Of a stretch of DNA of 44,578 nucleotides, positions 1-44,578 are shown piece by piece (position 1 is the first letter of the stretch; every line of letters begins with the position of its first letter). The position numbers were made by a program, and so were the translations under genes. This DNA is from Roseburia sp. (GTDB taxonomy: Bacteria > Bacillota > Clostridia > Lachnospirales > Lachnospiraceae). The notes beneath the pieces are model-generated. The model ran no database searches. It was not told the origin of the DNA and saw only the letters and a list, made by a program, of their open reading frames with translations. The stretch is from NCBI GenBank assembly GCA_022771695.1, contig JALEKJ010000014.1, positions 1 through 44,578 on the forward strand, given 5' to 3'.

Positions 1-601
1 TCTTAAAGGTGTACGTCTTATCGTAGGAGACAAATGCCTCGGAATGCTTGAATCCATTCCAGAAGTTTTTCCTGATGCTAAATATCAGCGTTGTACTGTT
101 CACTTTTATAGAAATATCTTCTCGGTAACACCTCGTAATAAAATGAAAATGGTAGCTATGATGCTTAAAGCTATCCATGCGCAGGAAAGCAAGGAAGCAG
201 CTCGCGAAAAAGCCGAGCAGGTAGCCCAGAAGCTTCGTGAAATGAAACTTGCATCCGCTGCCAAGAAGGTCGAGGACGGAATCGAAGAAACTCTTACATA
301 CATGGACTTTCCAACTCAACATTGGAGTCGAATCCGTACTAACAATACCATTGAGCGCCTCAACCGAGAAATAAAACGTCGAACCAGAGCAATCGGTGCT
401 TTCCCTGACGGTCAAAGTGCTCTGATGCTTGTATGTGCCAGACTTCGCCATGTAGCAGGCACCCAGTGGGGAGCCAAGCGTTACATGAATATGGATCATC
501 TAGCTGAGCTGGATATCCAGAACGAAGCTGATAACATAGCCGGCTAACTACCGGCTAACTGACGGCAAAAAAAGAATTTGCGAAAAAATCTTGACACTAT
601 C
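1..601 (+). mobile_element. IS256-family insertion sequence, 3' part
   Basis: The right-hand part of an IS256/mutator-type element; its left end lies outside the window. The transposase gene is followed by a short spacer and then a terminal sequence that, read inwards, begins GATAGTGTCAAGATTTTTTC, which has the form of a terminal inverted repeat. The right boundary is therefore placed at about 601. The element interrupts the open frame on the other strand (602-882). The target-site duplication (8-9 bp in this family) cannot be checked because the left end is missing. Confidence 0.85.
2..547 (+). CDS. IS256-family (mutator-type) transposase, C-terminal part
   Basis: This DDE transposase mobilises the IS it lies in. 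The frame is open from base 2 and enters from outside the window, so the first methionine at 44 is internal. The residues before it read LKGVRLIVGDKCLG, the conserved block around the second catalytic aspartate of the family (VGDxCLG). Further on are the CxVHFYRN block and the NTIERLNREIKRRTR block, which holds the catalytic glutamate. The C-terminus looks complete and stops about 55 bp before the terminal repeat. Only about 180 of the usual ~400 residues are in view, so it cannot be judged whether the whole protein is intact. Family assignment is firm. Confidence 0.93.
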   Translation, partial: LKGVRLIVGDKCLGMLESIPEVFPDAKYQRCTVHFYRNIFSVTPRNKMKMVAMMLKAIHAQESKEAAREKAEQVAQKLREMKLASAAKKVEDGIEETLTYMDFPTQHWSRIRTNNTIERLNREIKRRTRAIGAFPDGQSALMLVCARLRHVAGTQWGAKRYMNMDHLAELDIQNEADNIAG

Positions 602-882
602 TCATGAATCAATGTCGGGTCTATTTTTTGAGCTACATTATCTGTAATTCTGACTAGCCTTCTAAGCCAGGTTGAAACACATTCGATTTCAATTGCATAT
701 GTCAGCTTACCCTCATCAATCATGCTCTGGATTTCAGTATCAGCTATAGAAAACTTAGGATGGATGTAATAACCATCATTTTCCGGCGTTACTGTTAATT
801 CTCCCGCAAAAACAGTATCAATATAATCTTCCGAATATGGTCTTATTACCGGGTATGGATAATTAATACTAGCGGCACACAT
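602..882 (-). pseudogene. Unrecognised gene fragment cut by the IS256 element
   Basis: About 93 codons of an open frame whose 3' end is replaced by IS sequence. The apparent C-terminus (after ...IHE) is encoded by the IS terminal repeat and ends at 544 inside the element. The 5' side is also not natural: the frame begins just after an integrase remnant, with an in-frame stop a few codons upstream and no ribosome site. The residues start with a YPYPVIRPYSEDY-like stretch and continue as a mixed alpha/beta sequence with ELTV, YYIHPKF and IEIECVSTWLRRLV segments. I do not recognise the family. It is a fragment of a larger gene brought together with its neighbours by rearrangement. Confidence 0.6.
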
Positions 883-1012
883 GTGGGGTTATCTTAGGAA
901 GTTGCACACGATATATTTTGTTGTATTTCTCAACTGAATGTTGAAACTTCTTCTCCCATTGGTATGGCATCATTGGCTTTCCACGATTACCTAGCAATAA
1001 ACGCTCACCATT
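869..1012 (-). pseudogene. Tyrosine recombinase (integrase) fragment
   Basis: About 48 codons matching the segment of Tn916/ICE-type tyrosine integrases that leads into the catalytic HxxR box: NRGKPMMPYQWEKKF, then an EKYNKIYRVQLPKITPHVCR-type segment. The frame stops (TAG at 869) immediately after the HVCR residues, so the rest of the box, the HTFCSNMAKSG-like helix and the catalytic tyrosine are gone. Its 5' end is joined in frame to a piece of a different gene (the DUF3427 helicase N-terminus), with the join somewhere near 1010. This is a dead remnant of an integrative element. Confidence 0.75.
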
Positions 1013-1316
1013 TTCACTTAAAATGGATAGAAGTTGCTCTCCAGTTTGTTCAATCATAAACTGGTCTTTCGACTCTACATCCATCATACTAATAACTTTA
1101 ATTTATATACTCAATCTGATTACTTAGTGCATCATCTCCTGAATTCTCACAAATGTCATCCATTTTACGTTTCAAATGCTCTGCAACATATGTCGATAGC
1201 GCTCTAGACGCCTCTGCTGAATCTACCTTTTCTTGGTGTTTACACTCCTCCGGAATCTGTTTTAACCCACTATTCAATTGTCCATTAATAATTTGTTCAT
1301 ATAATCCCAGTTTCAT
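1010..1316 (-). pseudogene. DUF3427-type helicase, 5' fragment with a frameshift
   Basis: The start MKLGLYEQIINGQL and the segment ASRALSTYVAEHLKRKMDD resemble the N-terminus of DUF3427 proteins (large superfamily-II helicases with a phospholipase-D-like nuclease domain). ATG at 1316 follows GGAGG at good spacing, 18 bp after the stop of the DUF3800-like gene, so both were probably one operon. The frame stops at 1098, but one surplus T near 1100 explains this. Shifting by one base gives NKVIS and then MMDVESKDQF...GEQLLSIL, a plausible continuation of the helicase N-terminus, before the sequence changes to integrase near 1010. More than 90 percent of the original gene is missing. The family call rests on memory of the N-terminal pattern. 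Confidence 0.55.
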
Positions 1317-1333
1317 GTAAATCCTCCAATCAT

Positions 1334-2854
1334 TTATAGAATGTCCACAAGATACCTATTGTCCTGTTTAGTAAATACCACCTCTGACGGAAATAAATCT
1401 TCACCCATACTAGCCATACCCACTACTGTCATAGCCCAATCGGTATATTCAAGTGGCAGCTTATAACATATTGCTTCTTCATCTTGTGCTATCGTCACAA
1501 GTGGAATTCCAGTCATGTGTATTCCTACTGCTAAAACCAAGTACCGATTCTCACCTTTCATCAACGGTAAATCCTGGTGCATGTTTGGTTCTTTATATAC
1601 CACCGCATTTTTTTGATTATAAAAATGGTCTTTCTTATTTAATATTATAGGATCAATCTTGAGTTTGTTTTGCATTCTCACATATCTTTGTTGTAAAGCG
1701 GATAAGACAAATCCATTGTAATATTCTGGTTGCTTTTCAATATTGCTTTTCCTTATTTCCTCTGCATTATCAAAATGATCCATAAACTGTAATAATGATA
1801 TAAAAGCAACTAAATCATCAGAAAAGATTCCAGAATACGTGTTATACCAATATTTATTATCAACACATATGATTTTATAAAATTGTTTATAGAGATTTAA
1901 CTGTCTTTCGTTTAGGCAAAACCATCCTGATGGTAATAACGTCTTTTGGATTTTTCCTCCAACATAATCATTAGTCAAAGTACTATTTAGAGAATGCATC
2001 ATTCTTGAAACCAAACCAATTAGCATATCCGCCATTCTGATTCCAATATAATCGTCAGATTTTTCTTCTGACACATTTGATAACCCAACACTAATAGCTG
2101 CATCAGCAGTCTTATGAAAATCACCTTCTTTATCTATTCGTAAAGAATATTGGTCAATACCCATTTCATTCAATAACTTTCCAAAGCCTTCAAATGCCTG
2201 ATAGTACTCCCATTCTATCTTGGAAATAGGTTCAACCTCGTCTAGTAAAATCAAAATTTGCTCAAAAGATCTGTTTTCAGCTCTTTTAAGCGTGATATTT
2301 TCTTTATTCTTATCAATTCTTTCTTCAAAGAACGACTTCAGTTCTTCCATCAAATCTTCCGGGTTTTCATATATCGCTTTATAAACCTTTGATGGTCGGT
2401 AAACAAGAAGTGCCTTTATTATCGAATACTTCATCAAATCCACATCAACAAACATAGTATTCCGATAATTCTTAAATATTTGATTAATAACAAACTCAAT
2501 CTTACTGAATACCGATATATAGGTGATAGTCTTCTCATCATACATAGAGAGTAAATCTTCATAAAAATCAATCTTATGACCATTCAATGAAGCAAATCCA
2601 AGTTCTAAGTCCTTAGACTTCATTGTTGTACTTTTTAACTCGCCCTTAGTTTTTCTATATTCGTACTTTGTTTCAAAATTAGCATATCTTTCATATATAA
2701 TATCTTCATTATCTTTAGCCCACCCAACGATAGCCGTAGAAAAATTATCGTAATAATTCTTAGATGTAATAGTTTTTAAATTAATACTTCGACTATGTTC
2801 AGTTTCATCATAGAAAAAATTGTATTCCAAATTATCACCTTTTCTCATCGCCAA
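1334..2854 (-). CDS. DUF3800-like (RNase H-fold) protein
   Basis: A 506-residue protein of unproven function. It resembles the DUF3800 family, predicted RNase H-like nucleases common on mobile elements. The N-terminus has FFYDETEHS (family pattern y-DE-s), followed by GELKSTTMK (family E-L-K block). The middle has ILLDEVEP, and about residue 275 has a GIRMADMLIGLV helix like the family's I-x-x-A-D-x-x-A-G signature. At about twice the usual length it carries a long extra C-terminal half that I do not recognise. No transmembrane segment is seen. The start is uncertain: TTG at 2854, ATG at 2848, or TTG at 2830, which has AAAGGTGA just upstream and places the family motif right at the start. The neighbouring HTH gene and the helicase remnant suggest a defence-type operon (inference). 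Confidence 0.65.
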   Translation of the reverse strand: MAMRKGDNLEYNFFYDETEHSRSINLKTITSKNYYDNFSTAIVGWAKDNEDIIYERYANFETKYEYRKTKGELKSTTMKSKDLELGFASLNGHKIDFYEDLLSMYDEKTITYISVFSKIEFVINQIFKNYRNTMFVDVDLMKYSIIKALLVYRPSKVYKAIYENPEDLMEELKSFFEERIDKNKENITLKRAENRSFEQILILLDEVEPISKIEWEYYQAFEGFGKLLNEMGIDQYSLRIDKEGDFHKTADAAISVGLSNVSEEKSDDYIGIRMADMLIGLVSRMMHSLNSTLTNDYVGGKIQKTLLPSGWFCLNERQLNLYKQFYKIICVDNKYWYNTYSGIFSDDLVAFISLLQFMDHFDNAEEIRKSNIEKQPEYYNGFVLSALQQRYVRMQNKLKIDPIILNKKDHFYNQKNAVVYKEPNMHQDLPLMKGENRYLVLAVGIHMTGIPLVTIAQDEEAICYKLPLEYTDWAMTVVGMASMGEDLFPSEVVFTKQDNRYLVDIL

Positions 2855-2950
2855 AATGCTTATTCAATACTAAACTTTGCTCTAACCCGTTTTCGTATAT
2901 GTACAGTAACCAACATCTATCAAATCTAGCATAGTTATGAACAAATCATA

Positions 2951-3136
2951 CTATTTGAGCAGTCCCTTTTTACAAACCCTTCTAGGATCCTCTGGCTTCT
3001 CTGAATCCGCTGGTATAAGCCAGGTTTTTCCCTTAATCATTGCCCCTTCGAGACGCCCCTCTTTACAATATATCCCAACTCGTCTCTGTGAAATTCCCCA
3101 CTTCTTTGCAAATTCTGCTGTTGTAAAATATTCCAT
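2951..3136 (-). CDS. Small helix-turn-helix DNA-binding protein
   Basis: A 61-residue protein starting MEYFTTAEFAKKWGISQRRV, a MerR/excisionase-like winged HTH. It has the turn WGISQRR, a wing with EGRLEGAMIKGKTWLIP, and a charged tail KPEDPRR. ATG at 3136 is chosen because GGAGG lies 7 bp upstream; a longer frame to 3169 lacks a ribosome site. Such single-domain proteins are common in Lachnospiraceae next to accessory or toxin-like genes, usually as regulators of the neighbouring locus. Here it precedes the DUF3800-like gene by about 100 bp on the same strand, so local regulation or co-transcription is likely (inference). Confidence 0.8.
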   Translation of the reverse strand: MEYFTTAEFAKKWGISQRRVGIYCKEGRLEGAMIKGKTWLIPADSEKPEDPRRVCKKGLLK

Positions 3137-3334
3137 GTGTTTTCCTCCATAAAACCAACAACACGTCACTATTATTGTATTCCTTTATCAGAATAGTTTC
3201 AAGGTAATTCTCCCAATAACAACCCTCAGTCGAAACCATCAAGTCGCCCATACCATCATGGTTATCTTGACAGTCCCGCCTGGGGTTGTTGTGTAGCAGT
3301 CAACCGCTTAAGGATTAGCGTGTTACCACTACTA

Positions 3335-3390
3335 TTTAGTTTACTTTTACTCCTAAAGATTCTATATCTTAAGCGTAAAAGTAAACTAAA
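3335..3390. repeat. Long inverted repeat, 16-bp perfect arms
   Basis: TTTAGTTTACTTTTAC (3335-3350) is exactly reverse-complementary to GTAAAAGTAAACTAAA (3375-3390). The 24-bp spacer is itself nearly palindromic (TAAAGAT...ATCTTAAG). There is no T-tract of terminator type and the arms are AT-rich. It lies in a gene-poor stretch (3170-3488) between the NERD remnant and the HTH gene, in which I find no intact gene. It could be a recombination site, an operator or the remains of element ends. Confidence 0.8.
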
Positions 3391-3403
3391 TGGATTTTCT
3401 TTT

Positions 3404-3431
3404 AATTTAGTCAATCATACTTGACTAAATT
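3404..3431. repeat. Second inverted repeat, 11-bp perfect arms
   Basis: AATTTAGTCAA (3404-3414) and TTGACTAAATT (3421-3431) are perfect reverse complements around a 6-bp loop, only 13 bp from the previous inverted repeat. Both share the TTTAGT core (TTTAGTTTAC and TTTAGTCAA), so they may be related half-sites. No U-tract of terminator length follows on either strand. Confidence 0.7.
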
Positions 3432-3488
3432 TCACATCAAAAAACAGAGTCCTCGACTCCCTCTTCCAAGTTCATCGAACACTCCGTT

Positions 3489-3699
3489 TCATCGCCACAT
3501 CATACCCGATTGATGAATCATTATCACATCGACTTCCGTTGTCTCACCATTTTCTTTGGGCAGATAACAATTATACAAAAATCGCGCACCAGCTTCTTCG
3601 AATTTCCTTAGGTACTTGTAGGTAAGATATTCACCAAAATTTCCTGTATCAAAACTACTTTGAAGTTCTTTTTTCTTTGGTCCTTCTAACCTTCCTCAT
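3489..3699 (-). pseudogene. NERD-domain nuclease, N-terminal fragment
   Basis: The minus strand encodes ELQSSFDTGNFGEYLTYKYL, then RFLYNCYLPKENG, ETTEVDVIMIHQSG. This is the start of the nuclease-related domain (NERD, PF08378), with the G-x-x-GEY and E-x-D-x-I-M-I core. In intact proteins the next residues are I-Y-V-F-E-S-K-N; here the sequence switches after HQSG to MMWR and a stop (TGA at 3489). The frame has no start codon. An ATG at 3699, overlapping the end of the MazG-like gene, comes into frame if one A is removed from the A6 run near 3670. The remnant therefore seems to be the former third gene of the HNH - MazG operon, inactivated by frameshift and truncation. Family call is firm, history is inference. 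Confidence 0.8.
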
Positions 3700-3997
3700 T
3701 TCCTATCCAAAAGATTTTATCTGCAAATCCGCCACGTTTCTCTCTTTTGCTCTCTCTTACTCGCATTAGTTCATCCACGGAATGCCCCCTTGCCTCACAT
3801 ATCGCAAACAAAACTTCCAAAACATCCGCCATCTCCTCAATAGACTTGTCCGCCTGATACTCCGCAACTTCTTCCTTTAACTTGTTATCAAGCTCTGCTA
3901 AATAATCTTCATCAGACAAGATTTCTATGATTGGCTTTTTCCCATCATTCCTAATAATCTCTGGGATTTTATCTCGCACTAATTTCCCCAATGTCAC
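3686..3997 (-). CDS. MazG-like nucleoside triphosphate pyrophosphohydrolase
   Basis: A 103-residue all-alpha NTP-PPase of the MazG-like type. It starts TLGKLVRDKIPEII, the hallmark of the short LVRDKIP subgroup. It carries the metal-binding pattern E-E-V-A-E-Y (about residue 42) and E-E-M-A-D-V-L-E-V (about 54), and ends with RGGFADKIFW, also typical. Enzymes of this group hydrolyse (d)NTPs to NMP and pyrophosphate; the substrate cannot be read from the sequence. The start is GTG at 3997 in a GTGA overlap with the stop of the HNH gene, so translation is coupled. The operon setting with a nuclease suggests a conflict role rather than general housekeeping (inference). Confidence 0.88.
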   Translation of the reverse strand: MTLGKLVRDKIPEIIRNDGKKPIIEILSDEDYLAELDNKLKEEVAEYQADKSIEEMADVLEVLFAICEARGHSVDELMRVRESKREKRGGFADKIFWIGNEEG

Positions 3998-5055
3998 ACC
4001 TCAATCACTTTCTTCGGTTGCCAAATATTATCGTAACCGTTTACTTTTGCCCAGTAATAAACAGCTCTAAGATTCTGCGCACTATATGTACCCATATCTT
4101 TTGCATTCTCATTTACCAGGACAATTTTCCTATTTCTATCCAATAATTTCTCCAGATATATTACGGCTGCCAACCTATCGTTCTTTTGCAAATTGCATGT
4201 AGGACATGCCAGTACAAGATTCCACATTTTGTCATCCTTAATAAATGCTCTTGGAACAAAATGATCCACATGCACTTTTTGCCCATTATTTGACAACTTT
4301 TTGCCACAATAAAAGCATTTTTCATTTTCAAACTCTTCGAAAAGAATTCTTCGATAGATGGACAAATCTTCTCTTTCAGAGCTCTTATCGATTTTCGTAA
4401 GTAAATGGTCCATAACAGAATCATCATTTATTTTCTCAAGATATTTCGCCCATTCATAGTAATTCAGTTTTTCTATTGCCAATTTATGTTTACAAACAAA
4501 TTCGTACATCTGTGGATTAATCTGCAACCATTCTTCTTTCCTCGAAAATGAATAGAATAGTCCCTTTGTATCACCAAACAATGCACCCACAACATTTATC
4601 TTGCACTTGCTTTTTACCTTTTTACACACTTCCATCTTTGCTTCATCCGAAATGCTTTCAAATGGAATGTTGGCAGCAATCGTATACTTTGCTGTTGTAA
4701 CATTTAATGCTTGCTCCAAATATGTACCATTTGACCGTCTGCTTACCGGTTGTTGCCTGATACCGTGCTTTAATACTAAATTCCAATAAACTTCTGTAAA
4801 GATTCCGAAGAGTTGGTCAAAAGTTAATGTCAGGTTCTGATCAACGTTGTAAAGGTTGTCCATAATCGACTTCAAAAAGCCAAACTTGTAACTGCTGGAA
4901 TTTTTGGAATGAGATGAAAACAAATTACTGAATGCAGACCACATCTCATCATCAGACAATGTTCTATTTTCATATCGTCCTTCTGCAAGGTCATATCCTG
5001 CCACAAATTCATCTCCTTCCACACAACACGTTTGGGGCTTTTCAACATTCCCCAT
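3994..5055 (-). CDS. HNH endonuclease with an uncharacterised N-terminal domain
   Basis: A 353-residue protein with a clear C-terminal HNH nuclease. A zinc pair C247-x2-C250 (CFYCGKK) is followed by HVDHFVPRAF at 262-271 and the second pair in ACPTCNLQKND (C284, C287, N288). Such beta-beta-alpha metal nucleases cut DNA with one bound divalent metal. The first ~230 residues are mostly helical and contain a SSYKFGFLKSIMDNLYNV segment; I do not recognise this domain. There is no signal or membrane segment. The start is open: ATG at 5055 has only a distant AAGGAAG, whereas GTG at 5004 has GGAG 8 bp upstream and would give 336 residues. The gene is coupled to the MazG-like gene by a 4-bp overlap. 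No methylase is nearby, so it is not a classic restriction system. Confidence 0.85.
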   Translation of the reverse strand: MGNVEKPQTCCVEGDEFVAGYDLAEGRYENRTLSDDEMWSAFSNLFSSHSKNSSSYKFGFLKSIMDNLYNVDQNLTLTFDQLFGIFTEVYWNLVLKHGIRQQPVSRRSNGTYLEQALNVTTAKYTIAANIPFESISDEAKMEVCKKVKSKCKINVVGALFGDTKGLFYSFSRKEEWLQINPQMYEFVCKHKLAIEKLNYYEWAKYLEKINDDSVMDHLLTKIDKSSEREDLSIYRRILFEEFENEKCFYCGKKLSNNGQKVHVDHFVPRAFIKDDKMWNLVLACPTCNLQKNDRLAAVIYLEKLLDRNRKIVLVNENAKDMGTYSAQNLRAVYYWAKVNGYDNIWQPKKVIEV

Positions 5056-5208
5056 GATTAACCGCGTGCTTCCTTATTAACACAGCTCCTTTAAACTATC
5101 CATCTTTACAATGCGTGACACACTACATAGTAATTATATTCTCAGAAGCGAACACTTTCAAGGTTATTCTACATTCGTCAGCCATACAAAATCATATAAT
5201 AAAAATAC

Positions 5209-5250
5209 AAAAAACAAAAGCGGTTCGCCTCACATTGCAAGACAAACCGC
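5209..5250 (-). terminator. Rho-independent terminator after the lipoprotein gene
   Basis: On the minus strand GCGGTT ... AACCGC forms a stem with a long loop and is followed by TTTTGTTTTTTG. It lies 7 bp after the lipoprotein stop codon. Confidence 0.65.
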
Positions 5251-5256
5251 ATTTTC

Positions 5257-6309
5257 CTATCTCAGCAACTCCGCCAATTCATACACCCGTTCTTTCGTCA
5301 GCTCTGCGGCTCTGTCATTCTCCACCAAAGCCCGCATGGTTCCCTCTCCGTATTCCTCGCCAACCGTGGCTACCTCGCTTTCCTTGTAGGATATCCACTC
5401 TCTCTGTTCGGTCAGAAGCTCTGCCATCTCATCCTCATCCAGAGTCTCCTTCAGACGGCTCCAGATAGAATTGAGTTCATCGTCCCACAATTTGTACAAT
5501 TTTGCAGATGTTTCATTCAATTCAATCTGCGTCAGATTTGCACTTTGAAGCTCCTTCTCCATGGCAGCGGACGTCTCTTCAATGCCTGCAAGCTCCTCAT
5601 CAATACCGACAGCCGCTTCATACTCATAGCTTGAAAAACCGCATTCCGGAACTACATTATAAATTCCATAAAAAGGCAGTGTCGTATCTGTCGTACTCTC
5701 CAAATTATAATAACCTACCCAACTTCGATATGCCTCCGGCAGCTTATCAAGCGAAATGCCCGGCAGATAAATCAGAATTTCTTCTGCTTCATCCAATCCA
5801 TAGGCTTCTGTGTAAATATAGCGCACTCCATCAATGATTTTCTCAGTTCCCGGCTGATTTTCAAACTCGATACGCTCAATCCGCGTAGAGTAAGTATAGT
5901 CATCTACCTTCTTAGGCTGCACAAACTTACCTGTGAACTTACAAAAATACTGAATTCCGTTCGGGTATCCCTCCCCGGTATCTCCCATGTCCGAATCATG
6001 ATACAATCCTTCAAAAGTTCCATCCTCATGGATAAACAATTCTGTACACCATCCCCCGGCACCACTCGCAAACCAAAATTCCAAGTTTGAGACGTCTGCA
6101 AAACTAAATCCCACTTCTTCTGTCGCTTCCATTCCCTCTGTTGTGACCGGCTCCTGCGCTCTTCCCGCTTCCTGCGTCGCTTCAACTGCTGTCTCCGGTC
6201 CTTTTTTCTGGTTCCCTTCCTGCTCCGCGCTTCCACATCCTGCCAAAACAAATGCGCTCATAGCAGCCCATAACACCATTGACAGCATAATTTTATTTTT
6301 CATTTTCAT
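5257..6309 (-). CDS. Lipoprotein with C-terminal LprI/DUF1311 domain
   Basis: A 350-residue secreted lipoprotein. From ATG at 6309 (GGAG 8 bp upstream) the protein starts MKMKNKIML and has a hydrophobic signal ending in VLAGCGS, a lipobox with the acylated Cys. A low-complexity Glu/Thr/Gln linker follows, then an unrecognised globular middle (about 70-250) rich in aromatic residues. The C-terminal ~90 residues (LNETSAKLYKLWDDELNSIW and a WISYKES segment) match the lysozyme-inhibitor LprI / DUF1311 helical domain. The frame extends to 6387 without a better start. It is expected to be anchored on the outer face of the membrane. The exact role is unknown; lysozyme inhibition is only a family-based possibility. 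Confidence 0.8.
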   Translation of the reverse strand: MKMKNKIMLSMVLWAAMSAFVLAGCGSAEQEGNQKKGPETAVEATQEAGRAQEPVTTEGMEATEEVGFSFADVSNLEFWFASGAGGWCTELFIHEDGTFEGLYHDSDMGDTGEGYPNGIQYFCKFTGKFVQPKKVDDYTYSTRIERIEFENQPGTEKIIDGVRYIYTEAYGLDEAEEILIYLPGISLDKLPEAYRSWVGYYNLESTTDTTLPFYGIYNVVPECGFSSYEYEAAVGIDEELAGIEETSAAMEKELQSANLTQIELNETSAKLYKLWDDELNSIWSRLKETLDEDEMAELLTEQREWISYKESEVATVGEEYGEGTMRALVENDRAAELTKERVYELAELLR

Positions 6310-6445
6310 AGAATAAACTCCTCCCCGACCCAAGGTTATGTCCGGCTTTTCTGCCCCAGGTTCCTCTGACTCAAAATAACTTTCCATATTATAACCTTTT
6401 CCGTCTCAAGAGTAAATATGCCTCCATATAAAATAAGTGCTATAC

Positions 6446-6931
6446 TTAACTCTCTTCCCCGGGCAGTGGTCGCCTTTTCGCAGTAAATTCCGCAATATCG
6501 AGCCGGATGACATTCACAATCGACACCAGCTTTTCATCAAACACAAACTCCTTCCCGGTCAGTGTTTTCATAAGGATAGACATCGCACGTTCCTTTTCCT
6601 CCACATCATCCACAAGCACCGCCGTTCCCTTTCCCATAATACAGGAATATGTCATTCCATACTGGCAGGCAACCCTGCCTTCGAACGGCTTTATATCACA
6701 CTCCAATGCAAAGGATACTCTCGGATTTTGACGGAGGACCTCATACTTGTAGCCCTCTGTCGCTCCATGCAGATAAAAAGTAAGCTTGCCGTCTTCTAAG
6801 ACATACCCATAATTCATCGGCACAACGTACGACTGTCCATCATCCGACATCCCAAGATGCAGGACCTGTGCTCTGTTTAAGATATCTCTAATTGCACCCT
6901 CGTCTGTAATCTCTCGGTCTCTTCGTCTCAT
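6446..6931 (-). CDS. NimA-like pyridoxamine 5'-phosphate oxidase-fold flavoprotein
   Basis: A 161-residue split-barrel FMN-binding protein. It starts MRRRDREITD and has the family hallmarks HLGMSDDGQSYVVPMNYGY near residue 30, LTFYLHGATEGYKYEVLRQN, VSFALECD, and YSCIMGKGTA. Relatives include NimA nitroimidazole reductases and many uncharacterised gut flavoproteins. The enzyme probably reduces small nitro or quinone compounds using a reduced flavin; the true substrate is unknown. It stands alone on the minus strand between the chemoreceptor and the lipoprotein. Confidence 0.88.
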   Translation of the reverse strand: MRRRDREITDEGAIRDILNRAQVLHLGMSDDGQSYVVPMNYGYVLEDGKLTFYLHGATEGYKYEVLRQNPRVSFALECDIKPFEGRVACQYGMTYSCIMGKGTAVLVDDVEEKERAMSILMKTLTGKEFVFDEKLVSIVNVIRLDIAEFTAKRRPLPGEES

Positions 6932-6971
6932 CTTTTTTCTCCTTTGTTTGTATCTTCTAAAAACTTCTACA

Positions 6972-7003
6972 CAATGAAAGAGCGGGATTCTGAGAATCCC
7001 GCT
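6972..7003 (-). terminator. Terminator-like hairpin after the chemoreceptor gene
   Basis: AGCGGGATTCT and AGAATCCCGCT are perfect reverse complements almost without a loop. Read on the minus strand the hairpin is followed by CTTTCATTGT, a weak T-rich tail. It lies about 37 bp after the chemoreceptor stop. Confidence 0.65.
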
Positions 7004-7039
7004 CCAACACTCGTCGTGCAGTCAAAATCCAATTTTATA

Positions 7040-8452
7040 TTATACCTTCTCAAAGCGTCTGACTTCGCCTTCCAGTTCCTTTGAAATCGCCTGATTGTGC
7101 TCGGTCTGTTCCTGAATGAGTGAAATCGCACTTACCAACTGGGTTGCATCCTGTGCGACTCCGGAAACGCCCTTGGCACTCTCGTCAACGGTAACGGCGA
7201 TATCCCCGATTCCCTGATCCATTGTTTTCATTGTTTCTGCCATCGCAGCAGCCTGATTTGCAAAATCTGTCAGCGTGCTGTTCATCTTATCTGCATCCCG
7301 CTCATACTGTCCAATAATACTAACAAAATTATCATAGTCAGGCACAACATCTGTATTTACAAAATCAAGCATTCTGGAAGCTTCTGATGCCAATTTATTT
7401 ACTGCCGCAGTTACCATTCCACTGATTTCTTGGATGTTGCTTGCTGTTTCGCGGCTATTATCCGCAAGAACGCGAATTTCTTCCGCAACGACTGCAAAGC
7501 CTTTTCCTGCCTCGCCCGCCCTCGCTGCTTCAATGGATGCATTCAGTGCAAGCAGGTTGGTCTGGCTTGCAATATCTAAGATATTTCCGGTAAGCGCATT
7601 AATCTGTTCAACACTCTTGCTTTCACCAACAGCCTGCTCTAAGGATGTTCCCACTTCACGGAAAACATCAATCGCTGCCTTTTTGCTCTCTTCTGCTTGC
7701 TCCTTCATGTCTCTTGCATGATTTCTAATATTCAGTATATTCGCTGAGCCGTCCTGCGCACTGCGGTCCATACTCTGTACACGCTCGAGAATCTCTGTGC
7801 TACCCTTCGAAATCTGATCCAAAGTCGCTGCCACTTCTTCCATGCTCGCCGCCAATTCCTGCGTAGCTGCAGATACGCTCATGGCACTCTTATTGGATTC
7901 ATCCACCTGACCGGTCACTTCATCTGCCGATGCCATCATTTTTGCGGATTCCTCCTGCATCTTTCTCATCAGATTCTGAAGCTGATCCATAAATCCGTTA
8001 ATGCCTTCTACCAACTGTCCGATTTCATCCTTTGATTTGGTCTGGATTCTTTCGGTTAAATCTCCTCGATTATCTTCAATCTTCTGTACAATTCCAGACA
8101 GATGCGTGCTAGCATCCCTCGCCGGTTTCGCGATGCTGCTTCTCACCACGATAGTCGTTATCAGCATAAGCGCAATGATGAAGACAACCAGAATCACATT
8201 AAAAACCTCTGTTCCGGATACGCGGATATTGCTTCGGTCAACGACATATCCATATTCCGCCGTAACAGCTTCTATCGCATCCGAATCTCCGGATTGCACT
8301 GCCTGATTATAGGCTTCAAATGTATCTGCCAACTCATTATTATAACCTTCGATATTCGACAATGCCGCCAGATTCAATAGACAAATTAGGACTAACAGAA
8401 TACCAAGAAGCCCCATTAGTGATAGTACCTTCCCACCTATGCTTTTTTTCAT
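7040..8452 (-). CDS. Methyl-accepting chemotaxis protein
   Basis: A 470-residue transmembrane chemoreceptor. The first membrane segment lies at about 10-31 ([19 protein letters not shown]) and the second at about 83-104 ([20 protein letters not shown]). They enclose a sensor region of only ~50 residues, too short for a normal four-helix or Cache ligand domain. A HAMP-like region follows, then the signalling coiled coil with the highly conserved hairpin tip ([36 protein letters not shown]), which contacts CheA/CheW. GAGGAG stands upstream of ATG 8452. No che or fla genes are in the window. The small outer domain suggests it senses membrane state or acts through a partner (inference). Confidence 0.95.
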
Positions 8453-8608
8453 ATACTTCTCCTCGCTTTTGTATATCTTTTCTACTCTTTATCGCCTCTT
8501 AAAAAGAGATTTTTTTGATGATTCCATAGTACCATATCACCCTTTAGTTTTCAAGCATCTGCGCTTATTTTTTCAAAGTTGTCTGATTTTTTTAAAAATT
8601 ATTAAAAC

Positions 8609-8637
8609 TTGACATTACGATATACTTTTGATATTAT
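8609..8637 (+). promoter_or_regulatory. Sigma-A promoter of the CDF gene
   Basis: TTGACA (8609-8614), 17-bp spacer, TATTAT (8632-8637). It lies just upstream of the NiCo riboswitch, so the start of transcription would fall near 8644. Confidence 0.75.
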
Positions 8638-8667
8638 TATTTTAATACTCTTTGCACTGCATATCAA

Positions 8668-8792
8668 TCTACAGTACAAACTGAGCAGGCCGGGGCGATG
8701 CCTGGGAGCCGGGTCACACAGGTGGCAGTGGATATCACATCCGCGGGACAGTAGTTGCTATTACTAACTGGAATCGTGGGTGTTTTTTTATA
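8668..8792 (+). promoter_or_regulatory. NiCo (czcD) riboswitch with expression platform
   Basis: The leader of the CDF gene contains the conserved NiCo blocks in order: CTGAGCAGGC (8681-8690), GCCTGGGAGCCGGGT (from 8700) and GCGGGACAG (8743-8751). These form the four-way junction that binds several transition-metal ions cooperatively. A T7 run at 8783-8789 follows, as expected for a metal-controlled terminator. Known members respond to Co2+ and Ni2+, and a response to Fe2+ has also been reported. Metal binding would relieve termination and switch on the exporter. Confidence 0.88.
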
Positions 8793-8856
8793 CCCTTTTC
8801 CAGGAAAAGAGCATGTGCCATAGAGCTATCATTCTTACTTATCTAGGAGGTAACTT

Positions 8857-9777
8857 ATGGGAACAATCAACCACGAAACTTTATCCACCACTTCACATGC
8901 AGATGAGTTCGAAAAAGTCGCGACAAAGGTGACATTGGTCAGTATCATCGGAAATCTCATTCTTTCCGTTTTCAAGCTCCTTGCAGGTATTTTTGCACAT
9001 TCCGGAGCTATGGTCAGCGATGCGGTTCACTCCGCTTCCGACGTATTCAGTAGCATCATTGTCATCATCGGTGTAAAATTTTCTTCCAAAGACTCCGACC
9101 GCGAACATCCTTATGGGCATGAGCGCTTTGAATGCGTAGCAGCAATCATCCTGTCTGTTGTACTGCTTATCACCGGCCTTGCGATTGGCGTTGACGCAAT
9201 CCGCGACATCATCGGCGGTCACTATGAAAATCTTTCCATTCCGGGAACCCTTGCCCTCATTGCTGCCCTTGTCTCTATCATTGCCAAAGAAGCTATGTAT
9301 CGCTATACCAGATTCTATGCAAAACGTCTGGACTCTAGCGCACTGATGGCAGATGCCTGGCATCACAGAAGTGACGCCCTTTCTTCCATCGGCGCACTCA
9401 TCGGCATCGCCGGCGCACGAATGGGTTTTCCGGTACTTGATCCGGTTGCCAGCATTGTAATCTGTATCTTTATCGTGAAGGCGGCTATTGATATCTTTCG
9501 GGACGCAATCAACAAAATGGTAGACCATTCCTGCGACGAGGCAACCGAACAGTCCATCCGCGACTGTGCAAGCGCACAGGAGGGTGTGCTTGGCATAGAC
9601 TTCCTGCACACACGCGTATTTGGGAATAAGATCTATGTAGACTTAGAAATCAGTGCGGACGGAGACCGCCCACTCAAGGAGACTCATGCCATTGCAGAAA
9701 AAGTACACGATTCCATTGAAGCAGAATTTCCAAAGATAAAGCACATTATGGTGCATGTGAATCCATATGAGAAATAA
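8857..9777 (+). CDS. Cation diffusion facilitator metal exporter
   Basis: A 306-residue member of the CDF family, exporting divalent metal ions in exchange for protons across the cell membrane. Six membrane helices occupy about 25-205. The metal site appears as HSASD in helix 2 (SDAVHSASDVFSS) and HHRSD in helix 5 (ADAWHHRSDALSS), i.e. HxxxD in both. The YGHERFE loop typical of the family lies between helices 2 and 3. The C-terminal ~90 residues form the cytoplasmic ferredoxin-like dimer domain (VLGIDFLHTRVFGNKIYVDL ... HIMVHVNPYEK). ATG 8857 has AGGAGG upstream. The NiCo riboswitch in its leader points to Co/Ni, possibly Fe, rather than Zn as the regulated cargo. Confidence 0.95.
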   Translation: MGTINHETLSTTSHADEFEKVATKVTLVSIIGNLILSVFKLLAGIFAHSGAMVSDAVHSASDVFSSIIVIIGVKFSSKDSDREHPYGHERFECVAAIILSVVLLITGLAIGVDAIRDIIGGHYENLSIPGTLALIAALVSIIAKEAMYRYTRFYAKRLDSSALMADAWHHRSDALSSIGALIGIAGARMGFPVLDPVASIVICIFIVKAAIDIFRDAINKMVDHSCDEATEQSIRDCASAQEGVLGIDFLHTRVFGNKIYVDLEISADGDRPLKETHAIAEKVHDSIEAEFPKIKHIMVHVNPYEK

Positions 9778-9813
9778 AGTTTTTCATTTTATGTAATGAG
9801 GAAAAGCATAAAA

Positions 9814-9858
9814 AACGCTATAAAAAGTAACATGAATGATGTTACTTTTTATAGCGTT
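9814..9858. terminator. Bidirectional terminator with 20-bp perfect stem
   Basis: Arms 9814-9833 and 9839-9858 are perfect reverse complements with a 5-bp loop (GAATG). They are flanked by A-rich sequence on the left, which serves minus-strand transcripts. The hairpin separates the converging CDF gene and the small membrane-protein gene, and the last codons of the latter lie within the stem. Confidence 0.85.
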
Positions 9859-10273
9859 CCCGTAAAATCCGAATAATCCGATATTCATAATACAATGCCA
9901 CTGCCACCATGAGAAAAATTACTCCCACGGTATATCCCGCCGGTAATTCTTTTCCCATCACATCACAGATGCTGGTAAAAAGAAGTCCTGACACAAAAAT
10001 CAGCTTCGCGATTCTCACCATGCGTATCGTATATTTACGGACATCTCCGCTGCAGGCTTCCTTCGTCAGCCCATTCACCCGTTCCGGATAAATACCAAGC
10101 ATCGTAAGCCCCGCATATACCAATAGCATCACCACTACATTCATTATAATATTTATGGCAGAAACTCCATAAGAAATGCCATAATAAATCTGCAGTCCCA
10201 AATATATCACTGCCGACACCAAACTGACAGCCTCTGTCAGCATTGCCTGCCATGTCATCTCATTTTTCTTCAT
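9842..10273 (-). CDS. Small four-helix membrane protein of unknown function
   Basis: A 143-residue hydrophobic protein. It has four predicted membrane segments at about 13-34, 38-60, 84-106 and 110-130, a short loop with ERVNGLTKEACSGD between the two halves, and a basic tail RERYKK. I do not recognise the family. ATG at 10273 follows AAAGGTGATAAC. It stands 15 bp after the glycosylase stop codon on the same strand, so they are likely co-transcribed. Its last codons overlap the terminator stem. Confidence 0.75.
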   Translation of the reverse strand: MKKNEMTWQAMLTEAVSLVSAVIYLGLQIYYGISYGVSAINIIMNVVVMLLVYAGLTMLGIYPERVNGLTKEACSGDVRKYTIRMVRIAKLIFVSGLLFTSICDVMGKELPAGYTVGVIFLMVAVALYYEYRIIRILRERYKK

Positions 10274-10288
10274 ATTGTTATCACCTTT

Positions 10289-10780
10289 CTATCCGGATAT
10301 CGCCTTGCTCCAAGCTGCAATGAGCCGTTCCACGCTCCACGCAGCATTCGCGGGACTTGTAGACGGCAGTTTATAAACTTCCGGCTGCCCCTCTTCTTTA
10401 CAGTACTTTAAAAAAAGCTGATATGCTTTATCCCCATTCGCATAGATTGCATGGATATTCGCCTGCCGCAAAATCATCTGCATATCATTCGCCACCACAT
10501 TACGAATGGAACTGTCTGATGAGCCTATAATATCACAGGATGCAATCACATCCCACACCGCAATATGGTTTCGCAACAAAAACGCACGTTTTTCTGCGAC
10601 TGTCTGTGGGACCTCCTCACCCAAAACACCTGCTGTCACTTTCCAAAAACGATTCTTTGGATGCCCATAATAAAACTGACTTTCTCTGGACTTTACGGAC
10701 GGAAATGACCCCAAAATCAAAATTTCCGATTTGTCATCAAATACCGGTTCAAAGGTATGAACCACATGCGTATATTCCAT
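10289..10780 (-). CDS. DNA-deoxyinosine / uracil-DNA glycosylase (UDG superfamily)
   Basis: A 163-residue monofunctional DNA glycosylase of the hypoxanthine-DNA glycosylase type (UDG family 6). It excises deaminated bases for base-excision repair. Motif 1 is ILGSFPSVKSRESQFYYGHP (about 22-41), with NRFW directly after, and motif 2 is LPSTSPANA (about 138-146). The length is typical. Family 6 mainly removes hypoxanthine; uracil activity cannot be excluded from sequence. The downstream small membrane protein follows closely on the same strand. Confidence 0.88.
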   Translation of the reverse strand: MEYTHVVHTFEPVFDDKSEILILGSFPSVKSRESQFYYGHPKNRFWKVTAGVLGEEVPQTVAEKRAFLLRNHIAVWDVIASCDIIGSSDSSIRNVVANDMQMILRQANIHAIYANGDKAYQLFLKYCKEEGQPEVYKLPSTSPANAAWSVERLIAAWSKAISG

Positions 10781-10906
10781 GCTGCACTCCTGACCTGCAA
10801 AACTACCTGTACCAATTACTTTTTAGGATACTATATTTTTCATCGTTTCGAAAGATGAAATTTAAGTTGTATACATGTATTATTTTCCAAAACCTGTTAT
10901 CTTTTC

Positions 10907-10934
10907 TTGAAAAACGAAAGCCTTATGCTATAAT
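10907..10934 (+). promoter_or_regulatory. Sigma-A promoter of asnA
   Basis: TTGAAA (10907-10912), 16-bp spacer, TATAAT (10929-10934). The asnA start codon is 50 bp downstream. No T-box or other riboswitch is seen in the short leader. Confidence 0.75.
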
Positions 10935-10983
10935 TAGTTAGGTTAGCGCAAACATTTATGTTTGTACTAGAGAGGAGACTTAT

Positions 10984-11994
10984 ATGGAAAATTTAATCAT
11001 TCCAAAAGATTATCATTCTGAATTGAATTTACATGATACGCAGATTGCAATCAAGACTGTCAAGGATTTTTTTCAAGGATTGCTTGCCTTGCGTTTGAAT
11101 TTGTCCCGTGTTTCTGCACCACTTTTCGTAGATCCGGTTTCCGGTCTGAACGATAACTTAAATGGTATAGAACGCCCGGTTACCTTTGACATCAAAGAGC
11201 AGAACGGAAGAGAGGCAGAGGTCGTACAGTCTCTTGCAAAATGGAAGCGTTACGCTCTGGATAAATACGGCTTCGAATTCGGCGAAGGCCTCTATACGGA
11301 TATGAACGCAATCCGCCGTGATGAGGTGACCGACAATATCCACTCAATCTTCGTAGATCAGTGGGATTGGGAAAAAGTCATCCGCAAAGAAGACCGCAAC
11401 CTCGACTTTTTAAAAGAGACCGTGCAGACTGTATACAAATGTCTGCGCAAGACAGAGAAGTACATGTCCATTCAGTATGATTACATAGAAGAGTTCCTGC
11501 CACGCGACATCTTCTTTATTACTACTGAAGAGTTGGCAGAGATGTTCCCGGATTACACACCGAAGGAACGTGAATACTATATCACGAAAACAAAAGGAGC
11601 TGTCTGTCTTCTTAAAATTGGTGATAAATTAGAAAATGGCGAGCCGCACGACGGCCGTGCTCCGGACTACGATGATTGGGAATTAAACGCAGATATCTTA
11701 GTTTACTATCCAATCTTAGATATCGCATTAGAGCTCTCTTCCATGGGTATCCGTGTAGACAAGAAAGCATTGCTTTCCCAGTTGAAAAAAGCCGGCTGTG
11801 AGGAACGGGCAAAGCTTCCTTTCCAGAAAGCGATTATTGATGAAAAGCTTCCATACACCATCGGCGGCGGTATCGGTCAGTCCCGTATCTGTATGTTCTT
11901 CCTAAGAAAAGCACACATCGGTGAGGTTCAGTCCTCCCTGTGGCCGGAAGCAACGGTGAAGGAATGTGAAAAGAACGGAATCCAGTTACTGTAA
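10984..11994 (+). CDS. asnA: Aspartate--ammonia ligase (asparagine synthetase A)
   Basis: A 336-residue enzyme that makes asparagine from aspartate, ammonia and ATP in the cytoplasm. It resembles class-II aminoacyl-tRNA synthetases. Family landmarks are the start IPKDYHSELNLHDTQIAIK, LRLNLSRVSAPLFVDPVSGL, RPVTFDI, MNAIRRDE with FVDQWDWEKVI (active-site region), and the C-terminal TIGGGIGQSRICMFFL motif-3-like helix. The length equals the usual ~330. GAGAGGAG precedes ATG 10984. It is monocistronic between its own promoter and a strong terminator. Confidence 0.97.
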   Translation: MENLIIPKDYHSELNLHDTQIAIKTVKDFFQGLLALRLNLSRVSAPLFVDPVSGLNDNLNGIERPVTFDIKEQNGREAEVVQSLAKWKRYALDKYGFEFGEGLYTDMNAIRRDEVTDNIHSIFVDQWDWEKVIRKEDRNLDFLKETVQTVYKCLRKTEKYMSIQYDYIEEFLPRDIFFITTEELAEMFPDYTPKEREYYITKTKGAVCLLKIGDKLENGEPHDGRAPDYDDWELNADILVYYPILDIALELSSMGIRVDKKALLSQLKKAGCEERAKLPFQKAIIDEKLPYTIGGGIGQSRICMFFLRKAHIGEVQSSLWPEATVKECEKNGIQLL

Positions 11995-12010
11995 ACAATG
12001 AACTTCACTC

Positions 12011-12052
12011 AAAAACATCCACACAGTTCTCAATCACTGTGTGGATGTTTTT
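12011..12052. terminator. Bidirectional terminator between asnA and the S1 protein gene
   Basis: Arms of 16 bp (12011-12026 and 12037-12052) are perfect reverse complements with a 10-bp loop, ending in T5 on each strand. Confidence 0.92.
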
Positions 12053-12057
12053 ATTGA

Positions 12058-12960
12058 TTAATCAAATTTTAATCCTGCAAGCAGGGATCCAAGACTTGTC
12101 CCCGTAGACTCCGTATTTGTGTAAGCTGCCAAATCGCCGGCATCCTCGGTGTCTACCATCTCCTCCTCCAAAGCTTTCATGGAGAGACTGATTTTATTAT
12201 CGTTGGTGTTTAATACTTTTGCCTTCACTTTCTGCCCTACTTTGAGCACTTCCGAAGGCTTGCCGATTCTGCGCTCACAAATCTGTGAAATGTGAACCAG
12301 ACCGCTCAAGCCGTTTCCCAAGCTGATAAATGCCCCATATGGCATCAATGTCTCAACCGTTCCCTCCAGCACGGTTCCCGGAACAATCATAGAAATCTTG
12401 TGATTGCGCTCCTCCTGTTCTGCCTCTCGCGCCACCACTTTTCCGGAAAGAACAAGTTTCTCCTTCTCTGCGTCCACCGTGATAACGCGAACCGAAATCT
12501 CTTTTCCAATCCACTCATCCGTGTTCTCCACATAATCCACCGTAATCTGGGATGCCGGGATGAATGCACGAATTCCCTCTAAGTAGGTAACTACACCGCT
12601 TGGAACACTCTCTTTGATGCGCACAGTGACCGTCGTTTGTTGCTCCATCATCTCTTTTAGCTTATCCCATGCAAGCACATCGTTTGCCTCTTTTTTCGAC
12701 AACAGGATATTTCCCTGTCCGTCATCTGTCTTTACGACAGTTGCCTCGATGACATCGCCCTCGTGAACCTCTTCAAACACTGCGAAATCCGGGTCATTGC
12801 TCAAATCTGCCACCTTGATGATGCCCTGTGCGTAGTATTTCAAATCCAGTGTGACCTCTTCCTCATTTACATCAATGACGGTTCCCGAAATGATATCCCC
12901 CTCATTGATGCGGCGAAAGGATGCCTCAAGTTCTGCCTTATAATCGTCCATTGTTTCCAT
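12058..12960 (-). CDS. S1 RNA-binding domain protein (short ribosomal S1-like)
   Basis: A 300-residue cytoplasmic protein with three S1 OB-fold domains at about 16-90 (INEGDIISGTVIDVNEEEVT), 108-178 (RAFIPASQI, WIGKEISVRVI) and 193-266 (LEGTVETLMPYGAFISLGNG, LVHISQI). The last is the most canonical RNA-binding unit. It is followed by an acidic tail and SLGSLLAGLKFD. Clostridia use such shortened RpsA-like proteins, which bind single-stranded RNA and may help mRNA docking on the ribosome. The start may be ATG 12960 or ATG 12951; GGAGG stands upstream of the former. It is flanked by terminators and probably monocistronic. Confidence 0.88.
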   Translation of the reverse strand: METMDDYKAELEASFRRINEGDIISGTVIDVNEEEVTLDLKYYAQGIIKVADLSNDPDFAVFEEVHEGDVIEATVVKTDDGQGNILLSKKEANDVLAWDKLKEMMEQQTTVTVRIKESVPSGVVTYLEGIRAFIPASQITVDYVENTDEWIGKEISVRVITVDAEKEKLVLSGKVVAREAEQEERNHKISMIVPGTVLEGTVETLMPYGAFISLGNGLSGLVHISQICERRIGKPSEVLKVGQKVKAKVLNTNDNKISLSMKALEEEMVDTEDAGDLAAYTNTESTGTSLGSLLAGLKFD

Positions 12961-13027
12961 GTGTGTATACCTCCATCGTGATTTCTATCAGTAGTGTACC
13001 ACATTTTTTCTGAAATCCAATCACTAT

Positions 13028-15070
13028 TTATTCAAACAGTTTTGATAATTTCTGCTCATACACAATATGAAGCTCATGCAGTGCCCGGGTGACCGCTACA
13101 TACAAAAGCTTCGCATCCCCCTCCGTCTCCCTGTAATCCTCTTCCGAAGGATCATAGAGAATTACTGCATCAAATTCCAAGCCTTTTGTCAGCCGGATGG
13201 GAAGCACCATAACTCCCTTGTCAAAGTCTGTTTGCTCCCCTGTCTGTCCCAGCCACTTTCTGACCTGCGCTGCCTGCTCTTCGTTTCTGCAGATAATCAC
13301 TGTCGTATCATATCCGCGCTCCTTTATATCAGAAAGCAGTTTGTTGACTGTATCGCACATCATTGACTTTGCCGGATGAAATTCCACCTGACGTCCATGG
13401 CGGATAACCGGAATAATCTTGTATACGCCGAAGGACGCTTTTTCAAGAATTTTCCCGGCATACTCGGAAATCTCAATCGTATTCCGGTAACTTTTTGAGA
13501 GGACATGAAACTGGGCTCTCTCTCCATCAAATACCCTGCTTTTTACCTCATCCCAACTGTTCATACCGGTCTCATAATTGATGTTCTGTGATACATCCCC
13601 CATAATCGTAAAATAGCATCCGCTGAGCACCTGTTTTAGCACATAATAGACCGCCGTACCAAAATCCTGCGCCTCATCGATAATAATCTGGCTGTATTCA
13701 TCCGTTTGCGCCTTTGCCGTGACCCGCTTCCAGATTAACGTCAACGCTGCAAGGTCGTACACATGAAACTTTCCCTTCTCCGGCAGTGTACCGGACACAT
13801 CATCATGCTCTTTTGCATAATCTTCCAAAAACTCTTCGTAGATGCCAAGGATATCCGTCTTCTCCATCTTAAAATAGCCCTCATATTGCATTTTCACAGC
13901 TTTTTTCTTCTCGGCACTCTCCTCCTCTGTCATGAGAAAATCAATGCGTTTCTTTATTCTCTCATTTAGAAGCTTCTGAAGCTGTAGAATTGAATAGTCC
14001 AGATTTTCCCGCAGCGTATCTCGAATGCTTTCTGCTGACAAAATAACACCGATTTTTTCATCCCGGATATCCTCCAATGGAATCATGCTCGCCTTTCGCT
14101 CCTCTAATGCCTGCTCGAGAGCAAGAATAAACGATAGTTTGCTCTTGTAGGCATCCTTTACAGGAATCGGAACAATTAGCTCCCTTTCCTCCTGCTTTTT
14201 TCCAAATATTTTCGCAATCTCCTTTTTATGCTCCTTCTCAAGCAAAACCCGGAAAAACAAGTCCATGCGCCGCTGTGAGACATCGTGCACATCGAGTTCC
14301 GGCAAACCGCTGGTAATATAGTGAAGCAGCATATCGTTGCCACCGATAATGCAAAATTCACTCGGTAGGAACTTCTTCTCATAGTTGTAAAGGATGTAGG
14401 AAATCCGGTGCATTGCCACAGTCGTTTTCCCGCTTCCCGCAACGCCCTGCACAATCACATCATAATAAGGCGACTCACGAATGATTTCGTTCTGCTCCTT
14501 CTGGATTGTTGAAATGATATCGCCAAGTACCACATCCTTGTTTTGGGAAAGATATTTGACCAACAGTTCGTCCGTTGCCACCGCATCATTGTCGTAGTAA
14601 CCCAGCAGTTCCCCACCGCTTACATCAAAGGTCCTCTTTAACGTAAGGTTCACCGCAATCTCTCCGACGTCCGGCACAAAATAGCTTCCGGCTCCCAGCT
14701 CATTTTCATAGTAGAGCGTAGAAACCGGAGCCCGCCAATCCACAATCAATACATCCGTGCGTTTTCTCGTGACACCGTTTTTGCCAATGTAAATCTTTTC
14801 TTCTCTGCCGCTTTCTGCTTCCCTGTAATCCACCCTGCCAAAATAAGGCTTTTCGAGTGCAGCGCGGTTCTTACGAAGCGCATTTTCATTGTGAAAGAGC
14901 ATGTCCTTGCTTACAATCAACTGATTGTAAAGTTCCACGTCACCGGATGCAACCGCTGCATATAAGTTCTCTGTCTCCTGCTTTCCCAGCAACACCTTTT
15001 CCTCATAGCTTTTGATATTCTCGCGGATAATGGCTTTGCATGCCTTAAAATATGCTAATTCCTCTTTCAT
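13028..15070 (-). CDS. helD: HelD-like UvrD/Rep-type helicase
   Basis: A 680-residue superfamily-1 ATPase. The Walker A is QGVAGSGKTTVAMHR (about 210-224), Walker B is IIIDEAQDFG (about 465), motif III is IMGDVSQNI, and the C-terminal motifs are LTKGLEFDAVILYDP and YVAVTRALHELHIVY. The N-terminal ~120 residues are a coiled-coil arm (YFKACKAIIRENIKSYEEKV). This layout is that of HelD, which binds RNA polymerase and removes stalled complexes from DNA and RNA. A role as DNA helicase in repair is the alternative. Length is somewhat shorter than the ~770 residues of B. subtilis HelD. It stands alone on the minus strand. Confidence 0.88.
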   Translation of the reverse strand: MKEELAYFKACKAIIRENIKSYEEKVLLGKQETENLYAAVASGDVELYNQLIVSKDMLFHNENALRKNRAALEKPYFGRVDYREAESGREEKIYIGKNGVTRKRTDVLIVDWRAPVSTLYYENELGAGSYFVPDVGEIAVNLTLKRTFDVSGGELLGYYDNDAVATDELLVKYLSQNKDVVLGDIISTIQKEQNEIIRESPYYDVIVQGVAGSGKTTVAMHRISYILYNYEKKFLPSEFCIIGGNDMLLHYITSGLPELDVHDVSQRRMDLFFRVLLEKEHKKEIAKIFGKKQEERELIVPIPVKDAYKSKLSFILALEQALEERKASMIPLEDIRDEKIGVILSAESIRDTLRENLDYSILQLQKLLNERIKKRIDFLMTEEESAEKKKAVKMQYEGYFKMEKTDILGIYEEFLEDYAKEHDDVSGTLPEKGKFHVYDLAALTLIWKRVTAKAQTDEYSQIIIDEAQDFGTAVYYVLKQVLSGCYFTIMGDVSQNINYETGMNSWDEVKSRVFDGERAQFHVLSKSYRNTIEISEYAGKILEKASFGVYKIIPVIRHGRQVEFHPAKSMMCDTVNKLLSDIKERGYDTTVIICRNEEQAAQVRKWLGQTGEQTDFDKGVMVLPIRLTKGLEFDAVILYDPSEEDYRETEGDAKLLYVAVTRALHELHIVYEQKLSKLFE

Positions 15071-15176
15071 ATTCTGCCTCCTGTTTCTTCCCGCACATCA
15101 ATGGTATGTTTCAAGGATAACAGAAAAGGAAAAAAGTACTAGACTTATATTTCAGATTGTGTTAAGCTATATAATG

Positions 15177-15221
15177 AAGTGTGCCTAAAAATGGTTTTTC
15201 CCAGACAGGTGCACTTTTTTT
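15177..15221. terminator. Possible terminator hairpin between kinase and helD genes
   Basis: AAGTGTGCCT and AGGTGCACTT can pair with two G-U pairs, and a T run follows on the plus strand. It lies right after the kinase stop on the minus strand, where the tail is less T-rich, so its working direction is unclear. Confidence 0.35.
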
Positions 15222-17451
15222 ATGCTTTAAATACAATCACAACTTTGAATAAGTCTCCGTCCACTTCCACACGGAAATAGCCGCCCTGCGCTTCGGTAAA
15301 ACTCTTTGCAATCGCAAGTCCGAGTCCCGAACCTTCCGTATTTCTGGACGCATCCCCACGCACAAAGCGCTCCGTCAATTCATCCGGACGGACGTTTAAT
15401 TCCATCGCAGACATATTTTTCATCGTAATCTCTACCTGACCGTTTTCCTGCTTCAGATCAATATAGACACGGCTGTGCGGCATTGCGTATTTCTGAATAT
15501 TCACAAAAAGATTCTCAAATACCCGGTATGACTTCTGATTGTCCAATGCCAGAATCACCTTCTCTTCCGGCACATTCCAACGCAAATCCAGACCCATTTC
15601 CGCAAATTTTTCCGCATGCTCCACACTAACCTGCTTCATCAGATTAATTACATCCACATCCATAAGGTCAATTTTGATATTGTTGCTGGTCGCCTTGCTC
15701 ACCTCAAATAAATCCTCCACCAACACCTTAAGGCGCAGTGACTTGCGCTCCAGGATGTCGATATAAGACCGGCGTTCCTCCTCCGTGATATCTTCTTTTT
15801 TCAGAAGTTCTACATAGGTCGTGATTGCCGTCAGAGGCGTCTTTAGATCGTGTGAAACGTTTGTAATCAGTTCTGTTTTCATGCGCTGACTCTTCACTTC
15901 CTCATCCACCGCTTTCTTAAATCCGGTACGGACCTTTGCCAATTCGCCTTTTACAGGTTCAAACATTCCAAAGTCTTCGGTAATCTCAGTGTCCAAATCG
16001 CCCTCTGCCATCCGGTTCACCCCACGAAGCAGCGCCTGATAATAAAATTGTACCTTGCTGTAATAATTCTCAATGATAAAAAACAGAATCACGGAATAAA
16101 TGACCAACATAAGAATTCCGAAGAACCACATTGTAGAACACAATGCAAGTACCACAAAATTAATCACAACAAGCTTTATAATGGTCTTTATCGAGTTTTT
16201 GCTAAAATCAATGTGATTCACCTCATGCTTGAATTTCTCCCACTGCTTTTTTATCCACGGGAAAATCTGATAAAAAAAGCTGTACTCTCTGATATACTCC
16301 CGCACGCCCAATGCAAATACCGGACGGATAAAGCGAATGGAAAGATACCAGATGCCATAAATGCAAAACAGTCCCAAATCGATTACAGCCAGATCCATAA
16401 ATGCATCTACCATACCGCCGCTTGTCTGATTAAGCCTGATGTTCTCTATCGATACCGACCATTTATAAAGCATATCAAAGAAAGAATCCCCCAGACAAAG
16501 TACACATAGCACCCCTATGCACGCTGCCTCCATCAAATACCAATTTCCGGGACGATGTAGCTCTATGTCACATTTCCAAATCTTACTGCTGGTCATCACA
16601 AATACCAGCACAACCACCATCACAAGCGCCGCCAGATACAAAAGCTGTCCGCCTTCCTCCGCGTATACGCGTAAAATAGTCCAATAGTCTGCACTATTCT
16701 CATAGTCTGTCGACACAAGTTGATAATCACCTGTCCTCGGTATCGCATACACAATGTCAATACCCGACGGCTCCTTCATGCTGCAGGTAATTCCCAGATT
16801 TCCATATTCTTCCCGCAAATTTCCCCATATGTCATATTCGCGAGTCAACTGTCCCATTGCTTTGATTAACATGTCAGCATCCACATTATCACCGTAGAGC
16901 GGCTCTGTCGTAAGTATTCCGTTTTCATCAAAATGAAGAACGAAATAGATACTGTAATGCTGAATCAACTGATTCTCTGTCTCTTTTCCCACACCGGAGA
17001 AAAGCTGCTCCAACGGCTGGCTTGTGTTTTTCTCATAAGTCCCATCCTGCCTCCGGATGCAATAATCTATCTCGGCGCGATAATTTTCAAAGCTCCCGGA
17101 AAGCATGTCCATGGTATCGTCAACGGCATACACTAAGTCGTTCACATAGCTTGCTTTTTCCTCGTCATTTTGCGGATAAGATGCTTCCAGATAGACTTCC
17201 GATGCTGTCGTTGCTCCCTCCCGCTGCATGGCTTCCATGTAAAGCACATAGCACCCGGTATAGAGTTGATCCAGCACCGTAGTATCCAGTTCCTGCTCGA
17301 GTTCTGCGTTTTCACTCATCCTTGCAAGTCTTTTTCCGGCAGCCTGATTAATCGCCGGAAAAAAACAGGTCGTAATGATTGTAATTACAAGAATTCCAAG
17401 CACCGCCAAAGTGCTTCTCGTTTTACGGTTGTTTTTCAATTTTATATCCAA
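15220..17451 (-). CDS. Membrane sensor histidine kinase (VanS/OmpR-type partner)
   Basis: A 743-residue kinase that should phosphorylate the adjacent response regulator. One membrane helix lies at about 15-34. An extracellular sensor region of ~230 residues follows, then several further helices (about 270-295, 305-325, 345-370 and a long pair at 430-470). The phospho-acceptor box NVSHDLKTPL has H534, and the ATPase domain has ENLFVNIQKYA (N-box, about 647) and GSGLGLAIAKS (G2). The usual D-x-G box is replaced by MKNMSAMELN, as seen in other clostridial relatives. Translation starts at TTG 17451, inside what was the 3' end of the regulator gene (29-bp overlap with its ancestral frame), so coupling was probably lost when the regulator gained its stop codon. 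Confidence 0.9.
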   Translation of the reverse strand: MDIKLKNNRKTRSTLAVLGILVITIITTCFFPAINQAAGKRLARMSENAELEQELDTTVLDQLYTGCYVLYMEAMQREGATTASEVYLEASYPQNDEEKASYVNDLVYAVDDTMDMLSGSFENYRAEIDYCIRRQDGTYEKNTSQPLEQLFSGVGKETENQLIQHYSIYFVLHFDENGILTTEPLYGDNVDADMLIKAMGQLTREYDIWGNLREEYGNLGITCSMKEPSGIDIVYAIPRTGDYQLVSTDYENSADYWTILRVYAEEGGQLLYLAALVMVVVLVFVMTSSKIWKCDIELHRPGNWYLMEAACIGVLCVLCLGDSFFDMLYKWSVSIENIRLNQTSGGMVDAFMDLAVIDLGLFCIYGIWYLSIRFIRPVFALGVREYIREYSFFYQIFPWIKKQWEKFKHEVNHIDFSKNSIKTIIKLVVINFVVLALCSTMWFFGILMLVIYSVILFFIIENYYSKVQFYYQALLRGVNRMAEGDLDTEITEDFGMFEPVKGELAKVRTGFKKAVDEEVKSQRMKTELITNVSHDLKTPLTAITTYVELLKKEDITEEERRSYIDILERKSLRLKVLVEDLFEVSKATSNNIKIDLMDVDVINLMKQVSVEHAEKFAEMGLDLRWNVPEEKVILALDNQKSYRVFENLFVNIQKYAMPHSRVYIDLKQENGQVEITMKNMSAMELNVRPDELTERFVRGDASRNTEGSGLGLAIAKSFTEAQGGYFRVEVDGDLFKVVIVFKA

Positions 17452-17497
17452 CGCCCCACACCACCTTTAAATATTTTGGTTCCTTCGGGTTGATTTA
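17423..17497 (-). pseudogene. Orphaned 3' end of the response-regulator gene
   Basis: Right after the TAA at 17495-17497 the same frame continues as INPKEPKYLKVVWGVGYKIE and then KQP, ending at TAA 17423-17425. This is exactly the conserved end of an OmpR/VanR-type winged-helix domain (consensus NPREPRYLKVVWGVGYKIE). One base substitution, most simply GAA to TAA, separates it from the rest. The frame overlaps the TTG start of the kinase by 29 bp. Confidence 0.9.
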
Positions 17498-18130
17498 AAT
17501 CTTGTCCCGAATGTTTCTGACATGTACCATAATCGTATCTGTGTTGATTGCCTTTTCATTCCACACACGCTCATAGATTTCCTCTGCGGAGTATACTCTT
17601 CCCGGTGTGCGGATGAGAAGCGCCAATATCTTAAACTCAATCGGTGTCATCTTCACCGGATTTCCATCCACGAACACTTCTACCGTGTCCTCATTCAGTT
17701 CTAAACCACCAAGCACATGCACCCGGTCGTTTTTCACTTCTGTGCCGCTCTTGTTCATAAACTTTGTGTAACGGCGCAGTTGGGAATTCACCCGCGCCAT
17801 CAGTTCTAACGGTGTAAAGGGTTTGGTCACATAATCGTCTGCGCCGATATTTAAACCAATCACCTTGTCCGTCTCCTCCGACTTTGCAGAAAGCATGATA
17901 ACCGGGAACTCATATTTTTCGCGCAGCTTCATGGTCATCGTAACGCCGTCCATCCGCGGCATCATGATGTCTACAATCGCGAGATGGATTTCCTCCCGCT
18001 CAATGACCTGCAAACCTTCTATTCCGTCTGCTGCCTTAAACACGTTGTAGTTCTGGCTCTTCAAAAATATCTCAATTCCATCTCGGATTTCTTTGTCATC
18101 TTCTACGACTAATATGTTGTACTTTTCCAT
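17495..18130 (-). CDS. VanR/OmpR-type response regulator, prematurely terminated
   Basis: A 211-residue two-component regulator. The receiver domain has the acidic pair E10/D11/D12, phospho-acceptor D54 (AIVDIMMPRMDG), S81 and K103 (VTKPF). The winged-helix DNA-binding domain begins near 135 and includes VKMTPIEFKILALLIRTPGR and the recognition helix INTDTIMVHVRNIRDKI, after which the protein stops. ATG 18130 is chosen for GGGGAGGA upstream. The missing ~23 residues form the C-terminal beta-hairpin (wing), needed for a stable fold and minor-groove contact. The gene is therefore probably inactive or altered, unless the stop is read through or is a sequence error. The kinase follows in the same operon. 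Confidence 0.9.
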   Translation of the reverse strand: MEKYNILVVEDDKEIRDGIEIFLKSQNYNVFKAADGIEGLQVIEREEIHLAIVDIMMPRMDGVTMTMKLREKYEFPVIMLSAKSEETDKVIGLNIGADDYVTKPFTPLELMARVNSQLRRYTKFMNKSGTEVKNDRVHVLGGLELNEDTVEVFVDGNPVKMTPIEFKILALLIRTPGRVYSAEEIYERVWNEKAINTDTIMVHVRNIRDKI

Positions 18131-18216
18131 TATGTCCTCCCCGGTTTCTCCTGTTCGCAAGCATTCTTCTTATTATGTGCGATTGATTCACACCTCGTAT
18201 GTATAACGTCGGTACA

Positions 18217-19419
18217 TTATACCACATATCGCTGTGATATTGAAACCCGATTCTCTTCTTCCAGATTCCTTTCGCAAACTTCCGCATAGCACTGCTCTGC
18301 TCTTTTTGCCACCGTATCCTCCGCGTACAGTTCTGCCGTTTTTCTCGCTCCTTCCCGCATCACCTCCTTCTGTTCTGCATCCTTTAACACCTCTGCAATT
18401 TTTCTTGCCCACTGATAGGAATCCTCCTCGGTCAGGTAACCGTTCTCGCCATTTTTTATCACGTCCCGCACACCGCTCGCCTCTACAGCAATCACCGGAT
18501 TGGAAACCGCCATCGCTTCTAAAAGCACGATTCCCTGTGTCTCTGACTTCGATGTGAACAGAAACAGTTCTGACGCCGCCTGATAGTTTTTGATTTCCGC
18601 ATTATCAACATTTCCAAGCAAAAAAACATTCTCTGTCAAACCAAGCTCCTGAATGCGGCGCGTCAGCTCCTTTTTCTCCGGTCCGCCGCCAATCATCATG
18701 TGACAAAATGTTTTTCCCTCTTTTTTCAGTAACCGTTTCAGACATGCCAAGCCCTCCAACTGAAAGTACAGATTCTTTTCTTTGGCAAGTCTCGACACCG
18801 TACAGAACAGAAAATCCGCTTCTCCGAGATATTGCTGCCTTATCTGTTCTGCCTTTTTTTGCTCCGGCAAAAAGTTCTCTGCCGGTATTCCTGTTGGCAG
18901 CACTGCAATCGGTGTCTGTAGCTTCTTTTGCAACAGGTATTCACGGATTCCCGGTGTCGGCGCCACCAACATGTCACAACGATTGCAAAAATAACGCAAG
19001 TACTTCTCAAGCAGTCCTGTATGTTCCTCTACTTTTTCCAGTCCTGCAATATAATGCAGGTACTCCTCATATCTGGTGTGGTAGGTGAATACCACCGGAA
19101 TGTCAAGCTTTCTTTTTATCTCAAGCGCCACATTTCCGACAATCGCCGGATGATGCACATGGATGACATCAATCTGCAGTTCCTTCACCTTCTTTATAAA
19201 AAGCTTTGTCAGTATATTTGGAACCGGCGCACCTACAATCGTTATCGGAAACGATGGATATCTTATCACATAAGGCTCTTCCACCTGTCCCTCGTAACTT
19301 GGTGCAAACACATACACCTGATGCCCTCTTTTTCGGAGTGCCTCCGCAAGATGCTCGATAGAAATGGGCACGCCTCCGATGTATGGCTTGTAATTATTGG
19401 TAAACATTGCAATTTTCAT
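18217..19419 (-). CDS. Glycosyltransferase family 4, diacylglycerol glucosyltransferase-like
   Basis: A 400-residue GT-B retaining glycosyltransferase. The N-terminal domain begins MKIAMFTNNYKPYIGGVPIS, typical of GT4 enzymes that glycosylate diacylglycerol or phosphatidylinositol, and has DVIHVHHPAIVGNVAL and VFTYHTRYEEYLHYI. The C-terminal nucleotide-sugar domain carries FCTVSRLAKEKN, MMIGGGPEKKEL and the E-x7-E signature in SKSETQGIVLLEAMAVSNPVIA. ATG 19419 has GGGGGAG 5 bp upstream. It probably acts at the inner membrane face, making a glycolipid such as a lipoteichoic-acid anchor; the sugar and acceptor are inferred. The upstream neighbour on the same strand is a DedA protein. Confidence 0.88.
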   Translation of the reverse strand: MKIAMFTNNYKPYIGGVPISIEHLAEALRKRGHQVYVFAPSYEGQVEEPYVIRYPSFPITIVGAPVPNILTKLFIKKVKELQIDVIHVHHPAIVGNVALEIKRKLDIPVVFTYHTRYEEYLHYIAGLEKVEEHTGLLEKYLRYFCNRCDMLVAPTPGIREYLLQKKLQTPIAVLPTGIPAENFLPEQKKAEQIRQQYLGEADFLFCTVSRLAKEKNLYFQLEGLACLKRLLKKEGKTFCHMMIGGGPEKKELTRRIQELGLTENVFLLGNVDNAEIKNYQAASELFLFTSKSETQGIVLLEAMAVSNPVIAVEASGVRDVIKNGENGYLTEEDSYQWARKIAEVLKDAEQKEVMREGARKTAELYAEDTVAKRAEQCYAEVCERNLEEENRVSISQRYVV

Positions 19420-19456
19420 CAAATCTCCCCCTCTTTTTTCTGTTGTTATTTCCTGC

Positions 19457-19966
19457 CTAGCTTAATATTGAAAACACGGCATCACCAAACAGATATCCTG
19501 CCCCGACAAATACCAGATTCCAAACAGCCACACCCAGGGTGGAACTGATAACATAGCTACGAAAATTCATTTTTATCATTCCTGCAGGAATTGATATTAA
19601 TGTGCGCACCATTGGAATAAGCTTGCTGACAAACACTCCCATGCTACCTTTCCCCCGTAAATATTCCATTTTCTCTTCGATTAGCTCCCGATGTCCCGGA
19701 AATCTGTGATAATATTTCCGCAAAAAAGCTTCGCCACCGCCTCTTCCGAGTCCGTATAGGATAATGCTTCCCGTCAACCCTGCTGCAACCGTAATCAGCA
19801 TCGTCACAAGAAAACTGAGTTCGCCCCGTGCTGCCCAGATTCCTGCAAGCGGCATAATCACCCCCGCCGGGAATCCCGGGAGGTTTAAATATTCCAGTAA
19901 CACAATCACATAAATCGCAATCGGTCCATACGTCACAAAGTACTGCATGATTTCTTCCAGTTCCAT
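19457..19966 (-). CDS. DedA-family (VTT domain) membrane protein
   Basis: A 169-residue membrane protein. ATG 19966 has GGAGG upstream; the frame to 20014 has none. It shows the DedA features: an early amphipathic part (YVIVLLEYLNLPGFPAGVIM), several hydrophobic helices, GRGGGEAFLRKYYHRFPGHR, and the conserved FVSKLIPMVRTLISIPAGM helix with its arginine, then a final helix. DedA proteins translocate or flip lipid carriers such as undecaprenyl phosphate or phospholipids. Its position 38 bp upstream of the GT4 gene on the same strand suggests a shared role in membrane lipid handling (inference). Confidence 0.9.
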   Translation of the reverse strand: MELEEIMQYFVTYGPIAIYVIVLLEYLNLPGFPAGVIMPLAGIWAARGELSFLVTMLITVAAGLTGSIILYGLGRGGGEAFLRKYYHRFPGHRELIEEKMEYLRGKGSMGVFVSKLIPMVRTLISIPAGMIKMNFRSYVISSTLGVAVWNLVFVGAGYLFGDAVFSILS

Positions 19967-20066
19967 ATCGCCCCTCCTACCTTTTGATGGATTTATCCTA
20001 ACGGACAAATCCAAATATCATCTGCAGGAAATTCCAAAGATTTTCTAAAGATGCTTTTAATTTTTC

Positions 20067-20095
20067 TTGACAACGTGCTTTTCGTATAGTATAGT
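20067..20095 (+). promoter_or_regulatory. Promoter of tRNA-Thr
   Basis: TTGACA (20067-20072), 17-bp spacer, TATAGT (20090-20095), about 30 bp upstream of the tRNA. Confidence 0.8.
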
Positions 20096-20125
20096 AGTAC
20101 AAGTGTTGAGGCAACTCACACAGAT

Positions 20126-20198
20126 GCTGCTGTGGCTCAGTCGGTAGAGCGTCGCATTGGTAGTGCGGAGGTCACGGGTCCGATTCCCGTCAGCAGCT
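20126..20198 (+). tRNA. tRNA-Thr (GGT)
   Basis: A complete cloverleaf: acceptor [15 protein letters not shown] stem GCTC/GAGC, anticodon stem TCGCA/TGCGG with loop TTGGTAG (anticodon GGT, reading ACC/ACU), T stem ACGGG/CCCGT. CCA is not encoded. Confidence 0.93.
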
Positions 20199-20208
20199 TT
20201 ACAGAAAA

Positions 20209-20250
20209 AACAAGCGCAAGCCTTGAAAAATCAGGGGTTGCGCTTGTTTT
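20209..20250 (+). terminator. Terminator after tRNA-Thr
   Basis: AACAAGCGCAA pairs with TTGCGCTTGTT and is followed by TT; the hairpin starts about 10 bp after the tRNA. Confidence 0.8.
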
Positions 20251-20282
20251 GCATTATAAATATATATGATTTTGTTCTCCTA

Positions 20283-20310
20283 TTGATTTTCACCCCTATT
20301 GTGCTATACT
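20283..20310 (+). promoter_or_regulatory. Promoter of the tRNA-Ala/tRNA-Val pair
   Basis: TTGATT (20283-20288), 16-bp spacer, TATACT (20305-20310), with the first tRNA base 9 bp further on. Confidence 0.75.
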
Positions 20311-20318
20311 AACCTCAT

Positions 20319-20391
20319 GGGGCATTAGCGCAGTTGGGAGCGCGTAACATTCGCATTGTTAAGGTCACGGGTTCGAATCCCGTATGCTCCA
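20319..20391 (+). tRNA. tRNA-Ala (CGC)
   Basis: Acceptor GGGGCAT/ATGCTCC includes the G3-U70 pair that is the alanine identity element. D stem GCGC/GCGC, anticodon stem TAACA/TGTTA with loop TTCGCAT (anticodon CGC, codon GCG), T stem ACGGG/CCCGT. CCA is not encoded. Confidence 0.92.
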
Positions 20392-20395
20392 CTAT

Positions 20396-20469
20396 GGAAG
20401 CATAGCTCAGCCGGGATGAGCGTTCGCCTCACACGCGAGAGGCCACGGGTTCGAGCCCCGTTGCTTCCA
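20396..20469 (+). tRNA. tRNA-Val (CAC)
   Basis: Acceptor GGAAGCA/TGCTTCC, D stem GCTC/GAGC, anticodon stem TTCGC/GCGAG with loop CTCACAC (anticodon CAC, codon GUG), T stem ACGGG/CCCGT with one variant pair. It lies 4 bp after tRNA-Ala, and a T8 tract directly behind it probably ends the transcript. Confidence 0.92.
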
Positions 20470-20636
20470 TTTTTTTGCAAATGTACGCTGTCCGTTCCGC
20501 ATACTTTTCTAAGAATATCTACCGCTCTCATCGCATATACAATACCAAGGCGGTATCGCATATGCTTGTCTGAGTTTTATTCTTGGTTCAAATGGTCAAA
20601 AAGTCATTCCTATCGCTTCGTAAAATAACTTATTTA

Positions 20637-21941
20637 CTATAATATATCTATGTATTCTCCCGACAGCGCCTTATTCATGCTTCGGACTGCACAGAATTTG
20701 CCACACATGGAACAGGTGTCGTCGTGCTCCGGTTTTCTGTCCTCACGAATCTGTTTTGCCGTCTCAGGGTCAATGGCACAATCCCACTGTGCTTCCCAGT
20801 CCAGTGCACGTCTGGCATCTGCCATCTTATCATCAATCTCTCTTGCTCCGCGCACGCCTTTGGCGATATCTGCCGCATGTGCTGCAATCTTTGATGCGAT
20901 GATTCCCTGCTTGACATCCTCCACATTTGGAAGTGCCAAATGCTCTGCCGGCGTCACATAGCACAGGAAGGCTGCTCCGTTCTGTGCTGCAATCGCTCCA
21001 CCGATCGCCGATGTGATGTGGTCATATCCCGGCGCAATATCTGTCACCAACGGTCCTAACACATAAAAAGGTGCACCCATGCAAATCGTCTGCTGAAGCT
21101 TCATATTTGCCGCAATCTGATCCATCGGCATATGTCCCGGCCCCTCAACCATAACCTGCACATCTCTCTCCCATGCACGCTTGGTAAGTTCTCCGAGGCG
21201 TACCAGTTCCTCAATCTGGCATACATCAGACGCATCCGCCAGACATCCCGGTCGACAGGCATCTCCCAACGAAATGGTCACATCATGCTCCCTGCAGATT
21301 TCCAAAATCTCATCATAATACTCATAAAACGGATTTTCCTCTCCGGTCATGCACATCCATGCAAACACCAAAGATCCACCGCGGGAAACAATGTTCATTT
21401 TGCGCTTATGCTTCTTAATCTGCTCGATGGTCTTTCTGGTAATTCCGCAGTGCAGTGTCACGAAATCCACACCATCCTCGGCATGCAAACGCACAACATC
21501 AATAAAATCCTTCGCCGTGAGCGTCGCCAAATCCCGCTGGTAATGAATCACCGAATCATAGACAGGTACCGTTCCAATCATCGCCGGACATTCCGCAGTC
21601 AGCTTTCTGCGGAACGGAATCGTGTTCCCGTGAGAGGATAAATCCATGATTGCGTGCGCGCCCATCTCAACCGCTGCCATCACTTTTTCCATCTCAATAT
21701 CATAATCCTTGCAATCTCTGGAAACACCTAAGTTTACATTAATTTTTGTGCGCAGCATAGAGCCGACACCCTCCGGGTCAATGCATTTGTGATGTTTATT
21801 TGCGCAGATCACGACCTTTCCCTCTGCCACAAGCGGAAGCAATTCCTCCACACTCATACGCTCCTTTGCGGCTACTTTTTTTAACTCCTCCGTCACGATT
21901 CCCTTGCGTGCGGCTTCCATTTGCGTTGCGTAATTGCTCAT
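20637..21941 (-). CDS. thiC: Phosphomethylpyrimidine synthase ThiC
   Basis: A 434-residue radical-SAM enzyme that converts 5-aminoimidazole ribotide into the hydroxymethylpyrimidine phosphate of thiamine. Family landmarks are [86 protein letters not shown] and [18 protein letters not shown]. At the C-terminus [10 protein letters not shown] carries the CX2CX4C cluster ligands. This is the short bacterial form without the N-terminal extension. AGGAG precedes ATG 21941. Expression is under the TPP riboswitch in the leader. No other thi gene is in the window. Confidence 0.97.
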
Positions 21942-22077
21942 GTTTATATTCTCCTGTTCTGCAGAGTTGTGGACTTAGAAACAAAGTGTGTGCTTGCCGC
22001 ACACTTGCGCGCCCGAGCGGTATCGCAAAACGATTCCCCTCCTTTCCGCGAGGTACGCCTCTATGCACACAGTGCTT

Positions 22078-22110
22078 TTATGCAATAGGAAGGAATTTCC
22101 TATTGCATAA
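22078..22110. repeat. Perfect 14-bp inverted repeat in the thiC leader
   Basis: TTATGCAATAGGAA (22078-22091) is exactly complementary to TTCCTATTGCATAA (22097-22110), loop 5 bp. It lies directly downstream (minus strand) of the riboswitch terminator. It may be a second stop hairpin, an RNA-stability element or a leftover of a mobile repeat. The 21942-22077 stretch between it and thiC holds no gene. Confidence 0.8.
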
Positions 22111-22141
22111 AAAAAGACCTGGCCGCAGTAGCCAAGTCTTC
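22109..22141 (-). terminator. Attenuator terminator of the TPP riboswitch
   Basis: On the minus strand AAGACTTGGCT and GGCCAGGTCTT form a stem followed by T7. It sits right after the TPP aptamer and upstream of thiC, the usual place for a ligand-controlled terminator. Confidence 0.85.
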
Positions 22142-22147
22142 TCATAA

Positions 22148-22245
22148 ACGATACTTCTTACGCTCCCTACGACAGTATTAACTGACAGGTTCAAAGAGTC
22201 AGGTTTTAACCTTCTCAACCGCTTGTACCATGTAGTACGCGCAGT
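22148..22245 (-). promoter_or_regulatory. TPP riboswitch (thi-box)
   Basis: On the minus strand the conserved core reads GGTTGAGAAGG (pyrimidine-binding arm, consensus CUGAGA), then TTTGAACCTGTCAG, TTAATACTG and TCGTAGGGAG (consensus GAACCUG ... UAAUxC ... GCGUAGGGA). Binding of thiamine pyrophosphate should favour the downstream terminator and lower thiC expression. Confidence 0.93.
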
Positions 22246-22276
22246 CCCTCTGCGATTTTATTTATTTTTCTTATCT

Positions 22277-22305
22277 AGATTATCTTACTTTTCCGGTGGT
22301 GTCAA
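22277..22305 (-). promoter_or_regulatory. Promoter of thiC
   Basis: On the minus strand TTGACA (22305-22300), 17-bp spacer, TAATCT (22282-22277), just upstream of the TPP aptamer. Confidence 0.78.
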
Positions 22306-22365
22306 TAGGGTCAAGTCACTTCTTCTTTTTTCTGTCATATTCTAAAAGAAAAAGGAGATTTTTCT

Positions 22366-22530
22366 ATGCCGGATAATTTTGACCGCCGCTGGGACAGACG
22401 CGACTGCCCGCCATGTCGTTGCGACCGCGACCGTGATCGTGACCGCAGAGACAGACGTGATGACCGACGCGACGACCGCAGAGACAGACGCGACGACCGA
22501 CGTGATGACCGCTGGGACAGACGCTATTAA
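22366..22530 (+). CDS. Arg-Asp repeat micro-protein
   Basis: A 54-residue protein made almost only of Arg and Asp. The N-terminus is MPDNFDRRWDRRDCPPCRCD, then repeated RRD/RDD units, ending DDRWDRRY. ATG 22366 has GGAG 8 bp upstream and the stop is followed by a hairpin, so it looks like a real gene. Three cysteines in the CPPCRC segment could bind metal or form disulfides. The alternating charges are extreme; nothing in the sequence suggests a fold. It resembles no enzyme family I know. A coat, nucleic-acid-binding or condensate-forming protein are possibilities only. The open frame at 22379-22687 over the same bases is a shadow. Confidence 0.72.
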   Translation: MPDNFDRRWDRRDCPPCRCDRDRDRDRRDRRDDRRDDRRDRRDDRRDDRWDRRY

Positions 22531-22543
22531 GCGTTTCTATATA

Positions 22544-22564
22544 GGGAGCTGCTTTTGCAGCTCC
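22544..22564 (+). terminator. Hairpin after the Arg-Asp micro-protein gene
   Basis: GGGAGCTGC / GCAGCTCC with a TTTT loop starts 13 bp after the stop codon. The tail is not a clean T run, so it may instead stabilise the mRNA end. Confidence 0.5.
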
Positions 22565-22679
22565 TGCAAGTTACTTATTCATGCTAATATACGTTCATAT
22601 TTATGCGTTTCTTTTTATCTGCTCTTTACATACCCCGTTCCCCTTTTACACATACTATCCACGAAAGGATGGTGCACAA

Positions 22680-22838
22680 ATGTCTGAGAAAAAAACAACG
22701 AATGTCTATGACGACGGAAATATACCTGATGTAGACCTTCCGCAGAACAACGCAAAAAATTCCGATAAAAACAACTACGAAGTAGAGCCTTTACCGGAAT
22801 CATCACGTCCACGCAAGGATGGACCCGGAGGGGATTAA
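22680..22838 (+). CDS. Small hydrophilic protein of unknown function
   Basis: A 52-residue polar protein, from MSEKKTTNVYDDGNIPDVDL to RPRKDGPGGD, rich in Asp, Asn, Pro and Lys, without cysteine or membrane segment and probably unstructured. ATG 22680 has AAAGGATG upstream, and the stop codon lies in the loop of a strong terminator, which supports a real gene. I recognise no domain. It follows the Arg-Asp micro-protein gene by 150 bp on the same strand; a shared transcript is possible. Confidence 0.65.
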   Translation: MSEKKTTNVYDDGNIPDVDLPQNNAKNSDKNNYEVEPLPESSRPRKDGPGGD

Positions 22839-22856
22839 CCCCTCCTTATTTTTTTA
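22827..22856 (+). terminator. Terminator overlapping the stop codon of the small protein gene
   Basis: GGAGGGG (22827-22833) and CCCCTCC (22839-22845) with a 5-bp loop, followed by TTATTTTTTT. The 22839-23178 stretch behind it holds this tail, one more hairpin and AT-rich sequence; I see no gene in it. Confidence 0.85.
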
Positions 22857-22906
22857 GAACAAAAGTGTGCTTCGCATAGGGACAAAGTTCTTCCCATGAA
22901 ACAAAA

Positions 22907-22940
22907 TAAAAAAGACAGCCATCGCTCGGCTGCCTTTTTA
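22907..22940. terminator. Bidirectional terminator downstream of sigH
   Basis: A6-GACAGCC and GGCTGCC-T5 form a stem with one mismatch, with T runs on both strands. It ends the rightward small-gene transcript and, about 240 bp downstream of sigH, possibly the leftward operon. Confidence 0.7.
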
Positions 22941-23178
22941 GGAGAAGGTATTTTTACTATGGGGTATAGCAAAAATTATATATAATGTATTGGGGGGTTT
23001 TTACAGGTATTATAATAGCATGATTCCCCTAATAAGTGTTCACAAAGTTACTAAAAATTATGTCAGAAATCTGTACAAATTGTACAGTACCTTGTTCCTA
23101 TATCGCAACAATAGCGCAAAATACTGCACAACAACCCCAATATTTTACAGCATTTTTGTATTGTAACCGCTTTCACCT

Positions 23179-23766
23179 TTATCGAATCTTCGATTTAATT
23201 CTGGATAATGCATTGTCAATGGCTTTTGGAGACTTTCCCATTTTTTCTGCAATCTGCTTATAGTTAAGTCCTGCAAGATATTCATCCAGCACTTCTCTCT
23301 CCATCGCACTCAATCGACTTTTTACATTCTCCCAGAACAGTTGCATACTCTCCTGGTTGATAATCATCTGCTCCGGGTTATCCATCGCATCTGTGGGAAG
23401 TGTTTCTGCCAGAGATTTTCCTTCCTCTCCGTTCTGCGAATAGAAGGACACATAGGTGTTGAGCGGTGCGTGCTTCTTCCGATTTGATGCCTCCACCGCA
23501 CTGTATATCTGACGATTGATACACAGCTCTGCAAAATGAAAAAAGGAGGACTCTCTATCGACACGGTAATCACGGATTGCCTTAAAAAGCCCAATCATGC
23601 CTTCCTGAATGAGGTCATCCGTATCCCCTCCGATTAAATACATCGCGTTTGCTTTTCCCAAAACCAGTGGCTTATATTTATTTAAAATGTAATCCATGAT
23701 TTTCTTATCGCCGGCGCGCAATGCTTCTATCAACTGCTCATCCGACAAATCCTGATACTTATCCAC
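23179..23766 (-). CDS. sigH: Sporulation sigma factor H (sigma-70 family)
   Basis: A 195-residue sigma factor that directs RNA polymerase to early stationary-phase and sporulation genes. Region 2 reads ALRAGDKKIMDYILNKYKPL, then the core-binding segment DDLIQEGMIGLFKAIRDY and the -10 segment FFHFAELCINRQIYSAV. Region 4 has LSAMEREVLDEYLAGLNY and the HTH YKQIAEKMGKSPKAIDNALS. The MIINQE and HAPLNTYVSF segments match SigH rather than other alternative sigmas. GTG 23766 has GAGGG 6 bp upstream; the longer ATG at 23781 has no ribosome site. It is the last gene of the cysE operon, in the standard Bacillus/Clostridium order; the yacP gene usually found between rlmB and sigH is absent. Confidence 0.93.
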   Translation of the reverse strand: MDKYQDLSDEQLIEALRAGDKKIMDYILNKYKPLVLGKANAMYLIGGDTDDLIQEGMIGLFKAIRDYRVDRESSFFHFAELCINRQIYSAVEASNRKKHAPLNTYVSFYSQNGEEGKSLAETLPTDAMDNPEQMIINQESMQLFWENVKSRLSAMEREVLDEYLAGLNYKQIAEKMGKSPKAIDNALSRIKSKIR

Positions 23767-23830
23767 GTCGCACCCTCTCATCCTGCCATCATCGCCTTAC
23801 GTCATCATCCCTACCGCAAATACATAAATG

Positions 23831-24571
23831 CTATGACAATCTCTGTCTTACAATCTCGTACGCCAGTACACCTGCTGCCACAGACGCATTCAAGGAATCA
23901 ATGTCGCCCTTCATCGGTATGGATGCAATAAAATCGCAATTCTCACGCACCAGCTTGCTGACTCCGTCACCCTCATTTCCAATCACCAATCCGATTGGTC
24001 CCCTAAGATCCAACTGATACATCTCAGTACCACCCATATCCGCACATACGAACCAAATGCCACGCTCTTTTAACTCCTTGATTGTCGCGGTAAGATTCGT
24101 CACTTTTGCCACCGGTGTATAGTTGATTGCACCGGCAGAAGTCTTCGCCACGGTTGCGGTAAGTCCCACTGCACGTCTCTTCGGAATAATAACGCCATGC
24201 GCACCTGCAAGATTTGCGGTGCGAATGATTGCACCGAGATTATGTGGATCCTCGATATTATCCAGTAAAAAGATAAACGGCGGCTCTCCCTTTGCTTCTG
24301 CCGCTGCAAGAATGTCCTCTACCTCGGCATACTCGTAAGCTGCCGCCATCGCAATGACACCCTGATGCTTCTTTGTCTCCGAAAGCGCATCTAAGCGCTC
24401 CTTGTCCACAAAATTTAAAATTGTATCATGCTTTTTCGCCTCGCGCACGATGGTGCGAATCGGTCCGTCCTGACAGCCATCTAGCACATAAAGTTTATCA
24501 ATCGGTTTGCCGGAACGCAATGCCTCCAAAACAGCATTGCGTCCCTCAATCTTCAATTCTTCGTATCCCAT
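23831..24571 (-). CDS. rlmB: 23S rRNA 2'-O-methyltransferase RlmB (TrmH/SpoU)
   Basis: A 246-residue SPOUT methyltransferase that methylates the ribose of G2251 (E. coli numbering) in 23S rRNA using SAM. The N-terminal substrate-binding domain starts GYEELKIEGRNAVLEAL. The knotted catalytic domain has motif 1 NIEDPHNLGAIIRTANLAG (Asn and Arg catalytic), motif 2 GLVIGNEGDGVSKLV and motif 3 IPMKGDIDSLNASVAAGV. ATG 24571 has GAGGATAAG upstream; the frame extends to 24625 without a ribosome site. It sits between mrnC and sigH in the conserved gene order. Confidence 0.94.
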   Translation of the reverse strand: MGYEELKIEGRNAVLEALRSGKPIDKLYVLDGCQDGPIRTIVREAKKHDTILNFVDKERLDALSETKKHQGVIAMAAAYEYAEVEDILAAAEAKGEPPFIFLLDNIEDPHNLGAIIRTANLAGAHGVIIPKRRAVGLTATVAKTSAGAINYTPVAKVTNLTATIKELKERGIWFVCADMGGTEMYQLDLRGPIGLVIGNEGDGVSKLVRENCDFIASIPMKGDIDSLNASVAAGVLAYEIVRQRLS

Positions 24572-24648
24572 GCTTATCCTCAATCTTTCCTCAATGCTCA
24601 TCGGCGCAGATGTATTTTCACACACTGCCCCAAGTCTGCCGTAGCCGC

Positions 24649-25089
24649 CTATAATTTCAGTTTCATTCCTTCTACGCCTGCTTTTACCAACTCAACCAGA
24701 CGCTCAAACTCGTCCTTCAGATACAACCAGCCCATCAATGCCTCGAAACCTGTCGCTTTCCGATAATCGGACATCGTCGCATTTTTCGCCATTGTCGGAG
24801 ACTTGGCATTGCGTCCTCTTCGATACACATCCGCTTCCTCCTCGGTAAGCAATGGAAGCAGCACTTCCATCATTTCTGCCTGTGTATGTGCTTTTACAAT
24901 CTGGCTTGTTCGCTTGTGCAACTCACCTGCTCTGGTGTTGCCCTTTGCAACCACCAGAGAACGAATGACTAAATCATAGATACCGTCCCCGATATATGCT
25001 AGCGTCAACGGCGAATAAGTCCGAATATCCACATCTGCAATCTGGAACTGCTCTTTTATATAGGAATCAATCCCTTTTTTACTGCACAT
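24649..25089 (-). CDS. mrnC: Mini-ribonuclease III
   Basis: A 146-residue RNase III catalytic domain without a double-stranded-RNA-binding domain, which matures the ends of 23S rRNA. The nuclease helix reads SPLTLAYIGDGIYDLVIRSL, with the acidic pair D-x3-D in place of the RNase III signature. RGRNAKSPTMAKNATMSDYR and the C-terminal acidic helix FEALMGWLYLKDE complete the metal site. The gene starts at ATG 25089 inside the end of cysS (11-bp overlap), so translation is coupled. Confidence 0.95.
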   Translation of the reverse strand: MCSKKGIDSYIKEQFQIADVDIRTYSPLTLAYIGDGIYDLVIRSLVVAKGNTRAGELHKRTSQIVKAHTQAEMMEVLLPLLTEEEADVYRRGRNAKSPTMAKNATMSDYRKATGFEALMGWLYLKDEFERLVELVKAGVEGMKLKL

Positions 25090-26518
25090 GCCAAATCACA
25101 CCTTCTCTGGTATCTTTAATAACAATTCCCTTTGCCAAAAGTTCATCACGAATTGCATCTGCTTTTGCAAAATCTTTTGCTTTCTTTGCTTCCTTGCGCT
25201 CTTCGATTTTCGCAAGAATATACTGTTCTAACTCGGCATCGACACTCTGATTCTCCTCAGGTTTAGCCACCTGTGCAGTTGTCAGATTCAAGGAAAGCAC
25301 ATAGTCGAAATCCTTAATTAATGCAAGCTTTGTCGCATCATTCATGTCAGCTTTTAACAGGTCATACACAATCGTGATTGCCATAGAAGTATTCAGGTCA
25401 TTGGAAAGAGCGTCTGCGAACTTCTCCTTATATTCCGCAAACTGAGCCTCGTCTACTGCTCCGTCTGCCTTCAAATCTGCAATCTTCTTCACAAGCTTTG
25501 CGTATGCAGCGCTCACATTGTCAAGCACCTCATAAGAAAACTCCAAAGGTTTACGGTAGTGAGACTGTAAACAGAACATACGATAAACAATCGGATCATA
25601 GCCCTTTTCCTGTAAAAGAGATACGGTGAGGAAGTCGCCTTTAGACTTACTCATTTTACCGGATTTATCATTCAGATGGTTCACATGGAACCAATAATTA
25701 CACCATTTATGTCCCAGATAACTCTCGGACTGTGCAATCTCATTCGTATGATGCGGAAAAATATTATCCACGCCGCCGCAATGAATATCCATGTATTCGC
25801 CCAAATGCTTCATGCTGATGCAGGAGCACTCGATATGCCATCCCGGATATCCCACACCCCATGGGCTATCCCACTTTAATGCCTGGTCTTCAAACTTAGA
25901 CTTTGTAAACCAAAGCACAAAGTCGTTCTTATTTTTCTTATTCTCATCTTCCTCCACGTCATCGCGAACGCCTACCAGTAATTCTTTCTCGCTCTGGGAA
26001 GAAAATACATAATAATCCTCCAGCTTGGAAGTATCAAAGTAAACATTACCACCGGCTACATAAGCATAGTCCTTTTCCAATAATACCTCCACCATGTGGA
26101 TGAACTCCGGGATGCAGTTCGTCGCAGGCTCAACCACATCCGGAGTCTTGATATTTAATTTCTTGCAATCCTCAAAGAACGCATCGGTATAAAACTTTGC
26201 AATCTCCATCACCGTCTTGTGCTCGCGCTTCGCGCCCTTTAACATCTTATCCTCACCGGTATCTGCATCCGAAGAAAGATGACCTACATCTGTGATGTTC
26301 ATAACACGCTTCACATCATAACCCACATAACGCAGGGATTTTTCCAGTATATCCTCCATGATGTAGCTGCGCAGGTTTCCGATGTGTGCATAATGATACA
26401 CCGTCGGTCCGCAAGTATACATCGCAATTTTGCCATCCTCATGCGGAACTATGGTCTCCACTTTTCTTGTTAACGTATTGTAAAACTGAAACTTATTCTC
26501 CACCTTTGTACTCTCCAT
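25079..26518 (-). CDS. cysS: Cysteinyl-tRNA synthetase
   Basis: A 479-residue class-I aminoacyl-tRNA synthetase. The N-terminal catalytic fold has CGPTVYHYAHIGNLRSY (HIGH-like HIGN, plus zinc ligand C), the zinc ligands in WHIECSCISMKHLG and CGGVDNIFPHHTNEIAQSE, and the KMSKS loop GKMSKSKGDFLTV. The helical anticodon-binding DALR-like domain follows. Length is normal. The protein charges tRNA-Cys, using up the cysteine whose synthesis begins with the preceding cysE gene, and both share the cysteine T-box leader. Confidence 0.97.
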   Translation of the reverse strand: MESTKVENKFQFYNTLTRKVETIVPHEDGKIAMYTCGPTVYHYAHIGNLRSYIMEDILEKSLRYVGYDVKRVMNITDVGHLSSDADTGEDKMLKGAKREHKTVMEIAKFYTDAFFEDCKKLNIKTPDVVEPATNCIPEFIHMVEVLLEKDYAYVAGGNVYFDTSKLEDYYVFSSQSEKELLVGVRDDVEEDENKKNKNDFVLWFTKSKFEDQALKWDSPWGVGYPGWHIECSCISMKHLGEYMDIHCGGVDNIFPHHTNEIAQSESYLGHKWCNYWFHVNHLNDKSGKMSKSKGDFLTVSLLQEKGYDPIVYRMFCLQSHYRKPLEFSYEVLDNVSAAYAKLVKKIADLKADGAVDEAQFAEYKEKFADALSNDLNTSMAITIVYDLLKADMNDATKLALIKDFDYVLSLNLTTAQVAKPEENQSVDAELEQYILAKIEERKEAKKAKDFAKADAIRDELLAKGIVIKDTREGVIWHVQ

Positions 26519-26566
26519 TCTTTTCTATATTTTTATACAAACAGAGTATTACTCTGTTACGTTCCT

Positions 26567-27238
26567 TTAACGCTCTTTCGGCGAAAGTTCGCGCATTGCC
26601 TGCTCCAAATCCAGCACCCGGTTTACCAGCTCTGCATTCTCATGCTGTAGCACGGTAATATCCTCCTTGACCGGGTCAGGCAGATGTACCTGATCCATAT
26701 CACTGCGCGGAATCTTCGCATTATCGCGCTTTACAATTCTGCCCGGCACACCAACCACGGTACAGTTTGGAGGCACTTCCTCAAGTACGACACTACCTGC
26801 GCCAATCTTAGAATTCTCTCCTACCGTAAACGAGCCGATAACCTTTGCTCCGGCACTAATCATAACATTGTCCTCAATTGTCGGATGGCGCTTTCCTGTC
26901 TCTTTTCCGGTACCACCGAGTGTCACCCCTTGATACAAAGTCACATTGTCTCCGATAATCGATGTCTCTCCGATGATAACACCGCTTCCGTGATCAATAA
27001 AAAAGCCTTTTCCTATCACCGCCCCCGGATGAATCTCAATCCCCGTCTTTCTGGCTGCACGCTGCGAAATAAAACGTGCCCAAAAAAAATGTCCTTTCTC
27101 ATACAGGCGATGTGCCCGCCTATAGCTAAGCATAACATGAAACGTCGGATAAAGCAAAACTTCCATCGGAGATTTTATCGCAGGGTCTCGTTCCTTTATC
27201 ACTTCGAATTCTTCTTTGATATGCTTGATGATACCCAT
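26567..27238 (-). CDS. cysE: Serine O-acetyltransferase
   Basis: A 223-residue left-handed beta-helix acyltransferase. It makes O-acetylserine from serine and acetyl-CoA, the first committed step of cysteine synthesis. The N-terminal helical part is HIKEEFEVIKERDPAIKSPM; the hexapeptide repeats include IEIHPGAVIGKGFFIDHGSG (catalytic His-Asp), VIIGETSIIGDNVTLYQGVT, LGGTGKETGKRHP and IGAGSVVLEEVPPNCTVVGVPG. The C-terminus is an extra coiled tail (HENAELVNRVLDLEQAM). It is the first gene after the T-box, so transcription depends on uncharged tRNA-Cys. Confidence 0.95.
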   Translation of the reverse strand: MGIIKHIKEEFEVIKERDPAIKSPMEVLLYPTFHVMLSYRRAHRLYEKGHFFWARFISQRAARKTGIEIHPGAVIGKGFFIDHGSGVIIGETSIIGDNVTLYQGVTLGGTGKETGKRHPTIEDNVMISAGAKVIGSFTVGENSKIGAGSVVLEEVPPNCTVVGVPGRIVKRDNAKIPRSDMDQVHLPDPVKEDITVLQHENAELVNRVLDLEQAMRELSPKER

Positions 27239-27264
27239 GATGCCACTTCCCTCTTTCCATAAAA

Positions 27265-27515
27265 ATAGCGGACCACTTCATCTCCTTAGAGACGAAATAA
27301 TCCGCGGTTCCACTCTACTAAAAATCTAATGATTTTCCCTCAATGCACGTAACGTGTGCGAAACGTATCCGACTAGTAAACTGCTGCCGCACTTCTTCGC
27401 CGAATCAGCTCCCGGAGGCACTTCGAAAATCTCTTTCCTAAGACTGCTTACAGCCGGTGACAGTCTCTCTCTGAAGGACGTCTAACTTCCTACTCTTTCC
27501 GTTCATCGCCTTTCT
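27265..27515 (-). promoter_or_regulatory. T-box riboswitch, cysteine-specific
   Basis: The 290-bp leader of cysE contains the diagnostic T-box sequence GAGTGGAACCGCGGA (27315-27301, minus strand), preceded by a stem-I region with AGAGAG. A candidate specifier codon TGC (27420-27418) lies in a GAAG-TGC-C context and fits cysteine. The terminator runs from 27308 to 27265: AGCGGACCACTTCATCTCC pairs with the region GAGACGAAATAATCCGCGGT, followed by a T run. Uncharged tRNA-Cys would stabilise the antiterminator and allow expression of cysE-cysS-mrnC-rlmB-sigH. Confidence 0.9.
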
Positions 27516-27526
27516 CCTGATACTAT

Positions 27527-27555
27527 AGTTTATGCACTTCCCGAAAATTTGTCAA
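27527..27555 (-). promoter_or_regulatory. Promoter of the T-box/cysE operon
   Basis: On the minus strand TTGACA (27555-27550), 17-bp spacer, TAAACT (27532-27527). Confidence 0.72.
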
Positions 27556-27609
27556 TCTTTTTCTTATTAACAGTGAAGCTTGTGCCATACACAATTTTCT
27601 TTTCAACTG

Positions 27610-28149
27610 CTATTTTCTGCAACCGGCACACCCCGCACATCCACTCTCGGAATCTGCAACCGCCACGCTTCCCTCATAAATCGATGTTAACGCACAGATT
27701 GCCTGGGAAGAGATACCCTCCTCCGTTCCGGTAAATCCGAGGCCTTCCTCCGTTGTCGCTTTCACGTTTACCTGCTCTGTACTGATATGAAGCGCCGACG
27801 CGATATTCTGTTCCATCTCTTCAATATACGGACGCATCTTCGGACGCTGTGCAATAATCGTCGCGTCAATATTTTCTACGACATATCCTTTTTCCTCAAT
27901 CAACTTCGCCACATGCTCCAAAAGCTTCATACTGGAAATCCCCTTATACTGCGGGTCCGTATCCGGAAAATGCTTGCCGATGTCTCCAAGACCTGCTGCG
28001 CCAAGTAACGCATCCATAATTGCATGTAAAAGCACATCTGCATCCGAATGCCCCAACAAGCCAAGTGTATGTGGAATCTTTACTCCGCCGATAATTAAAT
28101 CTCTGCTCTCCACCAATTTGTGTACATCATATCCCATTCCAACTCTCAT
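27610..28149 (-). CDS. ispF: 2-C-methyl-D-erythritol 2,4-cyclodiphosphate synthase
   Basis: A 179-residue trimeric enzyme of the MEP isoprenoid pathway that cyclises CDP-ME 2-phosphate with loss of CMP. The start [14 protein letters not shown] holds the metal ligands D8 and H10. [20 protein letters not shown] and GKHFPDTDP follow, and [20 protein letters not shown] is the C-terminal signature. ATG 28149 has AAGGAAGG upstream; the frame to 28209 is not used. The end is unusual: after the normal IspF C-terminus there is a tail [11 protein letters not shown] with three cysteines spaced C-x2-C-x2-C. IspF next to cysE/cysS matches the Bacillus order. The MBOAT partner gene lies upstream on the same strand. 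Confidence 0.94.
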
Positions 28150-28210
28150 TCCAAAACCTTCCTTTCTATTTCTCCGCAAGCTTCTATATTTTCCCGGCGA
28201 ACGCCCCACC

Positions 28211-29293
28211 TTACTCGGTCATTGCGCCTTCATACACGAATCCGTAACCCTCCGACTCTACGCGGGAGCGGAATTGTAGAAACACTTCCTTAAGCTTGGC
28301 AAGCTCTTCTCTGTAATTTTCGAGTGTAATCTCATCCTCCGCCGTGCCAACCGTCTGTGCCATTCGCTCCGTCACCGGCACACTTCCGTGCATATAATCC
28401 ATATATTGGTACAAATCGGTAATCGTCGAAGCCTCATTGAACTCCGTCGTATAAAAGCGAACATTTTCATAAGGAAGTAAACGCATCATACATTGTTCTA
28501 ATGTGTACAGATACGTATCCAGCAACCCCTTTTCATACGCATCGTCCCACCACACAATACTATAAGGCGGAAGGAAAAACAAGAACTCTGTGTCCTGGTT
28601 TTCCCGGACGCGTTCTTCCAGACGGTTGATATTCTCCGTCACATAAGCTTCCTGATAAGTAAGCGGCTTTGTCTCCTGCGTCACCCCTGCTCCCGGGCAG
28701 TGCATCGCAAGAACACTCTCCGGTCCGACCGGCTCATTTTTATTCAACTGATAAATTAATCCCTCTTCATAACTCTCATCCTGCGATACCACTATCATAT
28801 CCGGAATCTTTGTTCCGATGATATCCATATTCCAAAGATACTCCACATCATCAAACGGATTATCATTCACGAGGAACTCCACATCCTCTGCTACGACCTG
28901 CATATTCGGATTATTATAAAAAGAAAAGACATCTAATCCGTAGAACACATACTTAATCTCGTGATTTTCAAATGCGATATCCAGATAATAATTCAACAGT
29001 GGCGCCGCCGCAGAGCCACCGACGGCCTTCACCGTCCGACACGCAAAACGCTCATCCAGCGTATCAGTATTCATGCTCATGACTACCGAGGACCCCGCCA
29101 GAATACTGTCATACTCAAAATTTTCCAAAATTCCCGGTACCTGATACTCCTTCTCGTCCTCCACTGCCTTCAGCCCAAACCACGGCTCGTGATAGTGAAA
29201 GAATGGGTCTATCAAATACACCAGCAACGCCGCGCCTCCTAAGAATAGCACGACGCCAAGCAGCAAATAAAGCATTCTCTTCTGACTCTTCAT
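28211..29293 (-). CDS. Membrane-anchored SGNH/AlgX-like partner of an O-acyltransferase
   Basis: A 360-residue protein with one N-terminal membrane helix (about 7-28, [20 protein letters not shown]) and an extracellular body. The stretch [15 protein letters not shown] at about 63-77 resembles the first block of SGNH-like esterase folds found next to MBOAT acyltransferases. [15 protein letters not shown] at about 250 is another conserved-looking patch. A convincing catalytic D-x-x-H is not clear. It starts 9 bp after the MBOAT gene stop (ATG 29293 with AGGAGG upstream), so the two form an operon. By analogy with alginate and peptidoglycan O-acetylation systems it would pass or place the acyl group on an extracellular polymer (inference). 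Confidence 0.72.
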
Positions 29294-29302
29294 GCTATCC
29301 TC

Positions 29303-30817
29303 CTAAAAATTGAAATATAAAAACGTCGTGACACCTGAAAATGAAATCACGCTCATTGCAAAAAGAAATGCCAGTCCCCACATTCCTGCCACTGAAATTT
29401 CACGTTCGCGCACGCTTTCATACGCATTCCTTCTCGTGCATAAAAAGGCCGCCAGCACCAGTAAAGCCAGCAGCACAATCATGTAATACACCGCCACCGC
29501 AGTCTCTGTGCTGTCGCCCAGCTCCAACAATAATCTCCCCAAATAATTCCATGAGCCGTCTGTCTGCTTTGCAAGCTCCCATATTTCTCCCGTATCAGAA
29601 AAAGAAAACAGTGCACGGTAGAACTGTAATGCCACGGAGATTGAACCGCTGCGGAACAATACCCATGCCAGATTGACAAAGCTAAAGGTGATAAACCACC
29701 GCACTCCTTTTGCCAGCCTCGCAAAAATAGGCTCTATGCACATCATCACACCGTGTGCCAGTCCCCATACGACAAAGCTCCACGCCGCCCCATGCCAAAT
29801 GCCGCTGAGCATAAAGACAATCATGATGTTGCGCAGGCGCTTCCCCGTCCCACATCTACTTCCTCCAAGCGGAATATAGACATATTGCGTAAAAAATGCA
29901 TTCAACGTAATATGCCAGCGATTCCAAAACTCCTTAATCGAAGTTGCCTTGTACGGAGAATTGAAATTTCTCGACAAATTGATATGAAGCATCCAGCCAA
30001 GCCCCACTGCCATGTCACAGTACCCGCTAAAATCAAAATAAATCTGAAAAGTATAACACAACATCACCACAAGGGCACTTAGCGCATCGAGACTTGCAAT
30101 ATTTTCATAGCCGTAGTCAACTACAATACCAAGCTTATCCGCAAGCAACACCTTTTTCGCCAAGCCTGTGATAAAAAGGCAGATTCCCATCTCCACTGAG
30201 CTTCGACCGCTCTCTTTGTCTGTCCATTCTGCGCTTGTAAAAAGCGTTCGCGCATCATTCCCAATCCTTTGAAACTGCGGCACTAAATCCTTATGATTTA
30301 CAATCGGACCTGCCACAAGCTGTGGAAAAAAGGTGACATAATTCATATAATCCAGCATCGCATAATGCGGTGCCTTTTCACACATTCTATCCGCAATAAA
30401 TGAAATCTGCTGGAACGTAAAAAAGCTGATTCCCAGTGGAAGTGCAATATTTTTAACACTAAATCCGGTATCTACCAGCCGGTTTATATTTCGCACAAAG
30501 AAATCATAATATTTAAAGTAAAAAAGCAATCCCAGATTAAACGTAATGCCGATGATGCCCAATACCAGATGTGCACGCTTCGCATCCCTTTTGTGTGCAC
30601 CAAAATACTCCATCCCCCAACTGATTGCATAGTTTCCGAACACACTAACCAGTATCAATGCAATATACTCCGGGTGCCCATATCCATAAAAAACGAGCGA
30701 CATCAGCACCAGCGCCATCTGCGCCAGCCTTGACCTCCCCAGCCGGTTCAAACCATACCACACCAATATCACTATCGGCAAAAAGGCGAATACAAACAGA
30801 TACGAGTTAAATAACAT
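29303..30817 (-). CDS. MBOAT-family membrane O-acyltransferase
   Basis: A 504-residue integral membrane protein with about ten hydrophobic segments. ATG 30817 (start MLFNSYLFVFAFLPIVILV) has GAGG 7 bp upstream; the frame to 30835 lacks one. It has the DltB/AlgI-type features: the LPLGISFFTFQQISFIADR segment, NFNSPYKATSIKEFWNRWHI, and the active-site histidine in LSGIWHGAAWSFVVWG. These enzymes move an acetyl or similar acyl group across the membrane onto a surface polymer. The adjacent extracellular protein gene completes the pair. The acyl donor and target cannot be read from the sequence. Confidence 0.93.
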   Translation of the reverse strand: MLFNSYLFVFAFLPIVILVWYGLNRLGRSRLAQMALVLMSLVFYGYGHPEYIALILVSVFGNYAISWGMEYFGAHKRDAKRAHLVLGIIGITFNLGLLFYFKYYDFFVRNINRLVDTGFSVKNIALPLGISFFTFQQISFIADRMCEKAPHYAMLDYMNYVTFFPQLVAGPIVNHKDLVPQFQRIGNDARTLFTSAEWTDKESGRSSVEMGICLFITGLAKKVLLADKLGIVVDYGYENIASLDALSALVVMLCYTFQIYFDFSGYCDMAVGLGWMLHINLSRNFNSPYKATSIKEFWNRWHITLNAFFTQYVYIPLGGSRCGTGKRLRNIMIVFMLSGIWHGAAWSFVVWGLAHGVMMCIEPIFARLAKGVRWFITFSFVNLAWVLFRSGSISVALQFYRALFSFSDTGEIWELAKQTDGSWNYLGRLLLELGDSTETAVAVYYMIVLLALLVLAAFLCTRRNAYESVREREISVAGMWGLAFLFAMSVISFSGVTTFLYFNF

Positions 30818-30935
30818 TATGATACCTCTGCTCATTGAATAAATCTGCTTTTATCTTGTCCACGCTGAAATCAATTATACCATAGGCATACCAGAATGAA
30901 ATAGATGCTATATTTTTTTCAAAATTTCCATCTTT

Positions 30936-31724
30936 TTATCCTTCCTCTTTTTCAAGTTTTTCCTTTTTACTCTTTGCCCTTTTCTCATCCGGCATAATGT
31001 CATCAGAATAGTATTCCTCTATTCCTAATACATTTGTACACCAGACAATTCCCCATGTAAAATTGATTGTCTTGCTACTTGTGATTCCCTTTTCGTTCAT
31101 ATACTTTACAAAATGTTCAAGATAAACAATATCTTCACCACTCTTCTCTTTTTCAAAATTCCATGCAGCCCGCAATGACCTTCTTCCACCTTCGCTAACA
31201 CTTTCAGCGAGCAAAGCCGAAAAAAAGCGCCTTGCCTTTTCTTCATTTAATAACTCCTTAGCATCTTTATCAGTATCATCCAGTAAAAAATCCGTCCTGC
31301 TATTGTAAAATTTATCCGTAGATTCTTTGACTGAATCTATTTTTTGAATGATCGTGCCAAGTCTCTCCTCAAATTTAATAAAAATATCTTCCTGTTTGGC
31401 TATATTCTTAATCAAACTATCATTAATTTCAGTTGCTTTATTGGATGAGGTATTCATTTTACTAGCAGTATCGCCAAGACGCACTTCAATCTCGTTCATG
31501 GTCTTATTTCCACTGATACTCATGATAATAGCTAATACAGATAATATAATAGATGAGACAGTCGCCGCCAAAGACAGTTCATCCACGAATTGCTCTGACG
31601 AAACACAATATATCGCCACCTGCCAGGTAATAACCACCAGCGCTAATATTCCCAAATATCTCGCCCGCATTTTGGTAATAGCCAGCTCATACTCTGCTCT
31701 TGAGTAGCTTTCTTTCTCTCCCAT
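30936..31724 (-). CDS. Two-TM coiled-coil membrane protein of unknown function
   Basis: A 262-residue protein from ATG 31724 (start MGEKESYSRAEYELAITKMR; AGGAGG 7 bp upstream). Two membrane helices lie at about 22-41 and 51-71 with a very short outer loop, followed by a long helical cytoplasmic coiled-coil region (EIEVRLGDTASKMNTSSNKA ... GTIIQKIDSVKE) and a C-terminal domain with EEKARRFFSALLAESVS, then a basic and acidic tail. I recognise no family. The layout (two TM helices then a cytoplasmic coil) resembles SLATT-like effector proteins, but this is weak. It lies beside the 31833-32992 relic island and has lower GC than the core genes, consistent with transfer. Confidence 0.7.
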   Translation of the reverse strand: MGEKESYSRAEYELAITKMRARYLGILALVVITWQVAIYCVSSEQFVDELSLAATVSSIILSVLAIIMSISGNKTMNEIEVRLGDTASKMNTSSNKATEINDSLIKNIAKQEDIFIKFEERLGTIIQKIDSVKESTDKFYNSRTDFLLDDTDKDAKELLNEEKARRFFSALLAESVSEGGRRSLRAAWNFEKEKSGEDIVYLEHFVKYMNEKGITSSKTINFTWGIVWCTNVLGIEEYYSDDIMPDEKRAKSKKEKLEKEEG

Positions 31725-31800
31725 ACCTTTTCCTCCTAAGTGATGTTCTTTTAAAATTATAGTATCTATTTGGGGCTTTTTCAATCTTTACCTAGTACAA

Positions 31801-31830
31801 AGACCTCGGAATTTTCATTCCGAGGTCTTC
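31801..31830. terminator. Terminator-like hairpin left of the relic island
   Basis: AAGACCTCGGAAT and ATTCCGAGGTCTT are perfect arms with a TTTC loop. Tails are weakly T-rich. It precedes the tRNA-like sequence at 31833. Between 31725 and 32142 there is this hairpin, the tRNA-like copy and one more terminator, but no gene. Confidence 0.6.
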
Positions 31831-31832
31831 TA

Positions 31833-31855
31833 GTAGCAAAGGAAGATTTGAACTA
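31833..31855. other. Degenerate copy of the tRNA-Met 3' end (candidate attachment-site remnant)
   Basis: AGTAGCAAAGGAAGATTTGAACT matches AGTAGCGGAAGGGAGATTTGAACT at 32992, the tRNA-Met 3' end, at about 21 of 24 positions in the same orientation. Together with the integrase remnant next to the tRNA, this looks like an old integration boundary. Confidence 0.5.
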
Positions 31856-31987
31856 TTATGGGTGCAATTCTCGCAAAGTGTTCATTTCTCTGAATCCGTT
31901 GATTTTACTGCATTTTTAGCCCTTATCAAATCGCATTTACTTTGTCAAATTCTCCCATTTTCTTCATATGTCCGCTCTTTCTTAAAA

Positions 31988-32033
31988 TAAAAAAGAGCCG
32001 CACAATCAACCAAAAAGGTCAATTATTCGGCTC
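31988..32033 (-). terminator. Terminator of the 32143-32757 gene
   Basis: On the minus strand GAGCCG ... CGGCTC with an internal helix (TTGACCTTTTTGGTTGA-like) is followed by T6. It lies about 110 bp after the stop codon. Confidence 0.7.
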
Positions 32034-32142
32034 AACGGCGCTATTGTTATGCGGTTATTATACAACAGATTGGTAAGTCTCCCTCGGTCATTTCCATTGT
32101 TCACAAATCAAATATACTGATGTGCTCTCTATTGGTAATAAA

Positions 32143-32757
32143 CTAAATTTCTTTATATATCTTGTAGTTTGGAAATGTATCACGTTCCGCATCAGAGAAG
32201 TCATTGTTATAACTATCATATACCCTTTTAAAATCATAAATGCATTGATTTATCACATCTTCCATTTCTTTTATATGCGATTTGCATTTTTCTACCGATT
32301 CCTGACTTTTTTGCTCTGAAAATTCAATTAAACTTTCTAACCCATTCTTCACTTCTTGTGCTTCACAATATACCTCATCTACTGAATAAAAGAATTCTGA
32401 AAAAACATCATACATGCAGTCATAATTTCTGTATTCATCAAAATAACGATTATGACATTGTTCTGACATTTTTTTTACACTTTCACATCTACTATAATAT
32501 TCTCTAAACTTTCCTTGTTTAACTAATGGCACTGTTAATTCCACCTTTCGTAAGTCAATAAAAAAATCATACCACTTCAGCCACCAACTTTCAATTGTAA
32601 ATCTCCCATTGTCTTTTACCGACTGCGACGCCTCCTCTAGAAGCTTTGCATTAAATCTTAATAACCGGTTCTCCTGCCGGCTTAATAGCTTGCCGTAAAT
32701 CGTAAAACATTCCCTGCAGTTGACGATATCCTCTGATATTGTCTCCGACAGTAACAA
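32143..32757 (-). CDS. Hypothetical coiled-coil protein of the relic island
   Basis: A 204-residue, strongly helical protein with no membrane segment. It is rich in Glu, Lys, Tyr and Cys, with CRECFTIYGKLLSRQENR near the start and EFSEQKSQESVEKCKSHIKE as a late coiled coil. The start is probably TTG 32757, with AAAGGAG 9 bp upstream; no ATG fits. AT content is clearly higher than in the core genes and no family is recognised. It is the only intact gene between the integrase remnant and the tRNA-like repeat, so it was probably carried by the integrated element. Confidence 0.65.
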   Translation of the reverse strand: MLLSETISEDIVNCRECFTIYGKLLSRQENRLLRFNAKLLEEASQSVKDNGRFTIESWWLKWYDFFIDLRKVELTVPLVKQGKFREYYSRCESVKKMSEQCHNRYFDEYRNYDCMYDVFSEFFYSVDEVYCEAQEVKNGLESLIEFSEQKSQESVEKCKSHIKEMEDVINQCIYDFKRVYDSYNNDFSDAERDTFPNYKIYKEI

Positions 32758-32772
32758 ATGTCTTATCTCCTT

Positions 32773-32982
32773 TCAACTCGATTTCTGCACATCTATGCTC
32801 TGGGTGTACCGGATTAAAACATTATGGAGTGCTGCGGTTGGGGGAATGATGCCGTGCTGCAAGATGTTTACCGGCACACTCTAGGAGATGTAAAGGAAAA
32901 AATGAATGAACTTTCAAATGCATACTTTGAAAATATGCAACACGAAATGCAACACGAAAAAAATAACCCTAGTATTTACTAG
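32773..32982 (+). pseudogene. Tyrosine integrase, C-terminal remnant
   Basis: The plus strand encodes a LYALGVPD stretch, a stop (TAA 32815-32817), and then NIMECCGWGND followed by AVLQDVYRHTLGDVKEKMNE and FENMQHEMQHEK. The C-x-W-x-N-D ... V-Y-R-H-T block is the end of phage-type tyrosine recombinases, where the Tyr is the catalytic nucleophile, and the MQHEMQHE tail is typical of gut Firmicutes members. The upstream catalytic Arg/His region is not found and an in-frame stop interrupts the fragment, so the gene is dead. It ends 10 bp from the tRNA-Met 3' end, the usual position of an integrase beside its attachment site. Confidence 0.88.
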
Positions 32983-32986
32983 GGTT
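32965..32986. repeat. Inverted repeat at the end of the integrase remnant
   Basis: AACCCTAGT (32965-32973) and ACTAGGGTT (32978-32986) are perfect 9-bp arms around ATTT. They span the integrase stop codon and end 6 bp before the tRNA-Met 3' end; possibly a terminator or recombinase arm site. Confidence 0.6.
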
Positions 32987-32992
32987 AAAGAG

Positions 32993-33066
32993 TAGCGGAA
33001 GGGAGATTTGAACTCTCGACACCACGGGTATGAACCGTGTGCTCTAGCCAACTGAGCTATTCCGCC
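32993..33066 (-). tRNA. tRNA-Met (CAT), elongator type
   Basis: Acceptor GGCGGAA/TTCCGCT with a G1-U72 pair, D stem GCTC/GAGC, anticodon stem CACGG/CCGTG with loop TTCATAC (anticodon CAT), T stem GAGAG with one non-standard pair. The absence of the three G-C pairs in the anticodon stem argues against the initiator. An Ile2 (lysidine) tRNA is the other possibility. CCA is not encoded. Confidence 0.88.
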
Positions 33067-33081
33067 ATATTTGGATAAATA

Positions 33082-33154
33082 TGGGACCTATAGGGCTCGA
33101 ACCTATGACCCTCTGCTTGTAAGGCAGATGCTCTCCCAGCTGAGCTAAGATCCC
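33082..33154 (-). tRNA. tRNA-Val (TAC)
   Basis: Acceptor GGGATCT/AGGTCCC, D stem GCTC/GAGC, anticodon stem TCTGC/GCAGA with loop CTTACAA (anticodon TAC), T stem ATAGG/CCTAT. It is transcribed 15 bp ahead of tRNA-Met. Confidence 0.92.
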
Positions 33155-33214
33155 ATGTTCGTCGGTCGCTTACCGCAACCGACTTGATTAGTATACTATC
33201 CGACTTTCAAAATG

Positions 33215-33643
33215 TCAACACCTTTTTTGAAATTCTGCTAATTTTGCGTTAAATGCCTTCGCGCTGTTCCGATCATTCAACCAAAGCACCACATATACAA
33301 GGACGAAGATCACTGCAATGCCAATGGCAAGTGTAACACTTAGCTGCCATCCGAAACTTGTTCCAAACATATGATTTGCTCCAAATACCATAATCTCAAT
33401 CAGCATAAGCTGCAGAAGCTCACGAAACAACATCTGCTTTATCGAAAGTTCTTTTTTTGACTTTGTAATCAATCCGGACAATGCCGATAAAAAACCAAAA
33501 AGCGGCGGAGACAGAAACGCCTCATATCCAAATCGCATCTCCGGCAAAAATATCATTCCCAGAAAACCACTCAGCATAGTGATACACGCTGTAACAATAA
33601 AGAAAACCAACATAAACTGTATCAATAATCCCTTACCTTTCAT
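33215..33643 (-). CDS. DUF3021 family membrane protein
   Basis: A 142-residue protein with four membrane segments (about 8-31, 40-60, 73-93 and 100-121) and a basic tail. The motif LSIKQMLFRELLQLMLIEIM in the third helix region is typical of DUF3021 proteins. These are the constant partners of small LytTR regulators, in which the membrane protein holds the regulator inactive. ATG 33643 lies inside the end of the LytTR gene (11-bp overlap), so the two are translated together. Confidence 0.85.
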   Translation of the reverse strand: MKGKGLLIQFMLVFFIVTACITMLSGFLGMIFLPEMRFGYEAFLSPPLFGFLSALSGLITKSKKELSIKQMLFRELLQLMLIEIMVFGANHMFGTSFGWQLSVTLAIGIAVIFVLVYVVLWLNDRNSAKAFNAKLAEFQKRC

Positions 33644-34091
33644 CTTTTCCGCCTCCCATCACGATTGACTTGATTGCCGGAGCATACTGCCTGGAAATAA
33701 TCAGTTTTTCACCATTTTTCATATGTGCAAAGAATCTTCCGTTTAGTGCCGGGCTGATACTTCCTAACAACATTAAATTAATCACAACAGATTTTGAACA
33801 TCTTGCAAAGTGATATGCTGTATATGTTTTTTCCAGCTCATATAATCTGCCTTTGATTTCATATACCTTATCCTTCGTATAGGCAAAAACCTTTTCATCC
33901 AATGCTTCAAAATAATAAACATCCTGCAGTTCAAAGCGTTCCATCCTATTCGCAGTTGTCATTCCCGTTAAAGCGGTTCCCTTCGCCAGTGCATATGCCC
34001 GAATATCCCTTACTTCCGGAGTAATCTCGGCACATTCAATGATTACCTGTTCATCCTCTCTGTTTAAAATCCGTCTGATTGTGACCCTCAT
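33633..34091 (-). CDS. LytTR-domain transcription regulator
   Basis: A 152-residue DNA-binding protein without a receiver domain. The N-terminal ~50 residues form a short beta region. The LytTR domain begins near 50 (FELQDVYYFEALDEKVFAYT, KVYEIKGRLYELEKTY) and ends with HFARCSKSVVINLMLLGSIS and RFFAHMKNGEKLIISRQYAP, the classic LytTR end. The DUF3021 partner follows with overlap, the arrangement of membrane-sequestered LytTR systems. Targets are unknown; a 20-bp-spaced direct repeat upstream of the hydrolase gene (35261-35290) is a candidate site. Confidence 0.92.
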   Translation of the reverse strand: MRVTIRRILNREDEQVIIECAEITPEVRDIRAYALAKGTALTGMTTANRMERFELQDVYYFEALDEKVFAYTKDKVYEIKGRLYELEKTYTAYHFARCSKSVVINLMLLGSISPALNGRFFAHMKNGEKLIISRQYAPAIKSIVMGGGKDER

Positions 34092-34112
34092 TGCACATTA
34101 CCTTTCCGGACA

Positions 34113-35180
34113 TCATTTTGAAGAAATGAAATACTCCTCTTCTATCAAAAGTTCTTCTGTGTCCTTTAAATAATAATCAAAATATTGACGTACCATGTCA
34201 TTTACTGTCTCAATACATTCCTTTGCATCTGCATCACCTGTGCCAAGCATTTTTGCAATGATTGGAGACACCAATGGCAAATCGGTAAAATTCAAATGTG
34301 ATACATCGTGAAAAATTACATCATGGAAATCCTTAGCATTTCTTCCTACATAGAAATTGACATATTCTCTATCCTCATACTTGGATGCTTCTTCATATAC
34401 GGTGCTTGAATTGACATCTAATAATGGGACAGGATATGACTCGTGCTTGAAAACATATTCGTCATTTTCATATCCCATATATTCTCCAAGCATCGTTCCC
34501 TCTAAATCAATCACCGCATCAATGTCATCTCGCTGTCTTCCCACAGCAACTACTGTTGCTCCGCCAAGTGAGTGTCCAAACAGACCAATTCTATCAGGAT
34601 TGATTCTTTGAAACACATCTGCTTCCTGTGCTTTACATTTCTCGATAATAGTATCTAACACAAAATTCACGTCGCCAGTTCTGACTTCCATCCATTTCTG
34701 ACTGTTCTCGTATACTGCCCTTTCATGCTCCGGTGTATCCGAACCATTGTCTGTCATAACCTGCTTACAGAATTCTCCATCGATAAAAGTTTTCTTTCCA
34801 TCTACATCCTCTACCACGATTGCCTGATAAGTGTGTCCTATCGATGCTACGACATAACCATTTGATGCAAGCTCCATGCAGGTAGAATAGTTACTGTCTA
34901 TCATACCGGTTGCCCCGTGTGAAAAGACGACAAGCGGATAACTCCCCTCTTCTTTTGGATACCAAAACTTTACTGTTACCGAACGATTTTCATCCTCGTC
35001 GGAATAAATCTCCTTTCGCGTCTCATCCTCCCATATATCCACGGTGACACAAACCTCATGTTTTCCTGTCACCTTTGGTGCTTCATACTTTGGAAACAAT
35101 ACTTTAGGGATAATAAAAACAGATAATACGATAAAAGCTACAATAATTAATAAAACAATATTTCTTTTTTTCATCCTCAT
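34113..35180 (-). CDS. Membrane-anchored alpha/beta hydrolase
   Basis: A 355-residue protein from ATG 35180 (AGGAGAGG upstream; the frame to 35216 lacks a site). The N-terminal helix (about 7-27, IVLLIIVAFIVLSVFIIPKV) is a signal-anchor; the rest is extracellular. The hydrolase fold has VKFWYPKEEGSYPLVVFSHG with the oxyanion-hole region, nucleophile GHSLGG, and a late DVSHLNF with the likely catalytic His. It resembles the platelet-activating-factor acetylhydrolase / dienelactone-hydrolase branch. The substrate is not predictable. The LytTR and DUF3021 genes follow 21 bp downstream, so it is probably the first gene of that operon. Confidence 0.85.
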   Translation of the reverse strand: MRMKKRNIVLLIIVAFIVLSVFIIPKVLFPKYEAPKVTGKHEVCVTVDIWEDETRKEIYSDEDENRSVTVKFWYPKEEGSYPLVVFSHGATGMIDSNYSTCMELASNGYVVASIGHTYQAIVVEDVDGKKTFIDGEFCKQVMTDNGSDTPEHERAVYENSQKWMEVRTGDVNFVLDTIIEKCKAQEADVFQRINPDRIGLFGHSLGGATVVAVGRQRDDIDAVIDLEGTMLGEYMGYENDEYVFKHESYPVPLLDVNSSTVYEEASKYEDREYVNFYVGRNAKDFHDVIFHDVSHLNFTDLPLVSPIIAKMLGTGDADAKECIETVNDMVRQYFDYYLKDTEELLIEEEYFISSK

Positions 35181-35256
35181 AAAACCTCTCCTAAAATCGT
35201 TTGTTGTTTTGTACAAACGAATCGTAGCATATCAATGCTTTATCGAGAAGCTTTCT

Positions 35257-35292
35257 AAGGGTAAGATGCATTTTGACAGGATAAGTTGCATA
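35257..35292. promoter_or_regulatory. Direct repeat upstream of the hydrolase, candidate LytTR operator
   Basis: GTAAGATGCA (35261-35270) and ATAAGTTGCA (35281-35290) are two similar 10-mers exactly 20 bp apart, the two-turn spacing expected for LytTR dimers. They lie 80-110 bp upstream of ATG 35180. Assignment is inference. Confidence 0.45.
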
Positions 35293-35323
35293 TTTCTCTT
35301 AAATAGCGCGTGCTTCCTATAGA

Positions 35324-35350
35324 GAAAAAATGCACCGGATTCCCGGTGCA
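35324..35350 (-). terminator. Terminator of metH
   Basis: On the minus strand TGCACCGG/CCGGTGCA with a short loop, followed by T6; it starts 39 bp after the metH stop. Confidence 0.9.
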
Positions 35351-35388
35351 TATACTTTAAAGTTTTTAGCAGAGCAGATATATAAGCA

Positions 35389-37920
35389 CTAATTTTCTTC
35401 CAACAGTCTTGCCACCAGCTTCACGCAATCTGCCGCATCCTTGGAATATCCGTCCGCTCCGATTTCATCGGAAAAACTCTCGGTAATCGCAGCTCCACCG
35501 ATGACAACCTTGCTGTCGCAACCCCTTTCCTTCACCAGGTCTACAACTTCTTTCATACGCATCATTGTCGTTGTCATAAGTGCAGACAGGCCGATGACCT
35601 TCGCTTTCTCACGAACTGCCGTATCGACAATCAGCTCTGCCGGCACATCCTTGCCCAAATCGAGTACACGATAACCATAATTTTTCAGCATCAGAACAAC
35701 CAGGTTTTTTCCGATGTCGTGAATATCGCCCTCAACGGTCGCCACAATGATGGTCGCCTTCTCCTCCATATCTTCTCGCTTTAACAACGGCTCTACATAC
35801 TCGATTGCCAATTTCATCGCATTGGCGGAAGCAATAAGTTGTGGCAGGAAGTACTTCTGCTTATCAAACAGCTCTCCGACCTCGTTGATTGCCGGTATCA
35901 GATGCTCGTTGATGACTGCATCCGGCTCTACTCCGGTCTCCACCAGCTTCTTTGCCTCCTCCACAATAATGTTTTTATTTCCTTTTAATACCGCCTCATA
36001 AACAGGGCTCTTTTTCACATCCGCACCGGACTGTGTCACACTCTCTGCACCGGCATCGCCGCCTGCCCCCGCCTGCGTCGCACCGCCTGAAGCTGCATTG
36101 CTGCCTGCGCCGGATTTTCCCTGCACAACACCTGCACTTCCTGCAGGCACCAGCACACGCTCCATGCCGGCATATTTCTCGGATAGAAAATTCATCCGCT
36201 CAATATAGCGCACATCACTTTCTGCTTTATTCAGAAGCATATCCGACGCAAACGCTGCATTCATCAACAACTCCTGTGACGGATTGGCAATCGCCATTGT
36301 AAGCCCATTCGCAATCGCCATCGTAAGGAACGCCGTATTCACATAAGTACGCTCCGGCAGTCCAAAAGAAATGTTTGATAATCCGCAGACAGTCGGCAAT
36401 TCAAGTTCATTTTTACAGTAAGAAAAAGTCGCAAAACACTCAAGTGCCGCATTCGGATTCGCACCAACCGTCGCCACCAAGCCGTCTACAACGACGTTCT
36501 CTTTCCCAAGTCCAATTTTCTCTGCACGCGCAAGTATCTTGCGGATGATGGCATGCTTCTCCTCGCAATCCTTTGGAAGTCCCGTATCCGATAACGGCAA
36601 CAAAATAAACATCGCGCCATACTTCTTCGCAATCGGAAGAAGCTGCTCAATTTTCTCGCTCTCCAGCGAAATAGAATTGATGAGTGCACGTCCCGGATAG
36701 ATGCGCAACGCTTCCTCAATAACATCCACATAACTCGAGTCAATACAAAGAGGCGTATCCACAGTGGACGTCACTTCATAGATAGTGCGCAACATCATCT
36801 CTTTTTCATCAATGCCATTCATTCCCATGTTGACATCGAGAATCCTCGCACCGTTTTCTTCCTGTGCAAGCGCCATCTCCCGCACGAGGTTTAAGCTGCC
36901 TTCTCTTAACTCTGCCTGCAGCTTCTTTTTCCCGGTCGGGTTGATGCGCTCTCCGATGACCATAAAGTTCCCATCCAGCGTGATTTCCACATGCTTACGC
37001 TCAGAAGTCAAAATTCTGCGACTTTTGGCAAGCGGCTCTCGGACTTGCATTCCCCTAACCGCACGCGTCAACGCTGCAATGTGCTCCGGTGTCGTACCGC
37101 AGCATCCGCCGATGATTGCCGCACCTGCTTTTATCAGTTCGGCTCCGACAGCGGCAAATTCTTCCGGTGTCGTCCGATATACCGTGACTCCATCCACCAG
37201 CTCCGGCATTCCTGCGTTCGGCTTTGCCAGAATCGGAACGGTCGCATACTTTTGCATCTGTGCAACTAATGGCAACATTGCCTCCGGTCCTGTGGAGCAG
37301 TTTAGTCCTACCGCATCTGCCCCAAGACTCTGCAGGGTAACAACCGCCGTAACAGGGTCCGTACCGTACAATGTTCTTCCGTCTTCATTATAAGTAAGAG
37401 ATACCATAATCGGCAGTTCACATACTTCACGAATTGCAAGCACTGCCGCACGGCATTCTTGCAAGCTCATCATCGTTTCCACGACAAAAAGGTCCACCCC
37501 TGCCTCAAACAATACTTTCGCCTGCTCACGATAGACCGTCACAAGCTCCTCAAACATCATCTCACCAATCGGATAAAGCTGTCTACCCGTCATCGTCAAA
37601 TCACCTGCTACCAGTGCCTTCCCTGCGGCAGCACGCTTCGACAATGCCACCAGTTCCCGGTTCATGGCAACAAGTTCATCCGCCAAACCGTATTCTTCCA
37701 GTTTGATACGGTTTGCCGTAAATGTTGGTGCAAACAGAATATTCGTACCTGCCTCCACATAGCGCTCCTGCAATTTCACCAGAACATCCGAATGCTCCAA
37801 AATCCATTTTTCCGGGCATACGCCTACCGGCATTCCTGCTTTCTGCAAATTTGTTCCCGTCGCACCGTCTAATATTACCGGTCCTTGCTCTGTAAGTTGC
37901 TTAAATTCTTCTCTGGTCAT
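35389..37920 (-). CDS. metH: Cobalamin-dependent methionine synthase, short form without activation domain
   Basis: An 843-residue enzyme that moves the methyl group of methyltetrahydrofolate via cobalamin onto homocysteine. The homocysteine domain (1-295) has GAGVDLFVVETMMSLQECRA and the zinc cysteines in VGLNCSTGP and IIGGCCGTTPEH. The folate domain (about 325-600) has NFMVIGERINPTGKKK, and after the linker the cobalamin cap and Rossmann domains include VEGDIHDIGKNLVVLM, with the D-x-H-x-x-G base-off motif. A Gly/Ala/Ser-rich linker of ~45 residues separates the folate and cap domains. The SAM-binding reactivation domain of E. coli MetH is absent, so a separate activator protein must exist elsewhere. 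ATG 37920 has AGGAAGGAAAG upstream; the longer frame to 37989 is not used. Confidence 0.96.
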   Translation of the reverse strand: MTREEFKQLTEQGPVILDGATGTNLQKAGMPVGVCPEKWILEHSDVLVKLQERYVEAGTNILFAPTFTANRIKLEEYGLADELVAMNRELVALSKRAAAGKALVAGDLTMTGRQLYPIGEMMFEELVTVYREQAKVLFEAGVDLFVVETMMSLQECRAAVLAIREVCELPIMVSLTYNEDGRTLYGTDPVTAVVTLQSLGADAVGLNCSTGPEAMLPLVAQMQKYATVPILAKPNAGMPELVDGVTVYRTTPEEFAAVGAELIKAGAAIIGGCCGTTPEHIAALTRAVRGMQVREPLAKSRRILTSERKHVEITLDGNFMVIGERINPTGKKKLQAELREGSLNLVREMALAQEENGARILDVNMGMNGIDEKEMMLRTIYEVTSTVDTPLCIDSSYVDVIEEALRIYPGRALINSISLESEKIEQLLPIAKKYGAMFILLPLSDTGLPKDCEEKHAIIRKILARAEKIGLGKENVVVDGLVATVGANPNAALECFATFSYCKNELELPTVCGLSNISFGLPERTYVNTAFLTMAIANGLTMAIANPSQELLMNAAFASDMLLNKAESDVRYIERMNFLSEKYAGMERVLVPAGSAGVVQGKSGAGSNAASGGATQAGAGGDAGAESVTQSGADVKKSPVYEAVLKGNKNIIVEEAKKLVETGVEPDAVINEHLIPAINEVGELFDKQKYFLPQLIASANAMKLAIEYVEPLLKREDMEEKATIIVATVEGDIHDIGKNLVVLMLKNYGYRVLDLGKDVPAELIVDTAVREKAKVIGLSALMTTTMMRMKEVVDLVKERGCDSKVVIGGAAITESFSDEIGADGYSKDAADCVKLVARLLEEN

Positions 37921-38031
37921 CGCTCTTTCCTTCCTGTTTTGTCTGCTCCGCAGGTTTCTTTCCTTTTTATTCCGTAATGCATGGCGCACTGCCGTGTTTC
38001 CTTCTATTCTATCTAATCTCTATATGCTGCT

Positions 38032-39114
38032 CTATCTGCAGATAATCCCGCCTCCGGCTACATAGTCTCCATCATAGAGCACCACAGCCTGCCCCGGTGT
38101 CACCGCCCTTACCGGCTCTAAGAATTCACAACAGATTTCATCCTCTCCGGTCCGCTTCACTCTGCAGCGGCTTCCCGCATGAGAATATCGAATCTTTGCC
38201 GTCAATTCCGCTTCTCCTTGAATATCCGGCAACGACATAAAGTTTAATTGGTTTGCATACAACTTGTCCGTAAACACATCCTCGTTTGACCCCAATACTA
38301 CCTCATTCGTCTCCGGTCGTATCTCCGTGACAAATACCGGATATCCCATCGCAATGCCAAGCCCCTTGCGCTGTCCAATCGTGTAATGTGTGATACCCTT
38401 ATGCGTACCAAGTATTTCACCGTCCACGGACACAAAATTTCCCGGCGGTGGCACCTGCGTGCCGCACTCTCTGTCAATAAATCCCGCATAGTCATTATCC
38501 GGTATAAAGCAGATTTCCTGACTGTCCTTCTTATGCGCTACCATCAGGCCGATTTTCTCCGCAATCGCGCGAATCTCATCCTTTGTGTACGCGCCCACCG
38601 GCATCAGCGTGTGGGATAACTGTTCCTGCGTCAAATTAAAAAGTGCATACGTCTGGTCTTTTGCCGCTGTCACTGAGTTCTTGATTGCAAACCTGCCGTT
38701 TGGTAGCTGCTCCACCCGTGCATAGTGACCAGTCGCAATATAATCTGCACCAATCTCAAGACTCCGGTGCAAAAGAGATTCCCATTTCACATAGCGATTA
38801 CATGCAATACATGGATTTGGCGTACGTCCTTTCAAATATTCTGCTACGAAATAATCCATAACATTCTTCTTGAACTCCCGCTTAAAATTCATGACATAAT
38901 ACGGAATTTCAAGCCGCTCCGCCACACGTCTGGCATCATCTACCGCAGAAAGTCCGCAACACCCGCCATTTTCCGCCTCCACAAAATGGTCCTCATCCTG
39001 CCATATCTGCATGGTGACACCAATTACTTCATATCCCTGTTCCTTTAAAAGATAGGCTGCCACAGAAGAATCTACACCTCCGGACATTCCCACCACTACC
39101 TTTTTTCCTGTCAT
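38032..39114 (-). CDS. mnmA: tRNA-specific 2-thiouridylase MnmA
   Basis: A 361-residue enzyme that thiolates U34 of tRNA-Lys, -Glu and -Gln. The start MTGKKVVVGMSGGVDSSVAA contains the PP-loop that adenylates the uridine. The first catalytic cysteine is in RTPNPCIACNRYVKW, the second in SQEICFIPDNDYAGF. GHYARVE and DQTYALFNL complete the adenylation domain, and the C-terminal barrel ends CEFLEPVRAVTPGQAVVLYD. ATG 39114 has GGAG 12 bp upstream; the frame to 39156 starts inside the terminator hairpin of the next gene. It is upstream of metH, about 110 bp apart, and may be co-transcribed. Confidence 0.96.
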   Translation of the reverse strand: MTGKKVVVGMSGGVDSSVAAYLLKEQGYEVIGVTMQIWQDEDHFVEAENGGCCGLSAVDDARRVAERLEIPYYVMNFKREFKKNVMDYFVAEYLKGRTPNPCIACNRYVKWESLLHRSLEIGADYIATGHYARVEQLPNGRFAIKNSVTAAKDQTYALFNLTQEQLSHTLMPVGAYTKDEIRAIAEKIGLMVAHKKDSQEICFIPDNDYAGFIDRECGTQVPPPGNFVSVDGEILGTHKGITHYTIGQRKGLGIAMGYPVFVTEIRPETNEVVLGSNEDVFTDKLYANQLNFMSLPDIQGEAELTAKIRYSHAGSRCRVKRTGEDEICCEFLEPVRAVTPGQAVVLYDGDYVAGGGIICR

Positions 39115-39134
39115 ATTTCGAGTAATCTCCTTTA

Positions 39135-39174
39135 TAAAAAAGAGGGCGTTCCGCAAAACTTGGGAAACACCCTC
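39135..39174 (-). terminator. Terminator of the FliD-C-like gene
   Basis: On the minus strand GAGGGTGTTTCC/GGAACGCCCTC with a 10-bp loop, followed by T6. It separates the FliD-C-like gene from mnmA. Confidence 0.9.
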
Positions 39175-39235
39175 ATCATCACATGCTTATCATCGCATGA
39201 ATCCTTCATTTTGACAAGCCCTTCCGCTTGCAATT

Positions 39236-40501
39236 CTACATAAACGAGCTATACATATCTCCACTGGTATAGTTGTATGTATAAGAACCATTGTCGTTGT
39301 ACGTGTTAGACTTTGACGCTTCCATCTCCGCGTAACCGTTAATCTTCGTAATCTGGTTCTCTATCTGTGCGCCGAGGCTGCCTGCTCCCTGAAAAAGATT
39401 CTTCACCTTTTCCATAGCTGCACCCTTGAACTTCGTCTCATCAATGGAAAGATTATTGTCTGAGTCAATGGTAATTCCCATCGCAGACAATTCACTCTTC
39501 TTTGCCAGAACGTAATTCATCATCGTCTTACGCGCCTGAATAATATTCTTCGTATTAGAATCTTCCGTCTTATCCAACAGAGTATTATAGTCCTTGATAA
39601 AACTCTTGACCGCCTTATAGATGCCGTCCTTGTCATAATCTGTTGTCGTCACACCATCCGTGCCGGTCTGCGTCACCTTGTTGAACAGAGACTTACTTCC
39701 GGTCTCACGCAGTTTGGAAAGCGAACTCTTAGCTACATCCGCTGCATCTTCAATTCCTGCCAGTGTTTTACTGCTGTCTCTCGAGGTAGATGTAGAAGAG
39801 GAAGCCGTACTGCTATTCTTCTGCGTGCTGCTCTCGCTCACACGCTTTGCCATATCCGATGCATAGTTGCTGACGGTAGCTGCCTTCGCCTTTACCTGAT
39901 ATGCGAAACCTCCGGTTGACTGAAGTACTGACTGCACGCTCGCCTTGCTCGCTGCTTTGAACTTATCCTCGTCAACAGAAAGCTTATTGTCCGAACCAAC
40001 TGTGATACCAATCGACGCTAACACATCATCGCTCGCCTTGGCATAAGATACCATACTCTTTGCCGTCCGAAGGAGCGTAACGGTATCCGCTTCCGATACT
40101 GAGTCAAGAAAATCATTGTAATCCCTCACAAAATCCTTCACTGCTGCATAGACCTTGTCCTCGTCATAGTCAATATAGCTGTGCCCTGCTTCATCCACCT
40201 TGGTCTGAAACAGGGAATTCTTTCCCTTATCCAGAAGCTTCCCGGCGGAATCCTTAAGCTTATCCGCCGAATCCTTAATCATATTCAGCTTTTCCTTGTT
40301 GTCCTTAATATCAGAGGAAGAAGCAGTCTGGTTCTCATTCTCTACCTTTGAATAATACGCGGAAACCAACTTGCGGTAACTGCCATTCTTAATGCTCGCA
40401 TAATCGGAATAGCTGATTCCAAGCATATCGGAGGAACCAGAATTACTACTCGTGCTCCCCAGACTGGAAAACAACGTATTCATTGAATTATAACCTGCCA
40501 T
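39236..40501 (-). CDS. Protein with two tandem FliD C-terminal-like units
   Basis: A 421-residue protein, mainly helical, with Ser/Thr-rich linkers and no signal peptide. Two related units lie at about 74-218 and 250-394. Both contain a YD-x-D-x-x-Y-x-A-V-K-x-F-x-x-DYN block (112-130 and 289-307) and an IGIT-x-x-SDN-x-LS-x-DE-x-KFK block (164-182 and 341-359). The second block resembles the end of the flagellar cap protein FliD (a G-I-x-x-x-x-x-G-x-L-x-x-D-x-x-x-L pattern). Flagellar genes are absent from the window, and the order is not that of FliD. The C-terminus ends in Tyr/Asn-rich residues. It may be a surface or filament-associated protein exported without a cleaved signal. The link to FliD is by pattern only. 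Confidence 0.6.
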   Translation of the reverse strand: MAGYNSMNTLFSSLGSTSSNSGSSDMLGISYSDYASIKNGSYRKLVSAYYSKVENENQTASSSDIKDNKEKLNMIKDSADKLKDSAGKLLDKGKNSLFQTKVDEAGHSYIDYDEDKVYAAVKDFVRDYNDFLDSVSEADTVTLLRTAKSMVSYAKASDDVLASIGITVGSDNKLSVDEDKFKAASKASVQSVLQSTGGFAYQVKAKAATVSNYASDMAKRVSESSTQKNSSTASSSTSTSRDSSKTLAGIEDAADVAKSSLSKLRETGSKSLFNKVTQTGTDGVTTTDYDKDGIYKAVKSFIKDYNTLLDKTEDSNTKNIIQARKTMMNYVLAKKSELSAMGITIDSDNNLSIDETKFKGAAMEKVKNLFQGAGSLGAQIENQITKINGYAEMEASKSNTYNDNGSYTYNYTSGDMYSSFM

Positions 40502-40746
40502 AATATCACTCCTTTGAAAAAGAAAAACGACATCCTTGTCCTGTTACACCATTCATCCGAATCCAATTTATCTATTATCTATATCGTCATTTTATTCCGA
40601 AACCTTAGAATTTTCAAGCATTTTCTCGGTTTTTGCATTATTAAAATGTTCAACTATTGTTCACATTTTATTCATATGTTATTGCTACAATATATTTATC
40701 AAAACAAATGAAATTTCTAATATACTTGATAAATTTTTTCATAATA

Positions 40747-40770
40747 GCCCAGATGCTTCGGCATCTGGGC
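40747..40770. terminator. Hairpin between the FliD-C-like and dehydrogenase genes
   Basis: GCCCAGATGC/GCATCTGGGC with loop TTCG lies 24 bp after the dehydrogenase stop (minus strand), with a mixed AT tail. The 40502-40746 stretch is AT-rich and holds no convincing gene. Confidence 0.8.
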
Positions 40771-40793
40771 ACTCCTCATTTTAAGAGCAATTT

Positions 40794-41777
40794 TTAACAT
40801 ATCATATTCGGATTCGGATTTTTCTTCAAACACTTTACGACATTGACAACCCCGCTCTCCGCCATGCTGCGCACAGCCTCCTCGGTATAGAATGCCATAT
40901 GTTGTGTCATCGTGACATTCGGGAACTGTCTAATATATGCCATATTGCGGTTTGCAATGATATCCGAGCGACGGTCTCTATGGTAGATTCCTTCCTCATC
41001 CTCGATGACATCCAAGCCAAGCGCCCCAATCTTTCTTGTCTCGATTCCTTCTATAATGTCTTCTACACACATAAGCTCTCCTCTTGCGCAGTTGATGAGA
41101 ATGACACCATCCTTCATCTGTGCGATAGAATCGCGATTAATCATATAGCGCGTCTGGTTTGAAAGCGGCACATGCAAAGAAATAATATCACTTTTCGCGT
41201 AAAGTTCTTCTAGGGAACAGTAGGTGATGCCAAGTGACGCATCGGCATTCTGACGCCTGCTATATGCCAGAATCCTACAGCCAAATCCCTGCAAAATTTC
41301 TGCCACCTTTTGTCCAATCTTACCTGTTCCGATGATTCCCACCGTAAGATTATGCAGTTCTTTTCCAATTAATCCACTCAAAGAATAGTCATTCGCATTG
41401 GCACGGAACAATGCCTGTTTATAATTACGCAATGCCATAAGCATCAGCATTACCGTGTACTCCGCCACACCATCCGGATCATAATATCCGTTGCAGATGT
41501 GAACTCCATTGCTTTTTGCGGCATTCAAATCAATATGATCATACCCAATCGTCCGCGTCGCTACGACCTTAATCTGATGCTTTGCTACTTCCTCTATCAA
41601 ATCTCTGTTTAACACGGTATCCCCAAGAATCGTAATACCGTCTGAGCCATCCGCCAAATCAATATTATCCGCATTCATCGGTCCCTGCACCAACAGGATT
41701 TCGACTCCATTCTTTTTTGCTTCCTTTTCCAGATACCCTTTTTCATCCGCTCTTACTTCATATGCTGTAATTTTCAT
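40794..41777 (-). CDS. D-2-hydroxyacid dehydrogenase (D-lactate dehydrogenase-like)
   Basis: A 327-residue NAD-dependent enzyme that interconverts a 2-oxoacid and its D-2-hydroxyacid, most likely pyruvate and D-lactate. The start MKITAYEVRADEKGYLEKEA is typical of D-LDH. The nucleotide site is VGIIGTGKIGQKVAEILQGF. The catalytic residues sit in LINCARGELM (Arg), LDVIEDEEG (Glu) and TMTQHMAFYTEEAV (His). ATG 41777 is preferred to ATG 41789 (12 bp upstream) because GGATGGGAAATAGG lies before it, but both are possible. It diverges from the tetR gene, so the intergenic region may serve both. A hydroxyisocaproate dehydrogenase is the alternative. Confidence 0.9.
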   Translation of the reverse strand: MKITAYEVRADEKGYLEKEAKKNGVEILLVQGPMNADNIDLADGSDGITILGDTVLNRDLIEEVAKHQIKVVATRTIGYDHIDLNAAKSNGVHICNGYYDPDGVAEYTVMLMLMALRNYKQALFRANANDYSLSGLIGKELHNLTVGIIGTGKIGQKVAEILQGFGCRILAYSRRQNADASLGITYCSLEELYAKSDIISLHVPLSNQTRYMINRDSIAQMKDGVILINCARGELMCVEDIIEGIETRKIGALGLDVIEDEEGIYHRDRRSDIIANRNMAYIRQFPNVTMTQHMAFYTEEAVRSMAESGVVNVVKCLKKNPNPNMIC

Positions 41778-41905
41778 CCTATTTCCCATCCTGCCTGCTT
41801 TGCATTCTTGTATTCGCCTGCCATCTTATCCACAGACTTTCCTCATATGAAGTATCACAAAAAAAGCGGGCTTGCAAGCCGACACTTTAAAGGGATAAAT
41901 CTGAT

Positions 41906-41934
41906 TTGACAAATCCCCCACCGCAGTCTATGCT
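41906..41934 (+). promoter_or_regulatory. Promoter of the TetR gene
   Basis: TTGACA (41906-41911), 17-bp spacer, TATGCT (41929-41934), about 30 bp before ATG 41963. The AAATC-TGA-TTT palindrome just upstream could be a repressor site (weak). Confidence 0.7.
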
Positions 41935-41962
41935 TATAAATCATAGGCAGGAGGTGCACTTT

Positions 41963-42535
41963 ATGGCACAAAAATATACACGCAAGCTCATCCGTGACAC
42001 ATTCATTTCTATGCTAAATGAACAACCCCTGACAAAAATCACCGTCAAAGACTTGGTCACCGCCTGCGAAATCAACCGTAACACATTTTACTACTACTAT
42101 GCGGATATCTATGAAATTATCAGCGAAATCTTTGAGACAGAGCTGCAAAAAGTCATTGATGAATACAACGATACGCTCTCCTGGGAAGACAGCTTTCTGA
42201 TGGCAACCTCCTTTGCACTCGAGAATAAAAAGGCTATCTATCATGTCTACAACTCCATGCAAAAAGAAGAATTGGAACATTATATTTTTGAAGTATCCGG
42301 AAACGTCATGACACGCTATATTGACAAAATTGACCAGAACTTCCGCGCCTCCGCGCGCGATAAAAAAATCATTGTCTTTTTCTACCAAAGCGCTTTGACC
42401 GAAATGGTACTCCACTGGATTGCAGACGGCATGAAGGAGGACCCCGAGGAGGTCATCCGCCGCGTCGGCAAACTTTTTGACGGCAATGTCGCGCTTTCCC
42501 TGGAGCGCAGCGCCAAGCTTGGGGACCATTGGTAA
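41963..42535 (+). CDS. TetR-family regulator
   Basis: A 190-residue regulator. ATG 41963 has AGGAGG upstream; an earlier frame from 41906 has none. The HTH at about 24-50 reads TKITVKDLVTACEINRNTFY, then YYYADIYEIISEIF, the usual TetR signature. The C-terminal ~140 residues are the helical ligand and dimer domain, without recognised detail; the pattern is closer to the TetR_C_7/DhaS-like branch. The oleate hydratase gene follows after a terminator, so it is the likely regulated gene, perhaps induced by unsaturated fatty acids (inference). Confidence 0.9.
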   Translation: MAQKYTRKLIRDTFISMLNEQPLTKITVKDLVTACEINRNTFYYYYADIYEIISEIFETELQKVIDEYNDTLSWEDSFLMATSFALENKKAIYHVYNSMQKEELEHYIFEVSGNVMTRYIDKIDQNFRASARDKKIIVFFYQSALTEMVLHWIADGMKEDPEEVIRRVGKLFDGNVALSLERSAKLGDHW

Positions 42536-42551
42536 TTCAGACACATGACCC

Positions 42552-42583
42552 GCAGTGTTCGATTTTTGAACACTGCTTTTTTT
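42552..42583 (+). terminator. Terminator of the TetR gene
   Basis: GCAGTGTTC/GAACACTGC with a 7-bp loop, followed by T7. The arms could also act as an operator since they lie upstream of ohyA. Confidence 0.85.
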
Positions 42584-42662
42584 CTGTCCATTTTTTTCAT
42601 AATTTCTTCTTGCTAGACTAATAATACAAAGAACAGTTCACATCCAAAAGGAGGTAATTTTT

Positions 42663-44438
42663 ATGTATTATGGCAGTGGTAATTATGAAGCATTTGCTCG
42701 TCCCTTAAAGCCGGAAGGCGTCGACACGAAATCGGCATATATCGTAGGCTCCGGTCTTGGTGCTTTGGCAGCAGCCTGTTTTCTTGTCCGCGACGGACAG
42801 ATGAAAGGGGAACGCGTGCACATTCTGGAAAAAGAGGATTTACCGGGCGGTGCCTGCGATGGTTACGAATTCCCGGACCGTGGCTTTGTTATGCGTGGCG
42901 GCCGTGAGATGGATAACCATTTTGAATGTATGTGGGATTTATTCCGCTCCATTCCTTCCATCGAGACCGAGGGGGTCTCTGTTCTCGATGAATACTACTG
43001 GTTAAATAAAAAAGATCCAAACTATTCCCTGATGCGTGCCACAGAGCGTTGCGGCGAGGACGCACACACCGACGGCAAATTTAACATTTCCGACAAAGGT
43101 GCCATGGAAATCATGCATCTCTTCTTCACACCGGATGAAGAACTCTACAACAAACGCATCGATGAAATTTTCGACGACGAAGTATTAAACTCGAACTTCT
43201 GGCTGTATTGGCGTACCATGTTCGCCTTTGAAAACTGGCACAGCGCTCTTGAGATGAAGCTCTATGTACAGCGCTATATCCACCATATCGGCGGTCTCCC
43301 GGACTTCACCGCACTTCGTTTTACCAAATATAACCAGTACGAATCCATGATTCTGCCAATGATTGAATATCTTAAGAGCTTCAATGTCCAGTTCCATTAC
43401 CGCACACAGGTAGTCAATGTCGAGTTTGACATCCAAAAGGACAAAAAAGTTGCCAAACGCATCATTTGTCTGCACGAGGGAAAAGAAGAAACCATCGACT
43501 TATCAGAAGATGACATGGTCTATATCACAAACGGCGGCTGTGTCGAAAACTCCACACTTGGCGACCAAAATCACCCGGCAGCATTCAAACCGGAATTAAA
43601 AGCAGGTGGCGGTTGGGATATGTGGAAAAAAATTGCCGCACAGGATTCGTCCTTCGGTCACCCTGAAAAATTCTGCAGCAATCCGGAACAGAGCAACTGG
43701 ATGTCTGCAACCGTAACAACCTTGGATGACAAGATTCCGCCATATGTACAGCGCATCTGTAAGCGTGACCCGTTCAGCGGCGGTGTCGTAACCGGCGGTA
43801 TCGTAACCGCAAAAGACTCCAACTGGCTGTTAAGCTGGACCTTCAACCGTCAGCCACAGTTCCGCACACAGCCAAAGGGTCAGTTAGTCGGTTGGATTTA
43901 CGGTCTGTTCTCCGACAAGCCGGGAAACTTCGTCAAAAAGACCATGCGTGAGTGTACCGGAAAAGAAATCTGTATGGAATGGCTGTATCACATGGGCGTT
44001 CCTGAAAATGAGATTGAGGAGCTTGCAGAGCACAGCGCCAACACCGTGCCTTGCATGATGCCATATATTACTGCATTCTTCATGCCAAGAGAGGCTGGTG
44101 ACCGTCCGCTTGTCGTACCGGAAGGTGCCGTAAACTTCGCTTTCTTAGGACAGTTTGCCGAGACAAAGCGTGATACCATCTTCACCACCGAGTACTCCAT
44201 CCGCACTGCGATGGAAGCCGTGTACACGCTGCTTAACATTGACCGTGCCGTGCCGGAGGTATGGGGAAGTGTCTATGACATCCGCGACCTATTAAATGCA
44301 ACCGTAAAACTAAGAGACGGCAAAGGTATCAACGACTTAGACCTTGGATTTAAGGAAAAGATTGCATTGAAAGAAGCGCTAAAGAAGATTCAGGGAACGG
44401 AAATTGAGCGTCTGCTGAAGGAATATCATTTGATTTAA
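42663..44438 (+). CDS. ohyA: Oleate hydratase (MCRA family)
   Basis: A 591-residue FAD-dependent hydratase that adds water to the cis-9 double bond of oleic, linoleic and similar acids, giving 10-hydroxy fatty acids; it detoxifies free unsaturated fatty acids. The FAD Rossmann motif is YIVGSGLGALAAACFLVRDG, followed by HILEKEDLPGGACDGYEFP. Other landmarks are RGGREMDNHFECMWDLFRS, TALRFTKYNQYESMILPMIE, TNGGCVENSTLGDQ and CMMPYITAFFMPREAGDRP. The length is typical. AGGAGG precedes ATG 42663. The TetR gene upstream is its likely regulator. Confidence 0.96.
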   Translation: MYYGSGNYEAFARPLKPEGVDTKSAYIVGSGLGALAAACFLVRDGQMKGERVHILEKEDLPGGACDGYEFPDRGFVMRGGREMDNHFECMWDLFRSIPSIETEGVSVLDEYYWLNKKDPNYSLMRATERCGEDAHTDGKFNISDKGAMEIMHLFFTPDEELYNKRIDEIFDDEVLNSNFWLYWRTMFAFENWHSALEMKLYVQRYIHHIGGLPDFTALRFTKYNQYESMILPMIEYLKSFNVQFHYRTQVVNVEFDIQKDKKVAKRIICLHEGKEETIDLSEDDMVYITNGGCVENSTLGDQNHPAAFKPELKAGGGWDMWKKIAAQDSSFGHPEKFCSNPEQSNWMSATVTTLDDKIPPYVQRICKRDPFSGGVVTGGIVTAKDSNWLLSWTFNRQPQFRTQPKGQLVGWIYGLFSDKPGNFVKKTMRECTGKEICMEWLYHMGVPENEIEELAEHSANTVPCMMPYITAFFMPREAGDRPLVVPEGAVNFAFLGQFAETKRDTIFTTEYSIRTAMEAVYTLLNIDRAVPEVWGSVYDIRDLLNATVKLRDGKGINDLDLGFKEKIALKEALKKIQGTEIERLLKEYHLI

Positions 44439-44487
44439 GAGTGTGTGAAGAAAAGTCTGTAAATGCTAATCTTCTATGATAATGATT

Positions 44488-44526
44488 GGGCTGGAAGCTC
44501 CTATGCGAGCTCTCAGCCCTTGTTTT
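44488..44526 (+). terminator. Terminator of ohyA
   Basis: GGGCTG-GAAGCTC / GAGCTCT-CAGCCC with loop TATGC, followed by TTGTTTTAT, about 50 bp after the stop codon. Confidence 0.85.
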
Positions 44527-44578
44527 ATATATAACAGTCCATGCTGGCGCATGTCAAGAGCAGGCGAAGTACCCGCCT

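Follow-up and report, generated by a model that had tools for sequence, protein, structure and literature searches.

A premature stop codon, seen so far in one assembly, in an OmpR/PhoB-type response regulator gene of Roseburia

A response regulator gene in the Roseburia DNA considered here, a stretch of 44,578 nucleotides that is referred to as the window, ends at an in-frame TAA before the last part of its DNA-binding domain is decoded. The reading to which we would give roughly two chances in three is that of a recent nonsense allele, private to the strain, of an otherwise ordinary OmpR/PhoB regulator in a Roseburia species. Since the relatives are intact, what is seen looks like a private and recent loss (or a sequencing error), and not like a new mechanism. 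That the change is recent is suggested by one line of evidence, the protein identity to an intact homologue, P0001, described below. The gene is followed by that of a histidine kinase, and the two are not simply adjacent: the kinase start is nested in the former 3′ end of the regulator gene, so that the features involved, all on the minus strand, are best given together.

17495..18130, minus strand: truncated OmpR/PhoB-type response regulator, 211 residues plus TAA (translation and Pfam)
17495..17497, minus strand: in-frame TAA, seen only in this assembly (translation; 0 of 102 relative loci)
17423..17494, minus strand: what follows the stop in the regulator gene, namely 23 former codons (presumed wing, and C-terminus) with the former stop at 17425-17423
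17459..17468, minus strand: Shine-Dalgarno-like AAAGGTGGTG, undamaged, 7 nt before the kinase TTG (conserved codons)
17449..17451, minus strand: kinase TTG start, nested in the former regulator 3′ end with a 29-nt overlap that includes the former stop codon
15220..17451, minus strand: intact membrane histidine kinase, 743 residues, with HisKA and HATPase_c (open reading frame and Pfam)

The shortened frame and its family

The minus-strand frame from 18130 (translated to 17405) gives 211 residues ending VRNIRDKI, then a stop, then INPKEPKYLKVVWGVGYKIEKQP and then a further stop. Both TAA codons, at 17497-17495 and at 17425-17423, were verified in the sequence, and the coding part before the first of them is 18130-17498. 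A preliminary description of this DNA had placed the stop at this TAA with the conserved end of the protein next in the same frame, and had the coordinates right. The receiver domain is full (PF00072 at residues 6-115, profile positions 1-111 of 111, 102 bits against a cut-off of 30.2). The match to PF00486, at residues 156-211, reaches 56.9 bits against a cut-off of 26.2 and covers only positions 1-57 of the 77 in the profile, which fits the earlier statement that the wing of the winged-helix domain has been removed. As in OmpR/PhoB response regulators generally, the receiver is complete and the DNA-binding domain is matched from its first profile position; the difference, in this assembly only so far, is that the last 20 of the 77 PF00486 positions are gone, so that the winged-helix output domain by which a member of the family is recognized is incomplete. 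The gene is thus a truncated allele of an OmpR/PhoB family member. At the level of sequence the lost last 24 residues are the end of the winged-helix domain, and from their position in the profile and the known fold of the family they would contain the beta-hairpin wing.

Is this regulator a VanR? The preliminary description had called it VanR-like, and as a resemblance this holds, as VanR NF033117 is the best-scoring NCBIfam model and a VanS-like kinase follows. It does not extend to a VanR of resistance, the score being 243.3 bits against a curated cut-off of 350 (the truncated query lowers it somewhat) and the genome having no match to PF01427, which we take to be the family of VanX. Against NF033120 the truncated query scored 219.5 bits, with a cut-off of 460, and the kinase reaches 164 bits with the VanS model, where the cut-off is 400. 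Two PF07478 matches are present in the genome, both on a contig other than that of the window (C34): one is a strong D-Ala ligase match of untyped class, and the other, of 45.9 bits, belongs to a frame of 1086 residues that resembles a different ATP-grasp enzyme. As far as these family matches tell, the resistance genes that VanR would accompany, an altered ligase and VanX, were not found in the genome, and a vancomycin-resistance cluster is rejected on the sub-cut-off scores, the missing PF01427 and the single strong D-Ala ligase match. Pairs of vanRS without resistance ligases are described in several bacteria, and Roseburia is named among bacteria with VanR relatives, in the available portion of PMC11273654.

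Intact relatives and the state of the neighbourhood

A homologue search among approximately 5.8 billion proteins gave 7740 under the threshold, and the best 120 of these were listed. The shortest of the 120 has 234 residues and none is as short as 211; even the window's own 211-residue form is absent from them, although the contig of the window appears to be in the collection, one of 44578 bases being given for the kinase. P0001, of 235 residues and listed for 16 contigs, is identical at all 211 residues, and its end is identical to the 23 residues that the window's frame encodes past the stop, which is more than chance; it differs from P0002 by one residue, and PF00486 is among the precomputed domain assignments of P0001 and other intact copies. 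The existence of an intact protein that is identical at all other residues fits the earlier proposal of a single changed codon. At the DNA level 102 relative loci were compared. Of these, 22 are from other genomes of the genus Roseburia (59 genomes, drawn from a larger group, were searched, and 22 matched at E 1e-90 or better) and 80 are from named genomes, the best 80 of at least 586; some genomes are in both sets, and 92 of the loci are distinct by DNA. A sense codon for the same residue stands at the position of the stop in all 102 (92 distinct), and is followed in every one by a tail of 19-25 residues, those of L083 (19) and L096 (22) being shortened by the ends of the loci. The same stop in most relatives had been named in advance as the observation that would tell against a private change. 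It is in none of the 102 loci, hence the proposal survives, and a stop common to relatives is ruled out. The most similar regulator among the relatives, that of G049, shares 95% of residues, with about 72% DNA identity over the regulator-kinase stretch; for the regulator alone, DNA identity is 82% and 80% in two other relatives. In a literature search of limited coverage, no report joining Roseburia, a premature stop and a response regulator was found.

Could the shorter protein nevertheless be one that works? A wing-less regulator might dimerise and drain phosphate from the kinase, or be dominant negative, and be kept by selection. In favour of this, its receiver domain is complete and its 211 residues are those of P0001. 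However, with no short version among the best 120 of the 7740 homologues and with the tail following in each of the 102 loci, the tail seems to be required throughout the family, and we regard a functional short form as improbable.

The open frames of three relatives (four stretches, one of them without matches) were aligned to the window, and covered 12 window genes, at 9.8-13.0 kb and 15.2-25.1 kb; matches under 35% and 48% identity were omitted from the two alignment listings. Of these 12, the regulator alone has a true-frame stop inside its coding region. The other stops in the alignments are 5′ of start codons, coincide with the natural ends of genes, or belong to matches that are antisense or in another frame. 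For the 12 genes that the relatives' contigs cover, a general decay of the region is ruled out. The histidine kinase is open over 743 residues, and an identical 743-residue protein is listed for 2 contigs, the longest of 44578 bases, which is the length of the window. Its neighbours in the window include a glycosyltransferase, a VTT-domain protein and a HelD-like helicase. The gene for the last of these (13028-15070) comes directly after that of the kinase, and in L111, L113 and L114 it is lacking from the DNA matches, in which the kinase is followed at once by the next gene. The frame of the following kinase could be judged in 77 of the 80 named loci, the other 3 being too short, and repeated kinase loss in relatives was rejected as an in-frame stop was present in just 1 of the 77. 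In that locus (L034, 4665-6932, from an uncultured Roseburia metagenome assembly) an in-frame TAG cuts the kinase into 219 and 536 residues. In this regulator-kinase pair private stops, whether genuine or errors, are thus uncommon, but the present one is not the only case.

The L034 case shows that such stops occur in these assemblies, and so has relevance to whether the TAA arose in the cell or at the bench. An error of base calling, of assembly or of a mixed-strain consensus, with the regulator of the living strain intact, would leave just what is seen: a stop in one assembly only, every other residue unchanged in comparison with the intact protein, and no damage to any other of the 12 window genes that were compared. 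A single wrong base in the assembly would be indistinguishable from a real allele. Set against this are the quality of the assembly (99.99% complete, 0.33% contamination, 69 contigs) and the lack of a further internal stop in the 12 genes, though both say nothing on a single base. An error is, in our estimation, unlikely, but deserves to be taken seriously.

If the stop is real, it would matter whether the cell has some other means of obtaining the complete protein. A DNA search of the genome revealed no second, intact copy of the regulator, the locus being present once; at the protein level, the next best match in the genome is a paralogue that is 55% identical. That paralogue (L002, at G000:C62:5392-6006) is itself complete and has nearly the same conserved tail, EINPKEPRYLKVVWGVGYKIDKN. 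The other means would be read-through or suppression of the TAA, so that full-length regulator is still made, as the preliminary description had allowed. The frame past the stop is undamaged, as read-through would have it, but a recent change explains this equally well. The genome gave 37 tRNA matches, and with ARAGORN run on the loci with matches there is no ochre-reading anticodon among the tRNAs called. The called set is incomplete and a suppressor could be missed: no tRNAs for Asp, Gln, His or Ile are among those called, which argues that the assembly or the search is short of some tRNA genes, and one match at a contig end (C19:122185-122244) was left uncalled by ARAGORN. Overall, read-through is disfavoured, to the extent that we find it barely credible.

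A kinase start within the former 3′ end of the regulator gene

The statement that the kinase gene starts inside the former 3′ end of the regulator gene is correct, with TTG at 17451-17449, and conservation in relatives is what argues for this nested start being real. In a survey of 91 rows, the window included, the longest open frame was used as the following one, with its identity as a kinase assumed for each row; for L083 and L096 none was obtained, and these two are outside the count. The first candidate start is 26 to 32 nt before the end of the regulator stop in 84 of the 91, being TTG at -29 in 37, GTG at -32 in 22, GTG at -29 in 14 and TTG at -26 in 11. The remaining 7 are single cases, two of which (TTG at -23 and at -20) are likewise within the overlap. 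Codon choice in the regulator points in the same direction. Among the 92 distinct relatives, which are not independent of each other, so that binomial tests exaggerate the significance, the Lys-Val-Val codons of the regulator 3′ end are AAG in 92, GTG in 89 and GTG in 87. The Val codon that precedes the motif's last Gly, and whose last two bases begin the TTG, is GTT in 83 of these same non-independent 92, whereas further upstream in these genes only about 10% of the Val codons are GTT. The Lys-Val-Val codons make up the stretch AAAGGTGGTG, which is likely to be the ribosome-binding site of the kinase, and in the window what appear to be the ribosome-binding and start signals of the kinase are undamaged. 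An RNA hairpin that would hide the kinase start was also considered, and is unsupported, as the predicted fold is no stronger than that of shuffled sequences (z-score 0.78).

As in other overlapping regulator-kinase pairs, the kinase start and a Shine-Dalgarno-like stretch are here within the regulator 3′ end, and are conserved. The contrast is in the extent, the overlap being 29 nt where the commonest are 1 or 4 nt (PMC10666635, as far as its available text goes), and in the regulator stop now being 43 nt upstream of the kinase TTG. Relevant to that distance, the same available text describes three E. coli gene pairs with 1-nt overlaps; with a gap of 38 nt, reinitiation fell by 80-90% in two of them and ceased altogether in the third. 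By analogy with these, any coupling that the gene arrangement allows between regulator and kinase could be weakened by the stop, as the preliminary description had suggested. However, the overlap is 29 nt as against 1 nt, and the kinase has a likely ribosome-binding site of its own, so that the amount of kinase may or may not be affected.

Consequences for the regulator and its kinase

Returning to the private nonsense allele, its expected consequences are simple, and require no special function of the stop. Translation would end before the last 24 residues, i.e., before the end of the winged-helix domain, and the complete receiver could still accept phosphate from the kinase. The 211-residue protein would most likely fold poorly or bind DNA weakly, and the output of the two-component system would be reduced or lost. 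The kinase would be intact with its start signals kept, and with its start 43 nt from the regulator stop any termination-reinitiation coupling would be weakened. DNA binding by the regulator is probably impaired because the Pfam match to its DNA-binding domain is reduced to 57 of 77 positions; in ToxR, binding of the winged-helix domain to DNA depends on residues of the wing (PMC6733452, in the part of that report available). A weak or inactive regulator accompanied by an intact kinase is the most likely state of the pair.

What brought the allele about, or retained it, is a separate issue, and for a stop present in one assembly it may have been selection, drift, laboratory passage or a base error. 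A further proposal is a selected switch in which the stop, coming before the nested kinase start, both removes the wing and uncouples kinase synthesis, leaving a regulator that accepts phosphate yet is transcriptionally silent, with the sensor intact, in a subpopulation of strains. We judge such a switch to be very improbable. Strains are well known to vary by loss-of-function alleles of regulators, and the truncated allele itself would be of concern chiefly to those who work with this strain or assembly. Of more lasting interest is a point that goes beyond the single truncated allele and concerns the DNA for the presumed wing. This doubles as the likely ribosome-binding site and the start codon of the kinase, so that changes there can hit two genes.
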